The position numbers and the translations under genes are program-made. Shown in pieces: positions 1 to 64,000 of a stretch of 64,000 nucleotides of DNA. The notes beneath the pieces are model-generated. The model did no database searches. It was not told the DNA's origin and worked only from the letters and a program-made list of their open reading frames with translations. Position 1 is the stretch's first letter. Every line of letters starts with the position of its first letter. This stretch comes from Rhodobacteraceae bacterium KLH11 (GTDB lineage Bacteria > Pseudomonadota > Alphaproteobacteria > Rhodobacterales > Rhodobacteraceae), in contig DS999531.1 in the NCBI GenBank assembly GCA_000158135.1, positions 2,969,259 through 3,033,258 on the forward strand, written 5' to 3'.

Positions 1-3
1 GCA

Positions 4-912
4 TCAGGCCGGTTCGAGTGTTGCTTTGGCTTCGTCCAGAAGGCGTTTGGCCTCGGATCCCTGCAGTTTCTGGATATCGTCCTGGTATTTCAGGATCGCG
101 CCCAGCGTATCGCCGATCACCTCGGGGCTGAGGTTGATCACATCGAGCGCCAGCAGGCATTTGGCCCAGTCGATGGTTTCGGCAACGCCGGGTTTTTTGA
201 ACAGGTCTTCGGTGCGCAAGCGCTGGACAAAGGCCACCACCTCGCGGCTCAGCGCCTCGGCGGCTTCGGGTGCGCGTGTGTGCAGAATTTCGATCTCGCG
301 CTCGAAATCGGGATAATCGACCCAATGATAGAGGCAACGGCGTTTGAGGGCATCATGCACCTCGCGCGTGCGGTTTGAGGTGAGGATGACGATGGGTGGC
401 TCGGGTGCCCGGATGGTGCCAAGTTCGGGGATCGTAACCTGAAAATCGCTGAGCGCTTCGAGCAGGAAGGCCTCAAAGGGTTCGTCGGTGCGGTCCAACT
501 CATCGATCAGCAAAACCGGCGCGCCGTTTTCGTCAGGGCGCATGGCTTGCAGCAGCGGGCGTTCAACGAGGTAGTCGTCCGAGAACAGCTCGGTCTGCAA
601 CGCGCCGCGATCAGCCCCGCCCGCGGCTTCGGCTGTCCGGATTGCCACCATTTGTGCGGGGAAGTTCCATTCATACACTGCTGAAGAGGCATCAAGGCCT
701 TCATAACATTGCAGCCGGATCAGACGCCGCCCAAGGCCCGCCGCCATGGCTTTGGCAATCTCGGTTTTCCCAACGCCAGCCTCCCCTTCCAGAAAAAGGG
801 GGCGGCCCAGTTTCAGCGACAGAAAGACAACTGTGGCCAGGGCACGCCCGCAAACATAGCCCTGCGCCCCGAGCATCTGCTGCACGGCATCGATGGAATT
901 CGGCTGCGTCAT
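4..912 (-). CDS. MoxR-family AAA+ ATPase
   Basis: A 302-residue AAA+ ATPase of the MoxR/CoxD type, which usually acts as a chaperone with a von Willebrand (CoxE-like) partner to insert metals or mature enzyme complexes. Walker A GEAGVGKT is at residues 43-50, Walker B LLIDELD at 134-140, sensor 1 (TSN) near 178-180 and an arginine pair at 191-192. The ATG is preceded by a G5 run that can serve as ribosome binding site. The gene ends three bases from the window edge, so the usual VWA partner, if present, lies outside. Family is certain; the client protein is unknown. Confidence 0.9.
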   Translation of the reverse strand: MTQPNSIDAVQQMLGAQGYVCGRALATVVFLSLKLGRPLFLEGEAGVGKTEIAKAMAAGLGRRLIRLQCYEGLDASSAVYEWNFPAQMVAIRTAEAAGGADRGALQTELFSDDYLVERPLLQAMRPDENGAPVLLIDELDRTDEPFEAFLLEALSDFQVTIPELGTIRAPEPPIVILTSNRTREVHDALKRRCLYHWVDYPDFEREIEILHTRAPEAAEALSREVVAFVQRLRTEDLFKKPGVAETIDWAKCLLALDVINLSPEVIGDTLGAILKYQDDIQKLQGSEAKRLLDEAKATLEPA

Positions 913-1068
913 AAGACCCCCTTTTGCGTTCGGCCCAACAGGTCACGCCAATGTTCCGGCGTCAAGGCCATGGTCCACAAGGGACTTACGGCGATCTGGC
1001 CCGTTGACAAGTGCTTTGACGTGATTGAGGGCCTTTCACCGCCGTAGTGGCTGTGCTAGCCGGAGGGC

Positions 1069-2106
1069 ATGACTGAGACTCTGACGATCCGCCGCCCCGA
1101 TGACTGGCATCTGCACCTGCGCGATGGCGCGATGCTGCAAGCTGTCCTGCCCGAAACCGCACGCCATTTCGCGCGTGCGATTATCATGCCTAATCTGGTG
1201 CCCCCTGTGGTGACCGGTGCGCAGGCCGCCGCGTATCGCGATCGCATTCTGGCAGCGCTGCCAGAGGGTATGACGTTTGAGCCGCTGATGACGCTGTATC
1301 TGACCGAAGACACCGACCCCGAGGATCTGGTTGCCGCCCATGCCAGCGGCCTGATCAAGGCGGTCAAGCTGTATCCGGCCGGGGCGACGACCAATTCGGC
1401 CTCGGGTGTGCGCGATTTCGACAAGGCGCGACCCGTTTTGGAAAAGATGGCCGAGATTGGTCTGCCGCTTTGTGTGCATGGCGAAGTCACGGATGCCGAT
1501 ATCGACATTTTCGACCGGGAAGCAGTGTTCATCGACCGGATTCTTGATCCGATCCGCAGGGCGACGCCTGAATTGCGGGTCGTGATGGAACATATCACCA
1601 CGTCAAACGCGGTTGAGTATGTGAAAGCCAACGAGACCAATCTGGCTGCTACGATCACGGCGCATCACCTGATCATCAATCGCAATCATATCCTTGTGGG
1701 CGGGATCAAGCCGCATTATTACTGTCTGCCCGTCGCCAAACGCGAAGAGCATCGTCTGGCGCTTCTGGCCGCCGCAACATCAGGTGATGTGCGGTATTTC
1801 CTTGGCACCGACAGCGCGCCGCATACGGATGACAATAAAGAAATGGCCTGTGGCTGTGCTGGCTGCTTTACCGCCACGAACACTGTGTCACTGGTTGCTG
1901 AAATGTTCGACCGTGCGGGCGCGCTGGACAAGCTTGAGGGCTTTACCTCGCTCAACGGACCTGCGTTCTATCGGTTGCCGGTGAATGAAGGCACGCTCAC
2001 GCTGACCAAGGGCGATCCGGTCGAATACCCGGCAAAAATCGAAAGCAGTGACGGACCGGTTACCGTATTTGACCCCGGGTTCCCGCTGCATTGGCAGGTC
2101 AGCTAG
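1069..2106 (+). CDS. pyrC: Dihydroorotase (class II)
   Basis: Dihydroorotase catalyses the third step of de novo pyrimidine synthesis, cyclising carbamoyl-aspartate to dihydroorotate in the cytoplasm. The 345-residue length matches E. coli-type PyrC. The binuclear zinc site is complete: His14 and His16 in the WHLHLR motif, the carbamylated Lys100 (in VKLYPAG), His137, His175 and Asp248 in [16 protein letters not shown] sequence lies just before the ATG. The stop codon TAG overlaps the opposite-strand stop of the next gene inside a CTAG tetranucleotide. Confidence 0.96.
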
Positions 2107-3398
2107 TCACTTAGACGTTCTGCCAAATCCGCTGCGCGCCCGCCGGTGCGCAGCATGGACCAGATCGCATCGGCCTCGTCACCTCCGATCAGCTTCGCCG
2201 CCTTGTCCCGCACGCGATCCTCACGATCCGGCAAGGACATCGGGGTCAGCAGGTCATGGCTGGCCTCAAGCCGCGCGCCATCCCGGCGCAGCAGTGACAG
2301 AAAGGCCTGTGTTTCGGTCAGGCTCTGATCCTCTTCAACCGTGATCCGATCACGCAGAGATTGTAACCTTGGGTCCGCGCAGACCTTATCGGAATAGCTG
2401 CCCGGTAGCGCGGTATCATAACCCATCGCCTGCATCGCAATCACCGTGCGGTACGAAAATTTGGCGCCCAATCCACTGGTTGGGTGCAACTGATTGCAGA
2501 CGCTCATCCACCGAGGGTGTGTTTTAACCTTGATCTCAGCCACTTCCGGTTCGGCGATATCAAGATCGCGCGCAGCCTCAAGCGCGGCGTGCAGCCCGTG
2601 ACAGCAGGCGTGAAACTTGTGGCTGACACTTTCAAACAGCCATTCGTCGCCTAACCCGTCCAATGCGCTGGCCGTATCATTGGCCCCAAGATGGGTTGCA
2701 CCAAAACCGTGCGGCCCTTCGATCGCATCCGCGTTTGGCCGGAACCCGTTGCGAACCAGCTGCGCGGCTTCAACCCCGTTCGAGGCCGCCAGCCCTGCGT
2801 TATAAGGCTTGCCCATGGTTCCAAACTGCGCCTTCTGACCCGAGGCGCGCGTGGCCGTCAGCCCCAACAGATCACGCATCTGCGCTGTGTCAAATCCCAT
2901 CAATCGACCCGCCGCAGCAGCAGCGCCAAACGCGCCTGCCGTGGCCGTCTGGTGGAAACCGGCCTGATAGTGACCGCGCCCCAGCCACAACCCGATACGG
3001 ACAGAGACCTCCATCCCGACAAGCGCGGCCTCAAGCAGATCGACCAATGGCCGGTCTTCCCATTCGGCCAGGGCAAGCGCGGCGGGAAACACCGCAACCG
3101 ACGGGTGGCCGATATGGGCAAAATGCGTATCGTCATAATCCAGCGCGTGTGACACCGTGCCGTTCACCAGCGCCGCGCCGCGCAAGGGGGCTGCACCACC
3201 CCCGAACAGCCGGGCCTGTGCTGCACCGCTTTCTGCCAGAACCATCTGGCGCACGATACGCGAGACTGCTTCTTCGACCCCGGCCCGACCGACCGCAAGC
3301 CAATCCAAAGCGGAAAGGGATGTTACAACACGCGCCTGCGCGGTCGCCGATATCGGGCCCGTCGCAAACGCGGCAAGTGAGGATGTCAGATCGGTCAT
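2103..3398 (-). CDS. MmgE/PrpD family protein
   Basis: A 431-residue member of the MmgE/PrpD family, which contains 2-methylcitrate dehydratase, cis-aconitate decarboxylase and iminodisuccinate epimerase. The family hallmark around [18 protein letters not shown] is at about residues 83-101. No prpB/prpC genes are nearby, so a methylcitrate-cycle role cannot be inferred from context and the substrate is open. It is convergent with pyrC and shares 4 bases with it. Confidence 0.88.
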
Positions 3399-3436
3399 AC
3401 AGCGCAGTCTAGCGCGCGCCGCCTGCGCGTAAAGCC

Positions 3437-3880
3437 TCAGCCGTAGAGATCAGCCGCGCGCTGTTCAAAGGCGCGTACAATGCGGTGCATGGCTTCGTTG
3501 AAGACAACGCCAATGATGCCCTGAAGAACCGCATTCTTGAACTCGAAATCAACATGGAACGAGACGTTGCACCCCGTGCCCGTATCCTCGAACTGCCAAT
3601 CCGAGCGCATGTATTTGAACGGCCCGTCCAAATATTCGGTATCGATCCGTTTCTGCGCGTCAAACAGCGTCACGCGGCTGCCAAAGCGTTCGCGGAACAC
3701 TTTGAACGAGATGACAAGATCAGCCTCCATCACCTTGCCATCACCTGCGGCATAGGTCCGGTGAATGCGGGCGGCGGCGCACCAGGGCAGAAACTCCGGG
3801 TATTTCGCCACATCTGCAACCAGATCATACATCTGCTGGGCGGAGTAAGGCAGCGGGCGGGTCTCGGAGTGAGTTGGCAT
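3437..3880 (-). CDS. COQ10/RatA-like START-domain protein
   Basis: A 147-residue SRPBCC/START-fold protein of the coenzyme Q-binding COQ10 family (also called RatA in E. coli). The N-terminal ETRPLPYSAQQMYDLVADV and the VFNEAMHRIV segment near the C-terminus are typical. In alphaproteobacteria this gene usually lies close to lipA, and lipA is 2 kb away here. The expected role is binding a polyprenyl lipid such as ubiquinone for respiration; the toxin role claimed for E. coli RatA is less likely. It is divergent from hpt with about 70 bases between starts. Confidence 0.87.
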   Translation of the reverse strand: MPTHSETRPLPYSAQQMYDLVADVAKYPEFLPWCAAARIHRTYAAGDGKVMEADLVISFKVFRERFGSRVTLFDAQKRIDTEYLDGPFKYMRSDWQFEDTGTGCNVSFHVDFEFKNAVLQGIIGVVFNEAMHRIVRAFEQRAADLYG

Positions 3881-3952
3881 GGCGTCCGGTATTAACTGGT
3901 GACAATGCCGCGTGATTTCGTATGTTGCGCGCCAAAGATCAAGGGGGTAGCG

Positions 3953-4501
3953 ATGAGCCAGGGTGCATATGTCATAGATGAGATGATCTCGGCCAAGGCC
4001 ATCGCCGCGCGGATCGAAGAACTGTGCCGCAAGATAACGACAGAGTTCGGCAACACCGATAAACTGGTCGTTGTGGGCCTGCTGCGCGGCAGTTTCGTGT
4101 TCATCGCCGATCTTGTGCGCGAGCTGGATTTGCCTATCGAGGTCGATTTTCTTGAGGCCTCATCCTATGGCGACTCGATGGAAAGCAGCCGGGAAGTGCG
4201 CATTCTCAAGGACTTGCGCGGCGCAATTGAAGGGCGTGATGTGCTGGTGGTCGAGGATATCGTCGATACCGGTCACACGTTGGACCATGTCACCAAACTG
4301 CTGCAGAGCCGTAAGCCCCAGCGCCTGAAATCCATCGCGCTGTTGGACAAGCCCAGCCGACGCGAGGTCAATTTCCGCTCGGATTGGGTGGGATTTGAGA
4401 TCCCTGATGAATTTGTCGTGGGGTACGGTATCGACTATGCGCAGCGGAACCGGAACCTGCCGTTCATCGGGAAGGTTCGATTTGTCGAAGATCAGGCATA
4501 G
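3953..4501 (+). CDS. hpt: Hypoxanthine phosphoribosyltransferase
   Basis: A 182-residue purine-salvage enzyme that joins hypoxanthine or guanine to PRPP. The PRPP-binding motif [11 protein letters not shown] is in the middle of the protein, and the Pro-Arg-Glu-type flexible loop region ([10 protein letters not shown]) precedes it. An upstream in-frame GTG at 3899 would add 18 residues, but AAGGGGG sits 6-12 bases before the ATG at 3953 and this start fits family length. It is convergent with the M20 hydrolase. Confidence 0.93.
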
Positions 4502-4568
4502 GGATACCGCCCGACGTCCTGATACGCCTTCTGACCCGTCACTGAAGCAGGTGCAGACCCCTTGGAGA

Positions 4569-5714
4569 TCAGGTCTTGAGCGTCTCTTCTATGGCTGTCA
4601 GAAAAATCTCGGTCCCGATTGGGATCAGCGCATCGGGGAAATCATAATCCGGGTTGTGCAGTTGCGGGTGATCCCGCCCGGCCCCCAACCAGAACATCGC
4701 GGTTTTCGCACCTTTGCCAAATTGCCCGAAATCTTCTGAAAATCTTTGCGGTGTCGGAACCAGCCTGCAGGGCACATCCCGGATACGGCAGGCCTCGGTC
4801 AGAATCTGCACGGCCTCATCGGAATTGCGACAGGCCTCGAATACATCATCATAGGTGATTTCGACACTCAGGCCCTGCGCGTGCGCGCTTGCGGTAACCC
4901 GTTGCTCAGCCTCTTGGATCAACTCGGTCATCCGGGTGTCGGACACCGTGCGCAGGGTCACCCAAAGCTCGGCCAGACCGGGGGCCACGCCAAACGTGGC
5001 CTCGCCCAACCACGCATGCGTCACGGTGGTCAGGGCATAGTCAGCATCCAGCGCACCGCCCTGCCCCAGCGTTGCGAGGGCAGGCAAAAGCTCGGCCAGC
5101 GCTCCGGCCGGAGACACCCCATCCTGTGGTGCCGCCGCATGAGAGGTCTTGCCCGTCAAAGCGATCCGCATACCCCGCGAAGCGCAATTGGCCGGGCCCG
5201 AGCACAGCTCAACCGCGCCCAGCTCCAGCCCCGGCAGATTGTGCAGAGAAAACACATAATCCGGCGCGATCTGGGTGAATTTCGGGTCGGCCCGAAAGGC
5301 CATCGCCCCCTGTCCGGTTTCTTCCGCAGGCTGGAATATCAAAACAACCCGCCCCCTGGCCGGACGCTGATTCCCCAGCACAAAAGCCACCCCAAGCACC
5401 ATCGCCATATGGCCGTCATGCCCGCACAGATGCCCTTTGCCGGGATATTGTGACGCATAGCGGGCGCTGGAAATCTCTTGAATCGGCAAACCGTCCAGCT
5501 CACAGCGGATCGCGACAGTTGGACCGGGCGAACCGCTGTCATAAATCGCCGCAACCCCATGACCGCCAATCCCGGTCAGAACCGAATCGGGGCCGCAGGC
5601 CTGCAACAGATTGGATATGCTCGCCGCCGTCCCGCGTTCTTCACCCGAAACCTCGGGCACCTGGTGCAATTCGTGGCGCTTTTCGGTCAGCCAGGATTGA
5701 AGTTCGGGTTTCAC
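4569..5714 (-). CDS. M20 family amidohydrolase
   Basis: A 381-residue metallopeptidase of the M20D group (hippurate hydrolase / N-acyl amino acid amidohydrolase type). The metal ligands are in CGHDGH (97-102) and in the EE pair at 131-132; a dimerisation domain follows. Translation probably starts at a GTG whose last two bases overlap the TGA of lipA (GTGA), which suggests coupling to lipA. The natural substrate is not readable from sequence; an N-acyl or aminoacyl amide is likely. Confidence 0.88.
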
Positions 5715-6661
5715 CCTTGGTTCAACTTCTTTTGCCGGGCCTCGCGCAGACGGGCGAAATCATCCCCCGCATGGTAAGAGGATCGGGTCAGCGGCGTTGC
5801 CGAAACCATCAGAAAGCCTTTGCCAAACGCGGCTTTTTCATACGACGCAAACTCTTCCGGCGTGACAAAGCGGTCAATGCCGTGATGTTTGGGGGTCGGC
5901 TGCAGATACTGACCGATGGTCAGAAAATCGATATCCGCCGCGCGCATGTCATCCATGACCTGACGCACCTGCTGTTCTTCCTCACCCAGTCCGACCATGA
6001 TACCGGATTTGGTGAAAATCGACGGGTCCAGCTCTTTCACCCTCTGCAACAGGCGCAGCGAGTGGAAATAGCGCGCGCCCGGGCGTACCTCGGGATAGAG
6101 GCCGGGAACCGTTTCGAGATTGTGGTTGAACACGTCCGGCTTGGCCTCAACCACAACTTCAAGCACCGAAGGATCACATTTCAGGAAATCCGGCGTCAGA
6201 ATCTCAATCGTTGTCTTCGGTGACCGGTGCCGCACTGCGCGAATGGTCTGGGCAAAATGATCAGCCCCGCCATCCTCAAGGTCGTCCCGGTCAACCGACG
6301 TAATCACAACGTGGTTCAGACCGAGTTTCTGCACAGCATGGGCGACGCGCCCCGGCTCAAACGCATCCAGAGTATCCGGTTTGCCAGTCGCGATGTTGCA
6401 AAACGTGCAGCCCCGGGTACAGATTTCGCCCATGATCATCATGGTCGCGTGGCCCTGGCTCCAGCATTCGCCCACATTGGGGCAGCCAGCTTCTTCGCAG
6501 ACGGTGACCAGATTGTTTTCGCGCATGATCTTGTGGGTATCCGCATACCCCTTGCCGCCCGGCGCTTTCACCCGAATCCATTTCGGTTTGCGCGGCGCGG
6601 CATTGTCAGGTCGATGCGCCTTTTCAGGGTGTCTTTGCTCGGGTATTTTCAGATCACGCAC
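5711..6661 (-). CDS. lipA: Lipoyl synthase
   Basis: A radical SAM enzyme that inserts two sulfurs into octanoyl groups on lipoyl domains. With a GTG start at 6661 the protein has 316 residues; the auxiliary-cluster cysteines are Cys55, Cys60 and Cys66 and the radical SAM CxxxCxxC is Cys81, Cys85 and Cys88, the usual positions in Rhodobacterales. AGGAAAG lies 6 bases before this GTG, whereas the in-frame ATG at 6706 (15 residues longer) has no visible ribosome binding site. The M20 hydrolase follows with overlapping codons. Confidence 0.95.
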
Positions 6662-6801
6662 AGTTGGCTTTCCTGACTGAAGGTCACGTTGCTTTGCGCT
6701 TAGCATAAACCGACTTTATTGGTTACACCAGCAATGCATAGCCGCTATGCGCCGCGCTGACCTGATGCGGCTACAACGGGCGCTCAGGCTCTGTCTGTTG
6801 G

Positions 6802-7725
6802 TCAGGTGCGGGTTTGGGAAACCACCCGCGCCCCAACCTCCCGGATCACCTCGGCAAGCCGGTCAAACCAACCCGCCCCCTCGGTTGAGGTGCGACGGAC
6901 CAGCCCGATGGTGCGCGATGGCTGCGGTTCCCCGAACCGTAGAAGGCACAAACCCGGCACCGCGTCGCGTTCGGCACGCGCCGCAAGCTCGGGCATCAGT
7001 GTCAGGCCAAACCCCTCGGCGACCAACCGCGACAAAGTGGCCAGCGAGGACGCCCCCATATTGATCTGACCACTTGTGCGATTCTGCCCGCAAACTTCAA
7101 GCGCCTGATCCGTCAGGCAGTGCCCATCCTCCAGCAGCATGAGATGCGCAGCCCTTAGGTCCACAGGCCGCAATGCATCCGGGTCAGCGGTCAATCGATC
7201 AAGGCGGGTCTGGCTGCCTGCCAGCAGGAAATGATCTTCGAACAGTGGCTCTTCATGGATGGATGTCCCGCCTGACGGAAGCGCCAGGACCGCCGCGTCG
7301 ATCTCGCCGACATGCAGCATGGACAAAAGCTGTTTGGTCCGCGCCTCGCGAATCTGAACCCGCAACGAGACATCCCCCGCACGCAACCCCGCCAGTACTC
7401 CGGGCAAAAGATAAGGGGCCACGGTGGGAATGATGCCGATAGACAAGGATCGCTGCCCGCCAGAATGATCGCTGGCAAACCGATCCAGCTGCTCGGCCGC
7501 TTTGAGAACCTGATCGGCATGGTCAAGCACATCCCGACCCAGCGGCGTCAGCAGAATATCGCGGGCCTGCCGTTCAAAAAGCGGCCCGCCGATCGATTCT
7601 TCCAACGCCTTGATCTGAACCGAAAGCGCAGGCTGCGATACGTGGCAGACCTGAGCCGCACGGCCAAAGTTTCTCTGGTCGGCCACGGCGCGGAAATACT
7701 GCAATTGCCGGAAAGTGAAATTCAT
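6802..7725 (-). CDS. oxyR: OxyR-type LysR regulator
   Basis: A 307-residue LysR-type regulator with an N-terminal winged helix (residues 1-60, QPALSVQIKALEE) and a substrate-like C-terminal domain. The redox pair of OxyR is conserved: Cys203 in LLEDGHCLTDQAL and Cys212, nine residues apart as in E. coli Cys199 and Cys208. It therefore probably senses hydrogen peroxide by disulfide formation. No katG or ahpC is adjacent, so its direct targets lie elsewhere in the genome. Confidence 0.88.
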   Translation of the reverse strand: MNFTFRQLQYFRAVADQRNFGRAAQVCHVSQPALSVQIKALEESIGGPLFERQARDILLTPLGRDVLDHADQVLKAAEQLDRFASDHSGGQRSLSIGIIPTVAPYLLPGVLAGLRAGDVSLRVQIREARTKQLLSMLHVGEIDAAVLALPSGGTSIHEEPLFEDHFLLAGSQTRLDRLTADPDALRPVDLRAAHLMLLEDGHCLTDQALEVCGQNRTSGQINMGASSLATLSRLVAEGFGLTLMPELAARAERDAVPGLCLLRFGEPQPSRTIGLVRRTSTEGAGWFDRLAEVIREVGARVVSQTRT

Positions 7726-7785
7726 AACCTTTGATTATCACCTGACGTCCAAACCGCAAGCCCGGCATATTAAAGCAATCCCGGC

Positions 7786-8883
7786 TCAGCCAATCATACG
7801 GTCCCGCTCGGCCTGTTCTTCATAATGGCGCTTCAGCCGTTGCAACGCGATCCGCAAGACGATCTTGCCCGATCGTGCCGACCATCCCATACGCTTTTCC
7901 GCCAGTTCCAGCCCTTCAAGATAACAACAGCAGCGCAGTGCAACATCGCTGAGGCCCGGCCCAAGGTCCGACAGCGCCCGCGCCACGCGATCCCGCGCGC
8001 CCGACGGCCCCTGCCCGATCTGGCCGTTCGCCACAAAATCTCCGCCCACGCCAGCGGTCAGAAACCGATCCCAGTTCTGCGTGACCTGAGGCCCAATCTG
8101 CGCCAGTTCAAAATCTTCCCGCAACCGCTCTCCGGCGCTGACCAGTGTTTCATCAAGGAACGGCTTTCCATCCCGGTCACGACGGCGCGCCAACGCGATC
8201 AAAGGGCTTTCAACCGTGCTGTAGCGAACCCGGGGCTGGCGTGCTGCGTCAGATCTGGCTGTTGCAGGTTGAAACGGGGTCTGCGCCTCGGCCATGCCGA
8301 ACTCACTCTGGGTCCGGGCCCGGTTTTCCGCCTCGGCGATCAGATGGCTCAGCGCTGCGCGGCCCGAAGTAGAAATCCGATAGCGGGAAATCCGGCCGGG
8401 ATTGTCGCACGATATCCAGTCTTTCAACGCCAGAGCCTGCGCGATTTCACAATCCACAACAGCTGTTTTGGTTGTCCCGCCCTCGCCGCTGTCCCGAACG
8501 ACAACGGCCTTGTCCATATCTTCCGCGACCGCAAGAACCGCACCCGACTCGCACATGCGCCGCAGCACCCGCAGTGCTTCCAGCTCGAACTGTGTGTCCG
8601 CAGCCGTATGCGCATCGATGTTGGGTGGCGCGGCGATGAAAGCGCCGCTTTGATGATCGACCGTCGGGAAATGGGATTTGGCCAGTGAGTGCAACGCCGC
8701 ATCCACAAGCGGGTCGTCCCGGCGCATCTCAACCTTGCGAATCTGTCTGAGGATCGTTGAGGCATGGCAGCCTGCAGATCGCGCAATGTCCCGGATGGAG
8801 CGTCCGGTTTCGGTATGCGCCAGATATCGCTGCGCCCCTTCAGGAACCCATGCCGGAACGGTGAATGCCTCGCTGTTTTCCAT
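7786..8883 (-). CDS. DUF6456 domain helix-turn-helix protein
   Basis: A 365-residue protein with a predicted helix-turn-helix near residues 25-50 (TGRSIRDIARSAGCHASTI) and a C-terminal DUF6456 domain (about 240-360, with a conserved Trp in QNWDRF and a cysteine triplet near CCCYLEG). An in-frame TTG at 8910 would add 9 residues, but the ATG at 8883 follows a GA-rich stretch. It is divergent from the DUF6477 gene, an arrangement I recall from other Rhodobacterales. It is likely a DNA-binding regulator; targets are unknown. Confidence 0.78.
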   Translation of the reverse strand: MENSEAFTVPAWVPEGAQRYLAHTETGRSIRDIARSAGCHASTILRQIRKVEMRRDDPLVDAALHSLAKSHFPTVDHQSGAFIAAPPNIDAHTAADTQFELEALRVLRRMCESGAVLAVAEDMDKAVVVRDSGEGGTTKTAVVDCEIAQALALKDWISCDNPGRISRYRISTSGRAALSHLIAEAENRARTQSEFGMAEAQTPFQPATARSDAARQPRVRYSTVESPLIALARRRDRDGKPFLDETLVSAGERLREDFELAQIGPQVTQNWDRFLTAGVGGDFVANGQIGQGPSGARDRVARALSDLGPGLSDVALRCCCYLEGLELAEKRMGWSARSGKIVLRIALQRLKRHYEEQAERDRMIG

Positions 8884-9123
8884 ATTTCTTCGCCCTTGTC
8901 GACAAAACAAACTGACAGTTTTCGCCGTCGAATTCTTAGTTAACCAAATCTAACTAGAGTCGCTTTCGTTACTCGTTCGTTAACCGCAGACGGCACGAAG
9001 CAGAATTGATTCAAAATCATAAACACTCGTGAAACCATAGTTCGGGGTGATCTTTAACAAGGCAGCACCCGCGTAAGTTGTGTCACATTTCCGGCACCGA
9101 AATTGAGCAAGAAGGAAGTTGCC

Positions 9124-9423
9124 GTGCAGGACCTGATGACCATGATCGCTAGACTTCAACGCCCACGGCTGCTGGCCCGCGCCGCCAAGATCGGGGCGCA
9201 GGATTACAATCGGGACCGACATCTGCAACGTCTGTTGGGATACGGATCAATACCCGGCTCGGGTGCCGCCCTGATCCGGTTGATGGATCTGGAACGCGAG
9301 ATCAATACGCAACGAAAAGAGGATGATGCCGCCTATTCTCTGGTCCGGCATCTGGACCTCCTGATTGCGCTGATTGGCGAGGCGCAGCTGTATCAGGCCA
9401 GCCGCGCCCCGCGGTATCAATGA
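9124..9423 (+). CDS. DUF6477 family small protein
   Basis: A 99-residue basic, mostly helical protein beginning at QDLMTMIARLQRPRLL, the hallmark of DUF6477 proteins in Rhodobacterales. I chose the GTG at 9124, which is preceded by AGAAGGAAG at good spacing, over the TTG at 9103. It has no signal peptide or membrane segment. Its function is unknown; divergence from a helix-turn-helix gene suggests a regulatory link. Its stop abuts the MttB stop on the other strand. Confidence 0.75.
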   Translation: MQDLMTMIARLQRPRLLARAAKIGAQDYNRDRHLQRLLGYGSIPGSGAALIRLMDLEREINTQRKEDDAAYSLVRHLDLLIALIGEAQLYQASRAPRYQ

Positions 9424-10968
9424 TCAGGTGAAAGCATCGGGCATAGACGCTTTCTTTTCCGCCACATACGCGTCCAGTGCTGCCTTCACATCGGGGTCGA
9501 TCTGTGGTTGCTGGTAATTGGCCAGCAAATGGTCGACCCGCGCGGTGGCCAGCGTCCGGGTATCGCGGGCGCCCTCTTCTTCCCAGGTCTCAAATGGCTT
9601 GTAATCCAGCAGATCGGTCTTCCAGAAGGCATCCTTGAAATTCGCCTGCGTATGGGCACAGCCCAGATAGTGGCCGCCCGGGCCGACCTCGCGGATTGCA
9701 TCCATCGCCTGCGCCTCCTCGTCATAGGCGACGCCCTTTGCCAGCCCGTGCAACACGCCCAGCTGGTCGGCATCCATAACAAATTTCTCGAAATCCGCGA
9801 CCAGACCGCCTTCGAGCCAGCCACAGGAATGCAGCATGAAATTCACACCCGATGTCAGCCCCATGTTCAGGGAGTTCGCGGTTTCATAAGCCGCCTGCGC
9901 ATCCGGCAGTTTGGATCCGCAGAACGAACCCGCCGACCGATATGGCAGCCCCAGCCGGCGCGCCAGTTGCCCTGCACCATAGGTCACGTGTGACGCCTCG
10001 GGCGTGCCAAAGGTCGGCGCGCCCGAATTCATGTCAATCGACGACACAAAAGCACCAAAAATTGCCGGGGCACCCGGGCGGATGATCTGGCTATAGGCCA
10101 CACCTGCCATCACCTCGGCCAGAACCTGCGTCAGAGTCCCTGCAACCGACACGGGTGCCATCGCACCGCCTACGATAAAGGGCGAAATAATGCAGGCCTG
10201 ATTGTTGCGGGCATAGACCTCAAGCGCGCCCATCATCACGTCGTCGAACGTCATCGGCGAGTTGATGTTGGTCAGCGAGGTCATCACCGTGTTGTTCTGC
10301 ACGAAGTCTTTGCCGAACAGGATCTCGCACATCTCAACCGAATCCTGCGCGCGGGCAGGATCAGTGACCGAGCCCATGAACGGTTTGTCCGACAGCGTCA
10401 TATGCGCCATCAGCATATCCAGATGGCGCTTGTTCACCGGAATATCGGTAGGCTCACAAACGGTGCCCCCCGAATGGTGCAACCATTTGGACATATAGGC
10501 CAGTTTCACGAATTTGTTGAAATCATCCATCGTCGCATAGCGGCGACCGCCCTGCGCGTCCCGCACGAACGGAGGGCCATAAACGGGTGCCAACACCAAG
10601 TTACGGCCACCAATCACCACCGTTTTCTCAGGATTGCGGGCGTGCTGCGTGAATTCGCTGGGGGCGGTCTTGATCAGTTCGCGCGCCAGACCGCGTGGCA
10701 GGCGCACACGCTCGCCATCAACATCCGCACCGGCATCGCGCCACCGTTCCAGCGCAGCCGGGTTGTCTACGAAATTGACCCCCACCTCGGCCAGCACGGT
10801 TTCGGCGTTGGTTTCGATGATCTCCAACGCTTCTTCGTTGAGAACTTCGAAATTGGGGATGTTACGTTCTATGTATTTCGCGGTTTCAATCCTGACCGCC
10901 GTGCGCTCGGCCCGGCGGGCGGCACCACCGCCACCTCGTGCTCTGCGCCGGGTGCTTGCCTCTGCCAT
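9424..10968 (-). CDS. MttB-family methyltransferase without pyrrolysine
   Basis: A 514-residue member of the trimethylamine methyltransferase (MttB) family. There is no in-frame UAG, so this is a non-pyrrolysine homologue, the group that includes glycine betaine methyltransferase MtgB. Such enzymes pass a methyl group from a quaternary amine to a corrinoid protein. The N-terminus is Arg/Gly/Ala-rich (residues 5-25). No corrinoid protein or corrinoid methyltransferase is adjacent. The amine substrate cannot be fixed from sequence. Confidence 0.86.
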   Translation of the reverse strand: MAEASTRRRARGGGGAARRAERTAVRIETAKYIERNIPNFEVLNEEALEIIETNAETVLAEVGVNFVDNPAALERWRDAGADVDGERVRLPRGLARELIKTAPSEFTQHARNPEKTVVIGGRNLVLAPVYGPPFVRDAQGGRRYATMDDFNKFVKLAYMSKWLHHSGGTVCEPTDIPVNKRHLDMLMAHMTLSDKPFMGSVTDPARAQDSVEMCEILFGKDFVQNNTVMTSLTNINSPMTFDDVMMGALEVYARNNQACIISPFIVGGAMAPVSVAGTLTQVLAEVMAGVAYSQIIRPGAPAIFGAFVSSIDMNSGAPTFGTPEASHVTYGAGQLARRLGLPYRSAGSFCGSKLPDAQAAYETANSLNMGLTSGVNFMLHSCGWLEGGLVADFEKFVMDADQLGVLHGLAKGVAYDEEAQAMDAIREVGPGGHYLGCAHTQANFKDAFWKTDLLDYKPFETWEEEGARDTRTLATARVDHLLANYQQPQIDPDVKAALDAYVAEKKASMPDAFT

Positions 10969-11103
10969 GAGAAAATCCCGTTGATTGGTTGGTTCGTCAA
11001 TTGTGTTACATCAACGACCACCAGCGCCAGAGGTAGGATACGGCGCAATAGGGGTAAAAGCGACATGCAGCCGGGTTTGCGACAAGGACAGCGGGATCAG
11101 ACG

Positions 11104-11544
11104 CTACGTCACCGGCTTTTCCATCCGTATGATGTTGCCCCGGGCCTCAACCTCTTGCCACCCCAGATGGCGATACATGGCGCGGGTGCCCTTCATCAAC
11201 CGGTGGGTGCGCAGGCACAGGGTCGACAGGCCAGCCGCTGCGGCAAAGACCTCTGCCGCCCCCAACAACCGACGTGCGACACCGCGGCCCTGCGCATGAG
11301 GTGAAACACCAAGATTGAAGATCATCAGCACCTCCTCATCCTGGCCAAACACGATGACACCCAAAAGCCGCCCCTGCGCCTCGGCAACAACAACCTCATG
11401 CGCGTTGATATCGTCCTGAATTCCGGCAGTTACATCGGGCAGATCAGGTATATCCCGCCTCGCCTGAGCATAGGCATCGGCAAGACAGGCCCGAATCGCC
11501 TCGGCATCATCCGGCACTGCTGCTCTGAGGGTGAGTTCCGACAT
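11104..11544 (-). CDS. GNAT family N-acetyltransferase
   Basis: A 146-residue single-domain GNAT acetyltransferase. The acetyl-CoA binding motif A is seen as NLGVSPHAQGRGVARRLL in the centre, and the C-terminal YRHLGW segment is typical. GAGG precedes the ATG. It is divergent from guaA and in the same direction as the MttB-family gene 135 bases downstream. The acceptor substrate is unknown. Confidence 0.85.
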   Translation of the reverse strand: MSELTLRAAVPDDAEAIRACLADAYAQARRDIPDLPDVTAGIQDDINAHEVVVAEAQGRLLGVIVFGQDEEVLMIFNLGVSPHAQGRGVARRLLGAAEVFAAAAGLSTLCLRTHRLMKGTRAMYRHLGWQEVEARGNIIRMEKPVT

Positions 11545-11634
11545 CTCTTGCCTCTCTGGGTCAAACCAATCTCACAAAGCTCAATTGACGTCATTGCGCT
11601 TGCACAAACAAGGCTTGCGACCTAATAGCCAGTC

Positions 11635-13194
<1,560 letters not shown>

Positions 13195-13264
13195 AGCCGT
13201 CTGCGCAGGTTGTTGATCACGTCGCTTTGGGGTCTCAATCGGACCGGCAGAGGTGACGCAGCCC

Positions 13265-14170
13265 ATGGACCGCGATAAATCGCAGATCGGCAAAGCCGCA
13301 CTCTGGATGACAGGCGCGATTGCTTCCTTCTCTGCGATGGCGATTGCCGGGCGAGAGCTGAGCGTGACGCATGATACATTCGAGATCATGTTCTACCGGA
13401 GCCTTGTTGGCATCTGCATCGTCGCCCTGATCCTTACTGCGACGCGCAAATGGCATCAGGTCACGACCCAGCGGCTGGATTTGCACGGCATCCGCAACGT
13501 GATGCACTTTATCGGTCAGAACCTGTGGTTCTATGCGGTAAGCGTGATCCCGCTGGCGCAGGTTTTTGCGCTGGAATTCACCAATCCGATCTGGGTCATT
13601 CTTTTGTCTCCGCTGTTTCTGGGCGAACGCCTGACCGCTTTGCGCCTGACCTCTGCCCTGATCGGGTTTGTCGGGATTCTGATCGTTGCCCGACCGGGGG
13701 CTGCCGCGCTCGACCCCGGCGTGATCGCAGCCGCTGCATCAGCGGTTTTCTTTGCGCTGGCAACGATTTCCACGAAATCCCTCACCCGGATCACCAGCAT
13801 CGGCTGCATCATGTTCTGGCTGACCTTCATGCAGGCCGGATTGGGATTGGTGGCCTCAGGTATTGACGGTCAAATTACTTTGCCCACCCTGGCAACCGCC
13901 CAACTTCTGCTGCTTGTCGGCGTGGCAGGCCTGCTGGCGCATTATTGCATCACCAACGCCCTTGCCATTGCCCCCGCCACGGTCGTCGTCCCATTTGACT
14001 TTGCCCGCCTGCCGACAATCGCGATCGTCGGAATGATCCTTTATCACGAACCGCTCGATCAATGGACATTGCTGGGGGCCGTGGTCATTTTCACCGGGAT
14101 TTTCCTGAACGTCTGGTCCGAAAATCGTAACAATTCGGCAACACACTCAATCCGTGCCGACGCAGACTAA
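13265..14170 (+). CDS. DMT superfamily (EamA) transporter
   Basis: A 301-residue inner-membrane protein with about ten hydrophobic helices arranged as two EamA repeats, typical of drug/metabolite exporters of the RhaT/YdcZ type. The ATG at 13265 is preceded by GAGGTG nine bases upstream; an in-frame GTG at 13253 would add four residues. The exported substrate is unknown. It follows guaA on the same strand. Confidence 0.87.
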   Translation: MDRDKSQIGKAALWMTGAIASFSAMAIAGRELSVTHDTFEIMFYRSLVGICIVALILTATRKWHQVTTQRLDLHGIRNVMHFIGQNLWFYAVSVIPLAQVFALEFTNPIWVILLSPLFLGERLTALRLTSALIGFVGILIVARPGAAALDPGVIAAAASAVFFALATISTKSLTRITSIGCIMFWLTFMQAGLGLVASGIDGQITLPTLATAQLLLLVGVAGLLAHYCITNALAIAPATVVVPFDFARLPTIAIVGMILYHEPLDQWTLLGAVVIFTGIFLNVWSENRNNSATHSIRADAD

Positions 14171-14287
14171 CGCTCCGTCACCGGTTGACCTTATTTTAAG
14201 GTTTAAGAGAGTAACACCCGGTAACAAAGCCGCGCGCGCATTTGAGGGTGCACATTGCAGGCTTTTGGACAGTAAAGGGAGGAACAA

Positions 14288-15415
14288 ATGAAAAAAGCGC
14301 TGTTTCAGGCGTGTGCATTGTGTGTCGGAGCGACAACAGTACAGGCGGGTGGCATTGACCGAAGTGGTCAGGGTGTCAATATTCTGTTCGAAGAAGGATC
14401 AGTGGTGCAGTTTCGTCTTGGCTATACAGATCCAGACGTCAGCGGCACACAAGATGGCGTCGATTCCGGCAACGTGGCCAATGACTTTTTCACGCCCCAT
14501 CTTGCTTATAAACACGCCTTCAGCGACCAGTTGGATTTCGCTTTGATCTATGACGAGCCGTTCGGCGCAGATATCAGATATCCGTCAAATTATCCGCTTT
14601 CAACCAATCCGTTGGCAGCACTCGGCGGGCGATCGGATGTGCTGCGCGCGGAGGCAGATATTGACGCAGTCACCGCTTTGATGCGGTACAAGTTTGATAA
14701 TGGCTTTAGTGTCATCGGTGGCGTTCGCGCCCAACGCTTCAAGGCAAATGTGGCAGTACCGGCCGTAGCAGGTTATGAGATCGACACAGATACCGAAATC
14801 GATTTTGGTTATGTTGTCGGTGTCGCCTGGGAAAAACCGGAAATCGCAGCCCGGATTGCTCTTACCTATAACTCGAAAATCACTCACAATTTGTCCGAAG
14901 TTGAATCGAACAATACCCTTCCGCCTCCGATTCCTGTGGGTCTATCTAGCCAAGACACCACAACCGAGGTAGACACACCACAATCGATTAACCTCGACTT
15001 TCAAACCGGTGTAGCGCCTCGAACGTTGCTTTTCGGGTCAATTCGTTGGGTTGACTGGCCACAGGCTGTTTTAGCACCACCCGTATATGTCGGCCTCTTG
15101 GGTGACAATCTGGTGGATTTCCCGGATGATACGTTCACCTATTCCCTTGGAATGGGCTACCAATTCTCCGACGAATTCTCGGGGGCCGTAACGCTTGGGT
15201 ATGAAACCCGAACCGGCTCTGAAGTATCCAATCTGGGACCAACCGATGGCTTCTGGAGTGTTGGCTTAGGTGGCACCTACTCATTTGAGAATACACAAAT
15301 CTCGGGGGGCGTGCGGTACACAGATATTGGTGATGCTACGACAACCACCGGTGGAGAATTCACTGACAACAGCGCGTGGAGCGTTGGTTTTCAAATCACC
15401 TACGCTCTGGACTGA
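14288..15415 (+). CDS. FadL/OmpP1-like outer membrane protein
   Basis: A 375-residue protein with a Sec signal peptide (about residues 1-20, ending VQA) and a C-terminal beta-barrel ending in Y-L-D. Internal repeats of aromatic-rich strands and the family resemblance to OmpP1/FadL point to a hydrophobic-compound channel in the outer membrane. AAAGGGAGG precedes the start. A strong intrinsic terminator follows the stop by about 20 bases. Its GC is lower than that of its left-hand neighbours. The substrate is unknown. Confidence 0.8.
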   Translation: MKKALFQACALCVGATTVQAGGIDRSGQGVNILFEEGSVVQFRLGYTDPDVSGTQDGVDSGNVANDFFTPHLAYKHAFSDQLDFALIYDEPFGADIRYPSNYPLSTNPLAALGGRSDVLRAEADIDAVTALMRYKFDNGFSVIGGVRAQRFKANVAVPAVAGYEIDTDTEIDFGYVVGVAWEKPEIAARIALTYNSKITHNLSEVESNNTLPPPIPVGLSSQDTTTEVDTPQSINLDFQTGVAPRTLLFGSIRWVDWPQAVLAPPVYVGLLGDNLVDFPDDTFTYSLGMGYQFSDEFSGAVTLGYETRTGSEVSNLGPTDGFWSVGLGGTYSFENTQISGGVRYTDIGDATTTTGGEFTDNSAWSVGFQITYALD

Positions 15416-15436
15416 TACAGCCTGAATACTAACCTC

Positions 15437-15464
15437 AAAACCCCGCCCATCCGGCGGGGTTTTT
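15437..15464 (+). terminator. Intrinsic terminator of the FadL-like gene
   Basis: An 11-base stem AAAACCCCGCC / GGCGGGGTTTT with a 5-base loop, running into T's, 22 bases after the stop codon. Confidence 0.9.
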
Positions 15465-15640
15465 CGCATGTCCCGGGTCGATCCATGACTTCACAAATTC
15501 TCTCCGCACGCACATGGTCCGAGCATAATAGAAACCGATGATCGCATTGTGCGGACAGGTCGGGAAAGCCGCAGTTCCCTTCCAGCCAACTATCCAGTGG
15601 GCGGGTTGGTAAGAAGCATGCTCGCCGCGGTTGACTAGGC
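15465..15640. other. Gap without a recognisable gene
   Basis: About 175 bases between the terminator and the IS66 remnant. No open frame, tRNA or clear promoter is seen. It may be decayed insertion-element DNA, but I find no match I can name. Confidence 0.4.
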
Positions 15641-15805
15641 ATGATTTCTCCAACCAGTAACTTCAAATATTACGTCGCTACCAAGCCTGCTGACTTTAAA
15701 AAAGGCATGAATGGGCTGGCAGCAGCTGTTCTAAATGAACTCAAGTTTGATCCATTCAGCGGTGCTATCTTTATCTTCCGTACGAACTGCGCAGACAACA
15801 AATCG
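15641..15805 (+). pseudogene. IS66 orf2 (TnpB) remnant
   Basis: The first 55 or so codons read as the N-terminal half of the IS66 accessory protein TnpB (Orf2): the segments VATKPADFKKGMNGLAA and DPFSGAIFIFR match the family pattern. After ADNK the similarity ends, although the frame stays open to 16150 with unrelated residues. A full Orf2 has about 115 residues, and no orf1 or tnpC transposase is present. This is a decayed insertion-sequence fragment. Confidence 0.75.
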
Positions 15806-15998
15806 TGGCTTGCGTCAGTATCTCGTTTTAAGGGGGTAGCTCAGACATACGAGGGCCAACGAGAGAGGTATTCCCAGATGCAATATGTTCTTCATTTCGG
15901 GTGCGAAAGAGCTGAGTGTTCCGGGAACGCCAAGATAAACCTCTGCTCTGTTCAAAGACACCAAAAGTGCAAAACGACACCAGACAGATGCGTGCGTC

Positions 15999-16025
15999 GG
16001 TGCGCAAGCTCATCGTTTGCGCACC
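15999..16025 (-). terminator. Stem-loop downstream of the MDR gene
   Basis: A perfect 9-base inverted repeat GGTGCGCAA / TTGCGCACC with a 9-base loop lies 18 bases past the stop of the minus-strand MDR gene. There is no T-run, so it may be a weak or Rho-assisted terminator. The rest of 15806-16043 shows no gene. Confidence 0.4.
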
Positions 16026-16043
16026 AGTGTCAACCGGATCAGA

Positions 16044-17030
16044 TCACAGTTCCACAACGACTTTCCCGCTCGCAGTTCCATGCGTCAGATGCGCGTAAGC
16101 TGCGCCGACATCCGCCCACCCAAACTTATTTTCGTCGACAATCGGTTTGAGCACGCCGTCATCCGCCAGATCTGCCAGTGTCCGCAAGATATCTCCATGA
16201 GTTTGCCGCGCGACATTGTGCATCATCGGGATCAGCATGAAGACGATATGCAGCGACAGGCCCTTAAAATGCGCAGGCGTCAAATCAATCTCGACCATCC
16301 CAACTGTTGAGGCGACATGGCCATTGAGCCTGGCCGCTTCGAACGAGTTTGTCATGTTGGACCCACCAACACTGTCAAACACCACATCGAAGCCCACACC
16401 ACCGGTGTGATCTACCACGTAGTCGGCCACCTTTTGCGTGGTGAAATCCAAGGGGCGTGCGCCCAGTTCTTCGATTAAGGTCATCTGATCCGCACCACGA
16501 CCTGTTGCGGATACAGTAGCGCCAAGGTGGCGCGCGATTTGCACAGCAACATGGCCAACGCCACCTGCACCGCCCTGAACCAGTACAGTCTGCCCCTCGG
16601 CAACGCCAGCCCGAGCCAGCCCTTCGTAGGCCGTGATGCCGACGAGAGGAAGCGCTGCGGCTTCCCGCATGCTCAGCGTCTTTGGTTTTTTTGCAATCAG
16701 GCGGAAATCCGCGTTTATGAACTCTGCAAGAGAGCCCGGCAGGTCCATCAAACCACCGGCGCAGCCATACACCTCATCACCAGGGGCGAAATTTGTTACG
16801 CCATCGCCCACGGCGACGACAGTGCCTGCAAAATCCATGCCAAGCACGGCTGGCAATGCGGGGGACAGAGGCAGCGCCTCGCCCATGCTTCGGATCATCG
16901 TGTCGACGGTGTTGACGCTGACAGCAGCAACTTTGACCACCACATGTCCGGAAGTCGCGACAGGGTCGGGCATCTCTGCGGGTTCAAACTGTGCGTCGGG
17001 CCCGTAGCTGTTCAGAACCATTGCTTTCAT
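16044..17030 (-). CDS. Zinc-type alcohol dehydrogenase / quinone oxidoreductase (MDR)
   Basis: A 328-residue medium-chain dehydrogenase/reductase of the quinone oxidoreductase group. The N-terminal GroES-like domain (residues 1-125) is followed by a Rossmann domain with the nucleotide-binding GGAGGVG near 155. It lacks the cysteine set for structural zinc and is probably an NADPH-dependent reductase of quinones or enones. It is the last gene of a minus-strand run with SDR and LLM genes and may share control by the divergent LysR gene at 19.3 kb. Confidence 0.85.
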   Translation of the reverse strand: MKAMVLNSYGPDAQFEPAEMPDPVATSGHVVVKVAAVSVNTVDTMIRSMGEALPLSPALPAVLGMDFAGTVVAVGDGVTNFAPGDEVYGCAGGLMDLPGSLAEFINADFRLIAKKPKTLSMREAAALPLVGITAYEGLARAGVAEGQTVLVQGGAGGVGHVAVQIARHLGATVSATGRGADQMTLIEELGARPLDFTTQKVADYVVDHTGGVGFDVVFDSVGGSNMTNSFEAARLNGHVASTVGMVEIDLTPAHFKGLSLHIVFMLIPMMHNVARQTHGDILRTLADLADDGVLKPIVDENKFGWADVGAAYAHLTHGTASGKVVVEL

Positions 17031-17051
17031 TGGAACATTCCTTTTCTGGCG

Positions 17052-17261
17052 TCACGCCAATTCGCGCTGCATGATGGGCGCTCTGACATGATCGTTTTGC
17101 GAGAGAGTCATTGGTTGTTTGAGGGTCAACCGCTTGGCGAGGCCGCCAAGGTCGGCCAGCATTTCCTGGCCTTGCACGTTTGCGGAGCCGAAGTTGAATG
17201 TCACCGTTGCGGTGGTGTTTGCAATAGTGGCCTCAAAGGTTTGGAAGTTTTCGTACTTCAT
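17052..17261 (-). pseudogene. Truncated enoyl-CoA hydratase N-terminus
   Basis: A 69-residue frame whose first 45 or so residues (FQTFEATIAN, TATVTFNFGSANVQG, MLADLGGLAKRL) look like the start of an enoyl-CoA hydratase/isomerase, which normally has about 260 residues. The tail after LTLKQP does not resemble the family, and the frame ends before the MDR gene. I read it as a deletion remnant, although a short expressed peptide cannot be excluded. Confidence 0.6.
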
Positions 17262-17352
17262 CAGACAGTTCTTTCTTGGCCCCCGACGCGGCAGGCGTGA
17301 GGGATGGGATGAGATAGAGACGGATGTGCTTGACGTTTTCGCGCCGTTTGGG

Positions 17353-18141
17353 TCAGCCTGTGTGGTTGGTCAAGCCTCTGATGGTGTTCATGACGTCGGC
17401 AACGTGACCTTTGTCCAGTGCTGCGGCATGCGGATTTGCGAAGGTGCCGCTGTCATTGTCAAAATAAGCGCCCGAAGCGTCGGCGAACCGCTCACCCAGG
17501 GCCGCATCGATCAGGATATCGGCGCCAATGCTCATGTCGTTCCCGGCAACGCCAAAGCCTTCTTTCACCATCTTAGAGGCCAATAACGACCCGGGGTTTA
17601 TAGCGATCATCACTGGTGCATTGGCGCGTGATTTCGGCCAATCCTGGGTCCAGATGGTGATAGCCAATTTACTTTGAGCATAGGCTTCCATATCTGCCAG
17701 CGGCACATTGCCTTGCATGGCCTTGATGTTCACCGAGGCCTGTGCTGCCGATGACAGATTCACAACGCGCCCCTCGGTGGGAATGACCGGCAGCAGCAGT
17801 TCAGTCAACAGATACGGCGCAAGCGTGTTCACGACAAAGCGAATGTCCTGCCCGTTCGCGAGCACGGTTTGTGGGGCTTTCAGCACACCTGCGTTGTTGA
17901 TCAACACATCCAGTTTATGATGTTTGGCCCGTACACTTGCGGCCAGCTCTCGAACCGCGGTCAGATCGCTCAGATCAGCGGAATAAGTTTCGACATCGCC
18001 GCCGACTGCGGCCGCCGCGGCTTCCAATTTAGGCGCGCTGCGGCCATGCAACAGTACCTTGTGCCCATCGACGGCCAGTTTCTTTGCCGTAAGCAAACCA
18101 ATGCCGTCGGTTGAGCCGGTGATAAGAATAGTCTTGGTCAT
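17353..18141 (-). CDS. SDR family oxidoreductase
   Basis: A 262-residue classical short-chain dehydrogenase/reductase. The cofactor motif TGSTDGIG is at residues 8-15, NNAG near 86, the catalytic Ser in NLSSAAQ and the YxxxK pair in YAQSK. It resembles retinol dehydrogenase/WW-domain oxidoreductase-like SDRs. It starts only 11 bases after the LLM monooxygenase stop, so the two are probably cotranscribed. The substrate is unknown. Confidence 0.87.
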   Translation of the reverse strand: MTKTILITGSTDGIGLLTAKKLAVDGHKVLLHGRSAPKLEAAAAAVGGDVETYSADLSDLTAVRELAASVRAKHHKLDVLINNAGVLKAPQTVLANGQDIRFVVNTLAPYLLTELLLPVIPTEGRVVNLSSAAQASVNIKAMQGNVPLADMEAYAQSKLAITIWTQDWPKSRANAPVMIAINPGSLLASKMVKEGFGVAGNDMSIGADILIDAALGERFADASGAYFDNDSGTFANPHAAALDKGHVADVMNTIRGLTNHTG

Positions 18142-18152
18142 CCGTTTGTCCT

Positions 18153-19118
18153 TCAGGAAAAGTCGGGCAGCACAATGTCCGCCAGATGTTCGAGGGTTTC
18201 GTCGACGGGTGCTTGATTGAACCTCAGGTTCAGTGCGACATGATTCACCCCAAGCGTTGCAATCTCGCGCAGATAGCTGCGAAGAAAATCAGTACCAGAC
18301 TGAAATCCGAGGTGGATCGGGCGCGGTGGTACAGCAGGGTCAGCGACGACATCGACATAAAGCGATTGCATAACGGGCTTATCTGGCTGGCCCGCTGCTT
18401 GCACGCGTCGCCGGTAATCCGCGATGACCTGCCCCTGAGCGACCGCGTTGCGCGGATAGGTCATCCAACCGTCTCCGTTCTGTGCCACCCAATCGGGCGT
18501 TTGCTGGCTACCACCGGTAATGAGCATTGGCAGGCGCGCGCCATGCGGTTTTGGCAAAAGGTCGATCCTACCAGACAATATGCCCTGCGCGTTTTCATAT
18601 TCGGGATAGGACGAGCCAACCGCGCGAATGTATTCGAAAACGTCGCGAAAACGTGCCCCCCGGTCGTCATAACTCTGGTCCATTGCCGGGTATTCTTCGG
18701 GGCGATCACCAGAGGCAACACCCAACAGCAACCGCCCACCGGAGAGTACATCCACAGTCGCTGCTGCCTTGGCGACGTGTGCGGGGTGGCGCAGTGGCAG
18801 GATCACACTCGATGTTCCAAGCGCAATCCGATCCGTTGCTGTTGCCAGCGCACCCAGATAGACGAATGGATCGAAAATCTGTCCGGGATCACCGAAATCT
18901 GGAACATTGAAGGGCACATCACGCAGCCAAAGCGCTGCAAACCCAAGATTCTCTGCGCTCCGAGCCGCTTCCAGATGACCCCGCAGCGTCGGCTTTGCAC
19001 CAACCGCATAGGCTTCGAGCGGCAGCACAAGGCCGACGCTCAGCCGCCCGGGACGAAACACCCGGCTATAGGCCACGTTGATTTGGGCAAACTCAGCAGG
19101 CTGCATTTTATCCAACAT
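18153..19118 (-). CDS. LLM-class flavin-dependent oxidoreductase
   Basis: A 321-residue luciferase-like monooxygenase, with the TIM-barrel pattern and segments such as ALGTSSVILPLRHP and DVLSGGRLLLGVASG seen across the family. It best fits the TIGR03571 subgroup of unknown substrate. AGAGGG precedes the ATG; a second in-frame ATG lies four codons in. It heads the minus-strand run LLM-SDR-(hydratase remnant)-MDR and is divergent from a LysR regulator, which suggests inducible expression. Confidence 0.85.
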   Translation of the reverse strand: MLDKMQPAEFAQINVAYSRVFRPGRLSVGLVLPLEAYAVGAKPTLRGHLEAARSAENLGFAALWLRDVPFNVPDFGDPGQIFDPFVYLGALATATDRIALGTSSVILPLRHPAHVAKAAATVDVLSGGRLLLGVASGDRPEEYPAMDQSYDDRGARFRDVFEYIRAVGSSYPEYENAQGILSGRIDLLPKPHGARLPMLITGGSQQTPDWVAQNGDGWMTYPRNAVAQGQVIADYRRRVQAAGQPDKPVMQSLYVDVVADPAVPPRPIHLGFQSGTDFLRSYLREIATLGVNHVALNLRFNQAPVDETLEHLADIVLPDFS

Positions 19119-19276
19119 ATTCTAGCCCTCTTTGCGCACGTGGTAGTTGACCGCAGCCGTCCGTGTCATCTGCCCCTCTTGCCCATCTTCTGTTGCGTCC
19201 GTGAAAAGGATTTAACTTTAATCAAATTGAGTATAAACAACATAATTGTGGATTGATAATTCTGGTTACGAATATA
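19119..19276. promoter_or_regulatory. Divergent LysR / LLM promoter region
   Basis: This AT-rich stretch separates the divergent LLM and LysR genes. It contains the palindrome TCAAATTGA at 19222-19230 and further T-N11-A-like sequence, as expected for a LysR operator. The regulator probably controls both directions; no binding data exist. Confidence 0.45.
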
Positions 19277-20188
19277 ATGGGTTTGGATACAGACGCGCTT
19301 CGATTGTTTGTGAGAGCGGCGGACATGCTGAACATCAGCGCCGCAGGGCGTGCGCTAGGCATGGCTCCAGCCGTCTCCAGTACAAAGCTCGCCAAGTTGG
19401 AGCAAAGCCTGGATTCCGAACTATTGCACCGCACGACGCGCAAAGTGTCGCTATCGGTCGAAGGTGCCGATTTCCTGCCGTTCGCCCGCGAAATCATCGC
19501 TCAGGAAGAAGCCGCCCTCGCGGCTTTGGGCAAGCAAGCGACGACGATCAAGGGCACATTGCGCTTCGCGGCCCCAAGCAGTTTTGCGCAACTCTACATA
19601 GCACCAATCATTCCGAAATTTCTTAAACAATACCATAATCTTACGCTTGACTTACGCTTGTCGGATGTGCAGTTCGATTTGATCGAAGGAAGCTACGACC
19701 TTGCACTTAGAAACGCGCCACTTGTAGACACCAGCTTGAAAGGCCGCAAATTGGCCGATGACCGGCGCATTCTCTGCGCTGCGCCGCACTATCTCGATAC
19801 TTACGGTATTCCTGAAACACCTGCTGATCTGGCAAACCACCACTTGATCGCCTTCCAAAATCGCCAACCGCGCCCGCTGACAGGACCCGCAGGCGAAAAA
19901 GCTGTTTTCGATCCCGCATCGGCCAAAGGTCAATTGATTATCGACGACGGCCAAAGTCAGGTCCGTGCCACTCTGGCCGGAGCCGGTATTTCCCTGAACG
20001 CTCTGTGGAGTGTGCATGACCACCTGAAGTCAGGCCGGTTGACGCGGGTTCTGCCAAACTTTGAAGCGAGTGAAGACAATGTCTTGTGGTTGATCTATCC
20101 CAAATCCAACGTACTGTCCCCCAAAGTGCGGGTATTCATTGACTTTCTAATCACCGAGATCGGCGCAAAACCGCCTTGGGAAATCTGA
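19277..20188 (+). CDS. LysR family transcriptional regulator
   Basis: A 303-residue LysR regulator with an N-terminal winged helix (ISAAGRALGMAPAVSSTKLAKLEQ) and an effector-binding domain of the CrgA/DsdC-like group (LRFAAPSSFAQLYIAP). I chose the ATG at 19277 over a TTG at 19253; neither has a strong ribosome binding site. It is divergent from the LLM-SDR-MDR run and is its likely regulator. Confidence 0.87.
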   Translation: MGLDTDALRLFVRAADMLNISAAGRALGMAPAVSSTKLAKLEQSLDSELLHRTTRKVSLSVEGADFLPFAREIIAQEEAALAALGKQATTIKGTLRFAAPSSFAQLYIAPIIPKFLKQYHNLTLDLRLSDVQFDLIEGSYDLALRNAPLVDTSLKGRKLADDRRILCAAPHYLDTYGIPETPADLANHHLIAFQNRQPRPLTGPAGEKAVFDPASAKGQLIIDDGQSQVRATLAGAGISLNALWSVHDHLKSGRLTRVLPNFEASEDNVLWLIYPKSNVLSPKVRVFIDFLITEIGAKPPWEI

Positions 20189-20339
20189 ACCAAAATAGGT
20201 TATCTGTGGCAACTTCGAAGTTGAGCACAACAACGAGGCAGTTCAGATACTGACCGACCCAGGCTTTTCCGGCTCGGTGGCCAGCGGCGACAAATCTGAC
20301 AAGGAAGAAAGCACGGGCGGCTCTCGGTGCTTTGTGGAT

Positions 20340-20519
20340 TGTGATCTGGAACCGGCGTATCTCTGCCCGCAGATCTGGGGTGTGTTTCTGATCATGGGGC
20401 TTTTGAACACCGTGCTGCCCTTCTCGCTTATGGCTTCGGGGCAGTTCTATGTGGAAACCGGGCTGACCCCGGTCCTGAACGCCGCCACCGCGATTGACGC
20501 CGCTGATCGCCCGTTTTAG
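20340..20519 (+). pseudogene. EamA transporter remnant
   Basis: The frame at about 20376-20507 reads IWGVFLIMGLLNTVLPFSLM then GLTPVLNAATA, an internal piece of a DMT/EamA exporter, which normally has about 300 residues. The sequence before and after it (from about 20189 and up to the stop at 20519) has no resemblance to the family. No start or intact second repeat is present. It is a broken gene at the right edge of the accessory segment. Confidence 0.65.
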
Positions 20520-20546
20520 CTAGGGCAAAACAAGAGGTGACGGATA

Positions 20547-21419
20547 ATGATTTACAACTCGGCAACGGACTGGCGCGATGCCGCGCGAAAAAAAGTGCTG
20601 TTCTTCGGCATGTCCGGGCTGGGGAAATCCTATGTCTCGAACACCCTGCGGGATGCGGGGGATTGGTTTCATTACTCGATCGACTACCGCATCGGCACCC
20701 GTTACATGGGCGAATACATCACCGACAACGCCAAGGCCGAAGCGATGAAAGTGCCGTTTCTGCGCGAGCTTCTGCTTACGGATTCGATCTATATCGGCTC
20801 AAACATCACGTTTCAGAACCTGACGCCGGTCTCGGCCTATCTGGGCAAACCCGGCAACCCCGAACGCGGCGGTCTGGAGATATCCGAATACCAACTGCGG
20901 CAGGAACAGTTCCGACAGGCCGAAATTTACGCTCTGCTGGACACAAAATACTTTGTCGAGCGGGCCAGGCGCCTCTACAGCTATCCCAACTTTATCTGCG
21001 ACACCGGTGGGTCGATTTGTGAATGGGTCGAGCCCGAAGATCCGAATGACCAGATTCTGACCGAACTGTCCAGCCAGACGCTGATGATCTGGATCAAGGG
21101 CGATGACGCCCATACCGAAGAGCTGATCCGGCGTTTTGACAAGGCGCCCAAACCGATGTCGTATCAGGCTGCCTTTCTGCAACGGGTCTGGTCCGAATAC
21201 CTTGCCCTAAACACCTGTTCGGGCGATGAGGTTGATCCCGATGCGTTCATCCGCTGGACCTATGCGCGGGCGCTGGCGCACCGGCAGCCGCGCTACGAGG
21301 CGATGGCGCGGAACTGGGGTGTCACAATCGCAGCGGACGATGTCGCGAAAGTACGTGATAGCGCTGATTTCAATGAGTTGATCGAGCGCACCCTTGAGAC
21401 CCGCCCCAACCCCACCTAA
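20547..21419 (+). CDS. P-loop ATPase of unknown function
   Basis: A 290-residue protein with a Walker A motif GMSGLGKS at residues 21-28, recalling small nucleotide or shikimate kinases. It belongs to a family simply called ATPase in alphaproteobacteria. AGAGGTG lies before the ATG. It is 38 bases upstream of metA on the same strand and probably cotranscribed with it, but no link to methionine synthesis can be read from the sequence. No membrane segments. Confidence 0.72.
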
Positions 21420-21457
21420 GTTCCAGACTTCCTTCGCAGTTTCAACGATGTGACCTG

Positions 21458-22396
21458 ATGCCGATCAAGATACCCTCAGACCTGCCCGCCTTTGATATCC
21501 TCAGCAATGAGGGCGTTATGGTGATGCCCGAAGATCAGGCATCGCGGCAGGATATTCGACCGCTGCGGATCGGCCTGCTGAACCTGATGCCAAAGAAGAT
21601 TCAGACGGAAAACCAGTTTGCCCGCCTGATTGGTGCGACCCCGCTGCAGATCGAGCTGTCGCTGATCCGTATGACAGAGCATCAGACCAAGAACACAGCC
21701 GCCGCACATATGGCTGAATTCTACCAGTCTTTTCAGGAAGTTAAGGATCAGAAATTCGATGGCCTGATCATCACCGGCGCCCCAATCGAGCATCTGGATT
21801 TTCCCGATGTCACCTATTGGGACGAGATGCGCGAAGTGTTCGAATGGACCCAGACCAACGTACATTCCACCTTTGGTGTCTGCTGGGGTGGTATGGCGAT
21901 GATCAACCATTTCCACGATGTCAAAAAACACATGCTGGATGCCAAGGCATTTGGCTGTTTCCGGCACCGGAATCTGGCCCCATCCTCTCCGTTTTTGCGC
22001 GGCTTTTCAGATGATTGCGTCATTCCTGTCAGTCGCTGGACAGAGATGCGGCAATACGAGATTGACGCCGTGCCCGACCTGATCACTCTGCTTGGCAGCG
22101 ATGATTCCGGCCCCTGTCTGGTTGAGGATCCGATGCATCGTGCGCTCTATATCTTCAACCATTTCGAATATGACAGCGATACGCTCAAACAGGAATATGA
22201 CCGGGACGTGGCCAATGGCACATCAATCAACGTGCCGATCAACTATTATCCCGATGATGACCCAAGACAGAATCCGCAGAACCGTTGGCGGAGCCACGCC
22301 CATTTGCTTTATGGCAACTGGATCAGCGAAATCTATGAAACAACGCCGTTCGATATCAACCGGATCGGCGTCGATACAACTGATTTGAGGGCCTGA
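21458..22396 (+). CDS. metAA: Homoserine O-acetyltransferase (MetA family)
   Basis: A 312-residue MetA-family enzyme that activates homoserine for methionine synthesis. The nucleophile is Cys142 in GVCWGGM. Residue 111 is Glu (GAPIEH); in studied MetA enzymes Glu111 goes with acetyl-CoA and Gly111 with succinyl-CoA, so acetyl-CoA is the predicted donor despite the usual name homoserine O-succinyltransferase. An alpha/beta hydrolase gene begins four bases after the stop. No SAM riboswitch is seen in the short leader. Confidence 0.93.
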
Positions 22397-22400
22397 ACCG

Positions 22401-23351
22401 ATGCTGCGCGCCGGTATCGTTGTTCTGGTTCTTTTGGCAATTGTCTGGGGCGTGGCGATCTGGCGTGCGACGGCCAACGAATCCCGCACCGAGGCCGCGT
22501 TTCCCCCCGAAGGTCAAATTCTGGATGTGGACGGCATCGCCGTGCATGCCGTTGTCATGGGCGCAGGCCCGGATGTGGTGCTGATCCATGGTTCAAGCGG
22601 CAACACGCGCGATATGACTTTTGCGCTGGCACCGATTCTGGCCGATAATTATCGCGTCATCGTGTTCGACCGGCCCGGGTTAGGTTACTCGGAAAGGTTT
22701 AACTCCGATGGCGAAACCATTGTTGAACAAGCAGAAATCCTGCAGCGCGCGGCGGCACAGCTTGGTGCTGAAAAGCCCATTGTTGCCGGGCAAAGCTATG
22801 GCGGGTCGGTCTCGCTCGCCTGGGCTGTCACGCGGCCTGAAAACATCTCGGCCCTGGTGCTGATAGCACCGGCTGCTATCCCGTGGGAAACGCCGCTGGA
22901 TACGTTCAACACGATCGGCTCGACCTCTGCGGGCAATGCGCTGGCTCTGCCTCTGATTTCCGCCTATGTGCCCGATTGGTACGTCTCAAAGGCGCTGGAT
23001 CGGGTTTTTGCTCCGCAGAAAGCCCCGGAAGGATATGCTGAACATTTCGGCCCCGAGCTGAGCATGCGCCGCGCTTCCATGCATGCAAACGCCAAACATC
23101 GGGCAAATCTGCTGGCTGAGGTGACCGCGCTTGAACCCCGCTATGGCGAGATCGCCGTGCCCACCGAAATCATCCATGGCACGGCTGATACCACTGTCAA
23201 ACTGGAATGGCATTCCAGGCGTCTGATCGAACAGATCCCCGGCGCGGAACTGGTCGAGCTGGAAGGCATCGGCCACATGCCACAGATCGTTGCCGCCCCC
23301 GAGGTTGCCGCCGCGATTGATCGTGCAGCTGAACGTGCGGGTTTGCGTTAG
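22401..23351 (+). CDS. Alpha/beta hydrolase, membrane-anchored
   Basis: A 316-residue alpha/beta hydrolase with an N-terminal hydrophobic helix (about residues 3-20) that likely anchors it in the inner membrane. The oxyanion motif is VLIHGSSG, the nucleophile Ser is in GQSYGGS, the acid Asp in HGTADTTV and the His in GIGHMPQ. GAGGG precedes the ATG, and it follows metAA by four bases. The substrate is unknown; the neighbouring metAA does not imply a metabolic link. Confidence 0.83.
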   Translation: MLRAGIVVLVLLAIVWGVAIWRATANESRTEAAFPPEGQILDVDGIAVHAVVMGAGPDVVLIHGSSGNTRDMTFALAPILADNYRVIVFDRPGLGYSERFNSDGETIVEQAEILQRAAAQLGAEKPIVAGQSYGGSVSLAWAVTRPENISALVLIAPAAIPWETPLDTFNTIGSTSAGNALALPLISAYVPDWYVSKALDRVFAPQKAPEGYAEHFGPELSMRRASMHANAKHRANLLAEVTALEPRYGEIAVPTEIIHGTADTTVKLEWHSRRLIEQIPGAELVELEGIGHMPQIVAAPEVAAAIDRAAERAGLR

Positions 23352-23400
23352 GCTCATCCGTAATCCATAGTAAGATATGGATTTTATGGCGAGGCCAGAC

Positions 23401-24270
23401 ATGACCCGATCAGAACAGGGCGCGATCGAAAGCTATTTCCGCAACCACGCGCCTGCGCCCATTCGCAAGGCCATCGAAGAGGCCAAGAAAGGCGAGATTC
23501 TAAATCCGTCCTACCCCTACCCGGAGAAAATGAAGGGCAAAGACTATGACCGGCAGATGAATGCCCTGCAGATTGAACTGGTCAAAATGCAATCCTGGGT
23601 CAAGGAAACCGGGCAACGCGTGGCGATCCTGTTCGAAGGCCGCGACGCGGCTGGCAAAGGGGGCACGATCAAACGGTTTCGCGAGAACCTCAATCCGCGG
23701 GGGGCCCGCAATGTCGCGCTCAGCAAACCGTCCGAGGCTGAACGCAGCCAGTGGTATTTCCAGCGTTATATCTCGCACCTTCCTTCGGCCGAAGAAATCG
23801 TGTTCTTCGACCGCAGCTGGTACAATCGGGGTGTCGTCGAAAACGTCTTTGGCTTTTGCACATCTGACGAGCGTGAACGTTTCTTTCGGCAGGTTCTGCC
23901 GCTTGAGAACGGGTTCCAAAATGACGGTATTCACCTGTTCAAGTTCTGGCTGAATGTGGGGCGCGCGGAACAGCTGAACCGTTTTCTTGCCCGTGAAACC
24001 GACCCGTTGAAGCAGTGGAAATTAAGCCCGATCGACATTGCGGGCCTGCAGAAATGGGAAGAATACAGCCAGTCCATCTCGGAAACGCTTACACGAAGCC
24101 ATTCCGAACATTGCCCGTGGACGATCATCCGCTCGGATGACAAGAAACGTGCCCGGTTGGCGGCCATCCGCACTGTGCTGAGCGCGCTGGATTACACCGA
24201 AAAAGATACAGATGTGGTTGGCACCCCGGATAAGAAAATCAGCGGCGGGCCGGACATCTGGGATGCCTGA
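23401..24270 (+). CDS. ppk2: Polyphosphate kinase 2
   Basis: A PPK2-family enzyme of 289 residues that uses polyphosphate to phosphorylate nucleotides. Walker [10 protein letters not shown] is near residues 80-88, Walker B and the catalytic arginines are in [13 protein letters not shown], and the lid module is [12 protein letters not shown]. The one-domain size fits class I. GCGAGG lies before the ATG at 23401; in-frame ATGs at 23377 and 23386 would add up to eight residues. The preferred nucleotide cannot be told from sequence. Confidence 0.9.
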
Positions 24271-24353
24271 GCGCTTGATAACACAAAACCCGGCACGCGC
24301 TGGATCAGACCCCAGCCTCTGCATATATAACACCAAAGACGCCTGAGGCCGGG

Positions 24354-24968
24354 ATGACAAAACGCGGATACCACCACGGAAACCTGAAACAAGCCTTGAT
24401 CGAGGCCGCCCTGTCCCTGATCGAGCAAAAAGGACCGACGGGCTTTACCCTGTCCGAGGCGGCCAAAACAGCCGGGGTGACCCCGGCTGCGGTCTATCGC
24501 CACTATCAAGGGCGCGAAGACCTGATCGCCGAGGCGGCGCGTCAGGGGTTTGAGATGTTCGCGGACCTGATGCAGTTTGCCTATGACAAAGGGCAACCCT
24601 CTGCGCTGGCGGCGTTTGAAGCCACGGGGCGCGCCTATCTCGCCTTTGCGCGCAAACATCCCGGCCACTATATCGCCATGTTCGAAAGCGGGATTTCGGT
24701 GAACCGGACACCCGAACTGGCCCTTGCCGCCAACCGCGCCAAAAGCGTGTTGGAGAAAGTCGCCGGTGATCTTTCGCAGCATATCCCACCAGAAAAACGC
24801 CCACCTGCATCCATGTTCAGCGCCCATATCTGGGCGATGAGTCACGGTGTCGTCGAACTCTACGCGCGTAACACTGGCGCCAGTTCCCCTTTCCCGCCCG
24901 AGGATTTGCTGGAAAGTGGCATCGGCATCTATCTGCGCGGTCTGGGTTTGGTCGCACAAGACGAGTAG
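24354..24968 (+). CDS. TetR/AcrR family regulator
   Basis: A 204-residue repressor-type protein with an N-terminal TetR helix-turn-helix (FTLSEAAKTAGVTPAAVYRHY, about residues 35-55) and a C-terminal domain with the WHG-like group pattern near WAMSHGVVELY. TGAGG precedes the ATG. Neither neighbour is an obvious drug pump. It might control the beta-barrel gene downstream. Confidence 0.87.
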   Translation: MTKRGYHHGNLKQALIEAALSLIEQKGPTGFTLSEAAKTAGVTPAAVYRHYQGREDLIAEAARQGFEMFADLMQFAYDKGQPSALAAFEATGRAYLAFARKHPGHYIAMFESGISVNRTPELALAANRAKSVLEKVAGDLSQHIPPEKRPPASMFSAHIWAMSHGVVELYARNTGASSPFPPEDLLESGIGIYLRGLGLVAQDE

Positions 24969-25029
24969 CCATATCGACATGCGGTCGATCATGCTGCAAT
25001 ATCAGCATCAATTAATGCATAAATATGAA

Positions 25030-25035
25030 TATAAT
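25030..25035 (+). promoter_or_regulatory. Possible -10 element for the beta-barrel gene
   Basis: A perfect TATAAT within an AT-rich block at 25001-25040. The hexamer 17 bases upstream (ATCAAT) is a poor -35. If used, the leader would be about 180 bases long. Confidence 0.3.
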
Positions 25036-25219
25036 GATCATGCGCTTGCGCACGGTTCCGCCATTCTACGCGACGCTGAAAATTATACGGCCTTCACCCG
25101 GGCACAATCTGCAATTGCCGGGGAATGTCGGCGCGAAAATTGGACAAAACCCAAGATGCAGCGGCATGATTGCGCATAAAACAGAATTTAAAAACAAGGG
25201 ATTCAGCGGGAGAACAGCA

Positions 25220-25972
25220 ATGGGTACAACAACAAGATGGCGCGCATTGGCGCTGGGGGTGTCATTGGCTGGCACAACGGCCTCTATGGCCATGGCGCAA
25301 CAATCGGATTGGTCTTATGCGGCTTCGATCTATCTGTCCATGCCTGAAACCCGAACCTCTTTGAACACGCCAGCAGGCACTGTGGATGGAACCCTGAGCT
25401 TTTCCGACGCGCTTGAGAACCTCGATTTTGCCTTCATGGCTGCCTTCTCGGCCACCAATGGACGTTGGTCGTTTCTGGCCGACTACAACTATACCGACCT
25501 CTCTTTCAGCAGTGATACGCCCGGCCCTGCCAGCTCGGGTCTGGAGACCTCATTCACCACGCAATATCTCAGCGGCTATGCCGGTTATCGGGCCTATAGC
25601 GATCAAACCGCAAACGTGGATATCATCGGCGGGTTCAGGTGGTTCCGCACCGAATCCGAATTCAGACTGCAACCGGGTGCCGCCCCCGGCAGGCGTACAA
25701 ATGTTGACGAAAGCTGGACCGATCCGATCATCGGCGCACGGGCGCGTATGACGTTTTCGGATAAATGGTCAGGTACAGGGCTTGTCGATTATGGCGGCTT
25801 CAGAAGTGGTAGCGAGACCTGGCAAGTGTTGTTGACGGCAGATTATGCAATCAACGAACGCTGGTTGATCCGGGGCGGATACCGTTACATTTCATTCGAC
25901 CATGATATTGATGGCAATGACTTCAAATTCGATCAGTCCGGGCCGCTTCTGGGTGCAACCTATCGCTTTTAA
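25220..25972 (+). CDS. Outer-membrane beta-barrel protein
   Basis: A 250-residue exported protein: signal peptide to about residue 25 (ending AMA before QQSDW), followed by alternating amphipathic strands and a C-terminal phenylalanine (TYRF), the classic barrel end. GGGAG precedes the ATG at 25220. The frame stays open upstream to 25025, but that part does not look coding. It resembles small OmpW/OprB-like or OmpA-type barrels of unknown role. Confidence 0.78.
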   Translation: MGTTTRWRALALGVSLAGTTASMAMAQQSDWSYAASIYLSMPETRTSLNTPAGTVDGTLSFSDALENLDFAFMAAFSATNGRWSFLADYNYTDLSFSSDTPGPASSGLETSFTTQYLSGYAGYRAYSDQTANVDIIGGFRWFRTESEFRLQPGAAPGRRTNVDESWTDPIIGARARMTFSDKWSGTGLVDYGGFRSGSETWQVLLTADYAINERWLIRGGYRYISFDHDIDGNDFKFDQSGPLLGATYRF

Positions 25973-26120
25973 GCCGTGGGCCCAAATCGCGCAGACTTGA
26001 TGAAATTGGCAAGGAGCCTAAGGGAGTCGAACTTCGCAAGCTCTCATCGTTTCTACGAAACGACTGCCGCCCGGCAAGAATATCTGATTGGCGCTGGCAT
26101 TTCGCTGCGCGAAAAGCCGG

Positions 26121-26210
26121 TGGCGGAGAGACAGGGATTCGAACCCTGGAGACGGTTTCCCGCCTACACACTTTCCAGGCGTGCGCCTTCGACCACTCGG
26201 CCACCTCTCC
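26121..26210 (-). tRNA. tRNA-Ser(GGA)
   Basis: A 90-base gene including encoded CCA. It folds as a long-variable-arm tRNA: 7-base acceptor GGAGAGG / TCTCTCC, a D arm beginning GCCGAGTGG, anticodon GGA in CTGGAAA, a variable-arm stem, and TTCGAAT in the T loop. Discriminator base is G73, as usual for serine tRNAs. Confidence 0.97.
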
Positions 26211-26220
26211 GTGCGGGCGA

Positions 26221-26249
26221 TATTTGGACTATCGAAACCGGATTTGCAA
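26221..26249 (-). promoter_or_regulatory. Candidate promoter of tRNA-Ser
   Basis: On the minus strand, TTGCAA (26249-26244) and CAAATA (26226-26221) are spaced by 17 bases, ending ten bases before the tRNA. The -35 is good and the -10 is weak. Confidence 0.45.
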
Positions 26250-26267
26250 GGCCCGATTAACGCTGAA

Positions 26268-28704
26268 TTACAGCTCGTCCCCGTCGCCCGAATCCACATC
26301 TGCTTCGGTCAGATCAATCGGGCCGGAACGCTTAGCGAGCCCCGCAACTTGTTGGGCTGATTCCGCTTCGGGCTGCGGGTCAGCTCCATTGCGCAGCACT
26401 TCGGCATTGCGCAGCCAGACATCGCGCTGCGCGAACGGAATCTCGATACCTTCTTCCACGAAGCGGCGGTTGATCTCATGGTTCATATCCGATTTGACGG
26501 ACAGCACCCAGTTCACATCCCGCAGGATCGCGCGGATTTCGAAATCCAGCGAATCCGCACCAAACCCCTGGAACACGATGCTGGGGGCCGGGTTTGCCAA
26601 TACCATCGGGTGCGCGTTTGCGATCTCGCCCAGAATCGCCTCAACCCTGCGGGTATCGGTGCCATAGGCCACGCCAACGGGCACAATCAACCGACCAATC
26701 GTATTCCCGCGCGTGTAGTTCGTAACCACACCACTGATCAGGTCCGAGTTCGGTACAATCACATCTGACCGATCGAACGTCTCGATCCGCGTGGACCGGA
26801 CCGAGATATCGCGGACATACCCCATCATTCCGTTCACATCGATCCAGTCCCCTTTTGAAATCGGGCGTTCGACCAGAAGGATGATCCCCGACACAAAGTT
26901 CGACACGATGGTTTGCAGACCAAAACCGATCCCGACTGACAAGGCGCCCGCCACGATGGCCAGCGATGACAGGTCGAACCCGGCAACGATGATGGCGATC
27001 AACGCCGCCAGAAAAAACCCCGATATACCCGGTTCCCGATACGATGGCATTCTGCCCGCCCGGATCAATGCTGGTCTTGGGCAGCAATGAGTTACGCAGC
27101 CCGCTTTGCAAAAGGCGGGTCAGCATATAGCCGATGGCAAAGATGGCAGCGAAGGTCAGGAAATTGCTGGGTGAAATCGTGACGCCACCGATATCGAACC
27201 CCAGCAGCAACCGCGACCAGGCCTCAAGCAGATCAGTCTCACGGGCCCCCCAGTAGAGCGCCAGAATAGGCAGGGCCAGAATGGCCAGCCCAAACCCCAC
27301 CAGCACCGAGAACAGCGAATCCCGCGCCGCCTCGCCCTGCCCCGACAGCCAACCGTACACAGCGCTGATGAAACGCTGAACAATCACCAGCGCTGCGATC
27401 AGGATCAGAGTTTCGACGGCCGGGAACACAATCGCCTCGGCGGCGTTAATATAGCCAAACGCCGCCAGAACCGGCGTCGCGATACCAAGCAGGAACAAGG
27501 CCCGCCGCAGGAACTCGATCAGTTGGCTAAAGCCTGCGGCACGCCGGGGCGTGTCCTGATCTGCCTGATCTTGCCGGGGCTCAGATTGTCTGATCTGCCG
27601 CACACGCAGTAGCAGCAATGCGGTTGCCAGAACGACCGGAAAGCTAACAACGGCCCGTGTCGCGTCCGAGATATTTTCGATCTGCTCAAATAAAAGCGTC
27701 AGTTCATGCAGAATGAGCATCAGCGCAAGCAGATCAATATAGACCCGTAGCTCTTTGATTTTGCTTTCTGTTAGCCGCTGAAAGTTCTGGGCGGCCCCCA
27801 TCAGGTAAATCTGGCGGCCGATCCAGTCAAAATAGAACAGGATCGCGGCCCAATACGGAACCTCCTGAATCAGCAGCGTCCCGCGCAATCCCGGTACACC
27901 CGTCAGCATAATGGCCGCTATCAGCGCCACAACACCCAGCCAGGGCAGCACGATACGCAGCAGCGAGATCACAAAGGTCCAGACACCGCTGCCATGGCCG
28001 CCGAAAGCACGCAGATAGGCCCCCCCTTTTTCAGACCAATTGCGCCCAAAAAGCAGCAACACAGCCGAAATAGCCAGCAGGAGGAATATGCCGAGACCGC
28101 GCTCACGGATCTGTTCCTGCACGGTATCGGTGCGCAGATTTTCGACCGTTTCGTTGATCAGGCTTTGCGATGCTTCCTTTACATCGATCCATGCCGGCCG
28201 CCAGAAAATCGGGTTCAGGGGGGATGGCCCCCGTTCCAGCAACTCTCGTTTTTGACGATCCCGGATGATCCGGTCGATCTCACTGATCAAGCCATTGGCC
28301 CGGCTGAACGCTTCGTCCGAGATGATACGCGGGACACGCAAACTGTTAAGCTGGCTTTCCAGATGTTCCCGCAGCTTGGCAATGTCTTCCGGTTCAGTTT
28401 CGCCATCCGCAGGCGCAGGACCCAAGGCCTTAAGCTGCCCTTCCAACGTCTGGATACGATCGGTATTCGCGCCCCGCGCGCGGTTAAAGTCCTCTCGGTA
28501 ACTATTTATTTCAGAACGTAAATTCTCTAGGGAAGCATTCGATGCCCGGCTGGCCCGGATCACGGATTCCGCCCGGTCCGCCGTGCTGACCCAGCCCTGA
28601 TAATATTCGCTCTGCTGGTCTGTAAGCTGGGCGGATGCAATGCCGCCCAGCCCAAACAGGCATAACAATGTCAGAACCAGAAACAGGCGGACCTGTCGCA
28701 GCAT
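26268..28704 (-). pseudogene. MscS-like mechanosensitive channel (DUF3772), frameshifted
   Basis: Two overlapping frames together encode a MscS-type channel of over 800 residues. The N-terminal part (28704 to about 27015) has a signal peptide (FGLGGIASAQ), a coiled-coil DUF3772 region and many membrane helices. The C-terminal part (about 27015 to 26268) carries the pore helix ([22 protein letters not shown]) and the MscS beta domain. They join if one T is removed from a T6 run (A6 at 27012-27017 on the plus strand). Either it is a real disruption, a sequencing error, or slippage. The ATG overlaps the cysK stop by one base (TGATG). Confidence 0.85.
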
Positions 28705-29738
28705 CACACGTCCTCGAACACGCCGGGTATGCTGCGGGGTGCTTCGGTCATCCAATCGGGGACCGGCAATTCCTTCTCACGCAGAAATTCAGGGTTGAAC
28801 AGTTTCGACTGATAGCGGGTGCCATAATCGCACAGGATGGTGACGATGGTATGCCCCGGCCCGATGTCTCTGGCCAGCCGTACCGCACCGGCGATGTTGA
28901 TCGCGGTCGAACCGCCCATCACCAGACCCTCATCGCGCAGCAGGTCAAAGATATAGGGCAGCGCTTCATTGTCGGTCATCTGGTACGAGAAATCCGGCGT
29001 GAACCCTTCGAGGTTTTTGGTAATCCGCACCTGCCCAATGCCTTCGGCGATCGAGCTGCCCTCCATCGCGATCTCACCGGTGGTGTAATAGGAATAAAGC
29101 CCGGCCCCCATCGGATCCACCAATCCGATCTTGACACCTTTGGGCTGCAGCACGTCTGCCACCCCTGCCAGCGTCCCGCCCGAACCGACAGCGCTGACAA
29201 AGCCATCCACCTTACCCCCGGTCTGTTCCCAGATTTCGGGGCCGGTTGTCTCAACATGCGCCTGCCGGTTTGCGACATTATCGAACTGATTGGCCCAGAT
29301 TGCGCCGTTGGGTTCAGACTGCGCCAGTTGTTCGGCCAGACGGCGCGAATAATGGACGAAATTGTTGGGGTTACGATAGGGTGCGGCGGGTACCTGCACC
29401 AGTTGCGCCCCCGCCAGCCGGAGCATGTCTTTTTTCTCTTCCGACTGGGTTTCAGGTATGACGATTACCGTCTTGAACCCCATCGAGGCACCAACCAGCG
29501 CAAGACCGATACCAGTGTTGCCTGCAGTCCCCTCGACAATGGTACCGCCCGGTTTCAGGTCACCACGCGCTATCGCATCGCGGATGATATACAGTGCCGC
29601 CCGGTCTTTGACCGACTGCCCCGGATTCATGAATTCGGCCTTGCCGAGTATCTCGCACCCGGTCTCTTCGCTGACGCGGCGCAGCCGGATTAAAGGTGTT
29701 TTACCGACCGCGTCGGCAAGGTCTTGTGCAATGCGCAT
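28704..29738 (-). CDS. cysK: Cysteine synthase A
   Basis: A 344-residue PLP enzyme that makes cysteine from O-acetylserine and sulfide. The PLP lysine is Lys44 in SVKDR, and the phosphate loop TAGNTGIG is near residues 91-98. It is longer than most CysK proteins by about 25 residues at the C-terminus. AGAGG precedes the ATG. In Rhodobacter sphaeroides cysK lies with trgAB in a tellurite-resistance locus; the same three genes are adjacent here. Confidence 0.95.
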   Translation of the reverse strand: MRIAQDLADAVGKTPLIRLRRVSEETGCEILGKAEFMNPGQSVKDRAALYIIRDAIARGDLKPGGTIVEGTAGNTGIGLALVGASMGFKTVIVIPETQSEEKKDMLRLAGAQLVQVPAAPYRNPNNFVHYSRRLAEQLAQSEPNGAIWANQFDNVANRQAHVETTGPEIWEQTGGKVDGFVSAVGSGGTLAGVADVLQPKGVKIGLVDPMGAGLYSYYTTGEIAMEGSSIAEGIGQVRITKNLEGFTPDFSYQMTDNEALPYIFDLLRDEGLVMGGSTAINIAGAVRLARDIGPGHTIVTILCDYGTRYQSKLFNPEFLREKELPVPDWMTEAPRSIPGVFEDV

Positions 29739-29807
29739 GGCGTCCTCTTGTCATGTAGTGTTGCAGCAGATTTACAGGTGCCCAGTCGCGATCACAAGCG
29801 GCGATAG

Positions 29808-30923
29808 TTATGCACGCAGACGCGCACGGTGCCGGGCCAGCCAATGCGCCAGCGACAGAAGCGGCAAATCCTTGAACGCATGCGCGTCCACAAGATTGAT
29901 AAAGTCGTCGAACGGTATGATTTTGCTGCGAATATCCTCACCCTCTGTGGCCAGACCACCGCCTTCGACCGTCGCGGTCAAATCACCCAGACCGACATAG
30001 AGGTGCACGTATTCGGTTGACGACCCGCTGGAGGTATATGCCCCGCCTGCATATTCCAGCGCGCTCAGTACGATCTGCGCCTCTTCCCTGGCTTCGCGGT
30101 GGGCGGCTTGTTCGGGCGTTTCGCCGGGGTCGATCATGCCTGCGACGGGCTCCCACATCCAGGGCTCGGGGTCGTCAATCATGAAAACGGGGGGCCGGAA
30201 CTGTTCAACCAGCAAGACCGTATCGCGCACCGGGTCGTAGGGCAGGACAATCACGGCAGCCCCCTGCATCAGCGCACTGCGATGCAAAACCGGGCCCATC
30301 GCACCGTTATATTGCCGGTGCTGCAGGTTGACCTCGTCCATCCCGAAGTAATTGACATAGGCGCGCTTGTAGCTGTGTAAGGTCACATCCTGTGCAATAT
30401 CCCGGCCCTCTCCGATATTGCGGTGACGGGCAGCCAGCCGGGCCCAGGCGCGCGTTCGGATAGCCGGAAAACTGCGCGCGATAGCAGCGGCATCAACCCT
30501 GCCGTAATGGGCCATCACCTCTTCGGCTGCCAATACCGAGACTTCGCCCCAGTCCCTGACCCAAGCGTCCAGTTCCCACAGCGCTTTGGGGTTCCACAAA
30601 CCCGGATCGGGGAAAAACACCTGCGCCTGATACCTGCTTTCATCGCAGGCCGTGACCGTTTGCGCACGCAGATCATAGTCAAACCCGCCTTCGTAATAAG
30701 CCAACCGGGCGCGTTCGTCATCGCTGAGGCCCTGAACCAGCAGGCCTTTGGCTTGCGCTCCGCGTTCAGCAACGATCATCGGAAAAGGCTGATCCTGCAC
30801 CGCATAAACAGCATGATCAGGCAGCGTGGCGTCGCGGATTGACAGATGATCCGAGCCCGGCCCCAGAACCAGCTGCAACAACGGCGCATGGCGCAAGGTG
30901 CCATAGAAAAACAGAGTGGACAA
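29808..30923 (-). CDS. trgB: TrgB: gamma-glutamylcyclotransferase-like plus NUDIX protein
   Basis: A 371-residue fusion. The N-terminal third (FYGTLRHAPLLQLVLG) is an AIG2/gamma-glutamylcyclotransferase-like domain, and the C-terminal half is a NUDIX hydrolase related to ADP-ribose pyrophosphatases. The NUDIX box begins at Gly262 (GMIDPGE, then REAREEAQ); the final Gly of the consensus is Gln. It matches the TrgB protein of the Rhodobacter tellurite locus. The start is probably a TTG at 30923, preceded by a G-rich site; no suitable ATG occurs near the N-terminus. Confidence 0.85.
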   Translation of the reverse strand: MSTLFFYGTLRHAPLLQLVLGPGSDHLSIRDATLPDHAVYAVQDQPFPMIVAERGAQAKGLLVQGLSDDERARLAYYEGGFDYDLRAQTVTACDESRYQAQVFFPDPGLWNPKALWELDAWVRDWGEVSVLAAEEVMAHYGRVDAAAIARSFPAIRTRAWARLAARHRNIGEGRDIAQDVTLHSYKRAYVNYFGMDEVNLQHRQYNGAMGPVLHRSALMQGAAVIVLPYDPVRDTVLLVEQFRPPVFMIDDPEPWMWEPVAGMIDPGETPEQAAHREAREEAQIVLSALEYAGGAYTSSGSSTEYVHLYVGLGDLTATVEGGGLATEGEDIRSKIIPFDDFINLVDAHAFKDLPLLSLAHWLARHRARLRA

Positions 30924-30953
30924 AATCAGAGGCCCCCGGTTGGCAGGTCAGAG

Positions 30954-31394
30954 CTATCGCCAGCGACGAACGGCGATTTCGGTCAGTATGCCGCTGACAA
31001 CAGCCCCGACAGCCAGCGTGATCAGGATCTCGGGCGCCAGAAGTTGTTCGCCATAGCCAACACCGATCTGGAAAATCGCCAGCAAGGCCTCAAACGGGCC
31101 GCCAAACCGGTGGCGCATGGCCTGGCTGAACATCTCATAGGTGCCTTGTACGAACAGACCCCAGAACACCAGCGCCACCACGCCGGTCAGGCCGTTGTTA
31201 ACAGCCGCCGTCCAGCCCCGGCCGGCGCGTTTTCCCATGATGACCCAGCCACAGGCCACGCCGAGCAGCATGTTGACATAGGTGAAATAGCCATAGCTTT
31301 TGCCCTCTTCCCCGTTGTCGATGATCATGCTCGAAACAAGAAATGCGATCACCAGCAGACACAACGCGGCAACAAGACGTGAGGCTGTAGGCAT
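30954..31394 (-). CDS. trgA: TrgA family membrane protein
   Basis: A 146-residue inner-membrane protein with about four helices (residues 8-24, 38-55, 67-86 and 119-138). It belongs to the TrgA family, first described with trgB and cysK as a determinant of high tellurite resistance in Rhodobacter sphaeroides. The biochemical role is not known. It is 30 bases upstream of trgB and likely cotranscribed with trgB, cysK and the channel gene. Confidence 0.85.
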   Translation of the reverse strand: MPTASRLVAALCLLVIAFLVSSMIIDNGEEGKSYGYFTYVNMLLGVACGWVIMGKRAGRGWTAAVNNGLTGVVALVFWGLFVQGTYEMFSQAMRHRFGGPFEALLAIFQIGVGYGEQLLAPEILITLAVGAVVSGILTEIAVRRWR

Positions 31395-31409
31395 TTGGAT
31401 TTCCGTTCT

Positions 31410-32618
31410 TTAACTCGGCTTTGCTATGGTAATCTGTGTCACATCGCAATTACCGGTGTCAAAGGCCGCGCCACATGCGGTCAAATAATAATTCCACATG
31501 CGGCGGAAACGCTCATCGAAACCCAGTTCGGAAATCTGATCCCATTTGTCGTTAAACGTCTCGTACCAGCGGCGCAGAGTCAGATCATAGCTTTTGCCGA
31601 ACTCTTTCGAGCGCACAACCTTCAACCCGGCTTGATCAATCTGTTCTTTCAGGATTGACGGCGCGGGCAACATCCCGCCCGGGAAAATATATTTCTGAAT
31701 GAAATCAACACCGTTCTTGTAAATATCCCAGCGATGATCCGCGACGGTTATGATCTGCAACGTCGCTTGCGCACCGGGTTTCAGCCGGTCCCGAACCGTA
31801 TCGAAATAGGTTGGCCAGTATTTCTGACCCACCGCCTCGAACATCTCGATCGAGGCGATACCGTCATACTGGCCCCGCTCGTCCCGGTAGTCCTGCAACT
31901 TGAATTCCACCAGATCAGAAAGCCCAGCCTTTTCAATGCGCTCTTTCGCGAAATTCAACTGCTCCTGACTGATCGTAAGCCCGGTAACACGCAACCCGCG
32001 CTCTTTCGCGGCATATTCGGCAAAGCCCCCCCAGCCGCACCCGATCTCAAGGATATGATCACCGGGTTTGGCCCCCATTTCGTCCACAAGGCTTGCGTAT
32101 TTCGCGGTTTGCGCACTCTCAAGGCTTTCCTGCCCGGTCTCAAAAATAGCGCTGGAATAGGTCATCGTGTCATCCAGCCACAGGCCATAGAAATCATTCC
32201 CCAGATCATAATGGTAGGAAATGTTCTTTTTGGCCTGAGCCCGATTGTTGCGGTGCAGCCAGAACCTGAGCCTTTCATAGGCGCGTACCAGAAACTGTCC
32301 GGTGAAATCGTCATAGACCGTCTCGGTCCCCAGATGGACAAGATCCATGAAGCTGCGCAGATCCGGCGTGCTCCAGTCGCCTTCCAGGTACCCATCGGAA
32401 AAGCCCAGCTCTCCTTCACGCACCAGCCGGGAAAAGATATCCGGGTCGTGAATATCCACATGGGCAACCGGGCCCGGTTGGGCGGCATCGGCACGAAAGA
32501 CGCGACCGTCCGGTAACGCGATATCAAGCCGACCGCTCTTCATCCGGCCCAACATCTTGAAGACTTGCGCAAAATATCTTGGCAGGTTGTCCTGCCCTTC
32601 GGTGCTCGTCAGGAACAT
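31410..32618 (-). CDS. cfa: Cyclopropane-fatty-acyl-phospholipid synthase
   Basis: A 402-residue SAM-dependent enzyme that methylenates unsaturated membrane lipids. The SAM site EIGCGWGGF is at residues 191-199, preceded by YHYDLGNDFY typical of the family, and the C-terminal FPGGMLPAPS block is present. AGAGGGGAGAG precedes the ATG at 32618; the frame is open to a TTG at 32675, which I do not take as start. It lies 61 bases after phr and 15 bases before trgA, so it may be part of the same minus-strand transcript. Confidence 0.93.
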   Translation of the reverse strand: MFLTSTEGQDNLPRYFAQVFKMLGRMKSGRLDIALPDGRVFRADAAQPGPVAHVDIHDPDIFSRLVREGELGFSDGYLEGDWSTPDLRSFMDLVHLGTETVYDDFTGQFLVRAYERLRFWLHRNNRAQAKKNISYHYDLGNDFYGLWLDDTMTYSSAIFETGQESLESAQTAKYASLVDEMGAKPGDHILEIGCGWGGFAEYAAKERGLRVTGLTISQEQLNFAKERIEKAGLSDLVEFKLQDYRDERGQYDGIASIEMFEAVGQKYWPTYFDTVRDRLKPGAQATLQIITVADHRWDIYKNGVDFIQKYIFPGGMLPAPSILKEQIDQAGLKVVRSKEFGKSYDLTLRRWYETFNDKWDQISELGFDERFRRMWNYYLTACGAAFDTGNCDVTQITIAKPS

Positions 32619-32679
32619 CCGCTCTCCCCTCTGCGGTTGCGGATTAAAGCTAGGGCGGGATTCGGTTTCTGGCAAGTTT

Positions 32680-34113
32680 TCAGTTCCTTACTGGCTTTTT
32701 TCTGCTCTCAAACGCGCGCAAAGCGCGGGTCCGGCCTTGTTTCAGACCCACCACAGGTTCGGGATACGGGTCATCCGGCGAAAGCCCCCAGGATCGCGGG
32801 ATGGCATCAAAATAGGCCAGAGCCGTAGCCTCTGGTCTTGCCTGACCTTCTGCGATCCAGCGGCGGATATAACCCTCGTCCGGATCAAACCGCACACGCT
32901 GGGTTTGAGGGTTGAATATGCGAAAATAGGGCGCAGCATCAGGCCCCGATCCCGCAACCCATTGCCAACCCATCGCATTTGCGGCCGGGTCCCAATCGGT
33001 CAGGCAATCCGCAAACCAGTCTGCACCAAGCTTCCAATGTGTCATCAGGTGTTTGGTCAGATAGCTCGCCACAATCATTCGGGCGCGGTTATGCATCCGG
33101 CCGGTCACATACATCTGCCGCAAACCGGCATCGACCAGCGGAATGCCGGTTCTTGCCTGCCGCCAGGCGCGTATCTCGGGCGTGTCAGGGTCAGTTCCCC
33201 AAGGAAACGTATCCCATTCGGGTTTCCAATTGTCCGTCAGCAGATGCGGCCAATGATACATCAGATGATAGGCAAACTCACGCCACACCAACTGCCGCAA
33301 ATAGGCATCAGCACCCGGCGCACCCGTCCGGGCGGCATTCTGAACCCTGTGCCAGATCATCCGCGGGCCGATTTCACCCAGCGACAGATATTCGGAAAGG
33401 TCCGAGGTTCCGGTCTTGTCCACCCGATCCCGTTGCTCGGCATATTGGTCGATGCGGTGCAGGAATCCATCCAGCTGATCCCGTGCAGCGACCTCTCCGG
33501 GCCGGATGAAGGGGCGAGCGATCCTTGCCCCGCGCCGCATGTCGCGACCCAGTTGCCAATCGGCCAGTTGATCCGATCCGGGCCAGCCTTCCGGGGCCAT
33601 CAGCCGTGCAGGACCTGGTTCGGGTGTTGGAACATCCCGGCCCTGCACCGCGCGCCACATTGGTGTGAACATCCGAAACGGCTGGCCTGACTTTGTGGCG
33701 ATGGTCCACGGCTCAAACAACAGGTGCCCCGCGAAAGAGCGCACTTCGATCCCTTGCCCGGTCAGGGCAGACTTGATCCTGGTATCCCGCGCAATCGAGA
33801 CCGGTTCGTATCCGCGCGACCAGAAAACGGTGCCTGCACCGGTGTCCCTGATCAGGCTTTCAAGTACATCCAGCGCCGCGCCTTGGCGCAAGATCAGACG
33901 GCTGCCGATTTGGGAAAGCCCTTTGGCAAAGGCCTCAAGCCCCAAACCCAAACGCCATTTCGGCGCAGCACCCAGAGCTTGAACCGCGTCATCCAGAATG
34001 AAAACGGGCACGATAGGACGCCCCGTTCGCATCGCCGCGCTGAGCGCCGGATGGTCGCTCAGCCGCAGGTCGCGCCTGAACCACAAAATGATCGCTGAAT
34101 GCGCCGGTGCCAT
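32680..34113 (-). CDS. phr: Deoxyribodipyrimidine photolyase
   Basis: A 477-residue cryptochrome/photolyase-family protein that repairs cyclobutane pyrimidine dimers with blue light. The N-terminal antenna domain starts with ILWFRRDLRLSDHP, and the FAD-binding domain has the RMHNRARM and WDPAANAMGWQWV motifs. The size fits class I CPD photolyases. AGGGTGG precedes the ATG; a GTG two codons upstream is possible. Confidence 0.94.
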   Translation of the reverse strand: MAPAHSAIILWFRRDLRLSDHPALSAAMRTGRPIVPVFILDDAVQALGAAPKWRLGLGLEAFAKGLSQIGSRLILRQGAALDVLESLIRDTGAGTVFWSRGYEPVSIARDTRIKSALTGQGIEVRSFAGHLLFEPWTIATKSGQPFRMFTPMWRAVQGRDVPTPEPGPARLMAPEGWPGSDQLADWQLGRDMRRGARIARPFIRPGEVAARDQLDGFLHRIDQYAEQRDRVDKTGTSDLSEYLSLGEIGPRMIWHRVQNAARTGAPGADAYLRQLVWREFAYHLMYHWPHLLTDNWKPEWDTFPWGTDPDTPEIRAWRQARTGIPLVDAGLRQMYVTGRMHNRARMIVASYLTKHLMTHWKLGADWFADCLTDWDPAANAMGWQWVAGSGPDAAPYFRIFNPQTQRVRFDPDEGYIRRWIAEGQARPEATALAYFDAIPRSWGLSPDDPYPEPVVGLKQGRTRALRAFESRKKPVRN

Positions 34114-34160
34114 GTCCACCCTGTGTTTTCTTCGAATTACGAAGCCTCAGGGAAAATGGA

Positions 34161-35387
34161 TCACAAAACGCTGTCAAGCGCCTCCAAAAGCTGATCAATT
34201 TCCTGTTGCGAGGTGTAGTGTGTGAAACTCAGCCGTAACACACCCTGCTCCGCATCAACGCCCATCGCGGTCAGCGGGCGAACAGCGTAAAAATCGCCGC
34301 CACCTGCCATGACGCCGTGTTGCGCCAGTTCAGCCGCCACAGGCTCGGCCGCACGATTGAGGGCCAGAGCAACCGTCGGGGCCCGGCGGTTGGCGTCAGA
34401 GGGGCCCAGCAGGCGCAGCGTGTTGCGATCCTTGACCGCATCCAGCAAGGGCTGAAGCAGCGCAACCTCATGCCCGCGCATCAGATCATGCACAAAGCCT
34501 CCCTGCGCGGACGCGCCGGTTTCGGGCCCGCCATGATGTACACAAAGCAATTCCACATAATCCGCCAGACCCGCACAGGCAGCGATCTGTGCATGATCGG
34601 GACCTGCCGGGGTGAAACGTTTATACAGCGAGTCGCCATTGAAATGATGGCCCTGATTGGGCAGCATCTCACCCAGACTGCGCCGAATGACCATGCAGCC
34701 CTGATGCGGACCGTAGGTCTTGTAGGCTGAAAACAGGTAGATATCCGGCCCCAGATCACCAATATTCGGCAACCCGTGCGGCGCGTATGAGACACCGTCA
34801 ACGCAAACAAACGCACCCGCCGCATGCGCGATGGCGGTGATCTCGGTCACGGGATTGATCTCACCCACCACGTTCGAGCAATGCGGAAAACAGACCAGAC
34901 GCACCTTTTCATCCAGCAGGTTCTCAAGATCCTGCGGGTTCAGCGATCCGCTGTCCGGATCGATCTGCCATTCCCGTACTTCAATTCCATCGTCTGCAAG
35001 ACGGCGCCATGGCCCTGAATTGGCTTCGTGATCCTGATTGGTCACCACAATCGCATCGCCGGGCCGCATCCATTGACGGAAGGCCTGCGCCAGAACATAG
35101 GTGTTCTGCGTGGTCGAGGGGCCAAAGCTCAGCTCATCCGTCTCAACGCCCATGATCGCAGCCAGCCGGGTGCGCGCCTCATCCATTTCTTCACCGGCCA
35201 GACGGCTGGCATCATAAGGCGCATAGGGTTGCACCTTTCGCTGGGTATAAAAGCGCGTCAACCTGTCGATCACGGGTTTGCACGTATACGAGCCACCCGC
35301 ATTTTCAAAAAAGGCCTGCCCCTGCAGGCTGGGTTCGGCAAAAGCCGGGAACTGTGCCCGAACGAAATCAATATCGAGGGTGCCCAT
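34161..35387 (-). CDS. Cysteine desulfurase-like aminotransferase class V protein
   Basis: A 408-residue PLP protein of aminotransferase class V, of the TIGR01976 (cysteine desulfurase-like, VC1184) type. The PLP lysine is Lys223 in FSAYKTYGPHQG, and the DHEANSGPW motif is near residues 119-126. GGGAGAGA precedes the ATG at 35387; a longer open frame upstream does not look coding. It is distinct from IscS/SufS and has no suf or isc genes around it, so its substrate is open. Confidence 0.85.
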   Translation of the reverse strand: MGTLDIDFVRAQFPAFAEPSLQGQAFFENAGGSYTCKPVIDRLTRFYTQRKVQPYAPYDASRLAGEEMDEARTRLAAIMGVETDELSFGPSTTQNTYVLAQAFRQWMRPGDAIVVTNQDHEANSGPWRRLADDGIEVREWQIDPDSGSLNPQDLENLLDEKVRLVCFPHCSNVVGEINPVTEITAIAHAAGAFVCVDGVSYAPHGLPNIGDLGPDIYLFSAYKTYGPHQGCMVIRRSLGEMLPNQGHHFNGDSLYKRFTPAGPDHAQIAACAGLADYVELLCVHHGGPETGASAQGGFVHDLMRGHEVALLQPLLDAVKDRNTLRLLGPSDANRRAPTVALALNRAAEPVAAELAQHGVMAGGGDFYAVRPLTAMGVDAEQGVLRLSFTHYTSQQEIDQLLEALDSVL

Positions 35388-35708
35388 CACACGTCTCTCC
35401 CTTGTCATGCGCCAGATTCCAGGAATTTGCCCGCGCATGATCCGGACAGCTCCGAAAACAAGGCAGGTCTTCCAGCCACGCCGCGGCCCCATGAAACCTC
35501 ACAGAACCGGCGGCAGCCCTTCTGCCAAGAAGGACCGGGCCAGATAGCCAGACGATGTTCGCGGGGTCAAGCACCCGTGCAAAAGGATCGTTTACCTTCG
35601 CGTGATGAAGCGTTGAAAACGATGATACGCCCCGAGGCCCGAGCCAGAAAGCACCGGAGCCTCAGAACATTAATCTATTGATTTTAACGAATGAAAAAGG
35701 CGGGAAAT
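35388..35708. other. Gap between pyrH and the desulfurase-like gene
   Basis: About 320 bases with no gene, tRNA or clear terminator. The ribosome recycling factor gene frr, expected here after pyrH in most alphaproteobacteria, is absent. Confidence 0.6.
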
Positions 35709-36461
35709 CTAACCCTGAACCTTGGTATAGGTGCCCTCACCCGCCAGAATCCCCCGGAATCCGCCCGGCTCATCCAGACCGAACACAATCAGGGGCAGGT
35801 TATTGTCACGCGCCAGCGCAATCGCCGATGCGTCCATGACACGCAGCCGTTTGGCCAGCACATCATCATAAGAAACCGAGTCGTAACGTACCGCATCCGC
35901 GTGAACCTTGGGGTCTTTGTCATACACCCCGTCCACGCCATTCTTGCCCATGAAAATGGCCTGACACGCCATCTCGTTGGCGCGCAGCGTGGCGGCGGTA
36001 TCTGTGGTGAAATAGGGGTTCCCGGTTCCGGCCGCGAAAATGCATACGCGCTTTTTCTCAAGGTGGCGCACCGCGCGGCGGCGGATATAAGGTTCGCAGA
36101 CCTCATCCATCCGGATGGCCGAGATGACGCGGGTAAAAACGCCAACCCCTTCCAGCGCGGATTGCATCGCCAGCGCGTTCATCACCGTCGCCAGCATGCC
36201 CATGTAATCAGCGGTCGTGCGCTCCATCCCCTGGGCCGAGCCGGACAGGCCACGAAAGATATTGCCGCCACCGATTACCATGCAGATCTCAACCCCAAGA
36301 TCATGAACCGATTTCACCTCTTGCGCGATGCGCTGAACGGTGGGCGGATGCAGGCCGAATCCCTGATCCCCCATCAGCGCCTCCCCCGAAATCTTCAACA
36401 TAACGCGGTCATATGTTGTTTTGGGGGTTTCAGCGGTTTCGACGGATGGGGAAAGGCTCAT
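35709..36461 (-). CDS. pyrH: UMP kinase
   Basis: A 250-residue amino-acid-kinase-fold enzyme phosphorylating UMP. It has [10 protein letters not shown] at residues 22-31, the [10 protein letters not shown] loop, and the [13 protein letters not shown] block near 145-157. GGAG lies before the ATG. It is divergent from miaA. The usual pyrH-frr-uppS-cdsA order is not seen: the next gene on the same strand is an unrelated desulfurase-like gene. Confidence 0.96.
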
Positions 36462-36558
36462 GTTGCGCTCCGGGCTGGCACGGGGTTATTTTCCGGCGCA
36501 AAATGAAGCAAAACCTCCGCAGGTTCAATGCGGATCGTCAGGAACAGGGCAACCATTT

Positions 36559-37452
36559 ATGGCCGATACCACCACGACCCGGCTTTGGGAGCAGTTGCCG
36601 CCCATCCCCGACAACGCGCCGGTTCTGATTGCCGGGCCCACCGCGTCGGGGAAATCCGCGCTGGCCCTTTTGATTGCCGAACGCTGCGGCGGCGTGATTG
36701 TCAATGCGGATGCCAGTCAGGTCTATGATTGCTGGCGCGTCATTTCGGCCCGTCCTTCGGCCGGGGAAGAGGCGCGCGCGCCGCACCGGCTTTATGGCCA
36801 TATCACCTATGATCAAAGCTATTCCACCGGCCACTGGCTGCGCGAGGTCACGCCCTTGCTGACGCAAAGCCCGCGGCCCATTATCGTGGGGGGGACGGGT
36901 TTGTATTTTACCGCGCTCACTGAAGGGATGGCCGATATCCCGGCAACACCACCAGATGTGCGGGCCAGAGCAGACGCGCTGTCCCTGCCTCAAATGCTCG
37001 ACGGTGTTGACGCGCGGACCCTGCAGGGGCTGGACACACAAAACCGGGCCCGCGTTCAACGCGCGTGGGAGGTCGAACACGCCACCGGCCGCGCACTGGT
37101 CGACTGGCAGGCCGAGACACCGGCCCCCATTCTTGATCTCGCCACCACCGTGCCGCTTGTTTTCAACGCCCCAAAAGACTGGCTGCTGGATCGGATCAAC
37201 CGCCGTTTTGACCAGATGCTGCAACAGGGTGCGCTGGATGAGGTCGCCGCAATGCGGGATCGCTATGACCCGTCCCTGCCCGCCTGCAAAGCCATCGGCG
37301 TGCCCGAGCTGATGGCATATCTTGAGGGGCAAATGACCCTGGACGAAGCCCGCGACCGGGCGACAATCGCGACCCGGCAATTCGCCAAGCGTCAACGCAC
37401 CTGGTTTCGCGCGCGCATGAAGTCATGGCAACAGATCGATGCTGCGTCCTGA
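36559..37452 (+). CDS. miaA: tRNA dimethylallyltransferase
   Basis: A 297-residue enzyme that prenylates A37 of tRNAs reading UNN codons. The P-loop GPTASGKS is at residues 26-33, followed by [11 protein letters not shown] and the [10 protein letters not shown] motif. The ATG at 36559 fits family length; the open frame extends upstream to 36421 but overlaps the pyrH leader. It is divergent from pyrH. Confidence 0.94.
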
Positions 37453-37783
37453 CCGCCAATAGTTGTCACACCTCAACAAAGTCACGCCACAAAGCGATCA
37501 CTTCGGAATCTGACAATCGCAGATCTTTGGCTCACGCCATCACAGGGCTCGTTTCAGATTGAAACCATATATCGTTAACTTTCCCTAAAGACGTTGTTTT
37601 TGTGCGGTTGATGACCACTTCCGACATTGACGCTCGTAAAAAACTGGTGCGGAATATGCCCAAGGGGATAATCCCGAACCTGACAGTTCAGCCTTTGTTG
37701 TTGGTCGGTGAATACTAATCACGATAGCGCCAGGCGCGTTCAACCGGAAATGAGTGCTCAGGAAAGTGTCTCAGGGGAAAGCT
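37453..37783. other. Gap upstream of the solute-binding protein gene
   Basis: About 330 bases without a convincing gene. A 35-codon ATG frame at 37611-37718 lacks a ribosome binding site. A TTAA-N7-TAAA sequence at 37575-37589 is close to a CtrA site, but on its own proves nothing. Confidence 0.4.
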
Positions 37784-39454
37784 ATGGACAACCAGACCAC
37801 CAACGGCAAACCGACGCATTGGGCCGCAAGGATGCACGCCTGCGAGTATCGCGCCGGCACCCTGAACCGCCGTGAATTCCTGAGCCGCGCGACGGCGCTG
37901 GGCCTCGCGATACCTGCGGCCTATGGCCTGATTGGTCTGCCGTCACCGGCGATGGCGCAGGAACCCCGGCGCGGCGGCACGATCCGCTTTCAGATGGAGG
38001 TGCGTCCGCTCAAGGATCCGCGTACCTATGACTGGACACAGATCGCCACCTTCACGGCGGGCTGGCTGGAGTATCTTGTTGAATACAACAATGACGGATC
38101 GTTCCAACCCATGCTGCTGGAAAGCTGGGAGGCCAATGATGACGCCACTGAATACACGCTGAATGTTCGCAAGAGCGTAAAGTGGAACAATGGCGACGAT
38201 TTCACCGCCGAAGACGTAGCCCGCAATATCGAAGGCTGGTGTGATACATCGGTCGAGGGCAACTCGATGGCGTCCCGCATGGCGTCGCTGATTGATGAAA
38301 GCACCGGGAAAGCCGCAGAGGGGGCGATCAACGTTGTCGACCCGCACACAGTGAGATTGCGGTGCAACGCGCCCGACATCACGATCATCCCCGGCATGGC
38401 CGATTATCCGGGCGCGATCGTGCACAGCAGCTTTGATGCGAACACGATGCTGGAAAACCCGATTGGGACCGGCTTCATGATCCCGGAAAGCCACGAGGTT
38501 GGCGTCAAAGGTGTTCTGGTCCGCAACGACGGGTTCGACTGGTGGGGCTATGCCGCAGGTAAAGGCGGTTATATCGACCGGATCGAATTCATTGATTACG
38601 GCACCGACCCGGCAAACTTTCTGGCCGCCTTCGAAGCCGACGAAATCGACATGAACTGGGAATCAGTTGGCGAGTTTGTTGATATCTTTGACAGCATCGG
38701 GTTGGTCCGTTCGGAAATCCCTTCGGGCTTTACGATTGTCATCCGTCCCAACCAATTGGCGACGGATGCAGATGGTAACAAAATCTACGCAGACAAACGC
38801 GTTCGTCAGGCTCTGGCCATGGCCGTCGACAACGAGGTCTGCCTTGAGCTTGGCATGTTCGGTTACGGCATAACCGCAGAGAATTGCCATGTCGGCCCGA
38901 TGCACCCTGCATATGACCCCGCCATCACCCGCATCCCGGTTGATCCCGCCGGGGCCAAAGCTTTGATCAACGAAGCCGGTCTGGGCGATTTTGAGCATGA
39001 GGTCATTTCGGTTGATGATGACTGGCGCCGGAACACGACAGCCGTGGTCGTTGCGCAATTGAACGACGCCGGGATCAAAGCGAAACTTACCATCGTTCCC
39101 CTGCCAACCTATACACAAGACTGGAACAAATTCGCCTTCTCCTCGACCAACTGGAACCACCGCCCCCTTGGCACGCAAATTCTTGCGCTGGCGTATAAAT
39201 CAGGCGTTCCGTGGAATGAAACCGGCTTTGCCAACGAAGAGTTTGATGCCCTGTTGGCCGAGGCGAACTCACTGGCTGATGTGGACAGGCGTCGCGACGT
39301 GATGGGTAAGATACAGGCAATCATGATCGATGAAGGTGTGATCATCCAACCTTACTGGCGGACAGCAATGCGCCATCATCGGGAAAATATGGTTGGGGTC
39401 GAAAAACACATCTCGGACCTGCCGCAGTTGTACAAGTTCGGCCTGCTCTCTTAG
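37784..39454 (+). CDS. ABC transporter solute-binding protein (family 5)
   Basis: A 556-residue periplasmic protein of the peptide/nickel-binding family 5 (OppA/DppA-like). The N-terminus carries a Tat signal ([15 protein letters not shown], cleaved after AMA near residue 59). AGGGGAAAG precedes the ATG at 37784. No permease or ATPase gene is adjacent and the next gene is on the other strand, so its transporter is encoded elsewhere or it acts as an orphan. A hairpin follows the stop. Confidence 0.9.
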
Positions 39455-39495
39455 ACCCACCCTGACAGAACGGCTTTTTATCCGTCGATACAGTC

Positions 39496-39522
39496 AAAGG
39501 GCCGATCAATGACCGGCCCTTT
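39496..39522 (+). terminator. Hairpin after the solute-binding protein gene
   Basis: A 9-base stem AAAGGGCCG / CGGCCCTTT with a 9-base loop, 40 bases past the stop. No separate T-run follows, but the stem itself ends in TTT. Confidence 0.55.
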
Positions 39523-39601
39523 GCGATTTGCGCCAATGTCTTGGGGAGACAGCAGTACTGGCGCGTTGCTGGTGAGTGGCGGTTCGGGTTCCCCTGCCCG
39601 A

Positions 39602-40582
39602 TTAGCCGGTCATGACATTATTGCCGAAATGCATGAACTCCTGCGACATGCCCGCCACCTCTTCGGCTTGCAATTGCAGGCTCGCACTGTCGAGCATCTT
39701 ATAGCTTGGCTGCGCCTTCACCCAATCATCGGCAGCTTGCAGCGTGGTCAACGTGTAAGAAGTGACCTCGTTCAGATAGTGGGTTGGGATGATCACCTTG
39801 GGCTTCAGTTTGGCGACGATATCGTTGCCCTGCTGATAGCTCAGGATATGTTCCGAGCCATCAACCGGCAGGGTCAGAACATCCACCTGCCCGATTGCAT
39901 CCCAGAACTCTTGCGGCGGGTTGTGGCGGTTGTCGCCCCAGATCAGCGTGCGGATGCCGCCGGTCTCGACCAGATACACCACCATATCCATGTGACCTAC
40001 ATTGTTGGGCGGGCAAGCCTCGGCCCCGAATTCTGCCAGCGCGTTGGTCCATTCATACCATCCCGGCGCGACGCAGGCGTGCTTGTCGGCAAAACCGGTG
40101 ATCTTGACATCGGCGAACTCAAAATTGCCAACCATCCGGTCCAGAACCATGGTTGAATGCGGACGTTCGATCGCGTCATGGTCAAAATGCGCATGGGTGG
40201 ACAGGGTGATATCAACCGGGATTTGCGGGAACTCATTGCGGAACCACAACCCCCATGCGCCAGACGGATCATCGCGCCAGGGATCGAACAGCACCGTGGC
40301 CCCGTTGGGTGAGGTGATCCTGATCGCACAATGCCCGAAATAGTCGATCCCAACCGTGCCCGTGCTGGTCTGGCCGGTAGACCCCTGAAGATCAATGACA
40401 TGATTGTTGTTGCCCGGCTGCAGCCAGGCCTGTGACTGCGCCTGCGCAGGCTTGCCCGCCACCAGCGATGCCCCTACACCTGCGGCACCGGCGGCCATAA
40501 AGAACGACCGGCGTGACAGGCCCTTTGCCAATGTGTCCCGTTGCCCGTTCAGCAATGTTGGTTTCAGATCTTTGCGGTCCAT
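39602..40582 (-). CDS. Tat-exported MBL-fold metallohydrolase
   Basis: A 326-residue protein with a Tat signal (SRRSFFMAAGAAGVGASLVAG, ending AQA) and a metallo-beta-lactamase fold of the UlaG/RomA type. The metal motif THAHFDHD is near residues 130-137, and further His and Asp ligands follow in GDNRHNPP and PTHYL. GGGAGG lies before the ATG at 40582. The substrate is unknown. A GAF-LuxR regulator gene lies upstream on the same strand behind its own terminator. Confidence 0.86.
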   Translation of the reverse strand: MDRKDLKPTLLNGQRDTLAKGLSRRSFFMAAGAAGVGASLVAGKPAQAQSQAWLQPGNNNHVIDLQGSTGQTSTGTVGIDYFGHCAIRITSPNGATVLFDPWRDDPSGAWGLWFRNEFPQIPVDITLSTHAHFDHDAIERPHSTMVLDRMVGNFEFADVKITGFADKHACVAPGWYEWTNALAEFGAEACPPNNVGHMDMVVYLVETGGIRTLIWGDNRHNPPQEFWDAIGQVDVLTLPVDGSEHILSYQQGNDIVAKLKPKVIIPTHYLNEVTSYTLTTLQAADDWVKAQPSYKMLDSASLQLQAEEVAGMSQEFMHFGNNVMTG

Positions 40583-40665
40583 CCTGATCCTCCCGTTTGG
40601 ACGGGCGCGGTTCAATCCGTGCCCCTTGGGCCAGCCTAGCGGGCCCGGAGAGGGCGGCTCAGATC

Positions 40666-40706
40666 AGAAAAATCAGGGGGGAATATGGGGGCAATCCCCC
40701 TATTCC
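40666..40706 (-). terminator. Terminator of the GAF-LuxR gene
   Basis: On the minus strand GGAATA-GGGGG pairs with CCCCC-A-TATTCC around an ATTG loop, with one bulged base, and a T5 run follows seven bases later. It lies directly after the stop codon at 40711 and suggests separate transcription of the MBL gene. Confidence 0.6.
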
Positions 40707-40710
40707 ACGA

Positions 40711-41685
40711 TCAGGAAATCGACAAAAGATGGCTGCGCAAATTCTGATCGCGGCCTTCAAGGCCAAGTTTCCGGCGAATATTGTTGCGATGGAAATCGAT
40801 GGTCGAGGTTTCCCGCGACAGCGCCCGCGCGATATCCTTGGTGGTTTTACCCGACATCACCAACTGCGCGATCTCCATCTCGGTCGGCGTCATGACCGAA
40901 AACGCATCCGACAGTTTGTCAGACAGCATCGAGGTGATATCCCTCAGGTTACTCTCGGCCAGATCCAGATAAACGTTCGAGGCATCGCCCTCGGTCAACT
41001 GGCCACGCAGCTTGTCCAGATAAGGCAGCACCATCGCACGAACGCGTTCGACGATATCCTGATCGCGATCCTTCCTGTCATCGTCAAGGCTGGTCAACAG
41101 GACCCGCAACGCCGTATTGGTTTCCTGCAATTCCCGCGTGCGTGCCTTGACGCGATGTTCCAGCTGCGCCAGCGTTTCATTCAGTTTCTCTTCCAACGCG
41201 CGACGCAGGTAAACCTCTTGTATCAAAGCCAAATCTGATTCGACCATGCGCGCAAACTGCGCTAGCCCCTCACGAAACAACAGCGCGCGGCGATTGCGGT
41301 TGCGGTCCAGAACGCAGATCGTTCCAAACACCGCGCCATCCGGCCATTTCAGCGGAAACCCGATGTAAAAGGACATGCCATGCTCCATGTCCTCGTTATC
41401 GCTCCAGGCCGGGTCGCAGGTCGCGTCCTCGACCACAAACTCTCCGTCGCGTTCCAGAACACCCTGACAATAGAGCTTGGGATTCAGACGAAAGTTCATA
41501 CCCACAGGGTACGGGTTTTCCGGATGGTCTGACGTAATCAGCACAGCGTGATCCGGCGCTTCGGTCTTCATGATCAACGTGGCGGGTACGTCAGCGAGCT
41601 GTGAAACGAGGTCAACCAGACGCTGCCAGTTGGCCATTGTATCCGGTGGGATATCCGGTCGTTCGTGGATCATCGCAATAGTCAC
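40711..41685 (-). CDS. GAF-domain LuxR-type regulator
   Basis: A 324-residue regulator: an N-terminal GAF sensor (about 20-160), a charged coiled coil (about 165-240, with EEKLNETLAQLEHRVKART) and a C-terminal LuxR helix-turn-helix (about 260-320, TPTEMEIAQLVMSGKTTKDIA). There is no receiver domain, so a small ligand or redox signal probably acts through GAF. The start is a GTG at 41685 or the ATG at 41673. Its targets may include the downstream MBL gene. Confidence 0.82.
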   Translation of the reverse strand: MTIAMIHERPDIPPDTMANWQRLVDLVSQLADVPATLIMKTEAPDHAVLITSDHPENPYPVGMNFRLNPKLYCQGVLERDGEFVVEDATCDPAWSDNEDMEHGMSFYIGFPLKWPDGAVFGTICVLDRNRNRRALLFREGLAQFARMVESDLALIQEVYLRRALEEKLNETLAQLEHRVKARTRELQETNTALRVLLTSLDDDRKDRDQDIVERVRAMVLPYLDKLRGQLTEGDASNVYLDLAESNLRDITSMLSDKLSDAFSVMTPTEMEIAQLVMSGKTTKDIARALSRETSTIDFHRNNIRRKLGLEGRDQNLRSHLLSIS

Positions 41686-41770
41686 CAGTCCAAGTGTTGC
41701 CCGATCAGACTAGGGCAGCGTCTGGTGCCTGATCAAGAAACAGCCTCTCTGCACCGCAGCGCAGGTTAGA

Positions 41771-42349
41771 TCAGCCGCCCCAGATCACTTTCACGTAATT
41801 CTGGGTTTCCTTGTAGGGGGGAACGCCGCCGTGCTTTTCAACCGCCTGAGGTCCCGCATTGTAGGCTGCCAGAGCCAGACGCCAGGATTTGAACTTGCGA
41901 TACTGCCACGACAGGTACCGCGCGCCCCCTTCCAGATTCTGGATCGGGTCATGCGGATTGACGCCAAGCAGCCGGGCCGTCTGCGGCATCAGCTGCGCCA
42001 GCCCCAGCGCGCCCTTGTGCGATTTGGCCTGCGGATTCCAGCCACTTTCCTGCTGAACGAGACGCAGGAACAGCTCTTCCGGGACATTATGCTGCCGGGC
42101 AGCTTTCCGTGCGTGCGTCAGATACTGACCCCGGTAGTTGCCGGTATAGCGTTTGACGAAATTCCCACGCTCAGTCTTGGGTTTAAGGCGCTCGGAATCA
42201 CGGTACTGCGAGGCAGCTCTGCTATCCAACACTTTGGACTGCTTGAGAAATAGCGCTTTTCTATTCTTGGTAGACAGCGTTTCCGCCTGCGCCGCAACCG
42301 ACGTCAGACAAAGGCACAAAGCACAAAACCCACAAATCAGAAACCGCAT
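41771..42349 (-). CDS. Lytic transglycosylase (SLT domain)
   Basis: A 192-residue exported muramidase-type enzyme. A signal peptide (to AQA near residue 20) precedes a basic linker and an SLT domain with the catalytic Glu in QQESGWNP, then [13 protein letters not shown] and the [10 protein letters not shown] block. It cleaves peptidoglycan glycan strands in the periplasm. The start at 42349 gives a clean signal peptide; an in-frame upstream ATG at 42415 adds 22 residues. Confidence 0.87.
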
Positions 42350-42556
42350 TCGCGCCAATCCCGAACGTTCAACAACCAGACGAATTATAGCTAAAACAGC
42401 CGGAAATGAAAGCATGGTTAAGCCCGCCTTGATTTTTTTCAGGTCAGAGATGCGTGATCAATCATGTTTCAACCCCGGCGCAGCCCGTATAGGGTCAGCA
42501 CCAGAACACAGCGCCAGATTCGGGCGCGATCCAGTCAGAGAGGAACGAGGGAATAT

Positions 42557-43039
42557 ATGGCGGGTTCAGTCAATAAGGTCATTTTGGTCGGCAATCTGGG
42601 CCGCGATCCCGAGGTGCGGACGTTTCAGAACGGTGGCAAGGTCTGTAACCTGCGCATCGCCACGTCAGAGACCTGGAAGGATCGCAATACCGGTGAACGC
42701 CGCGAACGGACGGAATGGCATTCGGTCGCCATTTTCAACGAAGGCCTTGTCCGCGTCGCCGAGCAATACCTGCGCAAGGGCTCAAAAGTCTATGTCGAGG
42801 GCCAGTTGCAGACCCGCAAATGGCAGGATCAATCCGGTCAGGATCGCTATTCGACCGAAGTTGTTCTGCAGGGCTTCGGCTCGACCCTGACGATGCTTGA
42901 CGCCCGTGGTGAAGGCGGCGGCGGTGGCGGTTATGGCGGCGGTCAGGCTGGCGGCGGCTACGGCGATCCCTATGGCGGCCCCTCCAGCGCGCCTGCACCG
43001 GCGTCGGGCGGAATCGACGACGACGAGATTCCGTTCTAA
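42557..43039 (+). CDS. ssb: Single-stranded DNA-binding protein
   Basis: A 160-residue SSB: an OB fold in residues 1-110 ([26 protein letters not shown]), a Gly-rich linker and the C-terminal DDDEIPF tip that docks replication and repair partners. GAGGGAAT precedes the ATG at 42557; the open frame upstream is not coding. No LexA box is seen before it and uvrA is not adjacent. The site-2 protease gene follows by 18 bases. Confidence 0.96.
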
Positions 43040-43057
43040 ACCAAACGGAGACACAAC

Positions 43058-44128
43058 ATGGCATGGTCTTTCTCATTCGGCCGCGTGCTCGGTTCGGAAC
43101 TGAAGGTCCATGTCACCTTCTTTTTATTGCTGGCCTGGGTAGGGTTTGCCGCCTATTCCGGTGGCGGCTGGCCTGCCGCTGTTGAAAACATCCTGTTCGT
43201 TCTGGCCCTGTTTGCCTGCGTCGTGGCCCATGAATTTGGTCACGCACTGATGGCCCGGCGGTACGGCATCCGCACCCCCGATATCACTCTGTTACCCATC
43301 GGCGGGTTGGCCCGGCTGGAACGCATGCCCGAAAACCCGATGCAAGAGGTCTGGGTGGCGCTGGCTGGCCCGGCGGTGAACGTGGTGATCTGGGCGCTTC
43401 TGGTGGTTCTGGGGGCCGGGATACAGCTTGGCTCTCTGAGCCAGTTGGACTCGGCCGGAACTGACCTGCTCAGCCGGTTGGCCTATGTGAACCTGCTGCT
43501 GGCGGCGTTCAACATGATCCCCGCCTTCCCGATGGATGGCGGGCGCGTTTTCCGCGCCCTGCTGTGTTTAAAGATGGAGCGTGTCAAAGCCACACGGATT
43601 GCCACGCTTGCGGGGCAGATTGTGGCTTTCGGGCTTGGCTTTATGGGGCTCACCTCTGGCAACCCGATCCTTGTGCTGATCGCGGTGTTCGTCTTTATCT
43701 CGGCCAGCAGCGAAAATCAGGATGTCGCTCTGCGTTCGGTTGCACGCCGGGTCATGGCGCGGGATGCAATGATCACGGAGTTCAGAGCCCTGTCACCCGA
43801 TGACACTTTGGCGACGGCGGCACAGGCTGTGATTCACACCACCCAACATGAATTTCCGGTGCTGTCGCAGGAAGGTGAGCTGGTCGGATTTGTCACCCGA
43901 GACCGCCTGTTCGCAGCCCTTGCAGCGGATCATCCACGATCGGACTCTGCGGTCTCAGTCATGGAAACCGATATTCCCAAAGTCAAACTGACCAGCGGGC
44001 TGAACAAGGTTCTGGATGGGCTGCACAAGGGCGCGCCTGCGGTCGCGGTGTGTACCAGATCAGGCCGGATGGTGGGCTATATCACCCGCGAGAACATTGG
44101 TGAGTTGATGGTGATACAGGGGCGCTGA
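43058..44128 (+). CDS. Site-2 protease family protein with CBS domains
   Basis: A 356-residue membrane metalloprotease of the M50B type. The zinc motif HEFGH is at residues 58-62 and the third ligand Asp160 is in NMIPAFPMDGGR. After five or six helices, two CBS domains (about 230-350) end the protein, suggesting control by an adenine nucleotide. No PDZ domain is present, unlike RseP. CGGAG precedes the ATG; it lies 18 bases after ssb. The target is unknown. Confidence 0.88.
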   Translation: MAWSFSFGRVLGSELKVHVTFFLLLAWVGFAAYSGGGWPAAVENILFVLALFACVVAHEFGHALMARRYGIRTPDITLLPIGGLARLERMPENPMQEVWVALAGPAVNVVIWALLVVLGAGIQLGSLSQLDSAGTDLLSRLAYVNLLLAAFNMIPAFPMDGGRVFRALLCLKMERVKATRIATLAGQIVAFGLGFMGLTSGNPILVLIAVFVFISASSENQDVALRSVARRVMARDAMITEFRALSPDDTLATAAQAVIHTTQHEFPVLSQEGELVGFVTRDRLFAALAADHPRSDSAVSVMETDIPKVKLTSGLNKVLDGLHKGAPAVAVCTRSGRMVGYITRENIGELMVIQGR

Positions 44129-44136
44129 TCCCTGCG

Positions 44137-45249
44137 TCAGCAAACGGCCAGCGCATCCTCAAGCACCGAGACAACCGCGTCACGCGGCACATCCGAGGTC
44201 ACAAACGCCTGCCCGATACCGCGTGCCAGAATGAACCGCAACTGGCCATCGATCACCTTTTTATCCTGCGCCATCAGATCCACCAGCGTCTGCGCATCCG
44301 GCAATTCTCCGGGAATGTCGGCCAGATCGGTTTTCATGCCCATCGCCCGCAAATGCGCCCGCACGCGGCTGGGGTCCTCCTGCGGGCAAAGCCCCAGTCG
44401 GGACGACAGCTCAAACGCCAGAGCACAGCCGATCGCAACGCCTTCACCATGCAGCAGACGATCGGAATAGCCCGTTGCCGCTTCGAGAGCGTGGCAGAAT
44501 GTATGGCCAAGGTTCAGCAGGGCACGATCGCCCTGCTCGGTCTCGTCGCGCGCAACAATATCGGCTTTCATCTGCACCGACCGGGTTACCGCCTGCACGC
44601 GCGCAGCCATATCCCCTGACGACAACAGCGGGCCGTTGGTTTCAAGCCACTCGAAGAACGCGACATCCCCCAGCAACCCGTATTTGACCACTTCGCCATA
44701 CCCGGCCAGAAAATCCCGCGCGGTCAGCGTGCCCAGAACCGCCGTATCAGCCAGCACCAGCGAAGGTTGATGAAACGCCCCAATCAGGTTCTTACCCTGC
44801 GGCGCATTGATCCCGGTCTTGCCGCCAACCGAACTGTCCACCTGTGCCAAAAGCGAGGTCGGGATCTGCACGAACCGAACACCGCGCCGCATCACGGCGG
44901 CTGCGAAACCGGCCAGATCACCAATCACGCCACCGCCAAACGCCACGACCACATCGCGCCGTTCGACCTTTTGGGTCAGCAACCATTCCACCGCGCGTTC
45001 AAAATGCGGCCAGCTTTTGGTGGCCTCGCCTGCGGGCAGGGCCAGGGCGCTCATCTCGATACCCGCGCCTGCAAGCCCGTCGCGCAGCGCATCCAGATGC
45101 AGGCCCGCCACCGTCTCATCCGTCAGCACCGCAACGCGCGGGCGAGGCAGCAGCGGTGCAATTCGCACCCCGGCCTGCGCCAGAAGGTCCGGGCCGATCT
45201 CAACATCATAAGAGCGTTCGGCCAGATCAACATGTACGGTTTGATGCAT
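44137..45249 (-). CDS. aroB: 3-Dehydroquinate synthase
   Basis: A 370-residue enzyme of the shikimate pathway that cyclises DAHP with NAD and a divalent metal. The GGGVIGDLAGF loop, PTSLLAQVDSSVGGKTG, and the metal-site block LNLGHTFCHALE are all present. Its ATG shares one base with the TAA of aroK (TAATG), so the two are translationally coupled. It ends eight bases from the site-2 protease on the other strand. Confidence 0.97.
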   Translation of the reverse strand: MHQTVHVDLAERSYDVEIGPDLLAQAGVRIAPLLPRPRVAVLTDETVAGLHLDALRDGLAGAGIEMSALALPAGEATKSWPHFERAVEWLLTQKVERRDVVVAFGGGVIGDLAGFAAAVMRRGVRFVQIPTSLLAQVDSSVGGKTGINAPQGKNLIGAFHQPSLVLADTAVLGTLTARDFLAGYGEVVKYGLLGDVAFFEWLETNGPLLSSGDMAARVQAVTRSVQMKADIVARDETEQGDRALLNLGHTFCHALEAATGYSDRLLHGEGVAIGCALAFELSSRLGLCPQEDPSRVRAHLRAMGMKTDLADIPGELPDAQTLVDLMAQDKKVIDGQLRFILARGIGQAFVTSDVPRDAVVSVLEDALAVC

Positions 45250-45836
45250 TAAATCCGTTCCAAAATATCCGGGCGCGCCGCCATCGCGACCAACACCCGA
45301 TCCACCATATCCTCGATCGCGGTTTCACCGTCCGAATCGGCAACCAGATCGGCCTGTTCATAGATCGGTACGCGCGCCTGGTACAAATCACGCAATGTCG
45401 CATAGGGATCGGCAGTGCGCAGCAATGGCCGCGTGTCCTTGTGCTTGACGCGGTTCCACAGCACACCCAGATCGGCGCGCAACCAGACCGAGGCCCCCCG
45501 CTCGGAAATCATCTTGCGATTTGCCTCTGTCAGAAAGGCCCCGCCACCGGTGGAAAGGATGCCCTTTTCTTCGTCCAGCAGCCGCCCGATGATCTGAGTC
45601 TCCTTGCTGCGAAAGAAAGCCTCGCCATCGCGGGCAAAGATTTCGGGGATGGTCATATTGGCAGCCGATTCGATCTCGGCATCGCTATCGAGAAAGGGAA
45701 CGCCAAGCCGGGCTGCCAGCGCGCGGCCCACGGCCGTCTTGCCCGCCCCCATCATTCCGACCAAAACAACGGTTTTGTGCAGTTGAAACAGGTCAGCTGT
45801 GTCTGAACGCATCGGGTTATGCTTAATTTCGCTCAT
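45249..45836 (-). CDS. aroK: Shikimate kinase
   Basis: A 195-residue P-loop kinase of the shikimate pathway. GMMGAGKT is at residues 27-34, with the shikimate-binding DSDAEIE, the GGGAF and the lid regions as expected. Two possible starts (45836 or eight codons later at 45812) have poor ribosome binding sites. It is followed by coupled aroB. Confidence 0.95.
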   Translation of the reverse strand: MSEIKHNPMRSDTADLFQLHKTVVLVGMMGAGKTAVGRALAARLGVPFLDSDAEIESAANMTIPEIFARDGEAFFRSKETQIIGRLLDEEKGILSTGGGAFLTEANRKMISERGASVWLRADLGVLWNRVKHKDTRPLLRTADPYATLRDLYQARVPIYEQADLVADSDGETAIEDMVDRVLVAMAARPDILERI

Positions 45837-45915
45837 TTCGTCGTGAATGACGTGATCTTAAGGAAAATGCTAGGTATAACTTGGCCAAAAGCAAAAATTG
45901 AGGCAGCGTTCACCC

Positions 45916-46065
45916 ATGGGTCGATTGATCAAGCTCCTGATTTACCTCATCTGCCTGAGTTTCATCGGGCTGGTAGGTTATGCCTATATCGGGCCGTTCT
46001 TCGGTGCCGATTTTTCGGCACCCAAAGATGAAATTCGCGAACCGGTCATCCTGAATGCTGACTAG
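45916..46065 (+). CDS. 49-residue single-pass membrane protein
   Basis: A short frame with a hydrophobic helix at about residues 5-25 (LIKLLIYLICLSFIGLVGY) and an acidic C-terminal tail (SAPKDEIREPVILNAD). GAGG lies ten bases before the ATG, and the stop overlaps the start of the 508-residue gene by 11 bases, which argues for coupled translation. It resembles no family I can name. Its role may be linked to the next gene. Confidence 0.65.
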   Translation: MGRLIKLLIYLICLSFIGLVGYAYIGPFFGADFSAPKDEIREPVILNAD

Positions 46066-47581
46066 GGCGACTTTGCTGGCGTTGTTTCTGGCCGGAACCA
46101 CGCAAGCACAAACGCAAGAACCGCTCTCGGTCATCGACTGGTTGACCGCGCCGCCAGAGAATCTGCCGGGAACTGTGTTGCTGGAGCCTCCGGTAACGCA
46201 GACGGGGTTGCAGCCAGATGTTCAGGTCACCCCGCTTGAGGCATTGTCGCCCCCTTTGGGGCTGGTGGCCTCATCGGTCACAGGCCTGCCGGTGGATTTG
46301 TGGCAAGGCAGCGAACCCGAGCGCCTGGCCGAGCTGATCGCACGGGTGCCTGTCAAATCGAACCCGGCGATGCAGCGGCTGCTGTTTACCCTGTTGCTGT
46401 CCGAAGCGCGCGCACCCACTGGCGATTCGGCGCGTGACACCCTGTTAATGGCGCGGCTGGATCGGTTGATGCAGTTGGGGGCCTCGGACCCGACGCAAGC
46501 TCTGGTGCAGCTGGCAGGTCCAACTGATACGCAGGCGCGTTTCGGCCGCTGGTTCGATGCCACGTTGCTGACCGGCGATGAAGATCGCAGCTGCACCGCC
46601 CTGATCGCGCAACCGCACCTGTCACGCGACTATGCGGCACAGATATTTTGCAAAGCGCGCCGTGGGGATTGGACCTCTGCCGCCCTGACGCTTGAGGCGG
46701 CGCACGCGTTGCAGATTTTGCCCGAAGATGAACTGGCCCTGCTTGACCGGTTTCTCAGCCCTGAATTGTTCGAAGGGGCCGCATATCTGCCCCAGCCCGA
46801 AGACCCCGACCCGCTGACCTTTCGCTTGTTCGAAGCCATTGGTGAGCGTCTGCCAACCGCGTCCCTGCCGCGCGCCTTCGCGAATGCTGATCTGCGTGAT
46901 GTGGCCGGGTGGAAAGCCCAGATCGAAGCCGCCGAGCGCCTGACCCGCATCGGCGCGCTGACCCCGAACCAGTTGCTGGGCCTCTATACCGAACGATCCC
47001 CTGCGGCCTCGGGCGCGGTTTGGGATCGGGTAGCCGCCATTCAACGATTTGAGGCCGCGCTGGATACCGGCGATTCCGAAAAGATCGCGAAAACGCTTAC
47101 GGCTGTCTGGGCGCAGATGAAAACGGTCGGGCTTGAGGTCGCCTTTGCCGAACTTTTTGCCCCACGGCTGGCCCCTTTGACCTTGCCCACGGACGTGGCT
47201 GAGAATCTGCGTTGGCGCATATTGCTGCTGTCAGAGCTCTATGAAGACGCAGCCCGGACAGTGCCGGGCGGGTCTGATGCCAACCCGTTTCTGGCCGCAC
47301 TGGCGCAAGGTGATCCGGGGCGCGCACCCTCGCCCACGCCGCTGGCAGATGCCATTTCACAGGGCTTTGCCTGGTCCGCCCCCGTGCCTTCGGATATCGA
47401 CAGATTGCTGAACAACAACCAGTTGGGCGAAGCCATTCTGGAAACCATGCAACTGTTCGCCCACGGCGCGCGCGGCAATCTGGTGGACCTGACAGCCGCG
47501 ATTGCCACATTCCGCCGTGTCGGGCTGGAAGACACCGCCCGCCGCGCCGCATTGCAACTGATGATCCTGAACGGAGCCTAG
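46055..47581 (+). CDS. Exported alpha-helical protein of unknown function
   Basis: A 508-residue protein with a signal peptide (to TTQA at about residue 18), followed by a proline-rich segment and then long Ala/Leu-rich helical repeats that recall a TPR-like or solenoid fold. No catalytic motif is seen. I do not recognise the family. It lies between a small membrane ORF (11-base overlap) and xerD (2-base gap), so the three likely share a transcript. Confidence 0.7.
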   Translation: MLTRATLLALFLAGTTQAQTQEPLSVIDWLTAPPENLPGTVLLEPPVTQTGLQPDVQVTPLEALSPPLGLVASSVTGLPVDLWQGSEPERLAELIARVPVKSNPAMQRLLFTLLLSEARAPTGDSARDTLLMARLDRLMQLGASDPTQALVQLAGPTDTQARFGRWFDATLLTGDEDRSCTALIAQPHLSRDYAAQIFCKARRGDWTSAALTLEAAHALQILPEDELALLDRFLSPELFEGAAYLPQPEDPDPLTFRLFEAIGERLPTASLPRAFANADLRDVAGWKAQIEAAERLTRIGALTPNQLLGLYTERSPAASGAVWDRVAAIQRFEAALDTGDSEKIAKTLTAVWAQMKTVGLEVAFAELFAPRLAPLTLPTDVAENLRWRILLLSELYEDAARTVPGGSDANPFLAALAQGDPGRAPSPTPLADAISQGFAWSAPVPSDIDRLLNNNQLGEAILETMQLFAHGARGNLVDLTAAIATFRRVGLEDTARRAALQLMILNGA

Positions 47582-47583
47582 CG

Positions 47584-48540
47584 ATGGCTGCGCCCGCGAC
47601 ACAGGATCTCTGGATTTCGACTTTCCTTGAGGCTCAGGCCGCAGAACTTGGCGCAGCGAACAATACGTTGCTGGCCTATGGGCGAGACCTAAAGGATTTC
47701 GCTGATTGGCTGATGCGCCGCAAATCCGGCTTTGCCGAGGCTGACCGGGACCAGATCGAGGGTTATCTGATCGATTGTGACGCGCAAGGCCTATCGCGCG
47801 CGACCCGGGCACGGCGGTTGTCGGCGATCAAGCAACTTTATCGCTTTGCGTTCGAGGAAGGCTGGCGCGAGGCCAATCCCGCCATCCAGATCAAAGGTCC
47901 GGGGCGCGCCAAGCGGCTTCCCAAAACACTGGACGTGCCCGAAGTGGATCGCCTGCTGGAAGCCGCGCGCCGGACCGGGCGATCTGCGGCGGACAGAATA
48001 CGCAACACCTGCCTGATGGAGTTGCTCTATGCCACCGGCATGCGCGTCACCGAGCTGGTATCCCTGCCCGTTTCCTCGGCCCGGGGCGACCCGCGTATGT
48101 TGCTGGTGCTTGGCAAAGGCGGCAAAGAGCGGATGGTGCCCCTGTCTCCGCCAGCCCGCGACGCGCTGGCCGAGTGGCTGAAACAACGCGATGATGCGGA
48201 GGAACGAACCGTCGCCAAGGGCGGTCAGGCGTCGCGCTTTCTGTTTCCGTCACGCGGAAAATCCGGGTATCTGACCCGGCACCGGTTTTTTCTGCTGGTG
48301 AAAGAACTGGCCGTCGAGGGCGGCGTTTCCCCCGCGAAGGTCACCCCCCACACCCTGCGCCATGCCTTCGCCACCCACCTGCTGGCCAATGGCGCAGACC
48401 TGCGATCTATCCAGACATTGCTGGGCCATGCCGATGTGGCGACAACCGAAATCTACACCCACGTTCTGGATGAGCGTCTGGCCGAATTGGTGCTGGAACA
48501 CCACCCGCTGGCCAAAGACGACCCCGCAGATCAGGGCTAA
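47584..48540 (+). CDS. xerD: Tyrosine recombinase XerD
   Basis: A 318-residue recombinase resolving chromosome dimers at dif with XerC. The SAM-like N-terminal domain (1-105) is followed by the catalytic domain with Arg154, His256, Arg259, His282 and Tyr291 (TPHTLRHAF, GHADVATTEIYTH). GGAG precedes the ATG. Its size and core setting argue for the housekeeping XerD and not an integrase of a mobile element. Confidence 0.93.
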   Translation: MAAPATQDLWISTFLEAQAAELGAANNTLLAYGRDLKDFADWLMRRKSGFAEADRDQIEGYLIDCDAQGLSRATRARRLSAIKQLYRFAFEEGWREANPAIQIKGPGRAKRLPKTLDVPEVDRLLEAARRTGRSAADRIRNTCLMELLYATGMRVTELVSLPVSSARGDPRMLLVLGKGGKERMVPLSPPARDALAEWLKQRDDAEERTVAKGGQASRFLFPSRGKSGYLTRHRFFLLVKELAVEGGVSPAKVTPHTLRHAFATHLLANGADLRSIQTLLGHADVATTEIYTHVLDERLAELVLEHHPLAKDDPADQG

Positions 48541-48603
48541 CCCCTTGATTGGCTGAGGTCGCAGCCCCATAACGGATGCAGTAACAGGAATAACCCAGGA
48601 CCG

Positions 48604-49923
48604 ATGGAACCCACCTCTTCTCTGCTTGATAGCGCTTTTTGGATCACCTCCGGCTCTATCCTTCTTCTGCTCGTATTGTCGGGCTTTTTCTCTGGCTCGG
48701 AAACGGCGCTGACCGCATCGTCACGCGGCAAGCTGAGGGCACAGGCCGACAAAGGCTCGCACGGGGCGCAGAAAGCGCTGGATATAACGGATGATAACGA
48801 GCGTCTGATCGGCTCGGTCCTGCTGGGCAACAATCTGGTCAATATCCTTGCCGCCTCGCTGGCGACTGCGCTGTTTACGCGGCTGTTCGGCGAAAGCGGC
48901 GTGGCGCTGGCAACACTGGTGATGACTCTGCTGGTGCTGATCTTTGCCGAAGTGCTGCCCAAAACCTATGCGATCACCAATGCCGAAAAAGCCGCAGCTC
49001 TGGTCGCGCCGGTGATCAGCGTGGTCGTCACCGTGTTCTCGCCGATGGTTGCCGCCGTCCGGCTGCTGGTGCGCGGCGTGCTGCGCCTGTTCGGCGTGCA
49101 GATCGACCCGGACAGCAACATTCTGGCCGTGCGCGAGGAAATCGCAGGCGCGCTGCAGTTGGGCCATTCCGAAGGCGTGGTCGAAAAAGAGGATCGCGAT
49201 CGGATCCTGGGTGCGCTGGATCTGGGGGATCGCGCGGTGGAAGAGATCATGCTTCACCGCTCGAATATCGAGATGATCGATGCCGATGCAGAGCCCGAGG
49301 CGATCCTAAAGCAATGTCTGGAAAGCCCGCATACCCGCCTGCCGGTCTATCGGGACGAGCAGGAGAATATCGTGGGGGTCGTCCATGCCAAGGACCTGTT
49401 TCGCGCCATGTACGCGCAGGCTGGTGGCGCGAATGGTGATGCCGAACGCCTCAAGAACTTTGACATCGCAAAGGTCGCAAATGATCCCTATTTCGTGCCC
49501 GAAACCACCACGCTGGATGATCAGATGCGCGAGTTTCTTCGGATGCACAGCCATTTCGCGCTGGTCGTGGACGAGTATGGGTCGCTACGCGGGCTGATCA
49601 CGCTTGAGGATATTCTGGAAGAGATCGTGGGCGAAATTGCCGACGAATTCGACATAGAAGAAGAGGTGCCCGTCACCCGGACCGACGATGGCCAGTACCT
49701 TGTCGAAGGTGCCATGACCATCCGCGACGCCAATCGCGCGCTCGACTGGTCGCTGCCGGATGAAGAGGCCAACACGCTCGCCGGGCTGGTGATTCACGAG
49801 GCGCAGATGATCCCGATTGTTGGTCAGGTTTTTTCGTTCCACGGGTTCCGGTTCGAGGTCACGGCCCGTGAAGGGAACCGGATCACCGCCCTGAAGGTCC
49901 GCCCGCTGCTGCAACTAAACTAA
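48604..49923 (+). CDS. HlyC/CorC family transporter (DUF21-CBS)
   Basis: A 439-residue protein with an N-terminal DUF21 (CNNM) membrane domain (three or four helices, about 15-160), a CBS pair (about 220-350, LPVYRDEQENIVGVVHAKD) and a C-terminal CorC/HlyC domain (about 360-435). The family is linked to magnesium or cobalt efflux. CAGGA precedes the ATG. Transport direction and ion are not shown by sequence alone. Confidence 0.9.
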   Translation: MEPTSSLLDSAFWITSGSILLLLVLSGFFSGSETALTASSRGKLRAQADKGSHGAQKALDITDDNERLIGSVLLGNNLVNILAASLATALFTRLFGESGVALATLVMTLLVLIFAEVLPKTYAITNAEKAAALVAPVISVVVTVFSPMVAAVRLLVRGVLRLFGVQIDPDSNILAVREEIAGALQLGHSEGVVEKEDRDRILGALDLGDRAVEEIMLHRSNIEMIDADAEPEAILKQCLESPHTRLPVYRDEQENIVGVVHAKDLFRAMYAQAGGANGDAERLKNFDIAKVANDPYFVPETTTLDDQMREFLRMHSHFALVVDEYGSLRGLITLEDILEEIVGEIADEFDIEEEVPVTRTDDGQYLVEGAMTIRDANRALDWSLPDEEANTLAGLVIHEAQMIPIVGQVFSFHGFRFEVTAREGNRITALKVRPLLQLN

Positions 49924-49997
49924 GCGCGCCTTGTTCGATGCAATCCACGCGCGAATGCGGGGCTGACTTAACCAGAGCTTAACAGCGTGGTGGCAAG

Positions 49998-50600
49998 ATG
50001 AATAAGATTCCGATTATCCTGCTGGCCGCGGGTCAATCCAGCCGCATGCGCGGCGCAGACAAGCTGATGCAGACGGTTGCAGGTGTACCGCTGCTGCGCC
50101 TTGCGGCGCAACGGGCGCTGGCTGTGGGGCCGGTCATCGTCGCCCTGCCCCCGGCTCCGCATCCCCGGTATGGGGCGCTGGCGGGTCTGGATGTAAAACC
50201 CGTTGGAATTTCAGATGCCGAGGAAGGCATGAATGCCAGCCTGAGGGGCGCAATGGCTGCACTGCCGCCCGACGCACCCGCAGTGATGATCCTGCTATCA
50301 GACCTGCCGGAGCTGGAATCAGAAGATTTGCGCGCCGTCCTGAGCGCAGTCAAAGCACGCCCTGACAAGCTGATCTGGCGCGGCGCGACCGCAGATGGGA
50401 AACCCGGCCATCCTGTTGTTTTCGAACGATCTCTTTTCGTAAAGCTTCGGGGGTTGACCGGTGATGGCGGGGCGCAAACCATCGTGCAGCACTGCAAAGA
50501 CAAGGTTCATCTGCACCATCTGCCCGGCCAGCGGGCTCTGCTTGATCTGGATACGCCCGAAGCCTGGGCCAGATGGACAGCAAGCCGCCCTTCAAAATAA
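49998..50600 (+). CDS. MobA-like nucleotidyltransferase
   Basis: A 200-residue NTP-transferase of the MobA/MocA type, with the nucleotide motif LLAAGQSSRMRGADKL at residues 8-23. Such proteins attach CMP or GMP to molybdopterin, as MocA does for xanthine dehydrogenase-type enzymes. The size fits MocA. No molybdoenzyme gene is in the window, so the cofactor role is an inference. Confidence 0.82.
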   Translation: MNKIPIILLAAGQSSRMRGADKLMQTVAGVPLLRLAAQRALAVGPVIVALPPAPHPRYGALAGLDVKPVGISDAEEGMNASLRGAMAALPPDAPAVMILLSDLPELESEDLRAVLSAVKARPDKLIWRGATADGKPGHPVVFERSLFVKLRGLTGDGGAQTIVQHCKDKVHLHHLPGQRALLDLDTPEAWARWTASRPSK

Positions 50601-50603
50601 ACG

Positions 50604-50629
50604 CGGCCCGGTCGCGAACGACCGGGCCG
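50604..50629 (+). terminator. Stem-loop after the MobA-like gene
   Basis: An 11-base perfect stem CGGCCCGGTCG / CGACCGGGCCG around a CGAA loop, four bases after the stop. There is no T-run, yet the stem is very stable. Confidence 0.65.
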
Positions 50630-51000
50630 GTTGCCCAAAAACAGGACTACCACTTTCACCAATCTTGCAAGCGCTGCCAGATCACCAATCAGGCTGTCTG
50701 ACTATGTGCTGCCGAACCTAAACAAGACCCCCTCGTTAACATGCCGCTCAGCGCTATGAAGATTGAGATGCGCCCTCAGCACCCCCTAGTGCTTTGGGCC
50801 CCCCTCAGTTGGGCAACACCAATGTCGCCTATCAGATGCTTTCAAACAACGTAAAATTGGAAGAATTGGTAAATTTTGGCTGCACCTGCTTGGCTTTCGG
50901 GCAACAATGCAACACCCACTAATCTCGCTTTGGTTGTATGAAGTCAGGGAGCTTTTGTGCTGCCAGAGCCGTTGAACGCAGGTGAATAGCTTATTCTTCA

Positions 51001-51100
51001 CGTTTCACAGAGATGTAATCACACCTCCGTGTCTTTGACTCAGTCGGACGCACAACCCTGAGGTGAAGACAGGCCGCGCGGTTTTGCGCGCGGTTTCTTT
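51001..51100 (+). ncRNA. Candidate small RNA ending at an orphan terminator
   Basis: Upstream of the 51074 terminator an inverted repeat CACCTC (51022-51027) / GAGGTG (51060-51065) encloses further complementary sequence, so the last 80-100 bases can fold. No promoter is clear (TTGAAC near 50971 is one option), and no known family matches that I can tell. The 5' end is a guess. Confidence 0.25.
51074..51100 (+). terminator. Orphan intrinsic terminator
   Basis: A 7-base stem CCGCGCG / CGCGCGG with a 6-base loop followed by TTTCTTT. No protein gene ends within 450 bases upstream on this strand, which implies an unannotated transcript. Confidence 0.75.
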
Positions 51101-51347
51101 GTTAATAAAAATGATTCAATTCAATACTTTTTGGAAATTATTGACTTCGTCGGCAACAATCCACCGATTCGCCTGTTTCAGATCAAGCTGATTCCCGCCA
51201 TCTCGCCCGATCTGACCATGACATTAGAGCGGCGAAACATGGCGAAATTAAGGTTTCTTAACAATTCACTCAGGATATCCAAAGGTTACTTGCGCATCTG
51301 TCATCCCAAGGCGCGGACTGAACCGCCAAACACAGACAGGAGTCACC

Positions 51348-52778
51348 ATGAGCATCCGTAAATCCTCACTGCTTTTGCCACGCACATCCAACTGGATGGG
51401 AATCAGCGCATTGGGCGCGGCCATGTTAGCCACAACCGCCCTGCCCGCGATGGCGGACGAAGCACTGGCCGATCTGGTCGAAACGGTTTCCCCGTCGGTT
51501 GTCACGATCATCGCCACGCAGGATGCTGCGCCAACCCCTGTGCAGGGTCAGGATTTCGAAGGCCAGCCATTTGGTGAATTTTTCAAGCGCTTTGGCGTCC
51601 CCGAAGGGGTTCAGCCCCAACAACGCGGCCCAAGCCAGGGTCTGGGATCAGGGTTTGTGCTGGATGAGGCGGGTTATATCGTCACCAACCACCATGTTGT
51701 CGACAATGCCAGTGAAGTGACTGTGCGCCTGAGCGATGATCGCACATATGATGCCGAAATCATCGGCACCGACCCGTTGACGGATATTGCCGTGCTCAAG
51801 ATCGACGCCGGAGAAGATCTGCAGCCGGTTCAGATGGGCGACAGCGACGTCATTCGCGTCGGCGAAGATGTGGTGGCCATTGGCAACCCGTTTGGCCTGA
51901 GCGCAACCGTGACCACCGGTATCGTATCCGCGAAAGAGCGCAACATCTCGCAAGGCCCCTATGCCGAATTCATCCAGACGGATGCTGCGATCAACCGGGG
52001 CAACTCGGGCGGTCCGCTGTTCAATATGGATGGCGAAGTCATCGGCGTGAACTCGGCGATCTACTCGCCCAGCGGTGGTTCGGTCGGGCTGGGTTTTGCC
52101 GTAACCTCGAACATTGTCGACCACATCACGGCCGATCTGCTGGATGATGGCGAAATCAGCCGGGGATGGCTGGGTGTCTCGATCCAGAGCGTCAGCCCGG
52201 AACTGGCCGCTGCCATGGGAATCGACACCGCAACCGGTGCACTGGTATCAGATATCGTACCCGACAGCCCCGCCGACGGCGTGCTGCAGCAAGGTGACGT
52301 GATTCTGTCATTCAACGACGAAGCCGTTGAAGCCAGTAACGATTTGCCAATCCTTGTGGGCACCACCAAAGTAGGTAGCGACAGCGTTCTGACCGTCTTG
52401 CGCAATGGCAAGGAAGAACAGATCAAACTGACGATCGGGCAGCATCAGTCTGCTTCGGCCCAACCTGACAGTGTTGCAGAAGACAAGTTCGAAGGCTCGG
52501 TGCTGGGTGTAACCGTGGCACCGCTGACGGAAGCGGCGCGTGCTGAAATCGGCGTGGGTGAAACGGTCGATGGTGTTGTTGTCACCGATCTCAAGCCGGA
52601 AAGCCCTGCGGCCAAAGCCGGGTTGCAACGCGGCGATGTGATCGTCCGGTTGGGTGGGCTGGATACCGCCACCCCGGATGCACTGAAAGCTGCGCTGGAA
52701 AGCGAAAAGACCGATCCGGCGCTGGTGCTGATCAATCGCGGCGGCAACCAGATCTTTGTCGCGGTCGAGATCGCCTGA
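51348..52778 (+). CDS. degP: DegP/DegQ-type serine protease (Do family)
   Basis: A 476-residue periplasmic protease/chaperone. A signal peptide (cleaved near AMA, residue 36) precedes the trypsin-like domain with His116, Asp146 and Ser220 (RGNSGGPLF), then two PDZ domains (about 260-345 and 385-470). CAGGAG precedes the ATG. A strong terminator follows, and a two-component system lies downstream on the same strand; it may report envelope stress. Confidence 0.94.
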   Translation: MSIRKSSLLLPRTSNWMGISALGAAMLATTALPAMADEALADLVETVSPSVVTIIATQDAAPTPVQGQDFEGQPFGEFFKRFGVPEGVQPQQRGPSQGLGSGFVLDEAGYIVTNHHVVDNASEVTVRLSDDRTYDAEIIGTDPLTDIAVLKIDAGEDLQPVQMGDSDVIRVGEDVVAIGNPFGLSATVTTGIVSAKERNISQGPYAEFIQTDAAINRGNSGGPLFNMDGEVIGVNSAIYSPSGGSVGLGFAVTSNIVDHITADLLDDGEISRGWLGVSIQSVSPELAAAMGIDTATGALVSDIVPDSPADGVLQQGDVILSFNDEAVEASNDLPILVGTTKVGSDSVLTVLRNGKEEQIKLTIGQHQSASAQPDSVAEDKFEGSVLGVTVAPLTEAARAEIGVGETVDGVVVTDLKPESPAAKAGLQRGDVIVRLGGLDTATPDALKAALESEKTDPALVLINRGGNQIFVAVEIA

Positions 52779-52863
52779 CACCTCTCACCCCAAGCGCGCC
52801 ACATGATGGGGAGATCTGGCGTGCTTTTTCCGGCGGCCCGGTTGTCCACGCGCTGCCGGAACA

Positions 52864-52897
52864 GCCGGGTGCGGCAACGCACCCGGCATGTTTTTTT
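52864..52897 (+). terminator. Intrinsic terminator of degP
   Basis: A 10-base perfect stem GCCGGGTGCG / CGCACCCGGC capped by a GCAA tetraloop and followed by a T7 run. Confidence 0.93.
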
Positions 52898-52942
52898 CAA
52901 AGAGTATCTGTGTTTATATCCTGACAAGAAGGAGCCCCGACC

Positions 52943-53623
52943 ATGAGCAGACGCCTGCTGATCGTTGAAGATGACCAAGATACACGCGACTTCATCGCCA
53001 AGGGGTTTGGCGAAGAAGGCTATGTGGTCGAAGTGGCCGCAGACGGTCGCGAAGGCCTGTACCATGCCACCGATGGCGGGTTCGATGCGATTGTGCTGGA
53101 CCGGATGCTGCCGGGCCTTGACGGGTTGTCGCTGATCAAATCCATGCGGGCGGCGGGGCTGAAAACACCCGTTCTGATGCTGACCGCAATGAGCGCAGTA
53201 GACGAGCGGGTCAAGGGCCTGCGCGCGGGCGCGGATGATTATCTGGTCAAGCCGTTCTCGTTTCAGGAACTCCACGCCCGGATCGAGGCTCTGCTGCGCC
53301 GCCCGCAGGAGGCCGAGGAAACGCCGACGCTCATCTGTCGCGATCTTGAGATGGATCTTCTGACCCGCAAGGTCACCCGCAATGGTCGCGAAATCACACT
53401 GACCCCACGAGAATTCCAGATACTCGAATTCTTTTTGCGCCGGAAAAACCGCGTTGTCTCGCGCACCATGCTGCTTGAAGGGGTTTGGGATTATCACTTT
53501 GATCCGAACACCAATGTGGTGGATGTTCATATCTCGAAACTGCGCCGCCAACTGGATGGGGACGGGGCGGATCCGGTGATTGAAACGGTCCGCGGGGCCG
53601 GATACATGGTTTCGGATGGATAG
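52943..53623 (+). CDS. OmpR/PhoB-family response regulator
   Basis: A 226-residue regulator: receiver domain with phosphoacceptor Asp53 (VLDRMLPG) and Lys103 (LVKPF), then a winged-helix domain (about 130-225). AAGGAG precedes the ATG. It overlaps the following kinase gene by eight bases (ATGGATAG), so the two form a coupled pair. Similar pairs respond to metals or envelope stress; the signal is unknown. Confidence 0.92.
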   Translation: MSRRLLIVEDDQDTRDFIAKGFGEEGYVVEVAADGREGLYHATDGGFDAIVLDRMLPGLDGLSLIKSMRAAGLKTPVLMLTAMSAVDERVKGLRAGADDYLVKPFSFQELHARIEALLRRPQEAEETPTLICRDLEMDLLTRKVTRNGREITLTPREFQILEFFLRRKNRVVSRTMLLEGVWDYHFDPNTNVVDVHISKLRRQLDGDGADPVIETVRGAGYMVSDG

Positions 53624-54986
53624 CCTGCGCCTGTCGCTGAAAAATTCCCGTACACGGCTGGTTCTGGCCAGTATGGTGCTCAGCACTCTGCTGACGGCGA
53701 CCGTGTTAACCATGGTCTATGTCACCGCCAATCGCACGATCTCGGGCGAAACACGCTCGGTTGTCTCGGCCGAGTTGACTGGGTTGGCCGATGAATACGA
53801 GCGGCGGGGCATGATCGGGCTGATCACCGCGATTGAACGGCGCCTGCCCAGTGCGGCCGAGCGCGACGCCCTGTATCTGCTGACGGGCAGGCAAGGTGCG
53901 AAACTGGCAGGCAACCTGTCACGCTGGCCCGAGGGGATAACGCCCGGCAGCGGCTGGGTCGATCTGCAGCTTCGCCGGGGAAATACGGACGAATATGTTC
54001 CGATCTCTGCCGCCTCTATCCGCCTGCCCGGTGGTGAACGCCTGCTGGTCGGGCGCGATGCGCTGGCCCGGCAACAATTTGACCGCGTGCTGCTGCGGTC
54101 GGTGGCGCTGGCGCTGGCGACGGCATTGGCGCTCAGCCTGTTGACCGGCTGGCTTTTGACCCGGCTGGTGTTTTCACGCCTCAAGGACATCGCGGACACC
54201 GCCGACAACATCGTTTCCGGCGATCTGGCATTGCGGATGCCGCTGCGTGGTACGGGTGATGAATTTGATCAGGTCGCAGGCACGTTGAACAACATGCTGG
54301 ACCGCATTGAAGAGTTGATCAGCAATCTGCGCACCACGTCGAATTCGATCGCCCATGATCTGCGCTCGCCCCTGTCGCGCCTGCGTCAACGGGTCGAATC
54401 ACTCGCAGAACCGGGCAAAAGCGATCAGGATCGCGAGGTCGACATGGCCCGCGCAACCGGAGAGATCGATCATCTGCTGCGGGTTCTCAGCCAATTGACC
54501 GAAATTTCCCGCGCCGAGGCCGGTTTGGGACGAGAGCAGTTTGAACCCGTAAAGCTGTTGCAACTGGTCGGAGATGCGGCCGAGCTTTACGAGCCGGTCG
54601 CCGCTGACAAGAACATCCGGCTTGAGGTCAAAGGCAACGCCGCCCCGATTCAGGGTCACCGTCCGCTGCTGTCGCAAGCCCTGTCAAACCTGCTGGAAAA
54701 CGCCATGCGCTATGCACCGCCGGGCACCGCCATCACCATCGAGATTCGGGAGGACGGCGATTATACGCTGCTCAGCGTCCGCGACCGCGGCCCGGGTGTG
54801 CCCGAAAACGATCTGCCGCGCCTGCAAATGCCCTTTGTCACACTCGACCCCGCCCGGACCGAACGCAACGCGGGGCTGGGCCTTGCGCTTGTGGCCGCCA
54901 TCTCGCACATGCATGGCGGGTCTTTTCTGGCACAAAACCGCAAGCCGGGGCTGGAAACCACGTTAAAGCTGGCGCGCAAATCCTGA
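53616..54986 (+). CDS. Sensor histidine kinase
   Basis: A 456-residue membrane kinase. The first helix is at about 15-37, a periplasmic sensor region of about 120 residues follows, the second helix is at about 162-186, then HAMP (to 235), the H-box with His247 (SIAHDLRSPL) and an ATPase domain with the N-box LLENAMRYA and GLGLAL. The ATG lies inside the end of the response regulator gene. The signal is not predictable. Confidence 0.92.
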   Translation: MDSLRLSLKNSRTRLVLASMVLSTLLTATVLTMVYVTANRTISGETRSVVSAELTGLADEYERRGMIGLITAIERRLPSAAERDALYLLTGRQGAKLAGNLSRWPEGITPGSGWVDLQLRRGNTDEYVPISAASIRLPGGERLLVGRDALARQQFDRVLLRSVALALATALALSLLTGWLLTRLVFSRLKDIADTADNIVSGDLALRMPLRGTGDEFDQVAGTLNNMLDRIEELISNLRTTSNSIAHDLRSPLSRLRQRVESLAEPGKSDQDREVDMARATGEIDHLLRVLSQLTEISRAEAGLGREQFEPVKLLQLVGDAAELYEPVAADKNIRLEVKGNAAPIQGHRPLLSQALSNLLENAMRYAPPGTAITIEIREDGDYTLLSVRDRGPGVPENDLPRLQMPFVTLDPARTERNAGLGLALVAAISHMHGGSFLAQNRKPGLETTLKLARKS

Positions 54987-55026
54987 TCAACTGTGCCTTC
55001 TAACGATCTGTATTGAGTAACTTAAT

Positions 55027-56250
55027 TCAAAGTATGGAAGGCAACGCGGCGTAGCCACGGAACCGGATGCGCCCTCCGCGGCACCTTGGCTGTCGAATCC
55101 GATAATCAGGAAAGCGCTTCAAAAACCGCCCCAGCGCAACGCGCCCCTCAAGGCGCGCCAGGGTCAGGCCCACACAGACATGCGGCCCGCCCGCAAAAGC
55201 CAGATGCCGGTTTGGTTTGCGCGTTATGTCGAAACAGTTCGGGTTGGCAAACACAGCAGGATCACGATTGGCCGCTCCGATACACAGATGCAGATTTGTT
55301 CCCCGCGCGATGCGCAAACCACCCAATTCCACCTCTGCTGTGGTCAACCGATTGCCAAACTGGTTGGGTGAGCGAAAGCGCAGAACCTCTTCTACTGCCG
55401 AGGAAATCAACCTGTCATCATCCAGAAGGCGCTGGCGTTGATCCGGGTGATCGTTCAGCAGCGCCAGCCCGTTGCCGATCAGGTTGGTGGTCGTCTCATG
55501 CCCCGCATTCAGAATGAAGATACAGTTTTGCAGCAGCTCTGTTTCACCAAGCTGCTCATCTACACCTTCCCCCCGGATCAGGCGTGTCAGAACATCTGTG
55601 TCCGCATCCCCCGGATGCGCCCGCCTGCGGGCGACCAGATCCCGAAGGTAGCTCTTGAAATCGCGCACCGCGCCGTGGCCTTGTTGCAGCTGAGCATCCG
55701 TCAAAGCGGGCTCCAGCGCGCCAAGGATGGACAGAGACCAATCGCGCAGCGGCCCACGCTCATCCATCGGTATGTCCAGCAGGTTGCCGATGATCTGGAT
55801 CGGTATGGTCGAGGCAAAATCCGCGATCAGATCCACCTGCCCCCTGCCCGCCATGTCGTCCAGCAAAGCATCAACCGTTTCAATCAGGCCCGGCTCCATC
55901 CGCGCGATGGCGCGTGGCGTCAGGGCCGACGTCATGATCTTGCGCACCCGCGTATGCAGCGGCGGGTCCGAGAACACCAGCGAGGTCGTGTGATGTTCAA
56001 ACAAAGGCGACCCGACCCCGAATTTTGGCCCAAACATCGCTTGTTTGTCGGATGAATAAAGCGTGGTGTCGCGGTAAATCGCATCCAGATCAGCGTGACG
56101 TGACACCAGCACCGACCCATCTGGCTGTCGTAAAACAGGCGCATATTCAAGCAGCGCATCGTAAAAGGGAAACGGGCTGTCAACAAAACCCTCTGGCGGG
56201 TTCATCAGGTCCAGGGTTTGCGCGATCTCCCTCAGGTTTTTATCGCTCAT
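55027..56250 (-). CDS. Cytochrome P450
   Basis: A 407-residue soluble bacterial P450. The heme-binding loop has Cys359 (AFAGGPHVCVG), the I-helix AGHETT is at 249-254, and the ExxR motif is Glu288-Arg291. GGGAG precedes the ATG at 56250; the open frame reaches 56340 but that part looks non-coding. No ferredoxin or reductase gene is adjacent. It lies divergent from the TfoX-like gene. The substrate is unknown. Confidence 0.92.
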   Translation of the reverse strand: MSDKNLREIAQTLDLMNPPEGFVDSPFPFYDALLEYAPVLRQPDGSVLVSRHADLDAIYRDTTLYSSDKQAMFGPKFGVGSPLFEHHTTSLVFSDPPLHTRVRKIMTSALTPRAIARMEPGLIETVDALLDDMAGRGQVDLIADFASTIPIQIIGNLLDIPMDERGPLRDWSLSILGALEPALTDAQLQQGHGAVRDFKSYLRDLVARRRAHPGDADTDVLTRLIRGEGVDEQLGETELLQNCIFILNAGHETTTNLIGNGLALLNDHPDQRQRLLDDDRLISSAVEEVLRFRSPNQFGNRLTTAEVELGGLRIARGTNLHLCIGAANRDPAVFANPNCFDITRKPNRHLAFAGGPHVCVGLTLARLEGRVALGRFLKRFPDYRIRQPRCRGGRIRFRGYAALPSIL

Positions 56251-56343
56251 ACATCGCTCTCCCTGACATTTGGTTAACGCAACAGGTAAAAGCAAACAAG
56301 CTTGCGCTGGTGACAGGCCGCACCGGGCGGGATAAGACAAGGC

Positions 56344-56691
56344 ATGTCTGATCCGGTGTCTTCAATCCGCAACCTCGGCCCGGCCTTCGAACAGGCCTGC
56401 GCACGCGCTGGCATCATGTCGGCTGAGGATTTGCGCGCGCTGGGGCCCGATGCGGCCTACACGCGGCTGCTGCAGGCCGGAACCCGCCCGCATTTCATCG
56501 GATATTATGTATTGGTCATGGGGCTGCAGGGCCGCCCGTGGAATGACTGCAAGGGTGAGGAAAAGAAAGCGCTGCGGGAGCGGTTCGACGCGATCAAGGC
56601 CAGCGTCAGCCGGGCACCTGAAAGCCAAATGATCTCGGATCTGGATGCAGTGGGTGTGCGCGTGACGGCGCAAGACCTCAAACCCGTTTAG
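56344..56691 (+). CDS. TfoX/Sxy C-terminal domain protein
   Basis: A 115-residue protein matching the C-terminal domain of the competence regulator TfoX/Sxy (SIRNLGPAFEQACARAGI and DLRALG are typical, a helix-hairpin-helix-like fold). The N-terminal TfoX domain is absent. In Rhodobacterales such solo proteins are common and their role is not known; it does not by itself show competence. It starts 93 bases from the divergent P450. Confidence 0.8.
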   Translation: MSDPVSSIRNLGPAFEQACARAGIMSAEDLRALGPDAAYTRLLQAGTRPHFIGYYVLVMGLQGRPWNDCKGEEKKALRERFDAIKASVSRAPESQMISDLDAVGVRVTAQDLKPV

Positions 56692-56696
56692 GCATG

Positions 56697-56726
56697 AAAA
56701 AAGGCCGCCCCATGACAGCGCGGCCC
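56697..56726 (-). terminator. Intrinsic terminator of ndk
   Basis: On the minus strand GGCCGC pairs with GCGGCC across an 11-base loop and runs into T6. It sits between the convergent TfoX-like and ndk genes. Confidence 0.85.
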
Positions 56727-56749
56727 ATTCTATCAACAGGAACCGAGGC

Positions 56750-57172
56750 TTAGCCGACCAGTTCGATGCCCGAGAAGAAATACGCGATCTCAACAGCGGC
56801 CGTTTCAGGCGCATCCGAACCGTGGACCGAGTTTTCGCCAACCGATTCAGCAAACTCGGCGCGGATGGTGCCGGGGGCTGCGTCTGCGGGGTTGGTTGCG
56901 CCCATCACTTCGCGGTTCTTGGCAATGGCACCTTCGCCTTCCAGAACCTGAACAACAACCGGAGCCGATGACATGAATTCGCACAGTTCGTCATAGAACG
57001 GGCGTTCGGCATGCACGTCATAGAATTTGCCTGCCTGCGCTTTGGTCATGTGGATGCGCTTTTGGGCAACGATGCGCAGGCCTGCCTCTTCAAACTTGGC
57101 GTTGATCTTGCCAGTCAGGTTGCGGCGGGTTGCATCGGGTTTGATGATCGAGAATGTGCGTTCCAGTGCCAT
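56750..57172 (-). CDS. ndk: Nucleoside diphosphate kinase
   Basis: A 140-residue housekeeping enzyme that equalises NTP and dNTP pools. The phosphorylated His117 is in NSVHGSD, and the N-terminal [11 protein letters not shown] is universal in the family. GGAGAGG precedes the ATG. It is a single-gene transcript by spacing, with a clear terminator. Confidence 0.98.
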
Positions 57173-57273
57173 ATCGGCCTCTCCTTACTATCAGGCGCGA
57201 GATGCGCCGAAATCCATCGCGCGCCGCCTAGCATGGTCTGTAGCTCATGAAAAGTACTATGATCGTTTATTGG

Positions 57274-58476
57274 TCAAATCGTTTCCGACAGGGCCTCTTG
57301 CTGGTCAACCCAACGGGTATAGAGAATGGCCAGAAGGCCCATGAAACTGCTGACCAGCATCATCCCAAGCACCACATACGGGCCATTGTCGGGGCTGACC
57401 AACGCCCCTGTCGCCGAAGTCAGGATCGCACCCAGCGCTACGGTCATTGCCCCTGACAACCCGGCTGCGCTACCCGCAAGCTGCGGGCGCACCGACATCA
57501 GACCCGCCGTCGCATTCGCCACGGTCAAACCGTTGCCAAACCCAACCAGAATGGCCGACCCGAAAAAGCTCCAGATCGAGCCATACCCGGCTGCAAACAC
57601 CATCAACCCGAAGAGTGGCCCGACCGAGGCCGCGACCCGTCCCGCCAGAATCATTGTCGTCAAGGGCACCTGCCCGGCTAACCGGCCCGTCAAAAAACTG
57701 CCTGCCATAAAGCCCCAGGTGATGATGCCTATCCCCAGACCCAGCGCTGCGGGGTTCAGATCAAACCATGTGGCGGCAACAAGAGGTGCCCCCGTGATGA
57801 AGGCGTAAAACCCCCCGATCGAGAACGCGGCGCAAAAGGAATACCCCCAAAACCTGCGCGAATTGAACAGCTGCGGATACAGCTTCATCTGCGCCGTGAA
57901 GGTGGCTGTTGTATTTGTGTTGGTCTCGCCCAGATCCACCCAGACCAGCCCCAAAAGCACGCTACCAAGCACGCAATACAGAACAAACCCCGCGCGCCAG
58001 CCGTACAACATTTCAAGCACGCCACCCAGCATGGGCCCCAGCATCGGAGCCAGCGCCATCGCCATTGACACATAGCCCAGCTTGCTGGCGGCTTCACTTG
58101 GGGGATGCATGTCGCGGATGGCGGCCCGGGCCAAAACCTGACCGGCGATAACGGCCCCCTGCAACATGCGAAAACCCAGAAACACCCAGATGGATTGCGC
58201 CAGCGCGCATCCGACCGAAGCGATCACAAAGATCGCCATACTGACCAGCAAAACCGGCCTGCGCCCGAACCGGTCGGACAAGGGGCCCATGATCAGTTGC
58301 AGCACCGCCGACAGCGCCAGATATCCCGCCACCGCCACGTTCACCAACGCATAATCCGCTTGCAGGTCCTCTCCGATATGAGGCAGCGATGGCAGGAACA
58401 TATTCAGCGACAACACCGACAACGCAGTGATCAGGACCAGCGTGATCAGGGATGGCGGCGATTGCGCGGGTCTCAT
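57274..58476 (-). CDS. Bcr/CflA-type MFS exporter
   Basis: A 400-residue inner-membrane protein with twelve predicted helices and the MFS motif A (GPLSDRFGRRPVLL) after helix 2. It belongs to the Bcr/CflA multidrug efflux group (bicyclomycin, chloramphenicol). GGAA lies before the ATG at 58476; in-frame ATGs at 58488 and 58515 are alternatives. It is divergent from the ABC-F gene. The substrate is unknown. Confidence 0.88.
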   Translation of the reverse strand: MRPAQSPPSLITLVLITALSVLSLNMFLPSLPHIGEDLQADYALVNVAVAGYLALSAVLQLIMGPLSDRFGRRPVLLVSMAIFVIASVGCALAQSIWVFLGFRMLQGAVIAGQVLARAAIRDMHPPSEAASKLGYVSMAMALAPMLGPMLGGVLEMLYGWRAGFVLYCVLGSVLLGLVWVDLGETNTNTTATFTAQMKLYPQLFNSRRFWGYSFCAAFSIGGFYAFITGAPLVAATWFDLNPAALGLGIGIITWGFMAGSFLTGRLAGQVPLTTMILAGRVAASVGPLFGLMVFAAGYGSIWSFFGSAILVGFGNGLTVANATAGLMSVRPQLAGSAAGLSGAMTVALGAILTSATGALVSPDNGPYVVLGMMLVSSFMGLLAILYTRWVDQQEALSETI

Positions 58477-58581
58477 TGCAAATTCCATTGGAAAGAAACG
58501 TGTCAGCGCTATCACATTGATCGGTCGCGAAACAAGTCAAGGTGCTGGCGGCGCATTTCGTGCTCTGCTAAGAGCGGCGTC

Positions 58582-60435
58582 ATGCTACGGATTGAAGATA
58601 TCACCTATGCGGTTGAGGGGCGTCCCCTGTTTGATGGGGCCAGCGCAACCATTCCCGATGGTCACAAGGTTGGCCTTGTCGGGCGCAACGGTACTGGCAA
58701 AACGACATTATTTCGCCTGATCCGCGGCGAACTGGCCCTGGAATCGGGCGATATCGCCATCCCGAAACGCGCCCGGATCGGTGGGGTCGCGCAAGAGGTG
58801 CCCTCGTCCGATATCTCGCTGATCAACACGGTTCTGGCCGCCGATACCGAGCGCAGCGCGCTGATGGCCGAGGCTGACACCGCCCAAGACCCCGCGCGCA
58901 TTGCCGACATCCAGACCCGTCTGGCCGATATCGACGCCTGGTCGGCCGAGGCCCGCGCGGCCTCGATCCTCAAGGGGCTGGGGTTTGACGATGAAGACCA
59001 GTTACGCCCTTGCTCGGATTTCTCGGGCGGTTGGCGGATGCGCGTGGCGCTCGCCGCTGTGCTGTTTTCGCAACCCGACCTGCTGTTGCTGGACGAACCG
59101 ACCAACTATCTTGATCTTGAAGGCGCGCTGTGGCTGGAAAGCTATCTGGCCAAATATCCCCATACGGTCATCATCATCAGCCATGACCGTGGATTGCTGA
59201 ACCGGGCTGTGGGCTCAATCCTGCATCTGGAAGACCGCAAGCTGACCTACTACGCGGTGCCTTACGACAAATTCGCCGAACGACGTGCCGAACGGCTGGC
59301 GCAGGCCGAATCCGAGAATACCAAGGCCAAGGCCCGCATCGCGCATCTGCAAAGCTACGTGGACCGGTTCCGGTATAAAGCCTCCAAAGCCGTTCAGGCC
59401 CAATCCCGCCTGAAGATGATCGAGCGCATCCAGCTTGTATCCACCCCGCAAGAGGCCGCCTTGCGCGCCTTCACCTTTCCAAAGCCCGAAGAACTGTCGC
59501 CGCCCATCATCCAGCTGGAAGGCGGCGTGACGGGCTATGGCGAGACCGAGGTCTTGCGCCGCCTGAACCTGCGCATCGATCAGGATGATCGCATCGCGCT
59601 GCTGGGCAAGAACGGTCAGGGTAAATCCACCCTGTCGAAACTGCTGTCAGATCGTCTGCCGCTGATGGCGGGCAAAATGACCCGCAGTTCCAAGCTACGG
59701 ATTGGCTATTTTGCGCAACATCAGGTCGATGAGCTTTATGTAGACGAAACCCCGCTGGACCACTTGCGGCGTCTGCGCCCGGATGAGGCACCGGGCAAGT
59801 GGCGGTCGCGTCTGGCCGGGTTCGGGATGAATGCGGATCAGGCCGAAACCAAAGTGGGGCGACTGTCGGGCGGACAAAAGGCGCGGCTTTCACTGTTGAT
59901 CGCCACCATTGATGCCCCGCATATGCTGATCCTCGACGAACCAACCAACCATCTGGATATCGAAAGTCGCGAGGCATTGGTCGAGGCGCTGACCGCCTAT
60001 TCCGGCGCGGTGGTTCTGGTCAGCCACGACATGCACCTGCTGTCACTGGTGGCAGATCGGCTGTGGCTGGTTTCGGACGGGACCGTCAAACCCTTCGACG
60101 GCGATCTTGAGGCCTACCGCGCCCTACTGCTGGCGCGTGACAAGCCCGTCAGGGAAAAGCCTCAGGTGATCAAACCCAAGCGCCCCTCGCGCGATACCAT
60201 GCTGGCCCTGCGTGCCGATCTGCGCAAATGTGAAGACCGGATCGAGAAGCTGACGGATATGCACGAAAAGCTCTCGGCGAAACTGGCAGACCCCGCGCTT
60301 TATGAGGATGACCGGATCAACGATCTGGAAACCTGGAACCGCAAATTCGCCGAAGTGGTCGAGGCCATGCAAAAGGCCGAAACCCTCTGGGTCGCCGCAG
60401 CAGAACGGCTGGAACAGGCCGAGAGCGCCGCATGA
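58582..60435 (+). CDS. ABC-F family ATPase
   Basis: A 617-residue soluble protein with two ABC domains and no membrane part. Walker A sequences GRNGTGKT and GKNGQGKS, signatures FSGGWRMR and LSGGQKAR, and an inter-domain linker with the arm region of ribosome-acting ABC-F proteins are present, plus a C-terminal coiled coil (about 545-615). It most resembles the Uup/YheS group. The ATG at 58582 fits; the longer open frame upstream (from 58105) is the antisense of the MFS gene. Confidence 0.92.
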   Translation: MLRIEDITYAVEGRPLFDGASATIPDGHKVGLVGRNGTGKTTLFRLIRGELALESGDIAIPKRARIGGVAQEVPSSDISLINTVLAADTERSALMAEADTAQDPARIADIQTRLADIDAWSAEARAASILKGLGFDDEDQLRPCSDFSGGWRMRVALAAVLFSQPDLLLLDEPTNYLDLEGALWLESYLAKYPHTVIIISHDRGLLNRAVGSILHLEDRKLTYYAVPYDKFAERRAERLAQAESENTKAKARIAHLQSYVDRFRYKASKAVQAQSRLKMIERIQLVSTPQEAALRAFTFPKPEELSPPIIQLEGGVTGYGETEVLRRLNLRIDQDDRIALLGKNGQGKSTLSKLLSDRLPLMAGKMTRSSKLRIGYFAQHQVDELYVDETPLDHLRRLRPDEAPGKWRSRLAGFGMNADQAETKVGRLSGGQKARLSLLIATIDAPHMLILDEPTNHLDIESREALVEALTAYSGAVVLVSHDMHLLSLVADRLWLVSDGTVKPFDGDLEAYRALLLARDKPVREKPQVIKPKRPSRDTMLALRADLRKCEDRIEKLTDMHEKLSAKLADPALYEDDRINDLETWNRKFAEVVEAMQKAETLWVAAAERLEQAESAA

Positions 60436-61052
60436 TCGATCTGGCTTTCTTCATAACGGGGTTCACCGCGATGTTCGTGGTGATCGACCCGTTCGGGACC
60501 GCGCCGATCTTTGTTGCGCTGACGCAGGATATGGATGCCGCACTGCGCCGGAAAATCGCGATCCGGGCCTGTCTGACCGCGACGGGCATTCTGATCGCCT
60601 TTGCCGCTTTTGGTGAAACCGTTCTGGGGTTTATCGGCATCTCGATGCCTGCCTTTCAGGTTGCCGGGGGCGCATTGCTGTTCCTGACAGCACTGGACAT
60701 GCTGTTTGATCGCCGCACCAAACGGCGCGAGAACCGGGCAGAAGAGGAAGAGCACCCCGACCCTTCTGTCTTTCCACTGGCGATACCGCTGATCGCCGGA
60801 CCCGGCTCGATCGCCACCATTATCCTGTTGGCCGGTCAAAACCCTGGCGTGCAAGGCATCGCCGCAGCCTGCGCCGTGATGTTGGGCGTGATGGCAGTTG
60901 TGTTGCTGTTCTTTCTGGCCGGAGGTCTGATTGCGCGCATTCTGGGCAAAACCGGGCTGAACGTGCTGACCCGGATATTGGGGATGTTGCTGTCCGCCCT
61001 GTCGGTTCAGTTCATTCTTGATGGTCTCAAGGCCTTTGGTTTCGCGTCCTGA
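60432..61052 (+). CDS. MarC family membrane protein
   Basis: A 206-residue integral membrane protein of the MarC/NAAT family, with about six helices. The motif FVVIDPFGTAPIFVAL is near residues 15-30. Its ATG overlaps the ABC-F stop (ATGA), indicating coupling. Despite the name, MarC is not shown to export drugs; some relatives move neutral amino acids. Confidence 0.9.
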   Translation: MIDLAFFITGFTAMFVVIDPFGTAPIFVALTQDMDAALRRKIAIRACLTATGILIAFAAFGETVLGFIGISMPAFQVAGGALLFLTALDMLFDRRTKRRENRAEEEEHPDPSVFPLAIPLIAGPGSIATIILLAGQNPGVQGIAAACAVMLGVMAVVLLFFLAGGLIARILGKTGLNVLTRILGMLLSALSVQFILDGLKAFGFAS

Positions 61053-61094
61053 GACCCCATATACAGTACCAGGTAAACGCGTGCAGGTGATGGA

Positions 61095-61676
61095 ATGGAT
61101 GGTGACGATTTAGGGCGGTTGATCTACCTTGGCCTGCTGGGCGGGGCGTTGTTGATGTGGGCCCTGACACATAATCGCCAGTCGCTGGGTAAAACCATGC
61201 AACAGGCCGCCGCCTGGGTGTTTATCTTTATCGGTGTTATCGCCGTTGTCGGCTTGTGGGATGACATCCGCTCGACCGTTGGGCCAACTCCGCAATTGAC
61301 CGTAAGCGATCACCGGATCGAAGTCCCCCTGTCGTTCGATGGCCACTATTATCTGCCCATGCTGGTGAACGGTCAGGCGGTGACATTTCTGGTGGATACC
61401 GGGGCCAGCCAGATTGTCCTGAGCACGCAGGACGCCGAGCGTGTCGGGATCGATACCGATCAACTGAACTATCTGGGCCGCGCCTCAACCGCGAATGGGG
61501 TGGTGCGCACAGCTCCGGTGCGGCTCGACAGCCTCGCGCTGGGGCCGATCACGGATCGTAATGTTCCGGCCTCGATCAATGAAGGTGAGCTGCACCAGTC
61601 ATTGCTTGGGATGGAGTATCTGCATCGCTTTTCAAATATCCAGTTCGCCAATGGCCGGTTGATCCTGTCCCGATAA
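61095..61676 (+). CDS. Membrane-anchored retropepsin-like aspartic protease (TIGR02281)
   Basis: A 193-residue protein with two N-terminal helices (about 8-24 and 38-54) and a clan AA aspartic protease domain. The active-site triplet is Asp101-Thr-Gly in LVDTGAS. One domain is present, so a homodimer is expected. It fits the TIGR02281 family, seen widely in alphaproteobacteria, whose target is unknown. Its stop lies 7 bases before the palindrome in front of the next gene. Confidence 0.85.
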   Translation: MDGDDLGRLIYLGLLGGALLMWALTHNRQSLGKTMQQAAAWVFIFIGVIAVVGLWDDIRSTVGPTPQLTVSDHRIEVPLSFDGHYYLPMLVNGQAVTFLVDTGASQIVLSTQDAERVGIDTDQLNYLGRASTANGVVRTAPVRLDSLALGPITDRNVPASINEGELHQSLLGMEYLHRFSNIQFANGRLILSR

Positions 61677-61682
61677 GGGCAC

Positions 61683-61725
61683 TTCTCAATTGAGAACGTA
61701 ACAAGAACATGCTAGCATGACTGCA
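61683..61725 (+). promoter_or_regulatory. LexA-type SOS promoter of the ImuA-like gene
   Basis: TTGAGA (61690-61695) and TAGCAT (61713-61718) are spaced by 17 bases. GAAC-N7-GAAC, the alphaproteobacterial LexA box, occupies 61694-61708, overlapping the end of the -35 and lying in the spacer. Two further perfect palindromes flank it: TTCTCAATTGAGAA (61683-61696) and CATGCTAGCATG (61708-61719). The expected transcript start falls at or next to the ATG at 61725, which suggests a leaderless message. Confidence 0.7.
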
Positions 61726-62372
61726 TGTCGTTACACCTTCTGCACAACAAACCCGCGCGCGCTGCGCCGGGGGTGAAACTGCATCCGCAGATCACCCTGC
61801 AACTGGCCCGCGTGCATGAGGTCTGCGGCCCGGCGCGGCGTAGCTTTGCCATGTGGCTGGCCAGCCAGATGCAGGGGCCGGTGCTGTGGATTTCCCCCAC
61901 CTGGGAGGTGGGGCAATTACACCCTGCCGGAATGCTGCCCTTTGCCGACCCGTCCCGGTTTCTGCTGGTCCGCCCCCAGAAAGCCGAAGACCTGCTCTGG
62001 TGTATGGAAGAAGCTTTGCGCAGCGGCGCAGCGCCGCTTGTCATTGGGGATCTGCCCGGCCCGCCGGGGCTGACCCCGGTGCGGCGGATGCATCTGGCCG
62101 CTGAACAGGGGGGCATATCGGGGCAGGCTCCGCTGGGGGTGCTGCTCACCCCGGATGAGGGCGGGGCACAAGGGATCGAGACACGATGGCATATGACCCC
62201 GTCCTGTCACGAGACAGCCGGCAGTTGGGTCCTGACCCGCCGCCGCGCCCGCGCCCTGCCCCCGGCCAGTTGGCAGGTTACGCAGGCCTCTCTCCATTCC
62301 GGCCTGCAGCTCAGGCAGATCGGCACGGACGATGTTCCGGTCACCCCTTCATCAGGATCACACAACTTGTGA
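61725..62372 (+). CDS. ImuA-like (RecA-related) protein, solo
   Basis: A 215-residue protein that resembles ImuA, the SOS mutagenesis factor of the imuA-imuB-dnaE2 cassette; the segment [20 protein letters not shown] with [13 protein letters not shown] before it is the recognisable part. It has no clear Walker A, like other ImuA proteins. No imuB or dnaE2 follows; the next gene is a YceI protein. The SOS-type promoter in front supports a DNA-damage role. Similarity is moderate and judged by eye. Confidence 0.65.
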
Positions 62373-62447
62373 TTGGTCAAAGCAGGGTCAGCGCCCTAGC
62401 CTTCCCGCCATGACGCATCTGACCCCCAAAGAACACAAGGCTTTTGC

Positions 62448-63044
62448 ATGCCCCACCTGACCCGACGCACTCTGATCGCGGGTCTGGCGGCCCTGCCCCT
62501 GACGCGCACGGCTGACGCGGCCCTGACCCCATACGCGCTGGCCCCGGATCGTACTTCGGTTGGCTTTACCTTCGATCTGTCCGGCATTGCACAATCCGGT
62601 ACGATGCCGATCCAGTCGGCCAGGGTTCTGGTCGATACCAAGCGCCTGCAAAACAGTCAGGTTGATGTCATTCTGGATGTGGCCGACGCACGCACAAAAC
62701 TGCCCTTTGCGCGCCGCCCGATGCTGAGCGAAAGCGTTCTGAACGCGGCCAACCACCCCACCATCCGGTTCACCTCAAGCAAGATACAGCTTGGGCCGAC
62801 AGGTCGCATCTCGGAAGGGGCAACTGTTACCGGTGATCTTACGGTGCGCGGCGTCACCCGCCCGGTAACGCTGACGGCCAGCCTCTATCGGCAACCCGGC
62901 AGCGCAGCGGATGATCTCGACATGTTGTCCATCGGGCTGGTCGGTACCCTCAACCGTCACGAATTCGGCGCGTCAGGCTATGCTGATCTGGTGCAGGACA
63001 TCGTTGGCCTGAACATCCATGCCGAGATCGTCCGGCAGCGTTAA
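62448..63044 (+). CDS. YceI family periplasmic protein
   Basis: A 198-residue exported lipocalin-like protein of the YceI family, which binds polyprenyl or other amphiphilic lipids. A Tat-like signal (TRRTLIAGLAALPL, ending ADA near residue 24) is followed by the YceI core (VGFTFDLSGIAQSGTM, and NRHEFGASGY near the end). AAGG precedes the ATG. Its place next to an SOS gene is probably incidental. Confidence 0.88.
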   Translation: MPHLTRRTLIAGLAALPLTRTADAALTPYALAPDRTSVGFTFDLSGIAQSGTMPIQSARVLVDTKRLQNSQVDVILDVADARTKLPFARRPMLSESVLNAANHPTIRFTSSKIQLGPTGRISEGATVTGDLTVRGVTRPVTLTASLYRQPGSAADDLDMLSIGLVGTLNRHEFGASGYADLVQDIVGLNIHAEIVRQR

Positions 63045-63132
63045 AATCAACACCCCGAAAAGGCAAAAAACGACGCGCTGACGTCGAATAGGCACGCGCA
63101 ATTTGTGGCAAGAGGGCCAAGCTACGGCCATC

Positions 63133-64000
63133 ATGCGTACAATCATTTCATTTGCCGCCCTTTTCCTTTCCGTCATTCTGCTGCAACTGTCGACAGGCGG
63201 GGTTGGTCCGCTGGATGCGATCTCGGGGCTGACGCTGGCGTTTTCGACAGAACAGATCGGCCTGCTGGGGTCGTCGCATTTCATCGGGTTCTTTGTCGGA
63301 TGCTGGTGGGCCCCGCGCCTGATGGGCAGCGTCGGCCATTCGCGTGCATTCGCGGTTTGCACCGCTTTGGGGGCGATGGGGCTGATCGGGCACACGCTGA
63401 CCGACAACCCCTATATATGGGCCGCCTTGCGGATCGCATCAGGCACCTGTGTTGCCGGGTGTTATACGGTGATCGAGGCCTGGTTGAACGCCAAGGTAAA
63501 TAACGAAACCCGGGGCCGCGCGATGGGCACCTATCGGCTGGCCGATATGGGGGCGTCACTCTGCGCCCAGTTGATCATCGCGGTTCTGCCTCCGGCCTCT
63601 TATGTCTCGTATAATTTGCTGGCCATCTTGTGTTGCGCCTCGATCCTGCCCTTGGCGCTGACCCGCGCCAGCCAGCCCGAGACACCCTCGGCCCCGCGCC
63701 TGCGCCCCAAACTGGCATGGCGCTGCTCACCCCTGGCCGTTGCAGGGGTCATTGTCGCAGCACTTAGTTCGGCTTCTTTCCGAATGGTCGGCCTCGTTTA
63801 TGGGCAAGAGGTCGGCCTTGGCGTCGATCAGATTGCCTTCTTTCTGGCGGCCTTCGTGCTGGGCGGAGCGCTGGCGCAATACCCGATGGGCTGGCTTGCT
63901 GACAAATATGACAGGCGCTGGGTCCTGATCGGGCTGTCGATCGCAGCCGTGCTAAGCTGCGCGATCACCATGGCGGCAGCACATACCGGGCCAACCGGGG
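63133..64000 (+). CDS. MFS transporter, truncated by the window edge
   Basis: The frame from the ATG at 63133 stays open to the last base, giving at least 289 residues. The protein has repeated hydrophobic helices, the central WLNAKVNNETRGRAMGTYRL segment and a motif A-like GWLADKYDRRWVL near the end, as in YcaD-type MFS proteins. The substrate is unknown. The 3' end lies outside the window. Confidence 0.85.
   Translation, partial: MRTIISFAALFLSVILLQLSTGGVGPLDAISGLTLAFSTEQIGLLGSSHFIGFFVGCWWAPRLMGSVGHSRAFAVCTALGAMGLIGHTLTDNPYIWAALRIASGTCVAGCYTVIEAWLNAKVNNETRGRAMGTYRLADMGASLCAQLIIAVLPPASYVSYNLLAILCCASILPLALTRASQPETPSAPRLRPKLAWRCSPLAVAGVIVAALSSASFRMVGLVYGQEVGLGVDQIAFFLAAFVLGGALAQYPMGWLADKYDRRWVLIGLSIAAVLSCAITMAAAHTGPTG

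Follow-up and report, generated by a model that had tools for sequence, protein, structure and literature searches.

A standalone imuA gene behind a LexA-type box in Ruegeria and its putative place in a dispersed SOS mutasome

An operon of imuA with imuB is typical, if not universal, and the imuA-imuB-dnaE2 cassette of Caulobacter is an example of the full set. The window analyzed here, which is the whole stretch of 64,000 nucleotides and belongs to a genome placed within Ruegeria (label G000), contains an imuA-like gene for which this operon is absent. Which protein is encoded by such a solo gene, how is it likely to be controlled, and with which partners would it act? The features of the locus are given below by window position.

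61683-61696, no strand assigned: palindrome TTCTCAATTGAGAA, incidental (perfect in 1/30 Ruegeria loci)
61690-61695, forward strand: -35 element TTGAGA from the sequence, sharing the first bases of the LexA box (TTGAGAAC invariant in 30/30 Ruegeria loci)
61694-61708, forward strand: LexA-type box GAAC-GTAACAA-GAAC, that is GAAC-N7-GAAC, or GTTC-N7-GTTC on the other strand (sequence; 78/80 relatives)
61708-61719, no strand assigned: palindrome CATGCTAGCATG, incidental (perfect in 1/30 Ruegeria loci)
61710-61718, forward strand: extended -10 element TG-C-TAGCAT, with TAGCAT at 61713-61718, 6 nt ahead of the ATG (sequence; TANNNT layout in 68/80)
61725-62372, forward strand: solo imuA, 215 aa, predicted RecA-core fold without the Walker A lysine (ORF, NCBIfam, alignment, predicted fold)
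61827-61844, forward strand: putative remnant of the P-loop found in RecA, reading GPARRS and lacking an ATPase's GK[T/S] (sequence and alignment of 34 solo ImuA)

The original prediction had placed GAAC-N7-GAAC between TTGAGA and TAGCAT at a spacing of 17 bases, and this arrangement was confirmed in the sequence, with the imuA ATG at 61725. The box match alone proves little, because the window holds four such matches against 1.96 +/- 1.26 expected for eight fixed bases, a count which is not beyond chance; the other three are at 2742-2756, 35349-35363 and 49444-49458. Genome-wide, 181 matches were counted against 97 for the reversed control pattern. It is conservation among relatives, and not the match itself, by which the box at 61694-61708 is judged real. 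A perfect box with TTGAGAAC identical throughout lies upstream of solo imuA in all 30 Ruegeria loci compared, which are the 30 best-scoring of those found, and of the 80 loci in a wider set (the best 80 of 95 relatives found in genome_contigs), 78 carry a box no more than 200 nt ahead of the gene. We regard the element, which has the pattern of the alphaproteobacterial LexA regulon, as a putative LexA-type operator within the imuA promoter. The full layout of box, 4 nt, TANNNT, 6 to 8 nt and ATG/GTG is kept in 68/80 relatives, and this kept layout, with the -10 element 6 to 8 nt before the start codon, supports a leaderless start; the transcript is probably leaderless and would begin at or beside the ATG, where the start had been predicted. 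The two flanking palindromes reported earlier are indeed perfect in the window, but they are not conserved, being perfect only in the window genome among the 30 Ruegeria loci, and they were therefore taken as incidental and ruled out as operators. The gene preceding imuA (61095-61676) encodes a retropepsin-like aspartyl protease (Pfam 2.2e-27) and is in place in most Ruegeria loci.

The identity of the protein was approached by family models and by fold. The Pfam search of the window protein gave no match and phmmer against PDB sequences returned nothing useful, and for this reason a fold search was needed. The AlphaFold2 model (pLDDT 85.5, pTM 0.82) was searched with Foldseek and VIA-align, and RecA came out on top with a Z of about 18 and 174-194 residues aligned. 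Against the NCBIfam ImuA model NF033429 the window protein scores 30.9 bits (2.3e-7), which does not reach the curated cut-off of 150 bits; this cut-off is an NCBI annotation rule and not a biological feature, and the short ImuA next to imuB in a complete cassette also scores only 31.0 bits. The same model was matched by 34/34 solo sequences (E <= 0.01; best 8.9e-12), while the RecA model matched one of them, weakly. By profile and predicted fold the ORF at 61725-62372 is a divergent ImuA and a relative of RecA, and the relationship claimed at the outset is borne out. GPARRS, which was compared with the P-loop motif of RecA, forms residues 35-40, of which G35 and R38 are invariant in the 34 sequences; judged by this segment, solo ImuA is not expected to hydrolyse ATP. 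Loss of Walker A has been described for the ImuA1/ImuA2 groups (PMC12926913).

It had also been claimed that neither imuB nor dnaE2 is adjacent to the gene, that it may be a diverged single-gene branch, and that the full genome should be searched for both partners. The first statement holds widely, as no imuB or dnaE2 match was found near solo imuA in 80/80 solo loci (about 10 kb on each side in 69 and less in the rest). The search of the full genome found both partners: a single ImuB and a single DnaE2 are adjacent at C6:791825-796677, with GAAC-N7-GAAC at C6:791796. Along the contig they are 2.2 Mb from solo imuA; in the opposite direction the distance would be about 0.9 Mb, provided that the 3.12-Mb contig closes into a circle. 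Since the partners are 2.2 Mb away, the phrase "without imuB/dnaE2" applies to the neighbourhood only, and a lone gene without a mutasome is ruled out. The idea of a diverged single-gene branch survives in part: the gene is standalone and its relatives form one clade in the ImuA tree, but action as a single gene is not supported, since imuB-dnaE2 with a LexA box of its own is present in the same genome and ImuA matches are absent from all 11 sampled family genomes that lack an ImuB match. By eye, the gene upstream of this imuB looks like a transporter ATPase rather than an imuA. An ORF resembling an IS110-type transposase, also judged by eye, lies about 3 kb ahead of the imuB-dnaE2 pair (locus L069, 1685-2617).

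The lineages of these separated genes were examined in a family sample of 140 genomes from 139 genera, with thresholds of E <= 1e-30 for ImuB and E <= 1e-4 for ImuA. Three arrangements were distinguished, and the ImuB type labels in this sample come from alignment extent and identity and are in part tree-confirmed. In type A, ImuB is immediately preceded by a short ImuA, and DnaE2 is full (of 36 non-Ruegeria loci, 33 had a recognised ImuA and 35 a DnaE2). In type C, a longer ImuA precedes ImuB, again with a full DnaE2 (of 20 loci, 14 had a recognised ImuA and 19 a DnaE2). In type B, whose ImuB is about 50% identical to that of the window genome, ImuA stands beside ImuB in 0/36 loci, a DnaE2 match occurs in the fetched DNA in 2/36, and the ImuA is the unlinked solo form. 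Solo ImuA was found in 57 of the 58 genomes labelled type B, the exception being G190, which has a type-B ImuB and a standalone OB gene (see below) and no solo ImuA match. The 64 solo-ImuA genomes, a count that takes in G136 (46%) and G116 (two fragments on two contigs), include seven that are not type B: the window genome G000, G083, G086, G092, G094, G136 and G142.

All trees were quick ones with SH-aLRT support only. In the ImuA tree, made without 6/20 type-C and 3/36 non-Ruegeria type-A loci in which no ImuA ORF was recognised, all 34 solo rows fall into a single clade (SH-aLRT 99) that is distinct from the short group and the C group. The ImuB tree was made with 8 of the 17 type-B Ruegeria rows and without the duplicates L258/L259; in it, type B is one clade (99) and the window ImuB falls inside type A (support 83). 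Ruegeria rows are spread through type A, where the starred branches force at least four label changes. The DnaE2 tree used 8 of the 9 type-B loci requested, as L275 contained no core; these eight rows, which carry a split DnaE2, form one clade (100), and the window DnaE2 is among type A. ImuB at 60% identity or more was found on 15 plasmid records, and solo-type ImuA on none (36 records matched, at identity <= 45%). The window ImuA is thus placed in a chromosomal solo lineage, and its ImuB and DnaE2 in a different cassette lineage which also occurs on plasmids. A plasmid cassette imuA-imuB-dnaE2 of Dinoroseobacter shibae has been published (PMC9426580); the 126-kb plasmid NC_009957.1 of this species carries a complete cassette with a short linked ImuA, and its ImuB (L252) is among type A in the tree. 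Genome G090, which is taken as that genome, differs in having solo ImuA, a type-B ImuB and a standalone OB gene as well.

The partner of solo ImuA in most Ruegeria has a further peculiarity. In 41 of 54 Ruegeria genomes the match to a DnaE2 query of 1130 residues stops between its residues 984 and 1001, in ORFs that are 972-1066 aa long (mostly 974-976), and the missing C-terminal OB domain is a separate small gene elsewhere in the same 41 genomes. The two kinds of gene are exemplified by the following loci of Ruegeria relatives.

Locus L260, 1835-4753: dnaE2-core of about 976 aa
Locus L264, 1619-1999: separate OB-domain gene with a LexA-type box

By Pfam, the PHP, polymerase and HHH domains are in the core and the OB fold is in the small protein. 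On the NCBI error-prone polymerase model, which has 1047 positions, the G098 core spans 6-939 and the small G006 protein 942-1037. One core was examined for the aspartate motifs, which we take to be catalytic, and they are present. Core and OB gene are far apart on one contig (for example at 1.17 and 2.23 Mb of C1 in G205), so the split is not an assembly break. A GTTC-N7-GTTC box lies close upstream of the OB gene in 59/60 loci (Ruegeria 30/30; family set 29/30; non-Ruegeria 28/29, the miss being L324), with ATG/GTG 1-3 nt after the box in 57 of the 59 boxed loci. Before the core gene a near-box, GAAC-N7-GAAT, is conserved in 7/8 loci; the remaining one is L275, where no start of the gene was located. 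The standalone OB gene is present in 57/140 family genomes. Small-ORF matches were left out of this count for G068, G144, G148 and G199, where the contig was short, the match lay close to the beginning of a contig or the score pointed to the other lineage, and for G143, where identity was 37%; G136 (ORF of 400 aa) was counted. Solo ImuA accompanies the OB gene in 56 of the 57 genomes and is found in 8 of the other 83, a correlation of which shared descent explains much. A type-B ImuB without an OB match occurs in G099 and G119.

Comparison within Ruegeria gives a view of how the window genome may have come to its mixed set. The ImuB is of type B in 41 of the 54 genomes and of type A in 13, and both together at E <= 1e-30 were seen in none. 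All 41 type-B genomes have solo ImuA and the standalone OB gene. Twelve of the 13 type-A genomes have no standalone OB gene, which would be expected if it is superfluous beside a full DnaE2, and solo ImuA is retained in 11 of the 13. Ten of these thirteen have no short imuA, and all ten keep solo ImuA; its losses amount to 2/3 with a linked short ImuA against 0/10 without. The chance of this pattern is 3/78 by a hand count in which the genomes are not independent, and independent events are few.

One genome appears to be caught between the two states. G009 (loci L269 1836-3479, L336 6780-7468 and L337 1277-1639) has broken relics of dnaE2-core and of the type-B imuB at the ancestral place, and it also has a complete type-A cassette, an intact solo imuA and an intact standalone OB gene with its LexA-type box; from this gene content it may be described as a transitional genome in mid-replacement. 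In the ten type-A genomes that lack a short imuA, the leader of imuB still resembles the 3' end of that gene, with best matches of 73-82% identity across 72-100 nt, and in the three complete Ruegeria cassettes the same stretch, including the LexA-type box, is imuA coding sequence. This leader, that of the window genome included, is probably the 3' stump of a lost short imuA. It could alternatively be conserved promoter sequence, as it is short, spans the LexA box and mostly includes up to 20 nt of imuB. In the three complete type-A cassettes the boxes before imuB, inside the 3' coding end of short imuA, are at L066 5840-5865, L067 5679-5704 and L068 5893-5907, and G013 and G016 have two overlapping boxes there. 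No other perfect box was found in these three fetched loci, so none stands before the short imuA.

The RecA-core fold without an ATPase motif, together with an ImuB partner that comes from another lineage, would also suit a protein which no longer serves in the mutasome and acts solely on RecA, such as a modulator of RecA filaments that is induced by damage. We consider this unlikely, because ImuA follows ImuB across the family, being matched in 110 of the 129 genomes with ImuB (19/129 had no match at E <= 1e-4) and in 0/11 without it at the same threshold, and because solo ImuA was lost in Ruegeria only where another ImuA adjoins imuB, that is in G013 and G016 (2/54).

SulA, a relative of ImuA, is encoded in E. 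coli by a lone gene under LexA control, and the LexA-type box, standalone position and RecA-like fold seen here would suit a SulA-like inhibitor of cell division as well. A SulA model was matched at 2.7e-6 by the linked short ImuA of G013. The window protein, however, has no match to the SulA models of Pfam and NCBIfam, the SulA model was matched weakly by 1/34 solo sequences (0.0068) against 34/34 for ImuA, and the 0/11 count in genomes without ImuB speaks against this reading too; a SulA-like identity is very unlikely and was rejected on the model matches.

Selection on the retained gene was compared by pN/pS, whose median for solo imuA is 0.22 in six type-A genomes (15 pairs) and 0.21 in 21 type-B genomes (210 pairs), with a somewhat higher value of 0.28 for G002 and G036 against the type-B genomes. 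Solo imuA is under purifying selection in these type-A genomes also. A leftover on its way to loss after replacement of its partner genes, as the broken dnaE2 and imuB relics beside a complete new cassette in G009 might suggest, was rejected as extremely improbable, since the ORF is intact, promoter and box are conserved, and pN/pS is close to the value found where the old partners are intact.

The gene is very probably the ImuA subunit of an SOS-induced translesion polymerase complex of the ImuA-ImuB-DnaE2 type, encoded apart from its partners. For the wider arrangement we infer a dispersed SOS mutasome whose ImuA was retained when the polymerase module was replaced. LexA would cover the core promoter at each locus and keep the promoters shut, and DNA damage would release all of them together. 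Solo ImuA may then bind ImuB, and ImuB would direct DnaE2 to the clamp and to the lesion, which would be bypassed in an error-prone manner. In most Ruegeria the partner would be a different ImuB with a DnaE2 made from two genes, one for the catalytic core and one, behind a LexA-type box of its own, for the OB domain. Solo imuA may have survived the exchange of the polymerase module because the incoming one no longer had an ImuA. That solo ImuA serves an ImuB of another lineage in the window genome is suggested by its retention, by selection and by the shared LexA-type boxes. On a broader scale, we think it rather likely that many Roseobacteraceae have a dispersed SOS mutasome in which DnaE2 is made of two polypeptides, a core ending just before the OB fold and a LexA-controlled OB subunit, and in which standalone ImuA is the common adaptor, kept when the core, OB and ImuB set is replaced by a plasmid-type ImuB-DnaE2 as in the window genome. 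The chain from LexA release through ImuA/ImuB to DnaE2 is outlined for other bacteria in PMC6511836 and PMC12926913.

Several known systems share parts of this arrangement. With the imuA-imuB-dnaE2 mutagenic cassette (PMC6511836) it has in common a RecA-like subunit without Walker A, its association with ImuB and DnaE2, and LexA-type boxes; the difference is that the window imuA stands alone, 2.2 Mb along the contig from an imuB-dnaE2 of different lineage. The split mycobacterial cassette, imuA'-imuB and dnaE2, treated in the same source, likewise has mutasome genes at more than one locus under LexA, but there dnaE2 is separate, whereas here imuA is separate and dnaE2 itself is in two in most congeners. 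The iPolY / ImuB-C / DnaE2 variants with standalone ImuB-C (PMC12926913) share the use of a mutasome protein domain as its own gene; in the present case it is the OB domain of DnaE2 that stands apart, and ImuA is retained. As split cassettes are already known in mycobacteria, the standalone imuA is to be seen as a variant of a known arrangement, and an unlinked imuA may have been mentioned earlier in Rhodobacterales. For a split DnaE2 or a standalone DnaE2-OB no earlier description was found in the literature searched, including the accessible parts of PMC3919608, PMC6511836, PMC12926913, PMC6473078 and PMC9426580.

The mutasome is usually seen as one cassette. In the genomes compared here its parts lie far from one another, have LexA-type boxes of their own and have been exchanged between lineages. 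Dispersal of the cassette was reportedly treated by Erill in 2006. Such scattered and exchanged parts provide natural tests of which mutasome parts must match. Should the split of DnaE2 prove real, an error-prone polymerase could be gated through the induction of a small OB protein, and the function of the OB domain, which is hard to dissect in one large chain, would become accessible by gene removal. This would bear on how marine bacteria tune damage-induced mutation.

GANTC sequences, presumably possible CcrM methylation sites, were also recorded upstream of some of these genes. Within 120 nt upstream there is none before the window imuA and none before the OB gene of L264, and GACTC was seen by eye at many other OB loci. 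Upstream of imuB in the window genome (L069, start 5826) they are at -94, -61 and -56, and upstream of the dnaE2-core of L260 (start 1835) at -42 and -8.
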